From Syntrophaceae bacterium (GTDB lineage Bacteria > Desulfobacterota > Syntrophia > Syntrophales > Smithellaceae), in assembly GCA_003139775.1 (NCBI GenBank), contig PLGI01000131.1, positions 1 through 47,279 of the forward strand: a stretch of DNA of 47,279 nt, read 5' to 3'. Under the pieces are notes generated by a model, which saw only the letters and a program-made list of their open reading frames with translations, made no database searches and was not told the origin of the DNA. Positions 1 to 47,279 of this stretch are shown one piece after another. Positions within the stretch are counted from its first letter, which is position 1; each line of letters opens with the position of its first letter. Position numbers and translations under genes: made by a program.

Positions 1-351
1 TGCCGACTTCAGCGGATTCTCCACCATTTGTTTAGGTGCTAACACTTTATATCTGAACTTAGCTTTTTCTGATGAATTGAACTTCACTTTAGCACATATT
101 ATTTTTTTCAAAAAGTAAAAATACAGCATTATTGATTATTGGTTGTAACATAGCATAAAAAAACAAATTTAAAAATTGAGACTTACAGGAAATAGTGTTT
201 GCTGAAAACTCTTACAAGCCGTAGGAGTCAGGCTTCATATTGCACCACTGCCAAACCGACGACCTGGCACGTGTGACTTTTAGGTTATGCGCCGGGCAAG
301 CTCCACCAACAAAGATAGCGCTTTGATTTAGGAATGGAATCCGCAGATTGG
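1..351. other. Intergenic, AT-rich edge region with a small dyad and a nested-repeat module
   Basis: No convincing gene is visible. Positions 249-253 (TGCCA) and 265-269 (TGGCA) form a short dyad. Next to it, 274-287 carries a variant of the TGACCTTTAGGTTA module that recurs at 22019-22032, 22193-22206 and 27291-27304. The first 27 bases could encode the start of a minus-strand protein (ATG at 27 to 25) running off the window, but no ribosome binding site precedes it. Confidence 0.5.
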
Positions 352-2082
352 TCAAGATTGATCAATATCGGCGAAGAATTTATAATTATTTCGCCCATGC
401 ATTTTAACAAAATACATAGCCATATCGGAATTTTTCAGCAAAGAGTCTATGTCATTGCCGTCATCAGGATATACGGCGATACCTATGCTGGTGCTGGAAG
501 TAAGTTTATGGTTACCACATACAAACAGCTGCTTAAAAGCCTTTAAAATTATTTCTGCAACTCGAATCACATCTTCCATCCGTTCCAAATCCGACAGCAG
601 AACTATAAATTCATCGCCTCCCAAGCGAGCAACAGTATCGTTTTGGCGCAGAAGACCAGATAGGCGATAGCCTACCTCTTTGAGCAACTGATCGCCCACC
701 ATGTGACCCAGTGTGTCATTTACATTTTTGAAATTATCCAGGTCAAGCATCATTACCGCCAACTTATGCCTGTTTCGCTTGGACTGAGCCAAAGCGACTC
801 CAAGACGATCAATAAACAACATTCGGTTAGGCAGTCCGGTCAGGGTATCGTGGGTAGCTATATGGTTGAGTTGTTGCTCTATCTGTTTGCGCTCGGTCAC
901 GTCGCGTACAATTCCTCTAAACCCCGCTGGTTTACCTGATGAATCTTTTTGTAACGATACAGATGATTCAACGTATCTTTTAGTCCCGTCTTTTCTTATA
1001 ATCTGCCAATCGAATCTTTCGGTGGGTTCCCCTGTGTTGTAAACTTTATTAAACGTTTGAAAAAGTTTCTTTGAGTGCTCTTTGTCTGTATATTGACGGT
1101 TATTCATGCCCATCAATTCCTCTTTGGAGTAGCCAAGGTTTCGGTATAATGAATCGTTGAAAAAGGTAAAGTTACCGGCAAAATCAACCTCAAAATAACC
1201 TTCCTGGATGGTTTCAAGAATGGACCGATATTTTTCCTCACTTTGCCGCAGTGCTTCGAGCGCAGCCTCCCTTTGAGATTCCGCCTGCTTGCGCTCAGTA
1301 ATATCACGGAGATTAAGAATTACATATTCAACAACATTTTCGTGTATCATCTTGCTTCCCACAAGTTCAAACGTATGCCAGCTTCCATTCCGATTACGAA
1401 GACGTATTTCGAAATGCGGATCAGGGGCGTTTATATCCCTGGACAGCGTATTAAATGTATCAATTGAAAGCTTCAAATCATCCGGATGGATACGCTCAAA
1501 TATGCTTACGCCAATCCTTTCCTCAGCCTTTAATCCCAGATATCTTTCCACCGCCGGATTTTCATAGGTGATAATCCCTTCTCTATTCACTAGAACAATG
1601 ATATCTGAAGATTGCTCCGCAAGAGCCCGGAACCGCTGTTCCTCGTGGCGTAACTTCTCCTCCACCTTCTTGCGCCCGGTAATATCCATAAAACTTCCCA
1701 GTGTAGCTCGTTCCTCTTTATACACAATGGGAGTGATCGTCTCCAAAACCCACATTACCTCATCTTTCTTATTGATAAACCTGTATTCATAAGGCTCAAA
1801 GCGTTCTTCCTTTAAGCACTTTATCGCCTCTTCTCTGACCATTTCTCTATCATCAGGATAAATATTGCCGAGGGAATATGTGCCGATAAGTTCTGCTTCC
1901 GAATAGCCTGTGAGTTTCTGATACAACTGACTGACATAGACAAATTTACCATGCTGTACGACATATATTCCGACTCCGGCTTTTGATATAATGGCTTTTG
2001 CCAGATAGGATAAATTGTTCTTCTGAGAGTGGTTCTTCTCGTCAGGTTTGCTTATTAATTTTGCTTTGGCTGCCATCTTCAT
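352..2082 (-). CDS. Sensor diguanylate cyclase, three PAS domains plus GGDEF
   Basis: The 576-residue protein has three consecutive PAS/PAC modules (about residues 25-145, 146-270 and 280-405), each ending in a D-I/V-T-E/G-R-K type PAC tail, followed by a GGDEF domain. The catalytic GGDEF motif is intact at residues 488-492. An inhibitory I-site (RQND) lies five residues before it, so the enzyme should make cyclic di-GMP from two GTP and be product-inhibited. No transmembrane segment or signal peptide is seen, so it is probably cytosolic, with the PAS domains sensing an intracellular ligand or redox state. Start 2082 has a GGAAG sequence four bases upstream; an in-frame ATG at 2076 is the alternative. 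It stands alone, convergent with nothing inside the window. The signal sensed cannot be told from the sequence. Confidence 0.92.
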   Translation of the reverse strand: MKMAAKAKLISKPDEKNHSQKNNLSYLAKAIISKAGVGIYVVQHGKFVYVSQLYQKLTGYSEAELIGTYSLGNIYPDDREMVREEAIKCLKEERFEPYEYRFINKKDEVMWVLETITPIVYKEERATLGSFMDITGRKKVEEKLRHEEQRFRALAEQSSDIIVLVNREGIITYENPAVERYLGLKAEERIGVSIFERIHPDDLKLSIDTFNTLSRDINAPDPHFEIRLRNRNGSWHTFELVGSKMIHENVVEYVILNLRDITERKQAESQREAALEALRQSEEKYRSILETIQEGYFEVDFAGNFTFFNDSLYRNLGYSKEELMGMNNRQYTDKEHSKKLFQTFNKVYNTGEPTERFDWQIIRKDGTKRYVESSVSLQKDSSGKPAGFRGIVRDVTERKQIEQQLNHIATHDTLTGLPNRMLFIDRLGVALAQSKRNRHKLAVMMLDLDNFKNVNDTLGHMVGDQLLKEVGYRLSGLLRQNDTVARLGGDEFIVLLSDLERMEDVIRVAEIILKAFKQLFVCGNHKLTSSTSIGIAVYPDDGNDIDSLLKNSDMAMYFVKMHGRNNYKFFADIDQS

Positions 2083-2125
2083 TTAACTTCCGCTAAACTT
2101 TATGATGAATGCGCTTAAATTACGT

Positions 2126-2163
2126 CCAGTCCAGTCAATCCAATTCAATTCAATTCAATTCAA
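2126..2163. repeat. Pentanucleotide tandem repeat
   Basis: Two CCAGT units are followed by a CAATC and then four perfect CAATT units plus a partial one. The run lies in the 518-bp gap between the GGDEF gene and rpsT. The rest of that gap (2164-2550) is AT-rich and I see no gene in it. Slippage-prone, but not placed inside a coding frame. Confidence 0.7.
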
Positions 2164-2554
2164 TAATTTTCGTATTATTATATAGACAGATAAAAATTTA
2201 TTTTTTTAGAGGTGGCTTATTTACATGAAGAAAACTGCTTATGTCAAGAGAAATGAACCATAGGAAATCTTGATTTTTTTGAGAAACCGGGAGTGATCTT
2301 AAGAGCTAAATAGAGGCAGTTAACACTATTGCTTGAAAAACAGGGTATTTATTTTGCAACTTATTGTTATAATATAAGAAATATAAATATTTTATCTGCT
2401 ATCGGATTGAAATTCAACCGGCAATATAAGTATTTTTCCGATAAAAATGGAATGAGAGAAGAAGTATGCATATAATTCATAATTACGATAATATTAAGAC
2501 TTAACCTGGTTATATTCATGATAAATTTGATACTAACCACTATCCAGTTTGTAC

Positions 2555-2583
2555 TTGACAGCCCCGAATAATTGGGCTAAATA
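2555..2583 (+). promoter_or_regulatory. Probable sigma-70 promoter of rpsT
   Basis: A perfect -35 (TTGACA, 2555-2560) is separated by 17 bases from TAAATA at 2578-2583. A small dyad (AGCCC/GGGCT) fills the spacer. The predicted transcript starts about 30 bases before the rpsT start codon. Confidence 0.6.
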
Positions 2584-2621
2584 ACGCTACGTTATTAAAA
2601 ATGAAGTTTAGGAGGATTCTT

Positions 2622-2882
2622 TTGGCAACACATAAATCAGCAGAAAAACGTGATCGGCAGAATAAAAAACATCGCACGCGCAATGTCGCCGACAAGTCCG
2701 CAATCAAAACAAAGATTAAAATGGTAATTGCAAATGTAGACAGCAAAAATAAAGAAACTTCTATAAATGCACTAAAAGCTGTTATTCCCGCACTTGATAA
2801 AGCAGCAGTCAAAGGTTTAATCCACAAAAAAAACGCATCCCGCAAAATTTCCCGTCTGACTAAAAAAGTCAATGCCCTTTAA
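2622..2882 (+). CDS. rpsT: 30S ribosomal protein S20
   Basis: The protein is 86 residues if translation begins at the TTG at 2622. It opens ATHKSAEKRDRQNKKHR, the usual lysine/arginine-rich S20 start, and is basic throughout. S20 binds 16S rRNA early in small-subunit assembly. The ATG at 2601 is in frame, but the Shine-Dalgarno AGGAGG lies at 2610-2615, downstream of that ATG and six bases before the TTG, which decides the start. Escherichia coli rpsT also uses a rare UUG start, linked there to autoregulation; the same could apply here (inference). The gene is monocistronic: its own promoter lies at 2555 and a strong terminator at 2989. A repeat element (2886-2972) sits between the stop codon and the terminator. 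Confidence 0.95.
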   Translation: MATHKSAEKRDRQNKKHRTRNVADKSAIKTKIKMVIANVDSKNKETSINALKAVIPALDKAAVKGLIHKKNASRKISRLTKKVNAL

Positions 2883-2885
2883 TGA

Positions 2886-2972
2886 TAGTGAGACTCCAAT
2901 TTCAAAAGCGTAGTGCATTGAAATTTGTTAGTCAAACTATCCCCGAAGCGAAGCGTATGGGGACTTGACTCC
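2886..2972 (+). repeat. Palindromic repeat copy A (GTGAGACTC subtype)
   Basis: Begins with GTGAGACTCCAATTTC right after the rpsT stop. It has a first hairpin (CAATTTCA/TGAAATTTG arms), then the TTAGTCAAACTATCCCC joint found in the other short-type copies, then a CCCCGAAGCGAAGCG hairpin. It lies in the rpsT 3' untranslated region. Confidence 0.75.
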
Positions 2973-2988
2973 ACAATATATAATCCAT

Positions 2989-3024
2989 AAAGCGGCCAGC
3001 TTCAATACTGGCCGCTTTCGTTTA
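2989..3024 (+). terminator. Rho-independent terminator of rpsT
   Basis: Perfect 11-bp stem: AAAGCGGCCAG (2989-2999) pairs with CTGGCCGCTTT (3008-3018) across an 8-base loop, followed by a short T-rich stretch. Confidence 0.88.
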
Positions 3025-3108
3025 TTGTGAAACTCCAATTCCGAAAGCGAAGCGTAGCGGAATTGGTAAGTTGAACAATCCCGCAAAGCGCAGGGTTTAT
3101 ACCCGTGG
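3024..3108 (+). repeat. Palindromic repeat copy B (short GTGAAACTCC form)
   Basis: Carries the 5' end ATTGTGAAACTCC, the hairpin CCAATTCCG/CGGAATTGG, the joint GGTAAGTTGAACAATCCCGC and the 3' end TATACCCGTGG. The copy at 46845-46938 has the same plan. It lies directly behind the rpsT terminator. Confidence 0.85.
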
Positions 3109-3268
3109 TTTCTTTGTAAGCCTTAAAAACTTTTTTCCATTCAAATTTTGTAAAATTAACTTTACAAAATTACAGAAAAAGCAATTTTTTAAGTTTCTTT
3201 GTGTTCTTTGTGTTTGCTTTGTCCTGAAAAATCATCTAAAAATAGTTTCAAGGACGGGTTGATTTATC

Positions 3269-4039
3269 ATGAAAGTAAACCAATGCAAAGCTGATACATC
3301 TTCGCAAAAGAAACTCTCATCTGACGGCAATCTATCATATGGCGATACAATAGTAGAAATCGGCCGTTTGTTTATTAACGTCCCCTATAAGGCAGGCACG
3401 CTCGAGAACCTCGGCAAAGAAAAACTGATTATCAATGTATCGGGCTTTGATTGCACCACTTTTGTCGAAACAGTTCTTGCCCTCACCAAATGCGCCGTTG
3501 CCGGAAAACTTTCACGTTCTGAATTCCGAAAATACTTAAAATTAATCCGTTATCGTCAGGGAAAGATCGATGGTTATTCCTCCCGCCTGCATTACTTTAT
3601 CGACTGGCTGCGCGACAATGAAAAGAAGAAAATATTAAAGGATGTATCTCGTCAGTTTCATGCAGCAGCTCAGTGCAAAAAGATAAATTATATGACTCTT
3701 AATCGCGCGTCTTACCCGGCGCTGAAAAACGAATTTGAATTTCAAAAAATGCGTCTTGTAGAGAAAAATCTTTCTCGTAAAGTTTTCTATATTATCGACA
3801 AGGATAAGGTAAACCGGCAAAAAACGAGAATTAAAAAAGGTGATGTTATTGCCTTTGCGACTAAAGATGAAGGTCTAGATGTGGCGCACGTCGGCTTTGC
3901 TATATGGCAAGGAAATAATTTACATCTTCTGCACGCCTCTAGCAAAGAAAGCGGCGTGGTTATCTCGAAAAAAACTCTCGTGGCTTATCTGAAATCAAAC
4001 AAAAAGTTTACTGGCATTACCATCGCCCGTTTTTTATAA
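3269..4039 (+). CDS. DUF1460-family murein amidase (NlpC/P60 fold)
   Basis: The 256-residue protein has the family signature around FDCTTFVETVLAL, with the catalytic Cys at residue 62, and an AHVGFAIW segment giving the expected His at about residue 207. Characterised DUF1460 enzymes are NlpC/P60-like amidases that cut the lactyl-amide bond of anhydro-muropeptides during peptidoglycan recycling. No signal peptide or hydrophobic N-terminus is visible, which would fit a cytoplasmic recycling enzyme acting on imported muropeptides (inference). The AmpG, MurU and AmgK genes at 18.8-21.9 kb belong to the same process but are not in one operon with it. The start at 3269 has an AAGGA about 14 bases upstream, a weak site. 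Confidence 0.8.
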   Translation: MKVNQCKADTSSQKKLSSDGNLSYGDTIVEIGRLFINVPYKAGTLENLGKEKLIINVSGFDCTTFVETVLALTKCAVAGKLSRSEFRKYLKLIRYRQGKIDGYSSRLHYFIDWLRDNEKKKILKDVSRQFHAAAQCKKINYMTLNRASYPALKNEFEFQKMRLVEKNLSRKVFYIIDKDKVNRQKTRIKKGDVIAFATKDEGLDVAHVGFAIWQGNNLHLLHASSKESGVVISKKTLVAYLKSNKKFTGITIARFL

Positions 4040-4154
4040 CATTCTTAATATCGAGGCCGGCTATTATACACTTCACGGCCTGCTCCTGAGTAGGGATAAG
4101 TCTATAACTTATCAAACATTAATTGATGTATCGAAATGATGAAATAAAAATCAC

Positions 4155-4207
4155 TTGACAATTGCCGAACGATTGATTAATTATACTGATCATACGATCA
4201 ATATAAT
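4155..4207 (+). promoter_or_regulatory. Promoter and palindromic operator candidate of the efflux operon
   Basis: TTGACA at 4155-4160 is a perfect -35. The expected -10 region (about 4178-4187) overlaps a 28-bp imperfect palindrome at 4180-4207, in which 12 of 14 pairs match (arms ATTATA-c-TGATC and GATCA-a-TATAAT around ATAC). TetR-family repressors usually bind such dyads over their own promoter, so this is the natural operator for the gene starting at 4280. The exact -10 hexamer is uncertain. Confidence 0.55.
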
Positions 4208-4279
4208 GTATTGCAGTTTCGCTGCCAATGATGTCGCAGCAACAGTGCCGCAGCCAACCCCGAAAGCGGAAATTTAAAA

Positions 4280-4921
4280 ATGAACGAAAACCGGCAGAAT
4301 ATCATTTGCGCCACCGAACGCCTTTTACAGACACATGGTCTGGCCCGCCTGACTATGCGCGAAATTGCGCGCGAGGCGAAAGTCGCCGAAGGTTTGATTT
4401 ATCACCACTTCAAGGACAAGGCAGAGCTAATATTTGAGGTGGTCGAAACACGTGTTCGCGAAACAAAAAACCTTATGCTGAATCTGCCGCTTGAGTTGGG
4501 CAAAAGCACACTCTTAAAAAATCTGGAAAATGTTTTACTTGCAGTCTATCATGCTCACTATGAAATAACTCCTATCATCTGCTCTATATTTGCTGATCAG
4601 AAATTACACGATCGTGTACAGGAGATCGTAAAAGAACGGAATATGGGCCCAGAATACGCAATCGAAGGATTGGACGTGTATTTGGCTGCGGAACAGCGAC
4701 TTGGACGGCTCTCGGATGCCGTTGACACCAACACACTCGCCAAATGCTTGTGGATGATCATCATTCAGTCCGCCATGCTTGATCGGTTGATAGGAAACAA
4801 ATCCGATAAAACTCATATCAGCCGGGAAATCCGCAACTATTTGCAAACGCTGATGGCCGGCTTTGAGCCGCGCCCTAAAACCCAGAAAAAAATCGGATTG
4901 AAAAAAAGTCAAAAATTATGA
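4280..4921 (+). CDS. TetR/AcrR-family transcriptional regulator
   Basis: This 213-residue protein has a TetR-type helix-turn-helix at about residues 5-55 (ATERLLQTHGLARLTMREIA followed by EAKVAEGLIYHHFKDKAEL). The C-terminal part is helical and variable, the ligand-binding and dimerisation half of the family. Its stop overlaps the start of the outer-membrane factor gene (ATGA at 4918-4921), so regulator and pump are translationally coupled. It probably represses its own operon until a pump substrate binds. The dyad at 4180-4207 is the likely target. The inducing ligand cannot be inferred. Confidence 0.92.
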   Translation: MNENRQNIICATERLLQTHGLARLTMREIAREAKVAEGLIYHHFKDKAELIFEVVETRVRETKNLMLNLPLELGKSTLLKNLENVLLAVYHAHYEITPIICSIFADQKLHDRVQEIVKERNMGPEYAIEGLDVYLAAEQRLGRLSDAVDTNTLAKCLWMIIIQSAMLDRLIGNKSDKTHISREIRNYLQTLMAGFEPRPKTQKKIGLKKSQKL

Positions 4922-6429
4922 AAACATTTTTCCTACACATGTCCTTTATTATGATCGCCTTAGTCACCTTGGTGGGTTGCGCCGTAGGCCCTAATTTCCA
5001 TTCACCGGATATGGCAACACCAGATCACTACACCGCGGTACCCCTGCCCGCACAAACGGCGAGTGCGCCGTCAGAGAGCACCGCCGCACAACATTTCGCC
5101 TTTGACAAAGATCTGCCCGGCGAGTGGTGGACACTCTTTCGCTCCGATTCACTCGATCGTCTTGTCCGCATGGCGCTGGATAACAGCCCGACTCTTATTC
5201 AGGCCCAGGCAATGCTTAAGCAGGCACAGGAAGATCTCAATGCCCGGACCGGAGCCACGCAATATCCCGCAGTGGATGCCGGGCTATCAGTCACACGCCA
5301 GCAGATGGATTTGGCTTCATATGGGATTTCTAATATCCCTAATCCTGGTCCTTTCAACTTGTACAACGCTTCAGTGTCCGTTTCATACACCATGGACATC
5401 TTTGGAGGAAACCGGCGCGCTCTCGAAGGATTTAAGGCAAAGGTCGATTATCAGGATTTTGAGTTGGAGGCGGCAAGACAGACCCTAACCGCAAATGTCG
5501 TGACCACCGCTATCATGGAAGCATCGTTACGGGAGCAGATTGACGTAACAAAGGCCATTCTTGCGGCAGAACAAGGACAACTGGATGTGATTCAGAAACA
5601 ATTTGAACTGGGCGCGGTATCGAAAACCGAGGTGCTGGCACAAGAGACGGAACTGGCGATGACCAAGGCGGGAATGCCGCCCCTCGAAAAGCAGTTTGAC
5701 CTGAACCGTCATGCTCTCTCGGTGTTGATTGGTCAGTTCCCCGGCGATGGGAAGCTGCCTGAATTCAGTCTGGAATCATTGCATCTGCCGGAAGAATTGC
5801 CCGTGAGCCTACCCTCGAATCTGGCGCATCAACGTCCCGACATTCGCGCCTCTGAAGCGCTTCTGCACCAGGCATGCGCGGCAGTCGGCGTGGCAACGGC
5901 CAATCTTTATCCGCAGATTACGCTGAGCGCCGGCTATGGATTTCAGGCTGTCAGCACCGACATTCTCTTCAACGGAGAAAGCGTGGTTTGGAACCTGGGC
6001 GCCGGTCTTTTACAACCGATATTCCACGGCGGTGAGCTCACCGCCAAGCGGCGCAGCGCCATTGCCGCGTATGATCAGGCGGCGGCGCAATACCGGCAGA
6101 CAGTCTTGAAAGCCTTTCAGGATGTAGCGGACGTTTTGCGCGCTTTGGAAACCGATGCCCGAACATTACAGGCGCAGGCCGAGGCCGAAGCTGCCGCGAA
6201 GTCAGCGTTGGCGTTGATAGAAAAGCAATATGAATTGGGCGCGGTTAGTTATCCGGCGCTACTGATAGCCCAGCGTGATTATCAGAAAACACGAATCAAT
6301 GTGGTTGCCGCGAGAGCGCAACGCTACGCCGACACCGCCGCGCTTTTCCAGGCGTTGGGCGGCGGCTGGTGGAACCGGAAATCTACTTCCCTGAAGCCCA
6401 AATTTATACAAGAGGAGAATAAAGAATGA
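4918..6429 (+). CDS. RND efflux outer-membrane factor lipoprotein (NodT/OprM type)
   Basis: The 503-residue protein starts with a lipoprotein signal (lipobox LVGC, acylated Cys at residue 21) followed by AVGPNFHSP, the typical NodT-family opening. Two internally related outer-membrane-efflux repeats follow, each ending in a coiled-coil stretch (for example QFELGAVSKTEVLAQ and QYELGAVSYPALLIAQ). Trimers of this family form the outer-membrane barrel and periplasmic tunnel through which the inner-membrane pump expels substrates. The start overlaps the tetR stop by four bases, and the stop overlaps the start of the membrane fusion gene in the same way (ATGA at 6426-6429). Confidence 0.94.
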   Translation: MKTFFLHMSFIMIALVTLVGCAVGPNFHSPDMATPDHYTAVPLPAQTASAPSESTAAQHFAFDKDLPGEWWTLFRSDSLDRLVRMALDNSPTLIQAQAMLKQAQEDLNARTGATQYPAVDAGLSVTRQQMDLASYGISNIPNPGPFNLYNASVSVSYTMDIFGGNRRALEGFKAKVDYQDFELEAARQTLTANVVTTAIMEASLREQIDVTKAILAAEQGQLDVIQKQFELGAVSKTEVLAQETELAMTKAGMPPLEKQFDLNRHALSVLIGQFPGDGKLPEFSLESLHLPEELPVSLPSNLAHQRPDIRASEALLHQACAAVGVATANLYPQITLSAGYGFQAVSTDILFNGESVVWNLGAGLLQPIFHGGELTAKRRSAIAAYDQAAAQYRQTVLKAFQDVADVLRALETDARTLQAQAEAEAAAKSALALIEKQYELGAVSYPALLIAQRDYQKTRINVVAARAQRYADTAALFQALGGGWWNRKSTSLKPKFIQEENKE

Positions 6430-7556
6430 CTAAGCGAATGATCATCATGCTGATCATTGTCGGTGTGATTTTTGGCGTAATTTTCGGATTTAAGGGCTTC
6501 CAATCCTATATGATGAAAAAATACATGTCATCGGCATCTGCTCCGGCGGTCACGGTGTCGACCATCGCGGCCGTAATGGATGAATGGCAACCGCAAATAT
6601 CTGCAGTAGGCAGCTTACGGGCAGCACGCGGCGTCGATATAGCCAGCGAAGTGGCCGGTATTGTGCAAAACGTAAATTGCAAATCGGGGAATAATGTAAA
6701 GACCGGTCGAACACTTCTGCAGCTCAACGCCGATTCCGACATCGCTCAATTGCAGACTCTCTCGGCAGCCCGCGATCTGTCTCAAAGTGTCTATGAAAGA
6801 AACAAAAAACAATTTATCGCCCAGGCGGTCAGTAAGGCTTCGCTGGATGCGGATGCCGCCGATTTGAAAGTCAAACAGGCTCAAGTGGCTCAACAGGAAG
6901 CTCTTTTAAGAAAAAAGACCATCAGCGCGCCTTTTGCCGGACGGTTGGGTATATTTTCGGTGAATCCCGGACAATATCTGAATCCGGGAGATAAGATTGT
7001 CACGCTACAGGAGCTCGATTCGATTTACATTGATTTCTACCTGCCACAGCAGGAACTTTCCCGCGTTGCCTCCGGGCAGGTTGTTGTCGCCGTCACCGAC
7101 ACATACCCCGATAAAAAATTCAACGGCAGGATTTCCGCCATCAGCCCTAAGGTTGATCCGCAAACGCGCAATGTCCAGATCGAAGCCATTGTCGCCAATC
7201 CGCGGCATGAATTACTTCCGGGCATGTATGCGACAATCAAAATTCAGGCAGGAAAATCCAATCGTTATCTGACGATTCCCCGTACCGCGGTGACCTTCAA
7301 TCCTTACGGAGAAACGGTCTACATCGTGGAGAAGAAAGGCCAGACGAAAGACGGCAAGCCGTCGCTGTTTGCAAGACAAACTTTCGTCACTCTGGGACCG
7401 GCGCGCGGCGACCAGGTAGCTATCCTCAAAGGAGTTAAAGAGGGTGAACACATTGTTACAAGCGGACAGCTCAAACTCAAGAGCGGCAGTCCGGTGATAA
7501 TCAATAACGCGGTGCAGCCATTAAACGACGCAAATCCGGTTCCTGCACAGCCGTAA
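6426..7556 (+). CDS. RND efflux periplasmic adaptor (membrane fusion protein)
   Basis: This 376-residue adaptor has one N-terminal membrane anchor (about residues 5-27) without a lipobox, so it is anchored by a transmembrane helix. After it come the barrel-sandwich/lipoyl halves (around VGSLRAARGVDIASEVAGIV and KKTISAPFAGRLGIFSVNPG) flanking a helical hairpin, then the beta-barrel and membrane-proximal domains. It joins the inner-membrane pump to the outer-membrane channel. The layout and sequence resemble the MexE/MdtA/AcrA group. It is translationally coupled to the gene before it and ends 16 bases before the pump gene. Confidence 0.94.
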   Translation: MTKRMIIMLIIVGVIFGVIFGFKGFQSYMMKKYMSSASAPAVTVSTIAAVMDEWQPQISAVGSLRAARGVDIASEVAGIVQNVNCKSGNNVKTGRTLLQLNADSDIAQLQTLSAARDLSQSVYERNKKQFIAQAVSKASLDADAADLKVKQAQVAQQEALLRKKTISAPFAGRLGIFSVNPGQYLNPGDKIVTLQELDSIYIDFYLPQQELSRVASGQVVVAVTDTYPDKKFNGRISAISPKVDPQTRNVQIEAIVANPRHELLPGMYATIKIQAGKSNRYLTIPRTAVTFNPYGETVYIVEKKGQTKDGKPSLFARQTFVTLGPARGDQVAILKGVKEGEHIVTSGQLKLKSGSPVIINNAVQPLNDANPVPAQP

Positions 7557-7572
7557 CGGAGAAACGACACTC

Positions 7573-10500
7573 ATGAAATTTACCGATATCTTCATAAAAC
7601 GCCCCGTGCTGGCCACCGTCGTGAGCCTGTTGATTCTGGTGCTGGGATTGCGTTCCATTAATCTGCTTCCCGTCCGCGAGTACCCGAAAACCCAGAACGC
7701 GGTGGTAAATGTCACCACCGTCTATACCGGGGCAGATCCGGACCTGGTGTCCGGCTTCATCACCACACCGCTGGAAAACTCCATTGCCCAGGCCAACGGT
7801 ATTGACTACCTCACCTCATCGAGTTCACAGAGCGTCAGCACCATCACCGCGAATATGCGTCTCAACTACGATGCGAATACCGCGCTTGCCGAAATTAACA
7901 CCAAGGTCAACGCGGTGCTCAACCAGTTGCCCAAGGAATCGCAGCAACCGGTGATTAGTATATCCAATGGCGAGGACATCGGTTCCATGATTATAGGTTT
8001 CTACAGCAAGGATCTGCCCACGAATAACATCACGGACTATTTGATCCGGGTTGTGCAGCCCAAACTTCAGGCAGTGGAAGGAGTTCAAACGGCCGAGATT
8101 CTGGGCAAGGCGGAATTTGCCCTGCGAGCCTGGCTTGATCCGGAAAAAATGGCTGCTCATGGCGTAACTGCTACGGATGTGAGCAACGCGCTCTCTGTGA
8201 ATAACTTCATTTCGGCGCTGGGCCGGACCCAGGGACAGATGGTGACGGTGGACATCACAGCAGCTACGGGACTGCATACGGTAAACGAGTTTCGCGATCT
8301 GGTGATCAAGTCAGTGAATGGCGCTATTGTCCGACTCGGAGATATCGCCAATGTCACCCTTGGCGCGGAAAACTATGATGTGGCCGTGCGCTTCGACGGT
8401 AAATCCGCCGTGTTCATGAGCATCAAGGTCGCACCCAACGCCAATCTGCTTTCGGTTGCGAATAACATACGTAAAGTTTTTCCGGCCATCGAGCATCAGT
8501 TGCCTCAGGGTCTCAACGGCCGTATTGTTTATGACGCAACCGATTATGTGAATAGTTCCATTAAAGAGGTGGTAATTACGCTTCTCGAAGCGTTGCTCAT
8601 TGTTACGCTGGTTATCTTTCTGTCTTTAGGTTCTGTCCGTTCGGTTATCATTCCCATGGTGGCCATCCCCCTGTCGCTGGTTGGGGGGTTTTTCATCATG
8701 CTGGCCATGGGTTACACGATCAATCTGATGACCCTGCTGGCCCTAGTGCTCGCCATTGGCCTCGTTGTGGATGATGCCATCATCGTGGTGGAAAACGTGC
8801 ACCGTCATATGGAGGAAGGCGTCCCGCTCATGCAGGCGGCGATTATGGGGGCGCGGGAACTCGGAGGACCGATTATCGCCATGACCGTGGTTTTAATTGC
8901 CGTATATTTGCCTATAGGATTTATGGGCGGCCTCACCGGCACGCTTTTCACCGAGTTTGCTTACACGCTGGCTGGTGCTGTGCTTGTGTCAGCCGTCATT
9001 GCGCTGACGTTATCGCCCATGATGTGCTCACGCTTTCTGAAAGTATCCGGCCCAAATGAGCGGCACCGCTTCACGGAATTCATCGATGGTCAGTTTAACC
9101 GGCTACGGAGCGGCTATGAACGGCTGTTGCGGGGGTCACTCAATTTCCTGCCGGTTGTTTTGGTGTTTGCCGCCATCATCCTGGTGAGCAATTATTTCCT
9201 GTTTGTCAATTCCAGGAGTGAACTGGCGCCTCAGGAGGATCAGGGATTTATGCTCGCCATGACCACGGCGGCCCCCGATTCCACAATCCAACAGACGCAA
9301 CTCTATTCACTGCAACTGGCGAAGATCCTTTCGGACATTCCGGAAATCGAGCATCTTTTCCAAGTCGAAGGATTCTTCGGACTCAATTCAGGATTTGCCG
9401 GCCTTGTGCTCAAGCCGTGGGATAAACGAACCCGTACGACCGGGACATTGCAACCGGAGGTGCAAAAAAGAATCGGTCAGATCGCCGGCGCAAATGCGGT
9501 GGTTTTTCAGCCGGCGCCTTTGCCCGGCACGGGCCAGGGGCTTCCTGTGCAATTTGTCATCGGCACGACCGATTCCTTTACCAGACTCGATGAAGTTTCG
9601 CAGGCCTTTCTGGAAAAGGCGCATGCCAGCGGATTGTTCATGTACGTGGATGCCGACCTCAAAATCGACAAGCCGCAGACCATGTTGGAGGTGGACCGCG
9701 ACAAGCTGGCCCAGATGGGATTGACTATGCAGGATGTCGGCGCGGCGATGGCTTCCATGCTCGGCGGCGGCTATGTCAACTATTTCAGTATGTCCGGCCG
9801 CTCCTACAAAGTGATTCCACAGGTCAAGCAAAGTGAAAGGCTTACCGCGGATCAACTGATGAACTACCATATCAAGACCGCAAGCGGCGAATCCATTGCA
9901 GTGTCCACTTTTGCCACCCTCAAAACCACCGCAGTGCCCGTATCAATCAATCACTTTCAACAGCTTAACTCCTCCACTATATCCGGTATTCTCATGCCCG
10001 GCATCACCCTCGGACAGGGGCTCGATGAACTCAAGACCATTGCCGGGACGGTGCTGCCCGAGGGTTACAGCATAGACTACGGAGGAGAATCACGACAGTA
10101 CTTGCAGGAGTCAAGCGCACTGCTGGCCACGTTCGCCTTCGCGCTGATCATCATTTTCCTCGCCCTGGCCGCATTGTTTGAAAGCTTCCGCGACCCGATA
10201 ATTGTGCTCATCAGCGTGCCCATGTCCCTCTGCGGAGCGCTGATTTTCATCAGCATCGGCATTGGCGGGGCAAGCCTCAACATCTATACCGAGGTCGGCC
10301 TGGTGACGCTTATCGGTCTCATCAGCAAGCACGGCATCCTCATTGTGCAGTTCGCCAACGACTTGCAGCGCGAAGGGAAAAGCAAGCGCGAGGCAATCGA
10401 GCAGGCTTCGGCCACTCGCCTGCGGCCGATTTTGATGACCACGGCTGCCATGGTGCTTGGTGTTATGCCTCTGGTATTTGCATCCGGCGCCGGCGCGGCG

Positions 10501-10665
10501 GGACGCTACAATATGGGATTGGTAATCACCACCGGCATCGCTATCGGCACTCTGTTCACCCTATTTGTTGTGCCCGCGATGTATTTACTGCTAGCTCATG
10601 ATCTTCATTCAAAAAAGATTAACGATAGCGAACTTCAAATGATTCCGGAGACTCCAACTTCTTAG
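7573..10665 (+). CDS. RND multidrug efflux permease (HAE-1 family)
   Basis: The 1030 residues are the full length expected for an AcrB/MdtB/MexF-type transporter: twelve transmembrane helices and two large periplasmic loops in a duplicated plan. The proton-relay residues are present: Asp400-Asp401 in helix 4 (GLVVDDAIIVVENVHRHMEEG region) and Lys919 in helix 10 (LISKHGILIVQFAND). The protein opens with KFTDIFIKRPVLATVVSLLI, the usual amphipathic start and first helix. It uses the proton gradient to export hydrophobic or amphiphilic compounds. It is the last gene of the operon and converges with the M15 peptidase gene, with only 17 bases between stops. Substrate range cannot be read from sequence. 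Confidence 0.95.
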   Translation: MKFTDIFIKRPVLATVVSLLILVLGLRSINLLPVREYPKTQNAVVNVTTVYTGADPDLVSGFITTPLENSIAQANGIDYLTSSSSQSVSTITANMRLNYDANTALAEINTKVNAVLNQLPKESQQPVISISNGEDIGSMIIGFYSKDLPTNNITDYLIRVVQPKLQAVEGVQTAEILGKAEFALRAWLDPEKMAAHGVTATDVSNALSVNNFISALGRTQGQMVTVDITAATGLHTVNEFRDLVIKSVNGAIVRLGDIANVTLGAENYDVAVRFDGKSAVFMSIKVAPNANLLSVANNIRKVFPAIEHQLPQGLNGRIVYDATDYVNSSIKEVVITLLEALLIVTLVIFLSLGSVRSVIIPMVAIPLSLVGGFFIMLAMGYTINLMTLLALVLAIGLVVDDAIIVVENVHRHMEEGVPLMQAAIMGARELGGPIIAMTVVLIAVYLPIGFMGGLTGTLFTEFAYTLAGAVLVSAVIALTLSPMMCSRFLKVSGPNERHRFTEFIDGQFNRLRSGYERLLRGSLNFLPVVLVFAAIILVSNYFLFVNSRSELAPQEDQGFMLAMTTAAPDSTIQQTQLYSLQLAKILSDIPEIEHLFQVEGFFGLNSGFAGLVLKPWDKRTRTTGTLQPEVQKRIGQIAGANAVVFQPAPLPGTGQGLPVQFVIGTTDSFTRLDEVSQAFLEKAHASGLFMYVDADLKIDKPQTMLEVDRDKLAQMGLTMQDVGAAMASMLGGGYVNYFSMSGRSYKVIPQVKQSERLTADQLMNYHIKTASGESIAVSTFATLKTTAVPVSINHFQQLNSSTISGILMPGITLGQGLDELKTIAGTVLPEGYSIDYGGESRQYLQESSALLATFAFALIIIFLALAALFESFRDPIIVLISVPMSLCGALIFISIGIGGASLNIYTEVGLVTLIGLISKHGILIVQFANDLQREGKSKREAIEQASATRLRPILMTTAAMVLGVMPLVFASGAGAAGRYNMGLVITTGIAIGTLFTLFVVPAMYLLLAHDLHSKKINDSELQMIPETPTS

Positions 10666-10682
10666 TAAGAGGTTACATTGCG

Positions 10683-11237
10683 TTACGGTTTTTCAAAATG
10701 ATGATAATCCTTCGGCTGTTCAAAATTTCCGCCCCAGTGCCAGCCGCGTTTGATAAATTCCTGAACTATGGCGTTGTCTGCCGTGAATGTTCCGGCATTT
10801 GATGGAGAATATTTTGCGCCTTGGGGCGCAATCACGCTATTGGGATAGATTACCGGATTTTGCACCGGGTTGATATCCACGGCTTTGCCCAGTGAATGCA
10901 TCGATAATTTTGTTGTTCCTTCAATCACGCGAAAATTAAAACTGGAAGTATTATTCGCAGCCATGGATTCTTGATCGTCCCATGAATAAGCCACAACCGG
11001 AATAACTTTGCCTACCGGAAATTTCAGTTGTTCAATCAGCGCGAAGATTTCGTAAACATCATCTTCCAGATCGCTGTTTACAATGAGCTGCCCCTGATGC
11101 TTTTTGCCGTCAAAGGAATAGTACAAGACATCGACAAGTGACAGGCTGTCTAAGATTTCCTCTGGGGCAGTTGTTCCTTCAATAGCTTCGGAAAAGTTCA
11201 TCAAACTATCGACAATTATTTCTTCGTTATCAGTCAT
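10683..11237 (-). CDS. M15-family D-Ala-D-Ala/L-Ala-D-Glu type metallopeptidase
   Basis: The protein has 184 residues. The C-terminal half contains the M15 zinc-site signature: HSLGKAVDINP (His and Asp ligands) and DYHHFEKP (His ligand) near the end, with GWHWGG between. The family cuts peptidoglycan stem peptides. The N-terminal 60 residues are acidic and show no signal peptide, unusual for an enzyme acting in the periplasm, so a phage-endolysin-like or cytoplasmic recycling role is possible. It begins 13 bases after the stop of the glycosyltransferase-DUF4922 gene and is probably co-transcribed with it. The exact bond cleaved is not predictable. Confidence 0.8.
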   Translation of the reverse strand: MTDNEEIIVDSLMNFSEAIEGTTAPEEILDSLSLVDVLYYSFDGKKHQGQLIVNSDLEDDVYEIFALIEQLKFPVGKVIPVVAYSWDDQESMAANNTSSFNFRVIEGTTKLSMHSLGKAVDINPVQNPVIYPNSVIAPQGAKYSPSNAGTFTADNAIVQEFIKRGWHWGGNFEQPKDYHHFEKP

Positions 11238-11250
11238 TGACTAATCTCCG

Positions 11251-13776
11251 TTATAGTTCATTCATTATTGTATTCATCATATCCTCCGGCAGTGATACTT
11301 CCTGATAGATATCGCGGATAGTATTACAATCCAAACGGTTATAATCGTCCAGGTGTGGCGTGATAACTACTCCGGCCATATCAATCGCTCCAGGAGAAAT
11401 AAATATTCTATTCTTGCCTTCGGCAAAATAGGCATCCGGACGATGTTTCTGCCGCAAAAATATGGCCAGCCGCCAGCAATCCCCGGTATAGTTGCAAATA
11501 ACATTAATAAGCGGCTCGTCATTTGTTATCAGTATTTTTTGCGCGACTTTCAATAAACGCAAAAATTGTTTTGTTAACTCGTCCGCGTTTTTTGACTCCA
11601 TAACAATAACAGAACGATCAAAACCTTTCCCCATGCTATATCGAACAGAAGATATCTCTTTAACCGGCGGCAGTTCTCTTAATTCACTTAAAAAAGCAAG
11701 GGCATTAACCGGGATTGCCTGAAAGTGCAGATGATCAGGCGCGGACGCTCCGCAAGCGGGGCCGTTGTAAAAAACAGCATAATCCGGCGATAAGCTCGTG
11801 CTTAATCGCAAAAGCCAATTTATTGATGAGGTAATTTCCTGCGGTTTATGCTCCAGCGCAACGATGGTAAAATGATTTTCAAAAATCGGCGCCGGGTTGC
11901 AAAGAATCAAATATTGATTACGATATAAAATGCCTTGCTGTTCACTCGGCAGATTGTCTTTACATAAAAAGCAGGGTCTGGATTTGATTGATTCGGCATC
12001 AACGGCAGCACCGCTGCTTACTGCCCTCTGCGGATTGAATTGCAGATAGATCTTATAGCCGCCGCAGGTAATTGATCGAGTACTCACATTGGCTAATTCC
12101 CTGTAAGCGCAAACAAGCTTCGGCCAGCTTTTCTTTTGGTCCGCTAAAAGATTCAGGCACAAGGCGGTAAGATTTTTTTGTTTCTCCCCTGGATATTGGG
12201 CAAAAATTATATTTCCCGATTCTTTTTTGTTTGTGAAACTCCTATTCCGAAAGCGAAGCGCAACGGAATTGGTAAGTTGAACAATCCCGCAACGCGGAGG
12301 GTATAATACCCCGCATCTTGCTGCGGAATATGTTTCCAAAGCTTGTTTTGGGGTTTCATACCCGTGATTTAGCATCTGCCGAGTTTTGATCTCTATGGAG
12401 CGGAGTTCATCTTTATAAAAATCATTGCGGTTTTGTTTTTCCACAGAAATTCCGGCGTCTGTATTGTCCGTCCAGCGACGGCATAAATAAAGACTTTCGT
12501 AAATTCTCCCGATTTTATATTCACGGGCAATCCGCAGCGCGACCGCGTAATCTTCACCATAGCTGACATTGGGAAAGCCGATCCTGCGGATGACAGCGGT
12601 ATTGAATGCCCGCGGCGCTCCCAGGCCATATATACGCAGCGCGTTATTGTGGCCGTTGGCTTGTGTCCATTCCTTATGGGCAATCAGACCCGGCGGGATT
12701 TTTTTCAGATGCTTATTGACAATCGTATAAGCACCTACGACCATCGCATAATTATCCTTGCATAAAGTATCAACAATTTTTTGCAGAGTTTGTTTTGAAC
12801 TGTAAAGGTCATCAGAATCAAGTTGGATGGCATAACGACCACAGTGAGAAGAATAAACGGCTTCATTCCAGCAGCCACCGATGCCCAGATCATGGCGTTC
12901 AGGAATAATGTTTTTTATCTTCTCATTCTTTCCCGCCAACTTTTTAATGATATCCGCGGTGCCATCCGTGGAATGATTATCCACGACAATAATATTAAAG
13001 TCGAAATTTGTTTTTTGCACCAACGCGCTTTGAATTGCTTCTTTAATGGTTTTTTTACGATTGAGCACAGGGATTATTATACTCGCCTCCACCGGAAAGA
13101 AATCATTTGTCCGGGGAGCCTTTTGTGTGCGCGCTTTTAAATAGGCGCCGGTCAGCTTTAGATAGTTAGTGGCCACTTTTTCCAGTTTTTTTTGTTGGAT
13201 GATATTTCCAGCCGCGGCATAGGCAAAATGGTTTTCGATTCGGTCATTGCCGTCCTTAATGCGCTTTGCTTTTCTATCTTCGACCGTATAGAGAAATTCC
13301 GGCACATGGAAAACCGGATGATCAATGGATACTTTCAGACGCAAATCGTATAAAGCAACATTTGTGTCGGATAGCAGTGAGCCGTATTTTTGCAGGACAG
13401 TTTTAACAGCCGAACAGGAAAAAAGCAAAAGGGACCCGAAATTAAAATCGTCACGGATGCTGCCTTGTTGATAATCTATAAGCGGATATTCAATGAGATG
13501 ATTTCCCTCGCGCAAAATAAAGTCTGAATAAATGATGCCGGCGTGTTTATTTTCGGCGATCTGCAGTAAGCGGCGCAAAGACAATTCATCACAGTTAATT
13601 TTTTTTTCGTTGGCAATCAGCAGCAAATATTTGCTGGATAATTTTTTCAGGAACAAAGAAAGCAGTTTGATTTCTTTAACGTCGCGCGTATCAGTTGGCC
13701 AACCGCTCATTGCCTCTTTTTCATTATTGACGGGCAGGAGCAGGAACCGGCCAAATTTTCGAACTGAGGATCTCAT
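11251..13776 (-). CDS. Glycosyltransferase family 2 fused to a DUF4922 (HxHxQ) domain
   Basis: The 841-residue protein has three parts. Residues 1-225 look like a degenerate GT-A half. Residues about 231-465 form a GT2 glycosyltransferase, with SIIIPVLNRKKTI, the nucleotide-sugar site DSDD (from residue 319) and a GED at about 407. Residues about 530-841 match DUF4922, related to GalT/GDP-galactose phosphorylase enzymes, with PCFLC near 600 and the catalytic-type HLHFQ at 682-686. The first enzyme would transfer a sugar and the second would move or release a nucleotide from a sugar phosphate; the pairing is inference. Residues about 469-515 are encoded by a repeat element read in frame, exactly in the linker. 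The M15 gene follows 13 bases later. No signal or membrane segment is seen. The true substrates are unknown. Confidence 0.8.
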   Translation of the reverse strand: MRSSVRKFGRFLLLPVNNEKEAMSGWPTDTRDVKEIKLLSLFLKKLSSKYLLLIANEKKINCDELSLRRLLQIAENKHAGIIYSDFILREGNHLIEYPLIDYQQGSIRDDFNFGSLLLFSCSAVKTVLQKYGSLLSDTNVALYDLRLKVSIDHPVFHVPEFLYTVEDRKAKRIKDGNDRIENHFAYAAAGNIIQQKKLEKVATNYLKLTGAYLKARTQKAPRTNDFFPVEASIIIPVLNRKKTIKEAIQSALVQKTNFDFNIIVVDNHSTDGTADIIKKLAGKNEKIKNIIPERHDLGIGGCWNEAVYSSHCGRYAIQLDSDDLYSSKQTLQKIVDTLCKDNYAMVVGAYTIVNKHLKKIPPGLIAHKEWTQANGHNNALRIYGLGAPRAFNTAVIRRIGFPNVSYGEDYAVALRIAREYKIGRIYESLYLCRRWTDNTDAGISVEKQNRNDFYKDELRSIEIKTRQMLNHGYETPKQALETYSAARCGVLYPPRCGIVQLTNSVALRFRNRSFTNKKESGNIIFAQYPGEKQKNLTALCLNLLADQKKSWPKLVCAYRELANVSTRSITCGGYKIYLQFNPQRAVSSGAAVDAESIKSRPCFLCKDNLPSEQQGILYRNQYLILCNPAPIFENHFTIVALEHKPQEITSSINWLLRLSTSLSPDYAVFYNGPACGASAPDHLHFQAIPVNALAFLSELRELPPVKEISSVRYSMGKGFDRSVIVMESKNADELTKQFLRLLKVAQKILITNDEPLINVICNYTGDCWRLAIFLRQKHRPDAYFAEGKNRIFISPGAIDMAGVVITPHLDDYNRLDCNTIRDIYQEVSLPEDMMNTIMNEL
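12231..12369 (+). repeat. Palindromic repeat copy C, in frame inside the GT2-DUF4922 gene
   Basis: Long form of the repeat: TTGTGAAACTCC, the first hairpin (CTATTCCG/CGGAATTGG), the AAGTTGAACAATCCCGC joint, a CCGCA/TGCGG hairpin and an AAAGCTTGTTTTGG segment, ending TTTCATACCCGTGATT. On the minus coding strand it reads without a stop, beginning NHGYETPKQ, as in gspK. Confidence 0.88.
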
Positions 13777-13805
13777 AAATTTTTTATTCCAGGTAGGCTG
13801 CTAAA

Positions 13806-14112
13806 AACTGAGTCTTAATCCCTCTCCGCTTCGCTTCGGGGATAATTTCCAATAGCCTTTGGCTATTTGGAAAATTCGACTTACGCTTTAATGAGCCCTG
13901 ATTTTCACCCAAAGGGCACTTCGCCGAAACGTAGTGCTCAGAAAATCTTAGAGCGAATTATCCCGCCACCGTCGGGTGGCAGGGACAAACTTCGCAAAGC
14001 TCGTTTTCAGCGAGTCTCACTATCAGAGAGTGTCAAATCCCACGTCGCTTCGCTTCGGGGATAATTCGACTAACGCTGCAAACTTCACTTCGTTCGTTTT
14101 CAGCGAGTCTCA
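13806..14112 (-). repeat. Composite repeat cluster copy D
   Basis: This fills the 336-bp gap between lptE and the glycosyltransferase gene. Read on the minus strand it holds at least two GTGAGACTCGCTGAAAACGA starts, two TTAGTCGAATTATCCC-type joints and CCCGAAGCGAAGCG hairpins, plus a CCACCCGACGGTGG hairpin. The first unit begins directly at the lptE stop codon (TAATGAGACTC). No gene is credible here; the short frames come from the repeats. Confidence 0.75.
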
Positions 14113-14787
14113 TTAGAATCCGGACATCATCAGGTTAAAGGCTTTTTCCGCAGCGTCGTTGGACAGTTTAATGAACGCGTCTTTTCTGATCGCAGGCAGT
14201 AAATTAATGTCAGTGCTTAAGGTGTAGTCAACTGTGCCCGTTATATTTTTTGAGCTCCAGATAATTTTGCCGCTTTCATTTTCCAGAAAAGTCAATTCTA
14301 AAATAATTGTCGCCCGCTCTTCCGCCACCAGAGAATTGCTGTCATAAGCAAGGGGTGATGTATTAAGATTAAGAATCTTTCCTTTAACTATGGCATCCGC
14401 CGATTCAGCGCTTTCCACAATTTTTAAACGGCTGTTTTGAATAAACTGGTTAATGAACGCTGTCCGGACGTAATTTTCTATCCCGGCCTGTGCCGTTTTA
14501 TTATCGAAGGCCTCGACATAAATTTTTTGGATACGTTTATCAATATTCTCTCCTCTGGGGACAAAGGAATAGCCGCAGCCAAACAAGATAGCGAAAAAAA
14601 AGCAAATAATTCCTATTTTCATCACGGGTATGAACCTCAGGGTAAACTCTTGACCAAAATTTCGTCCCGAGAGACGGGGAATCATACCCTCCGCTTGCAG
14701 CGGGATTGTTCGACTTACAAATTTCAATGCACTTCGTTTTTGAAATTTGAGTCTCACAATAAATAATCGCCGGTTTTGTTTTCTCAT
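14113..14787 (-). CDS. lptE: LPS-assembly lipoprotein LptE, with a repeat-encoded N-terminal insert
   Basis: The mature domain (GYSFVPRGENIDKRIQKIYVE and onward) is a typical LptE, the outer-membrane lipoprotein that plugs and assembles LptD for LPS export. Translation has two candidate starts. The ATG at 14787 has a strong GAGGTG site six bases upstream and reads MRKQNRRLFI, then about 45 residues encoded by a repeat element, then MKIGIICFFFAILFGC with the lipobox Cys at residue 71. The ATG at 14622 begins directly at MKIGIIC but is preceded only by the repeat end (ACCCGTG). I chose 14787 because of its ribosome site; the insert would be removed by signal peptidase II. The gene starts 10 bases after the leuS stop, an order common in delta-proteobacteria. 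Confidence 0.82.
   Translation of the reverse strand: MRKQNRRLFIVRLKFQKRSALKFVSRTIPLQAEGMIPRLSGRNFGQEFTLRFIPVMKIGIICFFFAILFGCGYSFVPRGENIDKRIQKIYVEAFDNKTAQAGIENYVRTAFINQFIQNSRLKIVESAESADAIVKGKILNLNTSPLAYDSNSLVAEERATIILELTFLENESGKIIWSSKNITGTVDYTLSTDINLLPAIRKDAFIKLSNDAAEKAFNLMMSGF
14623..14764 (-). repeat. Palindromic repeat copy E, at the lptE 5' end
   Basis: On the minus strand it starts TTTATTGTGAGACTC and ends GGTTCATACCCGTG, abutting the ATG at 14622. The first hairpin has AAATTTCA/TGAAATTT arms. The frame from the lptE start at 14787 stays open through its whole length. Confidence 0.82.
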
Positions 14788-14797
14788 AAAAGACACC

Positions 14798-17386
14798 TCA
14801 TTTATGTTGAGCAACAATGTTGACCAGTTTCTTGGGCACATAAATAACTTTCAAAACATTCGCGCCTGACAGCAGGGAAATAATTTTTTCATCCGCCAGC
14901 GCGTCTGCTTTGATCTTTTCCGGATCTTCGTCTACCGCAACGGTCATCCTGCTGCGCAGTTTACCATTAATCTGCACAACAATTGTCATCTCTTCTTCGC
15001 TGGCAACTGCCGGATCAAATTGCGGCCAGGAAATATCAGCGGCCAAAGTTTTATGGCCGAGCATCTGCCAAAGCTCTTCCGTGATATGCGGCACAATCGG
15101 CACCAGTAATATAACAGCAGCCTCCAGAGCTTCCCGTATTGTGGCCAGCGCTATTTTATCATCACTCGCGGGACGTTTGATTTGATAGACGGCGTTGACC
15201 AACTCCATAACCGCGCTGATTGCCGTATTGAAATGGAAACGGTCTTCGATATCAATTGTTACTTTGCGGATAGTCTGATGGGTTTTGCGCCGCAGACCTT
15301 TTAATTCACCTTCCAGACCAACACCGGAAGGCAACGGATTGACGGCTTTAATATCCTCCAGATATTCGTCACAAATGCGCCACAGACGACTCAGGAAGCG
15401 GAACGACCCTTCCACGCCCTGATCGCTCCATTCCAAATCTTTTTCCGGCGGCGCGGCAAACAGACAGAATATCCGGGCGGTATCAGCGCCGTAAGTTTTT
15501 ATGAGATAATCAGGATCGATAACGTTCTTCAGCGATTTGGACATCTTTTCGGTCTTGCCAATTATGACATCCTTCCCGCAGATGTGGCATTTGCCGTCCG
15601 CAGCCTGCTCCGGGAAAAGATAACCATGTTCTTTGCACTTCATCGTTTCTTTGCAGACCATGCCCTGCGTCAGTAAATTGGTGAACGGCTCATCCACGCC
15701 GATCACGCCGAAATCACGCAGAACCTTGGTGTAAAAGCGGGAATAGAGCAGATGCAGAATGGCATGTTCAATGCCGCCGATATACTGATCAACAGGCATC
15801 CAGTAATCCAGTTTCTTGCGATCAAGACCGGGCTTGGTATCGCAATCCGGGCTGCAATAGCGGTCGAAATACCAGGAAGATTCCACAAACGTGTCCATCG
15901 TGTCCGTCTCCCTAGCGGCCTTGCCGCCGCATTTCGGGCAAGTCGTATCCACGAATTCTTTCAGGGCCGCGAGCGGAGACCCGCCTTCGGTGCTTAATTT
16001 AACATTTTCCGGCAGGACAACAGGCAGATCTTTTTCATCAACCGGAACAATGCCGCATTTATCACAGTTGATCATCGGAATCGGCGCGCCCCAATAGCGC
16101 TGACGGGAAATACCCCAGTCGCGCAGGCGATACTGAATGGTGCGTTTGCCTTTTCCTTGCGTTTCCAGAAAATCAGCGATTGCTTCCAGAACCTTGGTGT
16201 TTTCCATGCCGTCAAACTGGCCGGAGTTAACTAAAATACCCTCATCCACATAGGCTTCGGCCATCTTTTCCGCATCAAGCGTTTTACCTTTGGGCTGAAT
16301 AACAACAATAAGAGGCAGGTTAAATTTTTTGGCAAACTCGAAGTCGCGTTGATCGTGCGTAGGCACGGCCATGACACAGCCGGTGCCGTAATCAGCCAGA
16401 ACAAAATTGGCCGCAAAGATCGGCATTCCCTGGCCAGTTAAAGGATTTTTACAGTAGGCATCAAGAAAAAGGCCTTCCTTTTCATAATATTCGGAAGTCC
16501 GCATCAGTTTGTCCTGCTTTTTGACTTTCTCCACAAACTGCAAAACATCTTTTTCGATAGCCTTCCCTTTGGTTAATTGCATCACCAGTGGATGTTCCGC
16601 GGCAACCAGCATAAATGTTGCACCGAAGAGGGTATCCTGACGGGTCGTGAATACTTTGATGGCGCCGTTACTGTCAGCCATCGGAAAATCCACTTCGCAG
16701 CCGTAGCTTTTCCCAATCCAGTTTTTTTGCATAGTCATGACGCGTTCGGGCCAGCCGGGCAGTTTGTCGCAGTACTCAAGAAGTTCTTCAATGTAGGCGG
16801 TGATTTTGAAAAACCACTGATCCAGCACCTTCTCCTGCACTTCAGTACTGCAGCGCCAGCAGAGGCCGCTCTCAACCTGTTCGTTAGCCAGCACCGTATC
16901 GCACTTGCTGCAAAAATTAACAGTGGAGCGTTTTTTGTAAGCCAGACCTTTTTCATACATCCAGATAAAGAATAACTGTTCCCAACGGTAATATTTCGGC
17001 TCGCAGGTGGATATTTCCCTATCCCAGTCGTAGCTGAAGCCCATGCGTTTGAGCTGCTTTTTCATGTGATTGATATTTTCGTTGGTCCATTTCGCAGGAT
17101 GAATTTTATGTTCGATAGCCGCGTTTTCCGCAGGCAGGCCGAAAGAGTCCCAGCCCATCGGATGCAGAACGTTGAAACCCTTCATGTGCTTATAACGGGC
17201 AACAACATCGCCGATGGTGTAATTGCGGACATGACCGATATGAATTTTGCCGGAAGGATAAGGAAACATCTCCAGCAGATAATATTTTTTCTTTTGCGGG
17301 TCTTCCGTGACCTTGAAGGCTTTTTCATCCTCCCATTTTTTCTGCCATTTTTCTTCAATAACTAACGGTTCGTATTTCATTTTCAA
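14798..17386 (-). CDS. leuS: Leucyl-tRNA synthetase
   Basis: The 862 residues are the normal length of bacterial LeuRS. Class I signatures are present: HIGH at residues 49-52 ([17 protein letters not shown] region) and KMSKS at 614-618. The editing (CP1) domain is present, including the [18 protein letters not shown] segment used to clear mischarged tRNA. Zinc-type cysteine pairs appear near CSKCD/CWRC and CDKCG/CPKCG. The C-terminal anticodon-binding and tail regions are complete. It charges tRNA-Leu with leucine. It lies 10 bases upstream of the lptE start and 199 bases downstream of the PIN-like gene. Confidence 0.97.
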
Positions 17387-17457
17387 AATTTCTCCGGATG
17401 GTGAATAGTAATGATTTGCTTAACATATAGGATAGATAAGCGCAATGCCTTTATCTA

Positions 17458-17532
17458 TACCATTTCTAAATCAAAGCGCTATTTTTGTTGGCGTCGTTGT
17501 CGGCTCAATATCATCTTTGATTTAGAATGGTA
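17458..17532. mobile_element. MITE-like hairpin of 75 bp
   Basis: Near-perfect terminal inverted repeats: TACCATTTCTAAATCAAAG (17458-17476) and CTTTGATTTAGAATGGTA (17515-17532), differing by one extra T. The inner stretch ATTTTTGTTGGCGTCGTTG recurs at 46979-46997. No coding capacity. It lies between leuS and the PIN-like gene. Confidence 0.7.
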
Positions 17533-17585
17533 TTTATTTATGGGAACATAATGATTTCCCGATTTCATCCTTTAAAAAGTGTTAT

Positions 17586-18656
17586 TCAATTTATTTTGAA
17601 AAGATGAATATTCCCTCTTTTAAAAACAAGTCTATGCTCTGTTTGAATTGCATCTGCCATTATGCGATCGCAAGTAGCAAAATAATTGGAGTATGGTAAA
17701 TAAACAGCGTGATTTCTATCTCCTTGTTTACCACCCGATCTCTGATTTCCACGATATTGATTAAAATATGTGATTTTTGCTTGCCAGTATAAGCCAGGCA
17801 TTTGGCTCTTGACTATATTAAACGTTAGTTCAGTACCCCTTGCCAGGTCATTGAGATAATCCCTCTTCAGGTTTGGTTCTCCAGGAAAAATGAAATCTCG
17901 ATTGGCCATTAGCATCCACACCTTCTCACGCCCATATTTAAGATTCACATTCACGGTTATTCTATTTGCTGCATAACTGTATATTTCAGCTTTCTCCGAT
18001 GGAATATACTTTCGTCCTTGATAGATTTGTTTCGCTTGGGTTAATTTTAATTTCCTGTTTCTTACTTCATCAATAGGACAATTTATGATGTGATCTCTTA
18101 ATTTATCGATTTCGGAAGGAGAACTCTTAGTCCCTGAAAGCTCCATAAGATCTGCTTCTAAGTCCAAAACTTTATTTCGCATCTCCATTTCATCCCACCA
18201 CTTTCTTTGTTCAAACAGCCATGTTGTTTCACCTTGTTTTCGTTCCTCAACAGCCTTTTGCATGTTCTTTGCAGCGATATGATCAGAATCGAAGATCATT
18301 ATTCCAACTTTTCTATATTCAATAAATCTAAGGACTTCCTGATTAGTAATTATGGTTGGTTGATTGGCACTTATGATCCTAATATTTTTTATGGCATTCA
18401 AATAACTTTCTGAGAAGTTCAATGAAATATCGCCTTTCGTTCCGATAAGTTCAAGAAAATTGACAACTGATAATAAAATTCTAAAACGCCTATTCCCGAT
18501 TCTATCGCCAATTTCTTCGGCAATATTTTTACCGTGATTGTGATACTCTCTAAAAATATCTATTAATGCAGAGGTATCAAAATATATGAGAATTGGATTC
18601 TTAGTAACTTCATAGACACCTTCTTTTTCTGTTGGAGAAATTATGGTCCGTTTCAT
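17586..18656 (-). CDS. PIN-like domain protein, possible nuclease
   Basis: The protein has 356 residues. The start looks like a PIN domain: IYFDTSALIDIF with Asp27, then LLSVVNFLELIG with a conserved-type Glu near residue 68. The end holds HAVYLPYSNYFATCDRIMAD, the late PIN motif with Asp330. A long helical, lysine-rich middle (about residues 135-260) separates them, so this is a large split PIN rather than a short VapC toxin. PIN proteins are metal-dependent RNases; function here is inferred only from motifs. A GAGGAA site lies seven bases before the start. No antitoxin partner is next to it. The gene is more AT-rich than its neighbours and sits beside a MITE-like hairpin, suggesting transfer. 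Confidence 0.6.
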   Translation of the reverse strand: MKRTIISPTEKEGVYEVTKNPILIYFDTSALIDIFREYHNHGKNIAEEIGDRIGNRRFRILLSVVNFLELIGTKGDISLNFSESYLNAIKNIRIISANQPTIITNQEVLRFIEYRKVGIMIFDSDHIAAKNMQKAVEERKQGETTWLFEQRKWWDEMEMRNKVLDLEADLMELSGTKSSPSEIDKLRDHIINCPIDEVRNRKLKLTQAKQIYQGRKYIPSEKAEIYSYAANRITVNVNLKYGREKVWMLMANRDFIFPGEPNLKRDYLNDLARGTELTFNIVKSQMPGLYWQAKITYFNQYRGNQRSGGKQGDRNHAVYLPYSNYFATCDRIMADAIQTEHRLVFKRGNIHLFKIN

Positions 18657-18793
18657 AGTTAATTCCTCAAAACTGATTCAATTCTAAGTCCTATACTGAC
18701 CTACCCTCGAAACATGAACTAGGCGAATTCGGGGAACATAACACTTAATTATTCAACAAATTTTTGAATTATATGTCGTGTTTCCTTAATTTT

Positions 18794-19786
18794 TTAATAA
18801 TTTTTACGGGCAAGGATTGTTTCGCATTCGGTTGCCAAATCATTCAGCAGTTGAAGTCCGCTTACGTTATCGATTGCAATTAATAAATTCTCCAGACCGT
18901 TGCCAATGTGCCCAAGAAAGGCCGGCTTGTTTTTTTTGAGTCCAAGAAAGCCGTACGCTCCCAGCGCCTGCAAAAGCCTTTGCACGGAACCCATCCAGAA
19001 ATTATTTACAAATTCATCGCGGCTGTAAGCGGGATTCATGAGTTCATAATAAAAATTTATCAACTCGTTTCTTTCTTCATCATCAAAAGTAACGTAAGGA
19101 TCGCAAATCAGTGAGCCCAGATCATAAAAAAGACAGCCTTCACGCATGCCTTGGAAATCAAGCAAAACCGGCTTGCCGTTTTTAATCATGATATTCTGCG
19201 ATTGAAAATCGCGATGGATCAGACAAGGCGCTATATTTTGCAGGCGCGCGGAAAGCGCGTCCAATTCTTTCGTCAACTTCGCGGCGTCCGATGATGAAAG
19301 TTTTATTTTGCAAACTTCCCCGACGAGATTCTCCAGAAAATATTCATGCTCCCACTTATATAACCGGGGGCCATAACCTTCGGACAATTTCGCATCTGTG
19401 GGAATCGATTTCAGATCAAAGGAATGCAAACGGTAAATTTGAGTGAGTGCCTGAAAATAATAATCACGTCTTTCCTTCCAGGGCAAAAATCTTTGCGACC
19501 ACAAATCAACATCGCCTAAATCGGTGAGCAGAATAAAATGTCGTTTTATATCTTGCGCAATGATCCGCGGCACAGCAATGTCAAGGCCGGACAAAAACTT
19601 ATTAATGTCCGCCCAGTAAGCGTTTTCTGCCACTTCATTGCCGTAATGCATAAAAATGTAACTGGTTTTATCCGGCAGGCAAACCCGAAAAAAGCTGCGG
19701 TCGGAACCGCCTTTTTTGATCGTATCAAGTTTAAAATCCGCTTTGCCCAGATGTTCAGTTAAAAATTTCTGAATTTCTTTCTGCAT
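18794..19786 (-). CDS. amgK: N-acetylmuramate/N-acetylglucosamine kinase (AmgK-like)
   Basis: This is an aminoglycoside-phosphotransferase-fold kinase of 330 residues. It has the Brenner-type loop HRDFQSQN (His191, Asp193) and the metal-binding LLDFQGMREGCLFYDLGSL segment. That segment is close to AmgK, which phosphorylates MurNAc and GlcNAc at the anomeric carbon. Its gene follows the nucleotidyltransferase gene by 15 bases. That pairing is the hallmark of the AmgK-MurU route to UDP-MurNAc, which bypasses de novo synthesis. Without this context it would be called only an APH-family kinase. It is the last gene of the cluster before the AT-rich PIN gene. Confidence 0.8.
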   Translation of the reverse strand: MQKEIQKFLTEHLGKADFKLDTIKKGGSDRSFFRVCLPDKTSYIFMHYGNEVAENAYWADINKFLSGLDIAVPRIIAQDIKRHFILLTDLGDVDLWSQRFLPWKERRDYYFQALTQIYRLHSFDLKSIPTDAKLSEGYGPRLYKWEHEYFLENLVGEVCKIKLSSSDAAKLTKELDALSARLQNIAPCLIHRDFQSQNIMIKNGKPVLLDFQGMREGCLFYDLGSLICDPYVTFDDEERNELINFYYELMNPAYSRDEFVNNFWMGSVQRLLQALGAYGFLGLKKNKPAFLGHIGNGLENLLIAIDNVSGLQLLNDLATECETILARKNY

Positions 19787-19801
19787 GTTTCCTTTAAGTC
19801 T

Positions 19802-20518
19802 TTATCTTGCAGCATATTGATTCAATCGTTGATATTCTTCAACTGTGCCCAGATCATACCAGTTGCCGTCATCTATGACTACAGCTCCGACCGAACGCGG
19901 ATTTTCTTTTATCATCTCCACCAGCGGTAAAACGATTGATTCTATTTTGCCCGCCGTCAACCGTTTCAGGAAAGATTTTTCTACAATATAGATTCCAGCA
20001 AACAGGCAACTCTTAATGCCTTCATTTTTTAAAATATGCCGTATGTCACAGACGAAACCTTCTTTATCAACATTGACATTGAGCAAGGGACCGCGGCTGC
20101 GCAAGGCCAGTGTAACCTCCGTTTGCCCAGCAAAATGCTTATCTACTAGCGGCGCAATGGGCAAATTGGTGATAATGTCGCCGTTGTAAACGATAATGCG
20201 CTCATCATCGGCAATCAGGTCTTCAATGTTTTTGATGCCGCCAGCCGTATCGAGCAAAACCGGCTCATGCCGGAGCGTGATCGGAATACCTTGCCAGTTT
20301 CCTTCCGGGAACGCCTCGGCATATTTTTCAGCGCAGTGATGCGTATTGACAATAAACCTCTTCACGTCAATTGAATGCATATGCTCCATCGCATTCGTAA
20401 TGATCGGTCTGCCGCCGATTGGCAGTAATGGCTTGGGTATGTTTTCAGTCAGCGGCCTAAGCCTTGTTCCCAGCCCCGCACCCAATATAAATGCTGTGTT
20501 AATTTGTTTGCTTGCCAT
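19802..20518 (-). CDS. murU: MurNAc-1-phosphate uridylyltransferase (MurU-like)
   Basis: The 238 residues form a sugar-nucleotidyltransferase fold. The nucleotide loop GAGLGTRLRPLT starts at residue 13, and KPLLPIGGRPII and VYNGDIITNL (metal-binding Asp) follow. The length matches MurU and is shorter than typical GlmU or RmlA proteins with extra domains. The neighbouring AmgK-like kinase makes MurNAc-1-phosphate, the MurU substrate, and the AmpG-like permease gene starts the run. A hexose-1-phosphate nucleotidyltransferase for another sugar is the alternative. Confidence 0.8.
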   Translation of the reverse strand: MASKQINTAFILGAGLGTRLRPLTENIPKPLLPIGGRPIITNAMEHMHSIDVKRFIVNTHHCAEKYAEAFPEGNWQGIPITLRHEPVLLDTAGGIKNIEDLIADDERIIVYNGDIITNLPIAPLVDKHFAGQTEVTLALRSRGPLLNVNVDKEGFVCDIRHILKNEGIKSCLFAGIYIVEKSFLKRLTAGKIESIVLPLVEMIKENPRSVGAVVIDDGNWYDLGTVEEYQRLNQYAAR

Positions 20519-20557
20519 ATATTTTTTCGTCCATATTATTAGAATAGAACAGCCGGG

Positions 20558-21871
20558 CTAGCCCCGCGGTTCTTTCTTGAGCCTCTTCCCATATTCCGGA
20601 TCAATCTTCACTAAAGCCGCAACAATGAAACCCGGAATCGTTGTGATCAAAATCCAGATAAAGAAATTTTTATAGCCCAGTGTTTCCTGAATCCACCCGC
20701 TTCCCATCGCGGGGATCATCATGCCCAGCGCCATAATGCCCGTGCCTATCGCGTAAAATACAGTTTTATATTCGCCTTGCGAAACCATGATCATATACAT
20801 AGTGTAAGCCGTAAAGCCAAATCCATATCCAAATTGCTCCAGCGCCACGGCGGAACCGACAAACCATAAACTCTGAGGCAGAGCCTGGGATAGATACACA
20901 AAAATCAAATCCGGCAGGTGCATGATCAGCACCATCGGCCACAACCATAATTTCAATCCTTTTTTATAAACGACATAGCCGCCCAAAAGCCCGCCCAGCA
21001 TCAGCGCTATAACACCGACCGTACCATAGATAATGCCCACTTCCGCTGTCGTTAGACCCAATCCGCCTTTGCCGCGGGGATCGAGCAAAAACGGCGCGAC
21101 CATTTTCACTAATTGCGCCTCGGCAAAACGGTAAAACAGAAAAAAACAGATGATGATAAGAATATCCTTACGACGGAAAAACAAGGTCAGAATGCGGAAA
21201 TATTCCGCTAGAAAATTTTTTGATTTATCCCACGGTGCGCTAATGTCCGCGGCAGGCTTGGGCAAAACAAAAAAGTGATAGATGAATAAAGCCAGAAAAA
21301 CTGCCGCCGCACCGATAAAGGCCAGCGACCAGGCGCGCGCCACAGGATAGCCGTAGTTTTCCAGCACACCGGCCATAATCACCAGTCCGCCTTTGGCGGC
21401 AATAGTGGCGACACGGTAAAAAATAACGCGCACACCGACAAACGCCGCCTGCTGCGGTGTATCGAGCGCCAGCATGTAATAACCGTCAGCGGCAATATCA
21501 TGCGTGGCGGAACTAAACGCCATAATCCAAAACATGGCTAAAGAGTAGCGCACAAAATTAGCAGCAGGCAGAGTCAGCGCGACACAGGCCAGCGACGCAC
21601 CGATGGCGAGCTGCATCGTCAGTATCCAGAAACGCTTGGTGCGGAAAATATCAACAAACGGGCTCCAGAGGGGTTTGATTACCCAGGGAAGGTAAAGCCA
21701 GCTGGTGTAAAGAGCGATTTGCGTGTTGGAGAGCCCCAGTCGTTTATATAAAACAACACTCACCGTCATGGCAATCATGTAGGGAATGCCTTCGGCCAAA
21801 TAGATGGTCGGCACCCAGAACCAGGGGTTCCGCTCCGCATTCTCCGTTGTTTCTGTTTTTATTTCGGACAT
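20558..21871 (-). CDS. ampG: AmpG-like muropeptide permease (MFS)
   Basis: The 437-residue protein has about twelve predicted transmembrane helices. It carries AmpG/PAT-family features near the start: YLAEGIPYMIAMTVSVVLYK, then GLSNTQIALYTSWLYLPW and KPLWSPFVD. SSATHDIAADGYYM in the middle is also typical of the family. AmpG imports GlcNAc-anhydroMurNAc peptides using the proton gradient. It lies 39 bases upstream of murU on the same strand, as expected for a peptidoglycan recycling operon. Confidence 0.85.
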   Translation of the reverse strand: MSEIKTETTENAERNPWFWVPTIYLAEGIPYMIAMTVSVVLYKRLGLSNTQIALYTSWLYLPWVIKPLWSPFVDIFRTKRFWILTMQLAIGASLACVALTLPAANFVRYSLAMFWIMAFSSATHDIAADGYYMLALDTPQQAAFVGVRVIFYRVATIAAKGGLVIMAGVLENYGYPVARAWSLAFIGAAAVFLALFIYHFFVLPKPAADISAPWDKSKNFLAEYFRILTLFFRRKDILIIICFFLFYRFAEAQLVKMVAPFLLDPRGKGGLGLTTAEVGIIYGTVGVIALMLGGLLGGYVVYKKGLKLWLWPMVLIMHLPDLIFVYLSQALPQSLWFVGSAVALEQFGYGFGFTAYTMYMIMVSQGEYKTVFYAIGTGIMALGMMIPAMGSGWIQETLGYKNFFIWILITTIPGFIVAALVKIDPEYGKRLKKEPRG

Positions 21872-21956
21872 AGTTTAAAAATATTTCTTTTAAAATTTTT
21901 CACTAATTAACTATCGTCTTGTACTCTCAATAAAACTTAATCATGCGAAATCACCA

Positions 21957-22051
21957 GTCGTCATACCGGCGAAGGCCGGTATACAGAACTTACCAATGAT
22001 ACTGGATTCCCGCCTGCGTAACCTGAAGGTCATCTGCGACGGGAATGACAG
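21957..22051. repeat. Intergenic palindromic repeat of the ATTCCCGC/GCGGGAAT type
   Basis: Contains CATACCGGCGAAGGCCGGTAT (a perfect-arm hairpin) and GGATTCCCGCCTGCG ... CGACGGGAATGACA. Inside the second loop lies TAACCTGAAGGTCA at 22019-22032, the nested module. Together with the next repeat it fills the 327-bp gap between ampG and the SpoIID gene; no gene is seen there. Confidence 0.65.
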
Positions 22052-22063
22052 AAATGAAAATCA

Positions 22064-22241
22064 GTCCCACGTCGCTACGCTCCAGGGATATCCCCATGTG
22101 CTTTGCACAGTGGACAATTCAACTTACGCTTCGAACTTCGCAATGCTCGTTCTTAGCGAGTTTCATTGATTCGACTAACCAATTTCAACATGTGACCTTT
22201 AGGTTATGCACTTCGTTTTTGAAATTGGAGTCTCATTATAT
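22064..22241 (-). repeat. Palindromic repeat copy F, overlapping the SpoIID gene end
   Basis: Read on the minus strand it begins AATGAGACTCCAATTTC. The first hairpin loop holds TAACCTAAAGGTCA (22193-22206). GGTTAGTCGAATC and a second GAAACTCGC unit follow. The SpoIID frame runs into its first 40 bases. Confidence 0.75.
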
Positions 22242-23560
22242 AATTTTTTTATCTGTGCTCCGGTAAAGTAATGAGCTAATATTTCCTCGACCTTAAATCC
22301 TTTGGATGCCATGACGGCCGCGCCAATCTGGCACAAGCCCACGCCATGCCCCCAGCCGCCGCCGGACAAGATGAAACGACTAATCTCTCCGGTTGTCGCT
22401 CGCTCTACAGAAACAACAAAAGCGCTGCTTAAAAGGTGGCTCTCCGATAGACAACGGCGGATTTCCAATTCTTTACCGATGATCACCGTTCGTTGGGAAC
22501 CTTCAATCTTCAATTTATAAATTCTTCCGGAAGGACCCCGCTCTAAGGGAATCAGATTTTGCAATGTGCCAACATTAATGCCCGATTTTTTCCGAATTAT
22601 TTCTTCCAGATCCTGCCTTTTGTAAATGACCTGCCAACGATAGAAATCAGGCGTTTCCTGATCAAACGCGGGCAGAATCTTGCTAAGCAATTCTTTGTCT
22701 GTTGTATCGCAATAAGCGTGCGGCCTGCCGGTAAGCCAGCATTCAGCTTGGGCCTCCGATTGAATAAGGGGATGTTGTTGAACATCGTCGGTAATACTTC
22801 GCAGATAGTCCGGAGATTTGTCCTCCCATGCCGTGGAAAAAATTTCCGTTTGACCTCCGCAGGATTTGTAGTAGCGGGCATCGCAAATTTCTCCGGCATA
22901 AACAAGAAAAAATCCGCGAGTATCCTTTACTGCCGTATGGACATTTTTCGAAATTATTCTTGTTATCCCCTGATAGCGCTGACAGTGGTCATCCGCGCAA
23001 ACATCAAATCCCCTATGATCATTGACATCGTGCCAGATAATTATTTCATTTTCCGTTGATTGAGAATCATTAGCGGCGGTGGCATTTATTTTTTTTCGCA
23101 AAAGCATCGCAACGAGCCAACTGCGGGCGGTTATAGCTTGCGCCTTTAAAAATTCCAGCGGAGCTGCGGCGGACATTTCCGAAGAGATAACACTTTCCAG
23201 GTAATCTTCCAGAGTGATTTCATTGATGAAATTAAAAGAGGAATCGGAACCGGCGGACAAAAATAAATTGCCGCGAAATGATTGCTCCTGGTTTCTTTGC
23301 CAGTGAAAATCAATACCGATTTTTACATCAAATACGGTAAAACTCGCTCCTTCCGTGGCTGAAAGTAAAATTTCTTTTTGCCTCAGGATTTTTTTTCCTG
23401 AAGAATCGATTAGCCCAACAAGCCATTGATCAGCCCTAACGGTAAATTGACCGTCTATGACACGGCCGTCAGGCAGGAGAAATCGTCCGTTTAAAGCTAT
23501 ATGAGCTTCGTTATAGTTTTGCAGGAGGGCGACTTTAATTTTAGGTTCACTATTAATCAT
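22199..23560 (-). CDS. SpoIID/LytB-domain protein (peptidoglycan-degrading type)
   Basis: The 453-residue protein has the SpoIID/LytB core: SSEMSAAAPLEFLKAQAITARSW (catalytic-type Glu in the helix), YYKSCGGQTEIFSTAWEDK and the C-terminal GGGWGHGVGLCQIGA. SpoIID enzymes cut glycan strands stripped of stem peptides, and LytB enhances amidases. No signal peptide is visible at the start at 23560, and the ribosome site is weak, so an undetected upstream start or a cytosolic role is possible. The last residues (NETPISKTKCIT) are encoded by a repeat element, and the stop TAA comes from the nested module in its loop. It lies upstream of ampG-murU-amgK on the same strand. Confidence 0.85.
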   Translation of the reverse strand: MINSEPKIKVALLQNYNEAHIALNGRFLLPDGRVIDGQFTVRADQWLVGLIDSSGKKILRQKEILLSATEGASFTVFDVKIGIDFHWQRNQEQSFRGNLFLSAGSDSSFNFINEITLEDYLESVISSEMSAAAPLEFLKAQAITARSWLVAMLLRKKINATAANDSQSTENEIIIWHDVNDHRGFDVCADDHCQRYQGITRIISKNVHTAVKDTRGFFLVYAGEICDARYYKSCGGQTEIFSTAWEDKSPDYLRSITDDVQQHPLIQSEAQAECWLTGRPHAYCDTTDKELLSKILPAFDQETPDFYRWQVIYKRQDLEEIIRKKSGINVGTLQNLIPLERGPSGRIYKLKIEGSQRTVIIGKELEIRRCLSESHLLSSAFVVSVERATTGEISRFILSGGGWGHGVGLCQIGAAVMASKGFKVEEILAHYFTGAQIKKLYNETPISKTKCIT

Positions 23561-23600
23561 TATTAGTTTTTTATGAGCAAAAACCTAAGAAGTCAAGAAA

Positions 23601-23756
23601 GTTATCCCCAAAGCAAGCTTTGGGGGATAGTTCGACTAATGCTTCCTAATAGTTAGAGATTCTCAAATCCCACGTCGCTTCGCTCCCGGGATAATTCGAC
23701 TAGCGCTTCAAACTTCATCCCAACTCGTTGGGATTCGTTTTCAGCGAGTCTCATTA
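23601..23756 (-). repeat. Palindromic repeat copy G
   Basis: Read on the minus strand: AATGAGACTCGCTGAAAACGA, a TCCCAACGAGTTGGGA hairpin, CTAGTCGAATTATCCC, GGAGCGAAGCGACGTGGG, then TTAGTCGAACTATCCCC and CAAAGCTTGCTTTG. It occupies the divergent gap between the SpoIID and MinD-like genes. Confidence 0.75.
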
Positions 23757-23822
23757 TCTTAATGCTTGAATATCACTAATTTATCATGTATGACTTTCAA
23801 AAAAGTCAATAATGGATAATTT

Positions 23823-24743
23823 ATGGCTCATATCTGGCCAATTGGAGGAGGCAAAGGGGGATCGGGCAAAAGTTTTCTGGCCAGTTCTCTGGGACGCCTT
23901 CTGGCAAAGTCGGGTAAAAAAACCCTCCTGATTGATCTCGATCTGGGCGCTGCGAATCTGCACACAATGGTAGGTGTCCCTTATCCGGAAAAATGTTTTT
24001 CCGATTTCGTCACAAAAAAAATACCTGTTCTGGAAGACACTGTTCTGGGAACTCCTTTTCCCAATCTTTTTTTAATCAGCGGCGCTCACGACAATCTGGA
24101 TATTGCCAATCTCCCCTATGATAAGAAAATAAAAACCTTACGGGCCATAGCCAAACTGCAATACGAATATATTCTGCTGGATCTGGGAGCCGGCACCGCT
24201 TTTAACACTCTTGATTTTTTCCTGGCTTCACGAAACGGCATATTCATTACCACGCCGGAACCTACTTCCATTGAAAATGTTTACCGGCTTATGCGCGCCA
24301 TTTATTTTCGCCGGATTCGTCATTATTTTTCCGCGACCGACTTCAAGGCGCTGGAAAAAAAGGCCCGGCAGCAATCAGGGGATGACTCTTTTAACAAACC
24401 GGAGCATATTATTTCTATTGTTAAAAAAGAATATCCGGAAAAATACATGCTGATTAAAAAAGATTTCAACTCTTTTTGCTTCAAACTTATTCTTAACCAA
24501 TTGCGCAAGCAGGATAATACCGATTTAGGAATGCAGATATGCAAGATTATCAAAAAGCATCTGGGCATTAATGTTATTTTTACCGGCAACATCGCCTATG
24601 ACGAACATGTTCACGACGCCATCTGTCAACGGGTGTGTTTTTTAGATCGTTATCCCCACACGCGCGCCGCTAATGATCTGCGCGAGTTGAACAGTAAAAT
24701 GAGTGATTCCTTAGGTGAGCAACTTATGCTTAACTATCTTTAA
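23823..24743 (+). CDS. MinD/ParA-family ATPase (FleN/MinD-like)
   Basis: This 306-residue P-loop ATPase has the deviant Walker A GGGKGGSGKS (residues 8-17) and LLIDLDLGAANLH as the second signature. LLDLGAGTAFNTLDF follows as Walker B/A-prime. No C-terminal MinD amphipathic helix is obvious, and no ParB or MinE/MinC partner lies beside it. These ATPases position structures such as division sites, flagella or cargo. The next gene, 19 bases downstream on the same strand, encodes a J-like/HTH protein and may be its partner (inference). The start has no clear ribosome site. Confidence 0.82.
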   Translation: MAHIWPIGGGKGGSGKSFLASSLGRLLAKSGKKTLLIDLDLGAANLHTMVGVPYPEKCFSDFVTKKIPVLEDTVLGTPFPNLFLISGAHDNLDIANLPYDKKIKTLRAIAKLQYEYILLDLGAGTAFNTLDFFLASRNGIFITTPEPTSIENVYRLMRAIYFRRIRHYFSATDFKALEKKARQQSGDDSFNKPEHIISIVKKEYPEKYMLIKKDFNSFCFKLILNQLRKQDNTDLGMQICKIIKKHLGINVIFTGNIAYDEHVHDAICQRVCFLDRYPHTRAANDLRELNSKMSDSLGEQLMLNYL

Positions 24744-24762
24744 AATGTGATTGAGGCCGTGG

Positions 24763-25413
24763 ATGGAAAAAGATTTCGCCCAGTTGAATTATTACGAAAT
24801 GCTGGATATTAAACCGGACGCAACAGCTCTGGAAATTCGCAGCGCTTACAATTCCGCATTGCAGATTTATCAATCCGATTCTCTGGCTAGTTATTCTTTT
24901 TTTTCGCCGAAAGAAAGAAAAGAAATTATTACACTTCTGGAAAAAGCTTACTTTACGCTCATCAATGAAAAAGAAAAGGAAAGCTATGACAACGAACTTA
25001 TCCGGTTGGGAATTATCGATTCTACGGAAAAAAACGCGGCTGTTAAAGGTCCTGTCAGTATTTTTGATATTAACCGGCAGAGGGATACATCCGGTATGCT
25101 GAAGACTCATAACGCTGAATTAAAAGCAAAAGTTTCTCAAAATCAGCGCATCAGAGAAATTCTTTCCCAACAGAAGATTAGTGGCGCTGACCTTAAGGCC
25201 ATTAGAAATGAATTGGGTGTGGCTATTGAAAATATTCATCAAGAAACAAAAATCCGTATAGATTATTTAAACGGCATAGAGGAAAATAACATAGATAAAT
25301 TGCCGGCGGCAGTTTATCTCAAAGGCTTCATTAAAGCCTACTTAAAATGCCTCTGTATTGAACCGGCGGATGAGATCAGCGCTCGTTACATGAGCGGTTT
25401 GGCTCGCAATTGA
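24763..25413 (+). CDS. J-domain-like protein with RodZ-type HTH region
   Basis: Translation most likely starts at ATG 24763, six bases after GAGG (24753-24756), giving 216 residues. The first 75 residues resemble a J domain (NYYEMLDIKPDATALEIRSA ... SYDNELIRLG), but the diagnostic HPD tripeptide is missing, so stimulation of DnaK is unlikely. Residues about 140-210 resemble the HTH_25/RodZ N-terminal helix-turn-helix (LGVAIENIHQETKIRIDYLN then LPAAVYLKGFIKAYLK). No transmembrane helix is present, unlike RodZ. The pair with the MinD-like ATPase suggests a shared cell-positioning or cytoskeletal role, not proven. Confidence 0.7.
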   Translation: MEKDFAQLNYYEMLDIKPDATALEIRSAYNSALQIYQSDSLASYSFFSPKERKEIITLLEKAYFTLINEKEKESYDNELIRLGIIDSTEKNAAVKGPVSIFDINRQRDTSGMLKTHNAELKAKVSQNQRIREILSQQKISGADLKAIRNELGVAIENIHQETKIRIDYLNGIEENNIDKLPAAVYLKGFIKAYLKCLCIEPADEISARYMSGLARN

Positions 25414-25450
25414 ATTTATTTGGCAACAAGAATTAACTATCAAGATTTCA

Positions 25451-25479
25451 TTGACATACAAGAATAGATGGCCTATAAT
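25451..25479 (+). promoter_or_regulatory. Consensus sigma-70 promoter of the delta-60 lipoprotein gene
   Basis: TTGACA (25451-25456) and TATAAT (25474-25479) are both perfect and lie exactly 17 bases apart. The untranslated leader would be about 50 bases. The match predicts strong constitutive transcription. Confidence 0.85.
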
Positions 25480-25538
25480 TCGCTAATACCTAAAAATGTC
25501 TTATCAAATTTATTAATCAGTTCCTAAGGGAGATGGCA

Positions 25539-27179
25539 ATGAAAAAATTGTACATGTTACTGGCGGCTGTGTTGCTTATGGTTATTACAGGTTGTGGTGG
25601 TGGCGGCGGTGGCGGTGGTTCCACGCCGGTATCACTATCGTCGACAAAAGTAATTACGGGATTTTCTCTGAACGACTGTTTCGGAATGATCGATGAAGCG
25701 GGAAAAACTATAGCTGTAACTATGCCTCTCGGCACAGATGTGACGACTCTGGTGGCGACATTTTACACAACCGGCGCCAGCGTCAAAGTTGGTTCAACCG
25801 TTCAGACGAGCGGTTCGATAACAAGTAACTTTTCTACCACCAGCCAGGTGACATATACAGTGACAGCGGCTGATGCTACGACACAGGATTATACAGTGAC
25901 AGTAACTGTAAGTTCATCATCTTCCGGCTTTCTTGATACAGGCTTTGGCGCAACCGGCACAGGTGGCAAAATAACCACAGCTATCGGAAGTAGTGATGAT
26001 GTTGCCCATGCTCTTGGCATCCAGTCTAACGGCAGTATTGTGGTAGCGGGAAGTTCCTACAATGGCAGCAACTATGATTTTGCCCTTGTGAGATATACAA
26101 AAGACGGGATAATTGATACAACCTTTGGCACTGCCGGAACCGGTAAAGTAACCACAGCTATTGGAAGTGGTGATGCTGCTGCCTATGCTCTTGTCATCCA
26201 GAAGTCTGTCGACACGATTTTGGTAGCGGGATATTTCTATAATAGCAATGACAGCAACTATTATTTTGCCCTTGTGAAATATACAAAAGACGGGATCCCT
26301 GATACAACCTTTGGCACAGGCGGCATAGTAACCACACTTATTGGAAGTAGTGGTGATTATACCTATTCTGCTCTTGGCGTCCAGTCTGACGGCAGTATTG
26401 TGGTAGCGGGAAGTCCCTACAATGGCAGCAAATATAATTTTGCCCTTCTGAGATATACAAAAGCCGGGATCCTTGATACAGGCTTTGGCACAGGCGGCAT
26501 AGTAACCACATCTATTGGAAGTAATAATGATTATGCCAATGCTCTTGTCATCCAGTCTGACGACACGATTTTGGTAGCGGGAAGAAGTTCCTACAATATC
26601 TTAAACAGCGAATATGATTTTGCCCTTGTGAAATATACAAAAGACGGGATCCCTGATACAACCTTTGGCACAGGCGGCATAGTAACCAAACTTATTGGAA
26701 ATACTGATGCTCAAGCCCATGCTCTTGGCGTCCAGTCTGACGGCAGTATTGTGGTAGCGGGAAGTTCCTACGATAGCACTAACAGCAAATATGATTTTGC
26801 CCTTCTGAGATATACAAAAGCCGGGATCCTTGATACAGGCTTTGGCACAGCCGGCATAGTAACCACATCTATTGGTATTGGCGGCAACTATGATTTTGCC
26901 TATGCTCTTGGCATCCAGTCTGGCGACAAGATTTTAGCAGCGGGATTTTCCAACAATGGCGGCAACTATGATTTTGCCCTTGTGAAATATACAAAAGACG
27001 GGATCCCTGATACAACCTTTGGCACAGGCGGCATAGTAACCACACCTATTGGAAGTAGTGATGATAATGCCTATGCTCTTGGCATCCAGTCTAACGGCAC
27101 GTCTTTTAAGATTGTGGTAGCGGGAAGTTCTTACAATGGCAGCAACTATGATTTTGCCCTTGCGAGATATTTGCCATAA
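25539..27179 (+). CDS. Surface lipoprotein with delta-60 repeats
   Basis: The protein has 546 residues from ATG 25539, chosen because AAGGGAG ends six bases before it. A lipoprotein signal ends at Cys19 in VITGC and is followed by a run of glycines. Residues about 30-125 form a small beta-rich domain (VTYTVTAADATTQDYTVTV) like those in other secreted lipoproteins. The rest is about seven delta-60 repeats (DTTFGTGGIVTT ... GVQSDGSIVVAGSSY ... YDFALVKYTKDGIP), a beta-propeller-like repeat found in secreted proteins. The repeats are nearly identical at DNA level, suggesting recent duplication or gene conversion. Function is unknown. It probably sits on the outer membrane and is strongly expressed. 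Confidence 0.82.
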   Translation: MKKLYMLLAAVLLMVITGCGGGGGGGGSTPVSLSSTKVITGFSLNDCFGMIDEAGKTIAVTMPLGTDVTTLVATFYTTGASVKVGSTVQTSGSITSNFSTTSQVTYTVTAADATTQDYTVTVTVSSSSSGFLDTGFGATGTGGKITTAIGSSDDVAHALGIQSNGSIVVAGSSYNGSNYDFALVRYTKDGIIDTTFGTAGTGKVTTAIGSGDAAAYALVIQKSVDTILVAGYFYNSNDSNYYFALVKYTKDGIPDTTFGTGGIVTTLIGSSGDYTYSALGVQSDGSIVVAGSPYNGSKYNFALLRYTKAGILDTGFGTGGIVTTSIGSNNDYANALVIQSDDTILVAGRSSYNILNSEYDFALVKYTKDGIPDTTFGTGGIVTKLIGNTDAQAHALGVQSDGSIVVAGSSYDSTNSKYDFALLRYTKAGILDTGFGTAGIVTTSIGIGGNYDFAYALGIQSGDKILAAGFSNNGGNYDFALVKYTKDGIPDTTFGTGGIVTTPIGSSDDNAYALGIQSNGTSFKIVVAGSSYNGSNYDFALARYLP

Positions 27180-27336
27180 TCACGGGAACCCCAAAGCAAG
27201 CTTTGGAAACAGATCCCGCAGTAAGCTGCGGGATATTAAACCCTCCGCTGCGCGGGATTGTTCAACTTACCAATTCCGCTATGCCTATAGTGACCTTTAG
27301 GTTATTCGCTTTCGGAATTGGAGTTTCAACAATAAA
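27178..27336 (-). repeat. Palindromic repeat copy H, at the delta-60 gene stop
   Basis: Long form in reverse orientation, with 3' end CCCGTGATTA overlapping the TAA stop at 27177-27179. The first hairpin loop contains TGACCTTTAGGTTA (27291-27304). CCCGCAG/CTGCGGG and AAAGCTTGCTTTG segments are as in copy C. The 353-bp gap to gspF otherwise holds the terminator, a third repeat and a possible promoter. Confidence 0.85.
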
Positions 27337-27379
27337 CACCATAGAAAATCTCTGATAAGCAATTGTTGAAATTATTCAG

Positions 27380-27422
27380 AACTCCGGTGGCATCCTTTAA
27401 GTGTCGCCGGAGTTATGTTTTT
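27380..27422 (+). terminator. Rho-independent terminator after the delta-60 gene
   Basis: AACTCCGGTGGCAT (27380-27393) pairs with GTGTCGCCGGAGTT (27401-27414), allowing three G-U pairs, around a 7-base loop. The run ATGTTTTT follows. Confidence 0.75.
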
Positions 27423-27434
27423 CCTCGTCATTCA

Positions 27435-27470
27435 TTCGGCTGGAGCTGGGGTACTCCAAATCACGGGATT
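27435..27470 (+). repeat. Short repeat shared with the dapF-dapL gap
   Basis: The segment resembles 43113-43149 (CGGCTGAAGCCGGGGTATTCC there, CGGCTGGAGCTGGGGTACTCC here, then CACGGGATT or CGCGGGATT). Confidence 0.6.
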
Positions 27471-27497
27471 GAATCAAATTTAAAATTATGTTAAATA
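27469..27497 (+). promoter_or_regulatory. Possible promoter of the gsp operon
   Basis: TTGAAT at 27469-27474 and TAAATA at 27492-27497 are 17 bases apart, about 35 bases before gspF. Both are only partial matches in an AT-rich stretch. Confidence 0.35.
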
Positions 27498-27532
27498 TAT
27501 AGAACGGTTTTGATTTGATGGAGTAAAAACAA

Positions 27533-28759
27533 ATGAGTGTCTTCGAATACGTGGCGTTAGATGAAAAAGGACACCAGCGTAAAGGATTTATTGATGCGCC
27601 GGGTGTTGCCGCGGCGCGACAGAAGCTGCGTGAAGAAAACGTTTATCCCGTCGAAATTAATCAGGCAGGGAACAGGAAAGAAACCGCATTATCGGGAGCT
27701 TTAAAGTTTAACATCTGGCAAAGGGTTCCTGCTAATGATGTTTCCATCTTCACCCGTCAACTGTCCACCCTTTTAGGCGCCGGGATGCCGCTGGTTCCTT
27801 CACTTTCGATCTTAATGAAACAGGCAAATAATCCGCTTTTAAAAAAATCATTAGCGCAAATTCGCGAACAGGTTAACGAAGGTAAAAGTTTGACGGAAAG
27901 CATGTCCAATTTTCCTCAAATTTTTCCGCCTTTTTACTTAAACATGGTCAGGGCCGGAGAAGCTTCGGGAACAATCAACCTGGTTTTGGAGCGGCTTGCC
28001 GATTTCAGTGAGAATCAGCAGACATTAATGAACAAGATTCGTTCCGCCCTTGCTTATCCGCTTATTATGCTTTTTATGGGAAGCGCTGTTCTTTTTCTGT
28101 TGATGACTTTCGTTGTGCCCAAAATTACCGGCATTTTTAGCGATATGCATCAAACCCTGCCAGTTATTACTATTATTATGATTACAATCAGTAATTTTTT
28201 AAAATCTTTCTGGTGGCTTATTTTGATTCTTCTGGCCGCCGCGATAGCCGCTTTTAAATATATGACGACCGGCACGGAAGCGGGCAAGCGCATGTGGGAC
28301 AATGCGAAGCTTAAAATTCCGGTATGGGGCCAGGTCAACCGGAAAATCGCCATCGCCCGTTTTTCCCGCACGCTCGCCACTCTGCTGCAAAGCGGCGTGC
28401 CTCTTCTGGCGGCAATGGAAATCGTCCGCAACGTTGTCAACAATATACTCATCGGCGAAGCAATCAGAAAAGCCGGTAAAGACGTGGAGGAGGGCAAGGG
28501 GCTCTCCGGCCCGCTGACACAAAGCGGTATCTTTCCTCCCCTGGTGACGGAAATGATCGCCGTGGGAGAACAAAGCGGCTCGCTGGAAAATATGCTCAAT
28601 CGCATCGCCACGGCTTATGAAACGGAAGCTCAGGCTGACATAATGGTCATGACTTCGCTTCTGGAACCGGCAATGATAATTGTGATGGCTTTGCTGGTCG
28701 CGTTTATTGTCTTTTCGATTTTGTTGCCGATCTTTGAAATGAACCAGCTAGTCAAATAA
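27533..28759 (+). CDS. gspF: Type II secretion inner-membrane protein GspF
   Basis: The 408 residues match GspF/PilC, the polytopic platform protein of the type II secretion system. Two homologous cytoplasmic halves (VSIFTRQLSTLLGAGMPLV and RFSRTLATLLQSGVPLLAA) carry the T2SSF signature. Three hydrophobic segments sit near residues 170-195, 220-240 and 375-400. A GGAG site lies nine bases before ATG 27533. It opens the operon here, while in many genera it follows gspE; in this cluster gspE is the last gene, over 12 kb away. Confidence 0.95.
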   Translation: MSVFEYVALDEKGHQRKGFIDAPGVAAARQKLREENVYPVEINQAGNRKETALSGALKFNIWQRVPANDVSIFTRQLSTLLGAGMPLVPSLSILMKQANNPLLKKSLAQIREQVNEGKSLTESMSNFPQIFPPFYLNMVRAGEASGTINLVLERLADFSENQQTLMNKIRSALAYPLIMLFMGSAVLFLLMTFVVPKITGIFSDMHQTLPVITIIMITISNFLKSFWWLILILLAAAIAAFKYMTTGTEAGKRMWDNAKLKIPVWGQVNRKIAIARFSRTLATLLQSGVPLLAAMEIVRNVVNNILIGEAIRKAGKDVEEGKGLSGPLTQSGIFPPLVTEMIAVGEQSGSLENMLNRIATAYETEAQADIMVMTSLLEPAMIIVMALLVAFIVFSILLPIFEMNQLVK

Positions 28760-28791
28760 GTAAGTTTATCCATAAAAAATAGAGGTTGATT

Positions 28792-29244
28792 ATGAAAAAG
28801 GTCAGACAAAAGAAAAATACGCAGGCAGGGTTTACCTTAATAGAACTGATGGTGGTAATTGTCATTTTAGGCTTGCTGGCCGGTGTGATTATTCCGCGTT
28901 TCATGGGTGAAACAGATAAAGCAAAGGTGGCCACAACAAAAATGCAAATAGCATCACTCGAATCCGCCCTGAAAATGTACAAACTGGATAACGGCAGTTA
29001 TCCCTCCACTGAACAAGGTTTGCAAGCTTTGGTTGAAGCTCCCACTGCCGGAAATCTTCCGACAAACTGGCGCAAGGGAGGATATCTGGAAAAAGGGAAA
29101 GTACCTAAAGATCCATGGAAAAATGATTATATTTACATCTGCCCCGGCAGTCACGGTGATTTTGATTTATCGTCCCTTGGCGCAGATGGTGAGCCCGGTG
29201 GTGAGGGATTTGATAAGGACATCAATAACTGGGAAATTGAATAA
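28792..29244 (+). CDS. gspG: Major pseudopilin GspG
   Basis: The 150-residue protein starts at ATG 28792, six bases after AGAGG; an upstream TTG at 28786 is in frame but overlaps that site's spacing. The prepilin motif QAG/FTLIELMVVIVILG puts the cleavage after Gly13, with Glu5 of the mature form present. The C-terminal LGADGEPGGEGFDKDI forms the calcium site of GspG. It polymerises into the pseudopilus that pushes substrates through the secretin. Confidence 0.95.
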   Translation: MKKVRQKKNTQAGFTLIELMVVIVILGLLAGVIIPRFMGETDKAKVATTKMQIASLESALKMYKLDNGSYPSTEQGLQALVEAPTAGNLPTNWRKGGYLEKGKVPKDPWKNDYIYICPGSHGDFDLSSLGADGEPGGEGFDKDINNWEIE

Positions 29245-29253
29245 AAAGACTCT

Positions 29254-29877
29254 ATGAAGCGCTATAAAGCATATCGTTTCGTGTGCTCTCATGTGCCCAA
29301 GCGCCACTTCGTGCCATTTTTAGGTGGTCAAATGGCCAGGGCATCAGGGTATTTTGCGGAGTCTTCGGGTTTCACGTTGCTGGAGTTGTTAGTCGTCATC
29401 ATCCTTGCGGGAGTGATTGTGGCACTTGCAGTTCCCTCCATGAGGGATACTCTTACCGGAGACAATCTCAAAAAAGCTTCGCGTCAGTTCATCGGGATGG
29501 AAAGGAAACTGCGCGGGGAAGCCGTCCGCGATCAAATAGACTACATCCTTTGCCTTGATTTACCCAACTCGGCATATTGGGTTTTGGCCTCCGACATGAC
29601 TCCGGAAAAACAAGATGAGATAAAAAAGCGTCCGCAGCATTTACCTTCAGATGTTGTTATCCTCGATATTGTAGGAGAAAATAATAAAAAACAATCCGCG
29701 GATGAAGCAAGAATTAAATTCGGGAAAAATAATATCTGCTCTCCGGCTGTAATTCATCTGGCTTATGAAGAAGATAGAATGACCATAGTAATAAATCCTT
29801 TCCTGGGTGTAACGGAAATTTACAACAAATATGTTGATGTTTCCGTGACCAGTTCAGTACCATCTAATTCCAGATAA
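29254..29877 (+). CDS. gspH: Minor pseudopilin GspH
   Basis: The protein has 207 residues with the prepilin site SSG/FTLLELLVVIILAG after Gly39. The leader of 39 residues is long compared with the usual 6-20. Inside the leader DNA a short hairpin is visible (GCCATTT 29313-29319, AAATGGC 29330-29336). An internal ATG at 29332 would give a normal-length leader (MARASGYFAESSG), but has no clear ribosome site. It is 9 bases from the gspG stop. Minor pseudopilin of the pilus tip. Confidence 0.88.
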   Translation: MKRYKAYRFVCSHVPKRHFVPFLGGQMARASGYFAESSGFTLLELLVVIILAGVIVALAVPSMRDTLTGDNLKKASRQFIGMERKLRGEAVRDQIDYILCLDLPNSAYWVLASDMTPEKQDEIKKRPQHLPSDVVILDIVGENNKKQSADEARIKFGKNNICSPAVIHLAYEEDRMTIVINPFLGVTEIYNKYVDVSVTSSVPSNSR

Positions 29878-29888
29878 AGGAAGGCGGC

Positions 29889-30260
29889 ATGACGCGAAAT
29901 AAAGCAAGCGGGTTCACACTCATGGAAGTGATGATCGCCATGACGATTTTAGCCATAGCGCTCGTCGCCATCTATCAGTTGCAATCGCAGAGTATTTCCA
30001 TGTCCACCGACTCACGTTTTATGACCACAGCGGCCCTGCTGGCCCAAAGCAAAATGGTCGAGGCTGAAGCAGGCTCTCCTTTGGTAAACCATAAAGAAGA
30101 TGGAGACTTTGGCCCCGATTATTCTCAATACACCTGGCATCTGGAAGTTGGAGATACCCAACTGCCACAGTTTAAGAAAATTGAAATTACGGTAACCAAT
30201 AAATTATTTATCAGCCGCGGAACATACACACTTGATCTTTACAAGGCGGCGGGAATGTAA
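29889..30260 (+). CDS. gspI: Minor pseudopilin GspI
   Basis: A short pseudopilin of 123 residues, with site SG/FTLMEVMIAMTILAIALVAI after Gly8. That is a normal-length leader, and Glu5 of the mature form is present. The length and the GspI-type end match the family. An AAAGGAAGGCGG stretch precedes ATG 29889, a good ribosome site. Part of the tip complex with GspJ and GspK. Confidence 0.9.
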   Translation: MTRNKASGFTLMEVMIAMTILAIALVAIYQLQSQSISMSTDSRFMTTAALLAQSKMVEAEAGSPLVNHKEDGDFGPDYSQYTWHLEVGDTQLPQFKKIEITVTNKLFISRGTYTLDLYKAAGM

Positions 30261-30263
30261 ACC

Positions 30264-31112
30264 ATGACCGATCAACACATAAAAATAAACATTCGCAGAG
30301 GGATTCTTGAAAAAGCCCATATTTCGGGACTGTTCAAATACCCTGAAGGGCACGCGAATGCTCAGATGCAAGGTGCGCAAAAAAACGAATCGCGAGACGT
30401 ATATTATCATACTTTGAGCGGTGAGTTTTGCAGCGCAACACAGCATATGAGCGTTTTTCAACAGCCCCGCGACAGAGGATTTACACTGATCGAAATACTA
30501 ATTGCCATCTTTATTCTGGGATTGGTTCTGGCCACTGTTTATGCCTCCTACAGCGGCATTCTGAAAACTTCGCATCAGATGGAGGAAGAAGGCAACATTT
30601 ATAAAATGGCCCGTACTTCCATGGACAGAATGATTAAAGATTTATCGTCTTTGCAGTCCTCCTCCGGCTCCTTTGACTTTCACGCCGGGGAAAAAACATT
30701 AAGTAACCGGGAGTTTTATTCTCTTTCTTTCTGGTCGGCATCTCATCTGGCTTTTGGCGAAAATGAAGGCACAGGGCGTCCGGCGGCGATCAGTTACTAT
30801 GTGCAAGAGGATGAAGGCGGGAACAGCTTTTCTTTGTGGAGATCCGATGTATCCGGCGCCAAACCTTCTCCCGGAAAAAGCATCAGTGGCGGATTTCTGA
30901 TTTGTAAAAATATCGATTCCTGGAATTTAAGATTTTATGACTCGACAGGCAATGAATTAGAATCCTGGGATTCTTTATCTTTGACAGAGCAAAAAGACAA
31001 GGCCCCTGTAGCTGTAAAAATAGAACTGGCTCTGGTCAATTTAAATGACAAGGAAAAACCGTACAAATTTATGACGAAGGTATTTTTACCGGTAAAAAAA
31101 CAAACGCCATGA
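30264..31112 (+). CDS. gspJ: Minor pseudopilin GspJ
   Basis: The 282-residue frame has a prepilin site RG/FTLIEILIAIFILGLVLA after Gly72, so the leader is about 60 residues longer than usual. ATG 30447 would give the normal MSVFQQPRDRG leader, but no ribosome site precedes it, while 30264 is only three bases from the gspI stop. The extra leader DNA is bounded in part by a 7-bp inverted repeat (CATTCGC 30290-30296, GCGAATG 30354-30360), perhaps an old insertion. The mature part is a normal GspJ, a tip pseudopilin. Its stop overlaps gspK by four bases. Confidence 0.88.
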   Translation: MTDQHIKINIRRGILEKAHISGLFKYPEGHANAQMQGAQKNESRDVYYHTLSGEFCSATQHMSVFQQPRDRGFTLIEILIAIFILGLVLATVYASYSGILKTSHQMEEEGNIYKMARTSMDRMIKDLSSLQSSSGSFDFHAGEKTLSNREFYSLSFWSASHLAFGENEGTGRPAAISYYVQEDEGGNSFSLWRSDVSGAKPSPGKSISGGFLICKNIDSWNLRFYDSTGNELESWDSLSLTEQKDKAPVAVKIELALVNLNDKEKPYKFMTKVFLPVKKQTP

Positions 31113-32299
31113 AAAAACTATTTCACAACCATGGGTATAAAACACAAAGCAAACTTTGGAAACAATTCCGCGAGTTCGCTATGCGTATTATACCCTCCGC
31201 TGCATCCCCCCAATGGCGGGATAATTCGACCTGCAAATCCCCGCGCACTTCGTTTCGGAAATTGTTGTTTCACAACCCACTGCTTATGCGGGATTGTTCA
31301 ACTTACCAATTTCCGCGCACTTCGTTTCGGAAATTGTTGTTTCACAACAATCGTGGTATCGCGCTGATCACGGTAATATTGATTGTCGCTATTTTAATGG
31401 CTGTCGCAATCGAATTAAATAGATCGTCCCGCGCCGATATTTATGACGCGGCCAACCTAAGCGACGGCATTAAATTAACTTATATTGCCAAGTCCGGCTT
31501 TTACGGGGCCGCTGCATTGCTGACTAATGCCAACCCGGATCGCACTACTTTGCTTGACGCCTGGACACAAACGGAAATACTATCCATACAATCCAAGACT
31601 CTTTTCACTGACGGTTATTTTATCGTGACGGTTCAAGATGAAGCCGGTAAAATTCCTCTCAATAATCTGATAAACGGAAATAAATATAATCCGGACATCA
31701 AAGATATATTGATTCGGTTGCTAAGCCAGCCGGAATTCGGATTGGACGAAGGAAAAATAAATGAAATTGTCGATTCCATCAAAGACTGGATCGATGCTGA
31801 TGAAGAAGTCACCGGCGCCGGAGCGGAAAGTTCTTATTATGCTTCCTTGGATCCGCCTTATGAAGCGAAAAATGCTCCATTGGATTGCATTGAGGAATTG
31901 CTTATGGTAAAGGGAATAACCAATGAAATTTTCAACGGGACAAAAGAAAAACCGGGGTTAGCTCAGTACGTTACCGCCGACAGCGATGGCGCAATAAATA
32001 TCAATACTGCGCCCAAGATGGTTTTACGTGCACTTTCTGCCGAAATCAGCGCTGAATTGGCTGATAAAATGGATGAATACCGCCGGAAAGAAGGTAATGA
32101 TTTATCCAGTCCTCAGTGGTATAAACAAGTTCCCGGTATGGAAAACGTGAACATCTCGCCGGGACTGATTACGGTAAAAAGCAATTATTTTAAAATTATC
32201 TCCGTAGGATTGATGAAGAATATGACGCAAAGCTTAAGCGGTGTGGTAAAAAGATCAGAGCAAAAATCCTTCCAGATAATCAAATGGAGGCAGGATTAA
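31109..32299 (+). CDS. gspK: Minor pseudopilin GspK with a repeat-bearing leader
   Basis: The 396-residue protein is a GspK, the large tip pseudopilin: after Gly83 comes IALITVILIVAILMAVAIELNR, then a large helical domain with the family's IINTA-type region (INTAPKMVLRALS). The start MKKLFHN and the downstream NRGIALI would form a normal ten-residue leader, but 219 bases (73 codons) of repeat elements are inserted between them, read in frame. The insert should be removed when prepilin peptidase cuts after Gly83. The gene overlaps gspJ and gspL by a few bases. Confidence 0.9.
   Translation: MKKLFHNHGYKTQSKLWKQFREFAMRIIPSAASPQWRDNSTCKSPRTSFRKLLFHNPLLMRDCSTYQFPRTSFRKLLFHNNRGIALITVILIVAILMAVAIELNRSSRADIYDAANLSDGIKLTYIAKSGFYGAAALLTNANPDRTTLLDAWTQTEILSIQSKTLFTDGYFIVTVQDEAGKIPLNNLINGNKYNPDIKDILIRLLSQPEFGLDEGKINEIVDSIKDWIDADEEVTGAGAESSYYASLDPPYEAKNAPLDCIEELLMVKGITNEIFNGTKEKPGLAQYVTADSDGAININTAPKMVLRALSAEISAELADKMDEYRRKEGNDLSSPQWYKQVPGMENVNISPGLITVKSNYFKIISVGLMKNMTQSLSGVVKRSEQKSFQIIKWRQD
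31121..31348 (-). repeat. Palindromic repeat copy I, two units inside the gspK leader
   Basis: TTTCACAAC occurs at 31121-31129, 31268-31276 and 31340-31348, bounding units of 147 and 72 bases; both lengths are multiples of three. The units share CGCGCACTTCGTTTCGGAAA plus TTGTTGTTTCACAAC. In reverse they show GGTAAGTTGAACAATCCCGC, the family joint. The long unit ends in ATACCCATGG, the degenerate 3' end. Confidence 0.9.
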
Positions 32300-33819
32300 T
32301 GCCGCAAACAGTATTAGGGCTGGATATCAGCCAAAGCACAATTAAGGCAGTTTTGTTCACCCCAAAAGGTTTAACCGGCGGCCGAATTATTGCCGTCCGG
32401 AATTTGGATATTAACGCCTGCGGCGGAATCGAACCGGCATTAAAAAAACTGGCCCAGGACAAAAGTTTTTCCAATACGTCCTGCTGCGTTTGTCTGCCGC
32501 CTGCCGACGTTATGTTCCGGCAAGTCAGTCTGCCCTTTCACGATGATAATAAAATCAGAAAAACACTGGCTTTTGAATTAGAGCCGCTTATCCCTCTTCC
32601 CATAGATGAAGTAGTTGCCGATTATTTGACGATTCCTAATGATGGGCTTCTTGTGGCTGCGCTCACAAAAAAAAGCATCAGCGATTGGATAGAGAAAGTG
32701 GAAGGCAACCTGGGAAATATATCGACCATCGATATTTCTTCCACTGCCCTGGCCTCGCAGATACTGGCCGGTAAAACGTCAGCCGTTTGTGGGGTAATTT
32801 TGGATATCGGAGCGGTCTTAACTGCGGCGGCCTTTTATGAAAATGGCGCAATTGTTCAGATTCGTTCTCTGGCTTTTGGCGGTGATCAAATAACAGAGGC
32901 ATTAGCGCAGGATATGTCTGTAAAAAAAGATGAAGCCGAACAATTGAAAATCAAGGCTAATTACGGCGCTGAGTGCGCGAAGGTTGGCGAAGTGTGCCGC
33001 CATTTTTGTTCAGAATTGAAAAATACTATTGAGTATATGAAATTGAACGGCGCTCTGCAAAACGAACCGGCGCACATTACCATAACCGGCGGAGGCGCTT
33101 TGTTTGTTCCACTGCAAAAAGAACTGGAAAACTCTTTTTCACTTCCTCTGGAAGTCCTTGATCTTATCCGACTGAAACAATTAGAAGTTGAGGAAAATAT
33201 TGGGCACCAATGCCCTCCGCAAATAATAAATACGGCGCTTGCCTCTGCAATGAGGACTTTTGCCGGTCGAAAATCTTTTAATTTTCGGCAAGGGGAATTC
33301 GCGGCTAAAAACATCCGACTTAACCTAAAAGAACAATTGAAGTGGGCGGCGGTTGTTGCGGGAATAATTTTCCTGCTGGCTATAGTCAATCAGTTTCTTG
33401 ACTATAGATTACAAACTCAGAACCTTAACAATATCAAAAAACAAATCTCCCTGATTTTCAAGAAAGATTCCCCCGACGCTCAAACCATGATTGACCCGGT
33501 GCAGCAACTCAAAACAAAGCTTGATGAAAATAAAAAGACTTTTGGTTTTTATAAAGGAGAAACGGAAATAACCGTACTCAATATTTTAAAAGAAATTTCC
33601 AGTTTGATTTCACCTTCTCTCGATACAGTTATCACCAATTTAAGCTGCGAAAACAGTATTGTTTTAATTAAAGGCGAGGCAAAAAAGATTGATGATATTT
33701 TCGCAGTTAAAAATGAGCTTTTGAAATCCAGATATTTTAAGGACGTAACCATGGGCTCGACCAGCCTGGCCAAAGACGGCGGCAAAGTTGATTTCGATTT
33801 AAGGATAGAACTTAAATGA
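32284..33819 (+). CDS. gspL: Type II secretion protein GspL
   Basis: The 511 residues begin with an actin/PilM-like cytoplasmic domain (TVLGLDISQSTIKAVLF, then later GVILDIGAVLTAAAFYENG and ITITGGGALFVPL). One transmembrane helix follows at about residues 355-375 (WAAVVAGIIFLLAIV), then a ferredoxin-like periplasmic end. GspL recruits the GspE ATPase to the membrane and pairs with GspM. The 5' end overlaps gspK. Its 3' end is followed by a diverged duplicate of its own last 100 bases (33836-33935). Confidence 0.9.
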   Translation: MEAGLMPQTVLGLDISQSTIKAVLFTPKGLTGGRIIAVRNLDINACGGIEPALKKLAQDKSFSNTSCCVCLPPADVMFRQVSLPFHDDNKIRKTLAFELEPLIPLPIDEVVADYLTIPNDGLLVAALTKKSISDWIEKVEGNLGNISTIDISSTALASQILAGKTSAVCGVILDIGAVLTAAAFYENGAIVQIRSLAFGGDQITEALAQDMSVKKDEAEQLKIKANYGAECAKVGEVCRHFCSELKNTIEYMKLNGALQNEPAHITITGGGALFVPLQKELENSFSLPLEVLDLIRLKQLEVEENIGHQCPPQIINTALASAMRTFAGRKSFNFRQGEFAAKNIRLNLKEQLKWAAVVAGIIFLLAIVNQFLDYRLQTQNLNNIKKQISLIFKKDSPDAQTMIDPVQQLKTKLDENKKTFGFYKGETEITVLNILKEISSLISPSLDTVITNLSCENSIVLIKGEAKKIDDIFAVKNELLKSRYFKDVTMGSTSLAKDGGKVDFDLRIELK

Positions 33820-33955
33820 TCAAAACATTAATCACAAATGAGCTTTTAAAATCCAAATATTTTAAGAATCCGACCATGGGCTCGACGAGCCTGGCCAAAG
33901 ACGGCGGCAAAGTTGATTCAGATTTAAGGGATAGAACTTAAATGATCAAAACATT
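33711..33955 (+). repeat. Imperfect tandem duplication of the gspL-gspM junction
   Basis: Copy 1 (33711-33829) covers the end of gspL and the first 14 bases from its overlapping ATG. Copy 2 (33836-33955) repeats this, including ATGATCAAAACATT, which is the gspM start. The copies differ by about ten substitutions and two small indels. Six bases separate them. Confidence 0.92.
33816..33941 (+). pseudogene. Mini-ORF made from the duplicated gspL tail
   Basis: An ATG overlapping the gspL stop opens 41 codons that end with a TAA directly before the gspM ATG at 33942. The peptide contains NELLKSKYFKNPTMGSTS, matching the gspL end (NELLKSRYFKDVTMGSTS). The frame may only serve to carry ribosomes from gspL to gspM. 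It is not likely to be a functional protein. Confidence 0.6.
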
Positions 33956-34499
33956 CTGGGAAAAATTAGACGCTAAACAGCGAAAACTAGCAGCCGGCGC
34001 GGCAATATTAGTTTTGATTGCCTTGATTCTGGAAATCGCCGTTTTCCCTTTCTGGGCGGCTAAAGTAAAACTTACAAAAACAATACAGGTCAATCAAAAA
34101 AAACTAAACGAAATGAGTAAACTCGATGCCGAGTTTACTTTGCAGGAAGCGGCAATGGCGAGGATAAAAAGTGCCCTGTCCGCGCGCAGCGCTGATTTTA
34201 CTTTATTTGCTTATCTGGAAAAAAAAGCAACGCAGGCGAATGTCCGGGGAAGAATCAAACAAATGAATTCTTCAAAAGGGATACAATCAATTTCTTTGGA
34301 AGAATCGTTAATTGACATGAAACTGGAAAAAATTACCATCAAGCAGCTTACCGACTTTTTATATTTTGCCGAATCACCGGCAGACTTAGTGAAAATTAAA
34401 AAGATTACCATCAGCAAAATGAAAGAAAGTCCGGAATACTTAAGCGCGCAGTTACAAATATCTTCTTTTCAGACACTGAATCAGCAGAGGGAAAAATAG
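33942..34499 (+). CDS. gspM: Type II secretion protein GspM
   Basis: The 185-residue bitopic protein has a short cytoplasmic start (MIKTFWEKLDAKQRK), one transmembrane helix (about residues 17-37) and a coiled-coil, then a small ferredoxin-like periplasmic domain. Length, topology and the place after gspL identify GspM, which stabilises GspL. The start codon lies at the end of the duplicated junction, and AAGGGA lies about ten bases before it. Confidence 0.85.
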   Translation: MIKTFWEKLDAKQRKLAAGAAILVLIALILEIAVFPFWAAKVKLTKTIQVNQKKLNEMSKLDAEFTLQEAAMARIKSALSARSADFTLFAYLEKKATQANVRGRIKQMNSSKGIQSISLEESLIDMKLEKITIKQLTDFLYFAESPADLVKIKKITISKMKESPEYLSAQLQISSFQTLNQQREK

Positions 34500-34503
34500 C
34501 AAG

Positions 34504-35328
34504 ATGAGCATCCTGAAAAAAAAGGCCTTATGGTTTACACTCTACGGGATATTTATTACCGTAGTATTTTTATATCTGCTTTTCCCATCGGATATTGTCA
34601 AGAGCAGGCTGGAGAATGCTGTCAATTCGCCGGATTTTATTTTGAAGATGGAAAAATTGCGGCCATCCCTGCCTTTGGGGTTAAAATTGAAAAATATAAC
34701 CATAAGTTCAGCATCATCGACCAATATTCCCTTTCAAGGCGATTTGCTCGATGTGCAGTTAAATCCATTGAGCTTTTTTCAAAAGCATACCTATCTAGGA
34801 CTCAGCGGCAGGGCTTACGGCGGCGATTTTGATGGACGCGTTGGCCTGGCTTCTCTGTCTCAAATTTATCCGCCAATGGAAGGAAAACTAAAATTTAAAA
34901 ATATTGATCTGGCCAGAGACTCTTTAATTAAAACCATTCTGGGAAGAGAAATTACAGGAAAAGCAAGCGGCGCCTGGACATATATTTCTACTGGCGAAGT
35001 TAGTAAAAATTCTTCCGGAACAATCGCGCTTTTTTTAACCAGGGGAACTTATCCTTTAGCCGAACCATTTCTAGGATTAAATCGGATTGAGTTTGATCGC
35101 GGTGAAATGCAAGCTCAATTTAAAAATGGCATCATAAAGATGGAAAAACTGGAAATATTTGGTTCGCAAATAAACTATTTCTTAAAAGGTGAAATAACGA
35201 TTGCTGACGATTTTAAATTGAGCCAGCTTAATTTAAACGGCGTGATAGAAATACTGGGACCCAACAAAGCTAAAATGAATGTCACTATCGGCGGAACATT
35301 GACCAATCCGATATTCCGCTATATTTAA
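34504..35328 (+). CDS. gspN: Type II secretion protein GspN
   Basis: The 274 residues start with one membrane anchor (about residues 9-27, FTLYGIFITVVFLYLLFPS) and continue as a beta-rich periplasmic domain. The domain has the family's FPSDIVKSRLENAV and LSGRAYGGDFDG-type stretches. GspN is an accessory subunit present in only some systems and typical of delta-proteobacterial clusters. It starts four bases after gspM ends and directly abuts gspC. Confidence 0.85.
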   Translation: MSILKKKALWFTLYGIFITVVFLYLLFPSDIVKSRLENAVNSPDFILKMEKLRPSLPLGLKLKNITISSASSTNIPFQGDLLDVQLNPLSFFQKHTYLGLSGRAYGGDFDGRVGLASLSQIYPPMEGKLKFKNIDLARDSLIKTILGREITGKASGAWTYISTGEVSKNSSGTIALFLTRGTYPLAEPFLGLNRIEFDRGEMQAQFKNGIIKMEKLEIFGSQINYFLKGEITIADDFKLSQLNLNGVIEILGPNKAKMNVTIGGTLTNPIFRYI

Positions 35329-36255
35329 ATGGTAAAGAGTATGTGGCTTAAAATAACACAACTTATAAAAGAATGGTTTAACCGGATAAAGAATATCAGC
35401 GCCATTCCGGCAATTAATATTACTTTATTGCGGCCATTTTTAATTTTACTGGCGATAACAATATTGTCTTACGAGGCAATCGATCTTTTTTATAAAATTA
35501 TCAGCTTTCCCCTGACGAATCAGACTGCAACTTCTAAAAATAATATTTCTTCGTCCGGCACTACAGATAATTTCCAACATAATCAACTTGAGGATTATGG
35601 AATCATCACCGAGCGTAATCTTTTCCTTACCACTTTGAAAGCCGTAAGTGATAAGCAGTCGGAAGGAGGACTTTTCGATTCCAATCAGAGAATTACGGAC
35701 TTTGATTTGAAAGGAACTGTAGCCTGTAATTCCTCTTTTGGTTTTATTTTTATCGAAGAACGCGACACTCATAAACAGAAATTATACCGGCTGGGGGACA
35801 ATATCGGCTCGGCCAAGCTGATCAAAATAACTCGTAATACGGCAATATTGAGGAGTGAAGGCCGGGACATAACATTAAAGATAAAAGCAACGCTGGAAGG
35901 TCCTTTGCTTCCCAATTCACCGGACAATGCCACTCCCAGAAGTATGACCTTGAGCAAAAAAACAGTAAATGAAAATTTAAGTGATTTGAAGTCCATCATG
36001 AGTCAGGCTGTTGTGCGTCCCTTTTTAAACGAAGGTGTCCAGGAAGGATTGATTATTTCCAATATTGCGCCCAACAGCCTTTACGAAAAGATGGGGTTGC
36101 AAAATGGCGATATAATAATAGATATAAATAACAAGCGTATGCAAAGCGCTGATAATTTACTGCAGACGGTAAACTTAATGCAGTCAGGCAGCAGCATCGC
36201 TGTGAATGTTAAGAGAAACGGCAAAATCGAAACTATCAATTATTCTTTTAACTGA
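35329..36255 (+). CDS. gspC: Type II secretion protein GspC with PDZ domain
   Basis: The 308-residue protein has one N-terminal transmembrane segment (about residues 33-55), a homology region domain (FDLKGTVACNSSFGFIFIEE ... YRLGDNI) and a C-terminal PDZ domain (GLIISNIAPNSLYEKMGLQNGD). GspC links the inner-membrane platform to the secretin and helps select substrates. The start ATG 35329 follows the gspN stop without a gap; ATG 35341 is an alternative. Placing gspC after gspN instead of first in the operon is unusual. Confidence 0.9.
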   Translation: MVKSMWLKITQLIKEWFNRIKNISAIPAINITLLRPFLILLAITILSYEAIDLFYKIISFPLTNQTATSKNNISSSGTTDNFQHNQLEDYGIITERNLFLTTLKAVSDKQSEGGLFDSNQRITDFDLKGTVACNSSFGFIFIEERDTHKQKLYRLGDNIGSAKLIKITRNTAILRSEGRDITLKIKATLEGPLLPNSPDNATPRSMTLSKKTVNENLSDLKSIMSQAVVRPFLNEGVQEGLIISNIAPNSLYEKMGLQNGDIIIDINNKRMQSADNLLQTVNLMQSGSSIAVNVKRNGKIETINYSFN

Positions 36256-36279
36256 TCGGAGCAGAGGAATGTACTCATT

Positions 36280-37146
36280 ATGTATGCCACTTATTTTGGT
36301 TTAAAAGAAAATCCTTTCAGCTTATCACCGGAACCGCGATACTTGTTCCTGAGCGAGCAACATCGCGACGCCTTGAATTGCCTTATCTATGGCATTAAAG
36401 AAAAAAAGGGGTTCATTTTAATCTCCGGTGATATCGGTACCGGAAAAACTACAATTTGCCGCAGTTTGATCAACTTGTTGGATGATTCCGTGGAAACGGC
36501 GCTGATTTTTAACACAGCCATTTCCGATCTTGATTTGCTGGAAACGGTGATTGGAGAATACGGCATCGCCATCGTAAGCGGGTCAAAAACTAAAAAGAAT
36601 TATATTGACGTTTTGAATGACTTTCTGCTTAGGAATTTTGCCGCCGGAAAAACAGCGGTGCTTGTGATTGACGAAGCACAGAACCTGTCGTATGGCGTTC
36701 TCGAACAAATACGAATGCTTTCGAATCTGGAAACCGAAACAGAAAAGCTCATTCAGATAATTTTAATCGGCCAGCCGGAATTGTCCAATACATTAATGCT
36801 GCCCGCTCTGCGGCAGTTAAACGAAAGAATCACGGTAAGATATGATCTGAAGCCTTTGTCGTCGCCGGAAGTGCGCGAATATATACAGCACCGCCTGATG
36901 GTCGCGCAGGGTCCCGGCTCGCTTCAATTTACCAAAGGAGCATTTAATCTTATCTATACTTTTACAGAAGGCATCCCCCGCCGGATTAACGCCCTTTGCG
37001 ACAGGGCATTATTGATTGCCTATACAAAAAATATCAGCAAAATCGATCGCAAAATTATCAAGCTGGCTGTTCATGATATCGGCATTAATTATTTCCAAAA
37101 AACAATGAGCAGCGGCAGAAAAATATGGTCGCGTCTGACAACTTAG
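36280..37146 (+). CDS. gspA: GspA/ExeA-like AAA ATPase
   Basis: This 288-residue AAA ATPase starts MYATYFGLKENPFSLSPEPRYLF, the family's usual opening. It has Walker A GDIGTGKTT and Walker B VLVIDEAQNLS. ExeA of Aeromonas is about twice as long because it adds a membrane anchor and a peptidoglycan-binding domain. Both are absent here, so the protein is probably cytosolic and would need a partner to reach the cell wall. It lies next to the GspB-like gene, as in exeAB, a pair that helps insert the secretin through the peptidoglycan. Confidence 0.82.
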   Translation: MYATYFGLKENPFSLSPEPRYLFLSEQHRDALNCLIYGIKEKKGFILISGDIGTGKTTICRSLINLLDDSVETALIFNTAISDLDLLETVIGEYGIAIVSGSKTKKNYIDVLNDFLLRNFAAGKTAVLVIDEAQNLSYGVLEQIRMLSNLETETEKLIQIILIGQPELSNTLMLPALRQLNERITVRYDLKPLSSPEVREYIQHRLMVAQGPGSLQFTKGAFNLIYTFTEGIPRRINALCDRALLIAYTKNISKIDRKIIKLAVHDIGINYFQKTMSSGRKIWSRLTT

Positions 37147-37179
37147 CTGACAATGTAAGTCCTTGACCAAAGGAATATT

Positions 37180-37914
37180 ATGAGCTACATAAATGAAGCA
37201 TTACGTAAGGTGCAAAAAGAGAAAGAATCACGCTATGTAGCCTATAAACATATTGTGTCGGCAGACGGAAAAAAACTTGAACAGCCAAAAAGATGGCTTT
37301 CACTAATGGGGATATCGATAGTTTTCTTCTTTGCCGCGGGAATTATTGTTCTGCTATATTGGTCTGAAGATAAAAAGATGCCGGTAATACAAAGGATAAG
37401 CGCGCCTCCTGTGGTGGCATCAGCTGTTGTTGCCGGACATAAGCCGGAGGGCAACACAAAAGTTGAGCTTACGCCGCAGGAAACAACCGCACCGGTTATA
37501 ACTAAGCAGGAGACTGCCAAATCGAAAGCTCTTTTCGCGCAAGCCCTTGATCGGCAACGTAAAGGGAAACTAGAAGAAGCCAAATTACTTTATCGAAAAG
37601 TGGTCAAATTTGATCAATATAACGTAAACGCATTTAATAATCTTGGTGTGATCTACATGAGTGAAAAAAATTACAAACGCGCAATTATGCGTTTTCATGA
37701 CGCGCTCAATATAAAACATGATTACACCGACGCTCATTATAATCTAGCCTGTCTTTACGCGCAAAAAAATGATGTGTCCCAGAGCCTGTTTTATCTAAAG
37801 AATGCAATTGAGTTTAACCCGAAAGTAAGAAAATGGGCTAAAAATGACGGCGATCTTAAGGCTCTGGCTAATTTACCTGAATTTAATAAACTTTTGGAGA
37901 AACAACAAAATTAA
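37180..37914 (+). CDS. GspB-like protein with tetratricopeptide repeats
   Basis: The first 70 residues (MSYINEALRKVQKEKESRY, then a transmembrane helix near residues 46-64) match the GspB/ExeB N-terminus. Instead of the normal GspB end, residues about 115-240 carry three TPR units (YNVNAFNNLGVIYMSEKNYK, YTDAHYNLACLYAQKNDV and flanking helices). The protein is thus inner-membrane with a periplasmic TPR domain. It likely works with GspA in assembling the secretin GspD, whose gene follows directly. Confidence 0.78.
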   Translation: MSYINEALRKVQKEKESRYVAYKHIVSADGKKLEQPKRWLSLMGISIVFFFAAGIIVLLYWSEDKKMPVIQRISAPPVVASAVVAGHKPEGNTKVELTPQETTAPVITKQETAKSKALFAQALDRQRKGKLEEAKLLYRKVVKFDQYNVNAFNNLGVIYMSEKNYKRAIMRFHDALNIKHDYTDAHYNLACLYAQKNDVSQSLFYLKNAIEFNPKVRKWAKNDGDLKALANLPEFNKLLEKQQN

Positions 37915-37915
37915 C

Positions 37916-40279
37916 ATGAAAACCATGCATCCTTTTATTTGTGAAACTCCAATTCCAAAAGCGAAGCGTATTGGAATTGGTAAGTTGAACAATCCCGCGA
38001 AGCGGAGGGTACAATACCCCGCAGCTTGCTGTGAGGGGTTCATACCCGTGATTATAAGACCGGGCATGTTCTCAGGCTGCATAATCGCGCTGATAATTTT
38101 GCTTTGTGCCGTAGGACCGGCATTTTCGGCTCGTATTGCCGGTACTGACGAAAATGTTAACACAATAACTACACCTGCGCAGAGCAAGGATGCCGTGCCG
38201 AAGGATAGTCCGGAAATAAAAGCGACTAATCCAGGGACATCAACAGAAGTTAAAACAGAAAATGTAATACAAAAGCCCAAAGAGATTAGGGCAGAGAAAC
38301 TGCCGGCCCATCCCGCGAAAAAAGAAACCTCTAAAAAATATGTAACCCTTGATTTCGACAATGTCGATATAAGCGTGCTGGTAAAGTTTGTCAGTGAACT
38401 TACCGGAAAAAATTTCATCATTGACGATAAAGTTAAAGGCAAGGTCACCATCATATCTCCTAAAAAAATTCCCTTGGAAAATGTCTATAAAGTCTTTCTG
38501 TCTGTTCTGGAAGTTAACGGGTTTACCGTCGTCCCCGCAGGGAATATGATTAAGATCATTCCCTCGGCTTTAGCGCGGGAAAAGGGCATGGAGACAAGGC
38601 TGAAAAATGAAATTGTCAGCCCGGAAGACCGTATGGTCACTCAAATAGTTACCTTGGAACGCGCCAACCCCGATGAAATAAAACGTGTTTTGGATCCGAT
38701 TATTTCCAAGTCCAGCTCGGTGCTTTCTTATCCTCCGGCGGGTATTTTGGTAATTACAGACTATCTGTCCAACATCAAACGACTGCAGGAAATCATATTC
38801 GCCCTTGATATTGAAGGGGCTGGGGATCAGATATCCTATATTCCGCTCACTAACGCTTCCGCCTCGGAAGTGGTGAAATCTTTGACAACGATTTTTCAAC
38901 AGCGCCGCCCCAATGCAGCGGTCATCAAAGTCGTCCCGGATTCCCGGACTAACTCAATTATAATTCTGGCCAGCGGCGCGGATACGGAAAGTGTGCGCAA
39001 ACTTGTTGCATTTATGGATAAAGACGTACCCCGCGGCGAATCCAATATTCAGGTTTACCGCCTGCAAAACAGCAATGCCGAAGATTTGGCAAAAGTTCTT
39101 AACAGTATTGTCAAAGATAGCGGCTCTGCAGCAGCAGCTGCTGGCGGCGCGGCTGCAACTCAAAAAGTGCTTGCTCCGGTGGTCTCGAAAAATGTCCAGA
39201 TCGTCCCGGATAAGGCAACCAATACACTGGTGGTTATGGCTGAGCGGGAAGATTATAAGATTCTCGAAAGTATTATCAAACAGCTCGATGTTCCGCGGCC
39301 CATGGTTTACATTGAGGCCTTAATTATGGAAGTCAACGCCACTAAAGCTTTTAATCTGGGTGTTGAATGGCGCGGTATGAGAGGTACGGGTGACGTCCTT
39401 GGTGCAGGTACAGCCGGCAATACGGCGGCGTTTATCGGTTCCGGAGGAGCCGGCAGCACTACCAACCCCGGCGGCTACAATATCCTCGATGGTTTAACTA
39501 CGGTAAATTCGGATGGAACTATTTCGGCTGCTTTCCCGGGTGGTTTTTCCATGGGTATCGTCGGCAGCGGCATTACCATTGGCGGCGTTACCTTTCCTAG
39601 CATCGGAGCCGTCATTCAGGCATACAAGACGGATCAGGAAGTCTCCATTTTATCCACCCCCCAGATCATGACATTGGATAATGAAGAGGCGGAAATAAAT
39701 GTGGGCGAAAATGTTCCCTACATAACCTCACAGCAGAGTTCTTCAACGACAACGACAACCTCCCTGTCCCCGCTCAACTACAACAGCTATGAATACCGGG
39801 ATGTCGGCGTGATCTTGAATATCACACCGCATATCAACGAAGATAATTTTATCCGCCTGAAAATATCGCAGCAGGTAACCAAACTTACATCCGCCGCCAC
39901 TTCCACAACACCGACAACTTTAAAAAGAACCGCAAAAACTACGGTAGTGGTCAAGGATAATGAAACAGTTGTTATCGGCGGCCTGGTGGGGGACAGTACG
40001 GAGAACGATACATATAAAGTGCCGCTGCTGGGCGATATTCCTATTCTGGGCTGGCTTTTTAAAACACATTCCACTTCCCGGGAAAAAACAAATCTGTATG
40101 TCTTTTTGACGCCGCATATCGTCCGCACCCAGAAGGATGCCGCCGGTCTTTATCAGGAAAAAAGAGAAACAATGGGCGAAGTGGTGGAGGGAATCATCAA
40201 GTTGAATGAAAAAAAATCAGAGCTGAAGTCTCCCTCTGCACCTGCTCCTGCCGAAAACAAAACACCGGCTAAACCTTAA
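37916..40279 (+). CDS. gspD: Type II secretion secretin GspD with an element-derived leader
   Basis: From ATG 37916 the protein has 787 residues. After about 50 leader residues (of which about 40 come from a repeat) lies the signal sequence MFSGCIIALIILLCAVGPAFSA. N0 (DFDNVDISVLVKFVSELTGKNFI) and repeated N domains follow, then the secretin domain, with VPLLGDIPILGWLFKTHS near the end. Fifteen-fold rings of GspD form the outer-membrane pore. ATG 38066 would begin directly at the signal sequence, but no ribosome site precedes it. I chose 37916, two bases from the gspB-like stop, though its ribosome site is also weak. Confidence 0.88.
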   Translation: MKTMHPFICETPIPKAKRIGIGKLNNPAKRRVQYPAACCEGFIPVIIRPGMFSGCIIALIILLCAVGPAFSARIAGTDENVNTITTPAQSKDAVPKDSPEIKATNPGTSTEVKTENVIQKPKEIRAEKLPAHPAKKETSKKYVTLDFDNVDISVLVKFVSELTGKNFIIDDKVKGKVTIISPKKIPLENVYKVFLSVLEVNGFTVVPAGNMIKIIPSALAREKGMETRLKNEIVSPEDRMVTQIVTLERANPDEIKRVLDPIISKSSSVLSYPPAGILVITDYLSNIKRLQEIIFALDIEGAGDQISYIPLTNASASEVVKSLTTIFQQRRPNAAVIKVVPDSRTNSIIILASGADTESVRKLVAFMDKDVPRGESNIQVYRLQNSNAEDLAKVLNSIVKDSGSAAAAAGGAAATQKVLAPVVSKNVQIVPDKATNTLVVMAEREDYKILESIIKQLDVPRPMVYIEALIMEVNATKAFNLGVEWRGMRGTGDVLGAGTAGNTAAFIGSGGAGSTTNPGGYNILDGLTTVNSDGTISAAFPGGFSMGIVGSGITIGGVTFPSIGAVIQAYKTDQEVSILSTPQIMTLDNEEAEINVGENVPYITSQQSSSTTTTTSLSPLNYNSYEYRDVGVILNITPHINEDNFIRLKISQQVTKLTSAATSTTPTTLKRTAKTTVVVKDNETVVIGGLVGDSTENDTYKVPLLGDIPILGWLFKTHSTSREKTNLYVFLTPHIVRTQKDAAGLYQEKRETMGEVVEGIIKLNEKKSELKSPSAPAPAENKTPAKP
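37937..38053 (+). repeat. Palindromic repeat copy J, in frame at the gspD start
   Basis: ATTTGTGAAACTCC, hairpin CCAATTCCA/TTGGAATTGG, GGTAAGTTGAACAATCCCGC, CCCCGCAGCTTGCTGTGAGGGG and end TTCATACCCGTGATTA. The forward frame reads ICETPIPKAKRIGIGKLNNP and stays open to the gspD signal sequence. Confidence 0.9.
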
Positions 40280-40299
40280 GCTATAGGCTCTGATCCCTT

Positions 40300-42093
40300 A
40301 TGTCTAAAATCCATACAGCCTTAAAAGCATCCGCAGGCACAGTCCATAGTTCTTCCACTCCCCGGGATATGGCTCTTTCTTCCTTGGATAAAAAATTAAT
40401 TGCCGCCGGAATCGCCCCGGAAGTTATTTCCGAAGCGCACAGTATGAAGGGAAACAACGGCAGCGGATTCATTGATGGGCTTATTCGAAAAAAAGCCCTT
40501 GATGAAATCCAATTATTAAAAATATTGGCCCAACACTTCAGACTGGATTTCCGGTCGGAATTACCGATGGAGAGCATCAATATTGATTTCACACAAAATG
40601 TCTCCATTCAATACTTAAAAAAATATAAGATTGTTCCGCTTATAACCTCTCAGGGTTCGGCAATCGCCATAAACGATCCCACAAATTTTCAGCCTGTTGA
40701 TGACCTGCGGCGGCTTCTGCAGAGTCCGGATCTGCCGGTTATTCTTTCCTCACAGGACGCGATCATAGCGGCAATTAATATGGCTTACGATATGAGCCGC
40801 GCTTCAGCCAAGGACTATTTCGAAGAAATGAATGAATCATCTACTGATGATCTTATTTCGAAAATTGATGAAACAACCGATTTACTCGATGAAACCAGTG
40901 ACGCACCGATTATCAAATTGGTTAATTTGCTTGTTTCCGGAGCGATTAAAGACCGCGCCAGTGATATTCACGTCGAGCCTTATTCCGGCAATCTCAAAAT
41001 CCGCTACCGCATTGACGGCATCTTATATGATACTTTGAACTTACCACATCGAATTCAATCTCCTCTTGTTTCCCGTATTAAAATCATGGCCAAACTAAAC
41101 ATCGCGGAAAAACGGTTGCCTCAGGACGGACGCATTGAAATAAAAATAGCCGACCGCCTTGTTGATATTCGTGTATCGGTGATTCCCACAGCTTTCGGGG
41201 AAAGAGTTGTGTTACGCTTATTGGACAAAACTGCTAATATCCTAAAACTTTCCGATTTGGGCATGCATGATCAACGGATCAAACTGCTCAATCGCCTGAT
41301 CAAATCTCCTTATGGAATAATTTTGGTAACAGGTCCCACAGGCAGCGGCAAAACAACAACATTATATGCGGCTCTTTCCACAATCAATCATCCGGAAATA
41401 AACATCATCACCATAGAAGACCCTATCGAGTATCAAATGGACGGCGTCGGACAAATTCAGGTTAATCCAAAGATTGATCTGACTTTTGCCACAGGCCTCC
41501 GTTCTATTGTCCGCCAGGACCCTGACGTTATCCTGATCGGTGAAATCCGTGACCGGGAAACCGCGGAAATCGCCATTCAATCATCCCTCACCGGCCATCT
41601 TGTGTTTTCCACGCTGCACACCAATGACGCAGCGAGCGCCGTCACGCGATTAATTGATATGGGCATAGAACCGTTTTTAGTTACCTCGTCGATTATCGCG
41701 ATAATAGCACAGCGCCTTGTGCGCATGCTCTGTCCACACTGTAAAGAAGTTTACGTGCCGGATGAAGAAACTCTGGCCAATCTTGGATTGGGCCGGTCGG
41801 TATTGCAGAATAATATTTTTTACCGGAAAAAAGGCTGTAACCTATGCATGCAGACGGGCTTCCGGGGACGAACAGCCATTTTTGAGATCATGATTGTTGA
41901 TGACGAAATCAAAAGGCTTGTTTTAAAAACATCAGATGCCAATCAAATTAATGAACTCGCTCTAAAACGTGGCATGATCACTTTACAGAAAGACGGTATT
42001 GATAAAGTGCTGGCCGGCATAACGACTACGGAAGAAGTGTTGCGGGTAACCAGATCGCTTAATCGCGCAGATGATATTGTGCTCGAAGCTTAA
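40300..42093 (+). CDS. gspE: Type II secretion ATPase GspE
   Basis: The 597-residue protein has an N1E-like domain (about residues 35-170), then the RecA-like core with Walker A GPTGSGKTTT (from about residue 345), Walker B DPDVILIGEIRD (near 407) and the Asp/His boxes between. The C-terminal zinc motif has CPHC (about 478) and CNLC (about 514). It hydrolyses ATP at the inner face to drive pseudopilus extension. It is the last gene of the operon, over 12 kb from gspF, whereas gspE and gspF are usually neighbours. The start at 40300 is 20 bases after gspD. Confidence 0.95.
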   Translation: MSKIHTALKASAGTVHSSSTPRDMALSSLDKKLIAAGIAPEVISEAHSMKGNNGSGFIDGLIRKKALDEIQLLKILAQHFRLDFRSELPMESINIDFTQNVSIQYLKKYKIVPLITSQGSAIAINDPTNFQPVDDLRRLLQSPDLPVILSSQDAIIAAINMAYDMSRASAKDYFEEMNESSTDDLISKIDETTDLLDETSDAPIIKLVNLLVSGAIKDRASDIHVEPYSGNLKIRYRIDGILYDTLNLPHRIQSPLVSRIKIMAKLNIAEKRLPQDGRIEIKIADRLVDIRVSVIPTAFGERVVLRLLDKTANILKLSDLGMHDQRIKLLNRLIKSPYGIILVTGPTGSGKTTTLYAALSTINHPEINIITIEDPIEYQMDGVGQIQVNPKIDLTFATGLRSIVRQDPDVILIGEIRDRETAEIAIQSSLTGHLVFSTLHTNDAASAVTRLIDMGIEPFLVTSSIIAIIAQRLVRMLCPHCKEVYVPDEETLANLGLGRSVLQNNIFYRKKGCNLCMQTGFRGRTAIFEIMIVDDEIKRLVLKTSDANQINELALKRGMITLQKDGIDKVLAGITTTEEVLRVTRSLNRADDIVLEA

Positions 42094-42105
42094 TCACAGA
42101 TATTA

Positions 42106-42179
42106 GTGGAGCACCCTCCAGCAGGAGCCGGAGGCTCCCTACAATAACGCGACCTCCCGCGGCTGGTGCTGCGAGATTG
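42106..42179 (+). repeat. Direct repeat flanking dapF, copy 1
   Basis: Core CAGGAGCCGGAGGCTCC, then TACAATAACGCGACCTCCCGC. A near-identical stretch lies at 43040-43102 just after dapF. Confidence 0.85.
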
Positions 42180-42199
42180 AATGTGAAGAATGTAAATCT

Positions 42200-43039
42200 A
42201 TGGCCAATCCAGAATCAAAGATGATTGAATTTTACAAAATGAGCGGCAGCGGCAATGATTTCATCATTATTGATAACCGCGATTTGTCTTTGAATGTGGG
42301 CAATTTGCCCGCGTTTGCCCGCAAAGTATGTGCACGCAAAATTTCCGTAGGCGCCGATGGATTGTTTCTCATTGAACCTTCAGAGACGGTCAATTTCAAA
42401 TGGCAGTTTTTCAACTCTGATGGCTCGATCGGGGAAATGTGCGGCAACGGCAGCCGCTGTGTGGCGCGCTATGCTTATCTGAAAGGCATTGCTCCAAAGA
42501 AAATGTCTTTCGAAACACTTGCCGGTATTATTTCCGCCGAAGTAAATGATGATGTTGTAAAAGTCCGGTTGACTGATCCGTCACCTCTGAGGATAGCCCA
42601 AACAATTATGCTCAATGATCAGGAATGTATTCTGGACTGCATCGATACCGGCGTGCCACACGCCGTTGCATTTGTAGATTCCGTTGAGACTTGTGCCGTT
42701 GTCGGGACAGGAAGGCAAATCCGCAATCACGAACATTTCGCGCCCCGGGGCGCCAATGCTGATTTTGCCGAAGTGCTTAACCATCATAAAATGAAAGTGC
42801 GAACCTATGAACGTGGTGTCGAGGATGAAACGCTCGCTTGCGGCACAGGGGTAGTGGCGTCCGTGCTGGCCGCCGCCGGGCGCGGTCTAGTGGAAACGCC
42901 TGTCGATGTGACCGTCCACAGCGGCGAAACATTGCGCATTTATTTTACGCGCCAGGATGATGATTTTTGCAAAATTTATCTTGAAGGTAAAGTAAAAATA
43001 ATTTATCAAGGATTGCTTTTTGAAGAAGCTTATAAATGA
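42200..43039 (+). CDS. dapF: Diaminopimelate epimerase
   Basis: The 279-residue protein has both active-site cysteines, Cys81 in EMCGNGSRC and Cys214 in LACGTGVVAS. It also has the start FYKMSGSGNDFIIID. It converts LL- to meso-diaminopimelate, the precursor of lysine and of the peptidoglycan crosslink. The ATG at 42221 (MIEFYKM) is an alternative start. dapL follows on the same strand, so the two form the last steps of the DapL pathway. The gene is bracketed by direct repeats at 42106-42179 and 43040-43102. Confidence 0.96.
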   Translation: MANPESKMIEFYKMSGSGNDFIIIDNRDLSLNVGNLPAFARKVCARKISVGADGLFLIEPSETVNFKWQFFNSDGSIGEMCGNGSRCVARYAYLKGIAPKKMSFETLAGIISAEVNDDVVKVRLTDPSPLRIAQTIMLNDQECILDCIDTGVPHAVAFVDSVETCAVVGTGRQIRNHEHFAPRGANADFAEVLNHHKMKVRTYERGVEDETLACGTGVVASVLAAAGRGLVETPVDVTVHSGETLRIYFTRQDDDFCKIYLEGKVKIIYQGLLFEEAYK

Positions 43040-43149
43040 GTGGAGCCACCTCCGGCAGGAGCCGGAGGCTCCTACAATAACGCGACCTCCCGCTGGTTTT
43101 ACCGCATTACTCTCCCGGCTGAAGCCGGGGTATTCCAAACCGCGGGATT
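43040..43149 (+). repeat. Direct repeat flanking dapF, copy 2, plus CGGCTGAAGCCGGGG module
   Basis: Starts at the base after the dapF stop. Shares CAGGAGCCGGAGGCTCC and ACAATAACGCGACCTCCCGC with 42106-42179. The second half (43113-43149) resembles 27435-27470. Confidence 0.85.
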
Positions 43150-43179
43150 AACACTAATTAATTCTAGAGGAAATTGATC

Positions 43180-44346
43180 TTGCAAATAGCCGAACGATTA
43201 ACAAAGATACCGCCATACCTGTTCATGGAATTGAGAAAAAAAATCAATAAAGCCAAAGCCGACGGAATAGATGTTATTTCCCTGGCTATCGGTGATCCTA
43301 TAGAGGCAACGCCGGATTCGATCATTGACGAGCTTTGCGCCACAGCGCGTGAACCTTTAAATCATCGTTATCCCACGGATGAAGAAAAGGGCATGCTCTC
43401 TTTTCGCCGGGAAGTGGCAAAGTGGTATGAGACACGCTATGGTGTTATTCTTAATCCGGAAAATGAAATTCTGGGACTTATCGGCTCAAAAGAAGGCTGT
43501 CATCATTTTATTCTGGCGCGAGTCAATCCCGGCGATACGGTTTTAATGACCGATCCCGGTTATCCCGCCTACCGCGCAAGCATCCTGATGGGCGGCGGCG
43601 TTCCGTATAATGTTCCCATACTGCCGCAAAATAACTACCTGCCGGTGTTCGAAGATATCCCGGCGGACGTCGCCAAAAAAGCAACCGCCATGTTCCTCAA
43701 TTATCCGAATAATCCGACCGGCGCCTGCGCAACTTTGGAGTTTTTAAATAAACTTGTTGATTTCGCCCGTAATTACGACATTGCCATTTGTTACGATAAT
43801 CCCTACAGCGAAATAGTCTTTGCCGGTCAAAAGCGCTTAAGTTTCCTGATGGCGCAAGGCGCTAAAGATGTCGGCATCGAACTTAACTCTCTTTCCAAAC
43901 CATTTAATATGTGCGGGTGGCGGCTGGGCATGGCCTGCGGCAATCAGGAACTCATCGCCGCAATCAGCAAGGTCAAAGAAAACACGGATTCGGGAATTTT
44001 TAATGCCGTGCAATTTGCCGGAATTCAAGCATTGAAAAATGAAGCTGGATTTATCGAAGAAATGCTGGCCTTGTATGGAAAACGCCGCGAGCTGGTGCTC
44101 AAAACATTGAAAAAAATCGGCATTGATTTCAATCCGCCGCGAGGGACGTTTTACCTGTGGGTGCCGGTTCCTAAAGGGATGACTTCGCTGGAATTTACCA
44201 ACCGTTTATTTGACAAGACTGCCGTCGTTGTTGCTGCAGGCACAGCTTACGGCAAATACGGCGAGGGCTTTGTGCGCATATCGCTGACGGTGCCTGATGA
44301 TAGATTAAAAGAAGCGATGGAACGAATAGAAAAAGAATTCGCCTGA
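43180..44346 (+). CDS. dapL: LL-diaminopimelate aminotransferase
   Basis: A class I/II PLP aminotransferase, 388 residues from the TTG at 43180. It has the cofactor lysine Lys240 in SLSKPFNMCGWRLG and the family elements LAIGDPIEATP, YPNNPTGA and CYDNPYSE. It converts tetrahydrodipicolinate directly to LL-DAP, skipping acylated intermediates. GAGG lies nine bases before TTG 43180, so I prefer it to the TTG at 43174, only three bases from that site. It lies downstream of dapF and probably shares its transcript. Another related aminotransferase cannot be excluded by sequence alone. Confidence 0.88.
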   Translation: MQIAERLTKIPPYLFMELRKKINKAKADGIDVISLAIGDPIEATPDSIIDELCATAREPLNHRYPTDEEKGMLSFRREVAKWYETRYGVILNPENEILGLIGSKEGCHHFILARVNPGDTVLMTDPGYPAYRASILMGGGVPYNVPILPQNNYLPVFEDIPADVAKKATAMFLNYPNNPTGACATLEFLNKLVDFARNYDIAICYDNPYSEIVFAGQKRLSFLMAQGAKDVGIELNSLSKPFNMCGWRLGMACGNQELIAAISKVKENTDSGIFNAVQFAGIQALKNEAGFIEEMLALYGKRRELVLKTLKKIGIDFNPPRGTFYLWVPVPKGMTSLEFTNRLFDKTAVVVAAGTAYGKYGEGFVRISLTVPDDRLKEAMERIEKEFA

Positions 44347-44470
44347 TAATACTGTCAAAGGTCTGGATGCTGCGTTGCGCTGCATCTCTCGTCATTGCGG
44401 CGGACGTAAAAGTACGCCTCATTCCTCGCGATTTGCGCGCCTTGCCTTCAGAGCCTTTTACAGCATTATC
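44345..44470. mobile_element. MITE-like repeat of about 126 bp after dapL
   Basis: Imperfect terminal inverted repeats: GATAATACTGTCAAAGG at the left and CCTTTTACAGCATTATC at the right. Inside are GTTGCGCTGC, GCGGACGTAAAAGTACGCC and GCGATTTGCGCGCC segments with hairpin potential. It overlaps the dapL stop codon. No protein is encoded. Confidence 0.7.
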
Positions 44471-44523
44471 AAAATACTGGTATGGGGTCCCCAGATTTCT
44501 GGGTTTAAATTATGGAGGTTAAG

Positions 44524-44943
44524 ATGCGATACTTATCGATAGTTTTAATAATATCAATTATAATTATTGGATGTCGTAATGCAGAGACTTCTTTTAACAA
44601 TGATTATCAAATCGTAACCTCAACTGATGGCTGTGTTTATCGTTTGAATAAAAGAACTGGAGATATGATGATTATTACTCATGGAGTAATGCACAAAGTA
44701 TCTCAGTCTGAGCAGACACTTTTAGTAGTTCATGAATTATATAAGACTGAGGAAGGTAAAGTTATTCAATATGAAGGAAAAGGTAACTTTGTTCCTTACA
44801 TAAACAAAATCGTTCTCGATCGTGACGCTATTGATGCAGAACTTGCTAAGAGAAATAGAAGTGAAGGGGCTGTTCCTAAACGTTTACCTGGAGAAACGAT
44901 ACCTGAGTATAAGAAACGGATAGATCCATTAGGGATTAGATGA
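44524..44943 (+). CDS. Small lipoprotein of unknown function
   Basis: From ATG 44524 (GGAGG at 44514-44518, five bases before) the protein has 139 residues. The signal is MRYLSIVLIISIIIIGC with the lipid-bearing Cys at 17. The rest is polar with no domain I recognise; there is a YRLNKRTGDMMIIT stretch and a proline- and lysine-rich end. The base composition is AT-rich compared with dapL and ychF. The stop overlaps the start of the HEPN-like gene by four bases, so the two are co-translated and may work together. Function unknown. Confidence 0.65.
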   Translation: MRYLSIVLIISIIIIGCRNAETSFNNDYQIVTSTDGCVYRLNKRTGDMMIITHGVMHKVSQSEQTLLVVHELYKTEEGKVIQYEGKGNFVPYINKIVLDRDAIDAELAKRNRSEGAVPKRLPGETIPEYKKRIDPLGIR

Positions 44944-45677
44944 TGGCTCGAATTCGCGTATCTGACGATAAAGAATTTTCATTACTCCTGACTACTTTAA
45001 GTTCAGATATTGGCTGGTCGCAATTTCACTATAAACTTCTGCGCGACCTTCAAAATGCAAGGGATTCTTATCCAGAAGTATTTAACGAAACGCGGACATT
45101 CTGGTATCTTACGTTTCAAGCTCATGAAACTGCGACACTCTATAGGTTAAACCGAGTATTTGATCAAGAAAAAGAAGCATTGAGCCTTGTCAACTGGCTT
45201 ATGACTATCAAAACACATTTGTATCTCTTTGATGAAGCAAATTTTCGGCAAAGGCTTCAAGGAAATGAATTTGTTGACAGCCTAGCTAGATCATTCAGGA
45301 AACCGGATGAACATGAACTTAATCAAGACATTAAGTTAGTTTGGACGAAGGATAAAAGCAATAAAAAAGTTGATCCTATAGTAAAGAAATATGTAGATAT
45401 AAGGAATAAATACTTAGCTCATGTTGACCCATCTTTTTTATTGCCATCGTGTGGGATTCAACCGCTGGCCGATTTGACATGGGATGACATAGAACATATG
45501 CTAAATTTGGCAAGCAAACTACTAAACAAATACAGCTCACTTTTTTCGGCAAATTTATATTCAGGTACTATCATTGGACATGATGATTACAAATACATTA
45601 TAGAAACAATCAATATGAGAATTATGTCTTATAAGGCGGTCATTGATGCTGAGACAAAAAAATACTTGAACAAATAG
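44940..45677 (+). CDS. HEPN/AbiU2-like protein
   Basis: The 245 helical residues resemble the AbiU2 HEPN family: ETRTFWYLTFQAHETATLYR, then SLVNWLMTIKTHLYLFDEA, and the HEPN-type motif R-x5-H in RNKYLAH at about residues 155-161. HEPN proteins include RNases in abortive phage resistance and toxin systems, and AbiU2 is named from such a system in Lactococcus. Whether this copy is an active RNase is unknown. No membrane segment is seen. It is coupled to the small lipoprotein gene, is AT-rich, and follows a MITE-like repeat, so it probably arrived by transfer. Confidence 0.6.
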   Translation: MMARIRVSDDKEFSLLLTTLSSDIGWSQFHYKLLRDLQNARDSYPEVFNETRTFWYLTFQAHETATLYRLNRVFDQEKEALSLVNWLMTIKTHLYLFDEANFRQRLQGNEFVDSLARSFRKPDEHELNQDIKLVWTKDKSNKKVDPIVKKYVDIRNKYLAHVDPSFLLPSCGIQPLADLTWDDIEHMLNLASKLLNKYSSLFSANLYSGTIIGHDDYKYIIETINMRIMSYKAVIDAETKKYLNK

Positions 45678-45751
45678 GTGTTGGAAACCCGGAGTCATTA
45701 TGCGCATCTTTAAAAAAATAACTATCATAAAATAAAAGAAAGAGAGTTTTT

Positions 45752-46783
45752 ATGGAAATGGGTATTCTTGGCCTTCCCCAGAGCGGGAAGAGCACATTGT
45801 TTGAAATCATGACCGGCGTGAAAAGCGGCCAGTTGCACAACGAAACGGTTGTACGCGGCCAGGCTTCCGTGCCGGATGAGCGTTTTGACAAGCTCGTCGA
45901 GATATACAAGCCGGTAAAAGTATCTCCGGCCAAAGTCCCTTTTGTGGATGTCCACGCCGTGGGCGAACATCCCTGGGAAGCCATTCGGCAAAACTTAAGC
46001 GGCACGGATGGGATTCTGCACGTTGTTGACGGCTTTTCTCTACCTGATGTTCAATTGAGCATTGAAGCTTATCGCAAGCTTGAAGACGAACTCATCCTTT
46101 CCGATTTATTAATCATTGAAAAAAAACTGGAGCGCTTGACCAAAACATCCAAGAAAGCCCTCACGACGCAGGATATGGCGCAAAACGACCTTCTGCCCAA
46201 ATTACAAAAATGTCTGGAAGCGGGAAAGCCCTTACGCAAAGCGGGTCTCACGACTGCAGAAGTTTTTACAATGCGGAGTTTTTCTTTCTGGAGCATTAAG
46301 CCGGAACTGGTCGTGGTCAACTTGGCCGAAGATAATCTTTCGTTTGCCGATGCTTTTGCTAAAGAGACAAAATTAGAAGAACCCGTTTTGGGGATTTGCT
46401 GCAAGATAGAGGCGGAGATGGCCGGACTGGATGCGGCCGATCAAAAAGAATTTTTGGATTCAATGGGTATTGCCGAACCGGCTTTTGGCCTGATTATCCG
46501 CGCGGCTTTTTCTCTTTTAGGGCGCATGTCCTTTTTTACTGTCGGTGAGGATGAAGTGAAGGCCTGGGTTATTCCTCTGGAGACCAAAGCGCCCAAAGCC
46601 GCCGGAGCCATTCACAACGATTTTGAACGAGGCTTTATCAAAGCCGAAATCATGCACTATGATGATTTTATCGCGCATAGCGGCTCTGTAGCTCAAGTTA
46701 AATCAGCCGGCCGCCTGCGTCTGGAAGGCAAGGAATACATCGTCCAGGACGGCGATATTATCACCTTCCGCTTCAATGTCTGA
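45752..46783 (+). CDS. ychF: YchF/OLA1-type ATPase
   Basis: The 343-residue protein has Walker A GLPQSGKST (residues 7-15) and a C-terminal TGS domain (AAGAIHNDFERGFIKAE then GKEYIVQDGDIITFRFNV), nearly the standard YchF ending. The base-recognition segment reads VVVNLAED, of the NxxE type that favours ATP over GTP in this family. At 343 residues it is about 20 shorter than typical YchF, and the Walker A has QSG instead of NVG, so it is a divergent branch. A second canonical YchF may exist elsewhere. YchF binds ribosomes and affects stress response. Confidence 0.88.
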   Translation: MEMGILGLPQSGKSTLFEIMTGVKSGQLHNETVVRGQASVPDERFDKLVEIYKPVKVSPAKVPFVDVHAVGEHPWEAIRQNLSGTDGILHVVDGFSLPDVQLSIEAYRKLEDELILSDLLIIEKKLERLTKTSKKALTTQDMAQNDLLPKLQKCLEAGKPLRKAGLTTAEVFTMRSFSFWSIKPELVVVNLAEDNLSFADAFAKETKLEEPVLGICCKIEAEMAGLDAADQKEFLDSMGIAEPAFGLIIRAAFSLLGRMSFFTVGEDEVKAWVIPLETKAPKAAGAIHNDFERGFIKAEIMHYDDFIAHSGSVAQVKSAGRLRLEGKEYIVQDGDIITFRFNV

Positions 46784-46809
46784 TTCCACTTCTAAAGGAA
46801 GTTTTCGCC

Positions 46810-46899
46810 ATGTTGTCGAAAATTCTCGGCAAGGTAAGATCCTATTTATTGTTGAAACTCCAATTCCGAAAGTGCAGCGTAGCGGAATTGGTAAGTTGA
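46810..46899 (+). pseudogene. Start of a possible gene cut by repeat copy K
   Basis: AAGGAAG lies about eight bases before ATG 46810. The frame reads MLSKILGKVRSYLLL and enters the repeat, stopping at TGA 46897. The good ribosome site suggests a real start that lost its body, but no downstream homology is visible. Confidence 0.3.
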
Positions 46900-46938
46900 A
46901 CAATCCCGCGAAGCGGAGGGTTTCATACCCGTGATTAT
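46845..46938 (+). repeat. Palindromic repeat copy K (short form)
   Basis: ATTGTTGAAACTCC, hairpin CCAATTCCG/CGGAATTGG, GGTAAGTTGAACAATCCCGC, end TTTCATACCCGTGATTA. Same plan as copy B. The rest of the 401-bp gap holds the ATTTTTGTTGGCGTCGTTG segment at 46979-46997 (shared with the hairpin at 17458) and no clear gene. Confidence 0.85.
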
Positions 46939-47184
46939 GCGCTCTCCTTATGGGAATGCGTTTCCGATCAAAGCGTTATTTTTGTTGGCGTCGTTGTCGG
47001 CTTCCTCAACGTATTATTGCACTCGCCGCTTAAGTAAACCTTCTTTTTTTTCAGCTGTTTTATGATCCTTTCCGATACTTCAACGTTTCATCAGTTTCTT
47101 CTAATATAAAACTGATCTGCCCCTGCAGGCTGAACAGTAATCAGCGTCTAGCATATGCTCGTTGTCCGCTCCCCATTCTATCAA

Positions 47185-47279
47185 CTACTTTTTAAGAACC
47201 AGCAGGGTGTAGCTTTTCTCCTGAAATAATTTCAGACAGGCATCCACGACATCTGCATCATAAAGGATGCCCTTGTTCC
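47185..47279 (-). CDS. C-terminal fragment, possibly an HD-GYP phosphodiesterase
   Basis: Only the last 31 codons are in the window, ending at TAG (47185-47187). The fragment reads GILYDADVVDACLKLF and then EKSYTLLVLKK, resembling the G-x-x-x-D-x-x-V-V-D-A end of HD-GYP response regulators. That would be a cyclic di-GMP hydrolase, but the fragment is too short to be sure. Confidence 0.4.
   Translation of the reverse strand, partial: NKGILYDADVVDACLKLFQEKSYTLLVLKK

Follow-up and report, generated by a model that had tools for sequence, protein, structure and literature searches.

Why the type II secretion pseudopilin gene gspK carries 73 additional codons in the leader that precedes its prepilin cleavage site is the question raised by this locus, which lies in a 47,279-nucleotide stretch of a Smithella-like genome (hereafter the window). 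The reading we favor, with a probability of roughly 0.82, is that the insert is an old, non-autonomous, hairpin-forming mobile repeat of IS200/IS605-like type, here named e1, and that in-gene copies of this repeat survive mainly in harmless leaders.

The gspK gene contains an in-frame leader insert

The gspK ORF encodes 396 aa. It was assigned to GspK by a T2SSK_1st match (E 3.5e-20) and by the segment GIALITVIL following the leader, with the T2SSK domains lying after a class III signal; the T2SSK domain itself had an E-value of 5.2e-5, slightly below its Pfam cut-off. The gene ends a pseudopilin run in which gspG was identified by Pfam and gspI by a match slightly below the cut-off, and gspH and gspJ were identified only by the N-terminal methylation motif and gene order. 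The start codon of gspK is shared with the stop codon of gspJ (ATGA). The features of the leader are as follows.

31109..32299, plus strand: gspK, type II secretion pseudopilin K (ORF; Pfam T2SSK_1st)
31130..31348, plus strand: 219-bp in-frame insert (73 codons) in the gspK prepilin leader, a dispersed repeat; the empty leader MKKLFHNNRG is found in locus L054 of genome G008
31128..31274, plus strand: modules A and B1 of e1 (limits of the nhmmer hit; alignment A1)
31275..31347, plus strand: module B2 of e1 (hit limits, L047 1427-1499; fold; alignment by eye)
31346..31351, plus strand: AACAAT adjoining the 3' end of e1, in the place of an AATAAA-like target; the empty orthologue L032/L048 reads AATAAT here

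The motif TTTCACAAC starts at 31121, 31268, and 31340, giving the spacings of 147 and 72 that the initial annotation had reported, and a direct repeat of 61 nt at 31216/31288 shows 87% identity. Translation of the ORF confirmed that the Gly before IALITVIL is pushed to residue 83, and the shared reading RDxSTxxxPRTSFRKLLFHN is present in both units. The expectation that removal of 219 bases would restore a normal leader was matched letter for letter, as MKKLFHNNRGIALI occurs in the G008 orthologue, where the empty-leader DNA ATGAAAAAACTATTTCACAACAATCG equals the window sequence flanking the insert on both sides. The statement that prepilin peptidase removes everything before the Gly needs correction: according to the available text of PMC10191384, the cut is made after the Gly. 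Considering that G008 has TTTCAC without an insert, the first TTTCAC in gspK looks like native flank rather than a copy of the repeat. The motif would then consist of the element end plus native flank, and a target duplication of TTTCACAAC was rejected on this ground.

e1 is a dispersed, hairpin-forming repeat

When window positions 31109-31360 were compared with the own genome, at least 45 matches, including the query itself, were obtained from scoring 40 of 201 candidate stretches. They are spread over many contigs, a recurrence well in excess of chance. From the stretches read, e1 occupies 112 places on 51 contigs. A canonical copy matched all 17 genus genomes and 14 of 19 further genomes of the family; among 24 genomes at the order level it matched 5, most of them weakly (best E 9e-12). 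One translated reading of e1, that used in an outer membrane efflux protein (OEP), was found in at least 16 of the 17 genus genomes among the matches listed. We propose that e1 would have spread through the taxonomic family of the Smithella-like genome, behaving as a palindrome-associated element beside a short AATAAA/TTTATT target.

The copies read in context begin with AATCACGGGTATGAAC and end with TTTCAC or TTTCAACAAT. Some have the modules A-B2 (short form) and others A-B1-B2 (long form); the gspK copy is of the long form, whose order was also found at L002, L014, and L029. The initial annotation had described the 72-base unit as a partial second copy. This appearance arises because B1 and B2 have identical 3' parts in gspK, and to that extent the description holds; the units, however, are modules of a dispersed element, so that the supposed duplication private to gspK gives way to a genome-wide repeat family. 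Three further copies of e1 were mapped in the window.

27178..27335, plus strand: e1 copy between a repeat-rich ORF (ending at 27179) and gspF
3023..3104, minus strand: partial e1 copy
46846..46966, minus strand: partial e1 copy

The repeat-rich ORF (25533-27179, 548 aa) has a lipoprotein-like N-terminus and consists largely of 180/354-nt tandem repeats (25956-27170; 3.4-6.8 copies, 77-83% matches).

A consensus built from 26 copies contained two-sided compensatory changes in 12 of its 22 pairs. Compared with shuffled sequences, the plus strands of the copies at L010, L234, and L006 folded with z-scores of -5.4, -6.5, and -7.5, and the two e1 parts of gspK with -2.5 and -2.3. As DNA hairpins of a mobile element would give the same pairing signal, the fold is not proof of RNA function. 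Rfam searches returned no family for the window, a match far under the threshold for one e1 copy, and nothing for one copy of a second repeat, e2; by these searches, e1 and e2 as members of a known RNA family were ruled out. The second repeat has 33 matches in the own genome, itself included, and its copies show the terminal inverted repeats GGGGCTGTTCAAAAA / TTTTTCAACAGCCCC, as MITEs do. The element e1 is unlike a MITE in both respects: by eye, the ends AATCACGGG and TTTCAC were not inverted copies of each other, and there was no target duplication. A small nested hairpin was also observed inside the loops, of the GTGACCTTTAGGTTAT type in e1 (L024, L131, and window 27178-27335) and of the GTGCCCTTCAGGGTATG type in e2, with a similar one in the gspK leader of G014 (L062), as if modules are swapped between repeat families.

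Junctions resemble those of IS200/IS605-type elements

Filled and empty junctions were compared by eye at eight sites, and no target duplication was observed. The closest empty site contained TTTATT/AATAAA exactly in four cases (OEP, DUF5648, LptE, and GT2) and with one mismatch in three (gspK, gspD, and gspD of G006); the motif was absent from one (the L002 gene). Where present, it occurs once in both the filled and the empty gene, and empty orthologues at a greater distance often have it altered. For a set of 40 own copies, selected because their 3' end was clear, AATAA followed within nine bases in 32, and no such motif was seen by eye in the 5' flanks of e1 copies. Subterminal hairpins, a short flanking target on one side, and the absence of target duplication are marks of the IS200/IS605 type.

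The own genome encodes two Y1_Tnp genes, with no e1 copy within 1.5 kb of either and no e2 match in the two loci. With no e1 copy beside a Y1 transposase gene, the mobility of e1, which would depend on a transposase of this type, is putative. A REP/RAYT relationship was considered and set aside, as the two Y1_Tnp loci lack e1 and e2 and the ends of L091 differ by eye.

In-gene copies are concentrated in export leaders

The census was limited to frames that contained no less than 70% of an element together with 80 aa or more beyond it. This yielded 29 frames, 15 of which were set aside for having neither a Pfam hit nor orthologue data or for being antisense (window 37876-38484). The remaining 14 comprised seven leader cases, two internal cases, a lipoprotein leader in L147 whose relative in L220 is also filled, two C-terminal tails, and the MogA and MoaA cases. 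Orthologue comparison in the own genome gave nine in-frame insertions in genes, seven in an N-terminal export leader and two elsewhere. Four of these, besides gspK, lie in the window.

30357..30468, plus strand: e2 core (inverted ends), in frame within the leader of gspJ (30264-31112); empty orthologue L032, MTDQPIKKNICVNGFTLVEI
37935..38053, minus strand: e1 copy, in frame between the start and the hydrophobic core of the gspD signal peptide (ORF 37844-40279); empty orthologue L032
14621..14762, plus strand: e1 copy in the LptE lipoprotein gene (14116-14850, minus strand; Pfam LptE, E 8e-12), within the n-region of the signal peptide
12228..12369, minus strand: in-frame e1 copy in a gene on the minus strand (11254-13800), in the linker that joins its GT2 and DUF4922 domains; orthologue L225 without e1

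All seven leader cases, namely GspK, GspD, LptE, the TolC-type protein (OEP), a DUF5648 protein, an exported protein in L002, and GspJ, have the element ahead of the hydrophobic segment; the element is e2 in GspJ and e1 in the other six. GspD reads MKTMHP[e1]IIRPGMFSGC compared with MKTMHLIIRPGLLAGG in L032. LptE reads MRKQNRRLF[e1]KIGIICFFF compared with MKKQNWLLFIKIGLICLF in L205, and the interruption was absent from all 11 orthologue loci (10 genomes). For the OEP, MWMSAKTIHT[e1]FMAFFLLGTSAFAQ corresponds to MWMSAKTIHTFIFAMAVFLLGTSVFAQ in G014; of six related loci, that of G010 contains the element, three closely related ones lack it, and the remaining two, which are more distant, have a different N-terminus without the element. 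The DUF5648 protein reads LKIKNNFIFT[e1]IFALIVYPF compared with MLKIKNYFIFIIFALIVYPF, with all seven orthologues empty. The L002 protein has no Pfam hit, and nine of its ten orthologues are empty, the filled one being that of G014. Translation of LptE and gspD could conceivably begin after the element (in gspD at the ATG at 38066).

Sec signal peptides are removed as a whole. Since the prepilin leader stays cytoplasmic, or the added stretch leaves with the signal peptide, the mature protein would be unchanged; an insert upstream of the hydrophobic segment should not affect it, provided that the insert contains no stop codon and has a length of 3n bases. In-gene insertions would thus survive chiefly where an extra peptide does no harm, and the best place would be the stretch from the start codon to the hydrophobic segment of an export signal. 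The initial annotation had proposed that the gspK insert is tolerated because its leader is cut off, and the six further leader insertions strengthen this proposal. The target may contribute to the leader pattern as well, as TTTATT encodes Phe-Ile, with which hydrophobic segments typically begin. In the minus-orientation cases, the target at the edge of this segment is read as Phe-Ile or Phe-Val, which may steer insertions there.

Two cases run counter to leader tolerance, as e1 also interrupts two presumably cytosolic proteins, the GT2-DUF4922 protein and an Fe-ADH protein. In the latter the insert is missing, judged by length, from three orthologues, and G008 seems to share it. The C-terminal e1 tails, on MoaC- and HemD-like proteins, may tell against it as well. 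Where e1 lay near the 5' end of the cytosolic genes inspected, it preceded the likely native start (MogA and MoaA, with further examples from G008, G014, and G012). Five further e1 stretches with long frames, among the matches listed from other genomes, added no leader or internal case; by eye, either the element lay before the likely native start or the frame was antisense.

The binomial probability of at least seven leader insertions among nine was 1.7e-12 if leaders make up an assumed 1.25% of coding DNA and 2.6e-8 if they make up 5%, figures that serve as a guide only, given that the background is assumed and selection is ignored. The use of various frames and orientations indicates that the peptide itself is not what matters. 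Net charge was +5 to +11 in six of the seven leader inserts, -1 in that of GspJ, and +5 and +2 in the two internal inserts; with these values, positive charge was rejected as a requirement of leaders.

Several observations were made alongside the census. Elements of e1 type lie at the edges of three molybdenum-cofactor type genes on different contigs (L003, L148, and L007), as the MoaC tail and upstream of the likely MoaA and MogA starts. A LEA_2 lipoprotein-like gene has e1 before its lipobox both in L220 (G026, long form) and in the own L147 (rearranged form), and no empty orthologue was seen. The gspH leader, searched against the own genome, matched only itself and was excluded as a further repeat insertion.

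Secretion loci of relatives are interrupted in leaders

The gspK leader could be read in 15 genus genomes, for G011 and G013 in named records assigned to them by contig position: five contain e1, nine have a short leader, and one has a different long leader. The alignment with relatives that had been recommended yielded five orthologues with a long leader of the e1 kind, which show repeat homology, and a single other long leader (L045) that shows none. The five therefore do not supply what the initial annotation had named as a refutation, namely the same long leader without repeat homology. The latter, in a Smithella MAG, has ~34 aa and no e1 or e2 match.

Elements e1 or e2 were found in the gspK leader of five species (G000, G012, G010, G005, and G014) and in the gspJ leader of four (G000, G014, G006, and G003). 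In locus L037 of G006, the gspD leader contains a separate e1 copy that is read in a different frame. Further e1/e2 matches in the type II secretion loci of relatives lay next to gspG and in a few places outside mapped genes. No e1 or e2 match was found in the mapped mature coding parts of these loci, which also favors tolerance within the leader. Across 194 gene-locus pairs of mature gspG to gspK (46 partly redundant loci), there were two insertions of at least 8 aa, each of them in L043, a distant locus. The mature gspG of L032 seemed to contain a further insertion of 27 aa, which proved to be a run of N.

The gspJ leaders of G008 and G009 contain a third repeat, with 15 and 24 matches, respectively, gspJ copies included, and those of G001 and G004 read like them. 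The gspG leader of L046 has a long insert-like stretch, HGIIPLTLRTSRNSFSASVIKSESH, without an e1 or e2 match, perhaps another repeat family.

Age and possible use of the gspK copy

When the 17 genus genomes were searched for CGGAAATTGTTGTTTCACAA with up to two mismatches, its occurrences were limited to the gspK genes of the five filled species, one other e1 copy of G014, and one apparent chance match of G002. This distribution speaks for one ancestral insertion into gspK, followed by losses and rearrangements, and hence for an insert that is old and probably of single descent. The tree is weak at the deciding nodes, with filled and empty species mixed, so that the insert may also have been transferred between species. 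The leader of G008 is identical to the window flanks and that of its close relative G001 reads MGKTVLNNKG; judging from the letters, the short leader of G008 looks like a clean loss between TTTCACAAC copies.

Between species, the last 72-nt unit of gspK differs at 3-10 of 60-72 sites, compared with 21-41 of 71-93 4-fold sites in the mature gene. Fisher tests on the ten pairs, which are not independent, gave p 3e-3 to 3e-8 (a nested 21-nt stretch of G014 was left out). A copy that changes more slowly than 4-fold sites is not predicted by pure indifference. In none of the ten pairs did silent codon differences outnumber those that change the amino acid, and in the OEP element the latter led by 4 to 0. 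These counts indicate that it is not the peptide that is conserved, and they gave no support for selection at the peptide level. The slow unit may reflect either a useful hairpin, with coupled gspK translation as the obvious candidate, or recombination between species.

It is possible, although we consider it doubtful, that the gspK copy has been put to use, with a hairpin at the 5' end of the RNA (or in the DNA) tuning GspK translation or the ratio of GspK to the other pseudopilins. Such a use would fit the slow change of the last unit and the overlap of the gspK start with the gspJ stop. It would also fit a 9-bp stem, CAATTTCCG/CGGAAATTG, that is constant in the five filled species and has a variable loop (alignment by eye), and a hallmark stretch of the unit nearly confined to gspK in the 17 genus genomes. 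However, the nine genomes with a short leader, among the 15 that could be read, include close relatives of the filled species in a tree with weak nodes, and recombination between species could also give slow change. The OEP element is similarly slow, with 96.5% identity in the element and 89.2% in the mature gene, and conversion from near-identical copies is likely there. An extended version, which we regard as rather unlikely, has the cleavable export leader as a standing landing zone for translated mobile hairpins, which unrelated repeat families would enter repeatedly and in various frames, owing to the Phe-Ile target and the discarded product, and the gspK copy kept as an RNA hairpin that sets GspK output.

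The true gspK start could lie downstream, for example at the ATG at 31286 or near codon 80, with the upstream frame open by chance. In-frame ATG codons do occur at 31181 and 31286, and in MogA and MoaA the element precedes the likely native start. But the gspJ stop overlaps the upstream gspK ATG, and the first codons are MKK or MKN in several filled and empty orthologues (exceptions are MGK in L053 and MMN in L059); these observations contradict a start near codon 80, which had been named earlier as grounds for abandoning the long leader. Moreover, from any start after the element, the OEP, the DUF5648 protein, and the L002 protein would be predicted to lack a usable signal peptide. We consider a downstream start improbable.

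An internal tandem duplication in the gspK leader, with no mobile element, was suggested by the 147- and 72-bp units being in register, and two near-identical units in G005 show that duplication or conversion inside the leader did occur. As a full account it is refuted, since the sequence recurs throughout the genome, has the same A-B1-B2 order elsewhere, and splits unrelated genes, which leaves it with very little probability. An assembly or binning artefact, conceivable in a genome of 206 contigs with 2.9% estimated contamination given that repeats mislead assemblers, is hardly credible with the same type of gspK leader in five genomes, three of which match the records UBA2180, Go_SlDig_bin_11, and fen_1165.

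Relation to known systems and significance

The PATEs of Haloquadratum share the palindromes of IS605-type elements and, like them, are not known to make target duplications. The element e1 resembles them by anatomy alone, and no partner with matching ends was found here. According to the parts of PMC3119063 available, IS605-type transposons have palindromes near their ends and make no target duplications, and transposase-free mobile repeats without terminal inverted repeats occur beside them.

Protein genes of Rickettsia are known to contain small dispersed palindromic repeats in frame (PMC2229807 and PMC10969869, as far as these texts were available), and the title of a work in a reference list points to a Wolbachia counterpart. 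Like the Rickettsia elements, e1 is inserted in frame in conserved genes, as shown by orthologues without the insert. The two differ in host lineage and are likened here by description, not by sequence; unlike e1, the Rickettsia elements are described in metabolic and other conserved genes, with no mention of a concentration in export leaders in the passages available. The enterobacterial repeats RU-1, RU-2, and RU-3 (Delihas 2007, in the portion available) are MITE-like and fused in frame, as is e1; they supply part of the signal, whereas in seven proteins e1 or e2 interrupts the native signal before its hydrophobic core, as empty orthologues show. Long prepilin leaders, as in type IVb pilins and the pilins of Streptococcus sanguinis, are of variable length and cytoplasmic before cleavage, and, unlike that of gspK, they are not described as repeat insertions in the sections available (PMC10191384).

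Searches of the open literature on repeats of Smithella/Syntrophaceae, insertions in prepilin leaders, and palindromic elements or MITEs with signal peptides revealed no concentration in export leaders among the best matches per search, as far as their text was available (PMC5771137 and PMC3119063 included). In-frame palindromic insertions were already known from Rickettsia and others; for their concentration in export leaders, no earlier report was found.

The usual question about in-frame mobile repeats is how the folded protein survives them. The answer offered here is that they accumulate where the peptide is discarded, and it can be tested in any genome. Our results suggest that removable leaders are a refuge where mobile repeat DNA lands without breaking the gene. 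They also carry a warning for annotation, because, in genomes of this kind, N-terminal extensions of 40-80 aa on exported proteins can be real coding repeats rather than wrong starts. The gspK gene provides a concrete case in which an old insertion may have become a regulatory hairpin; if this is true, junk in a throw-away peptide would have become a regulator of GspK output.
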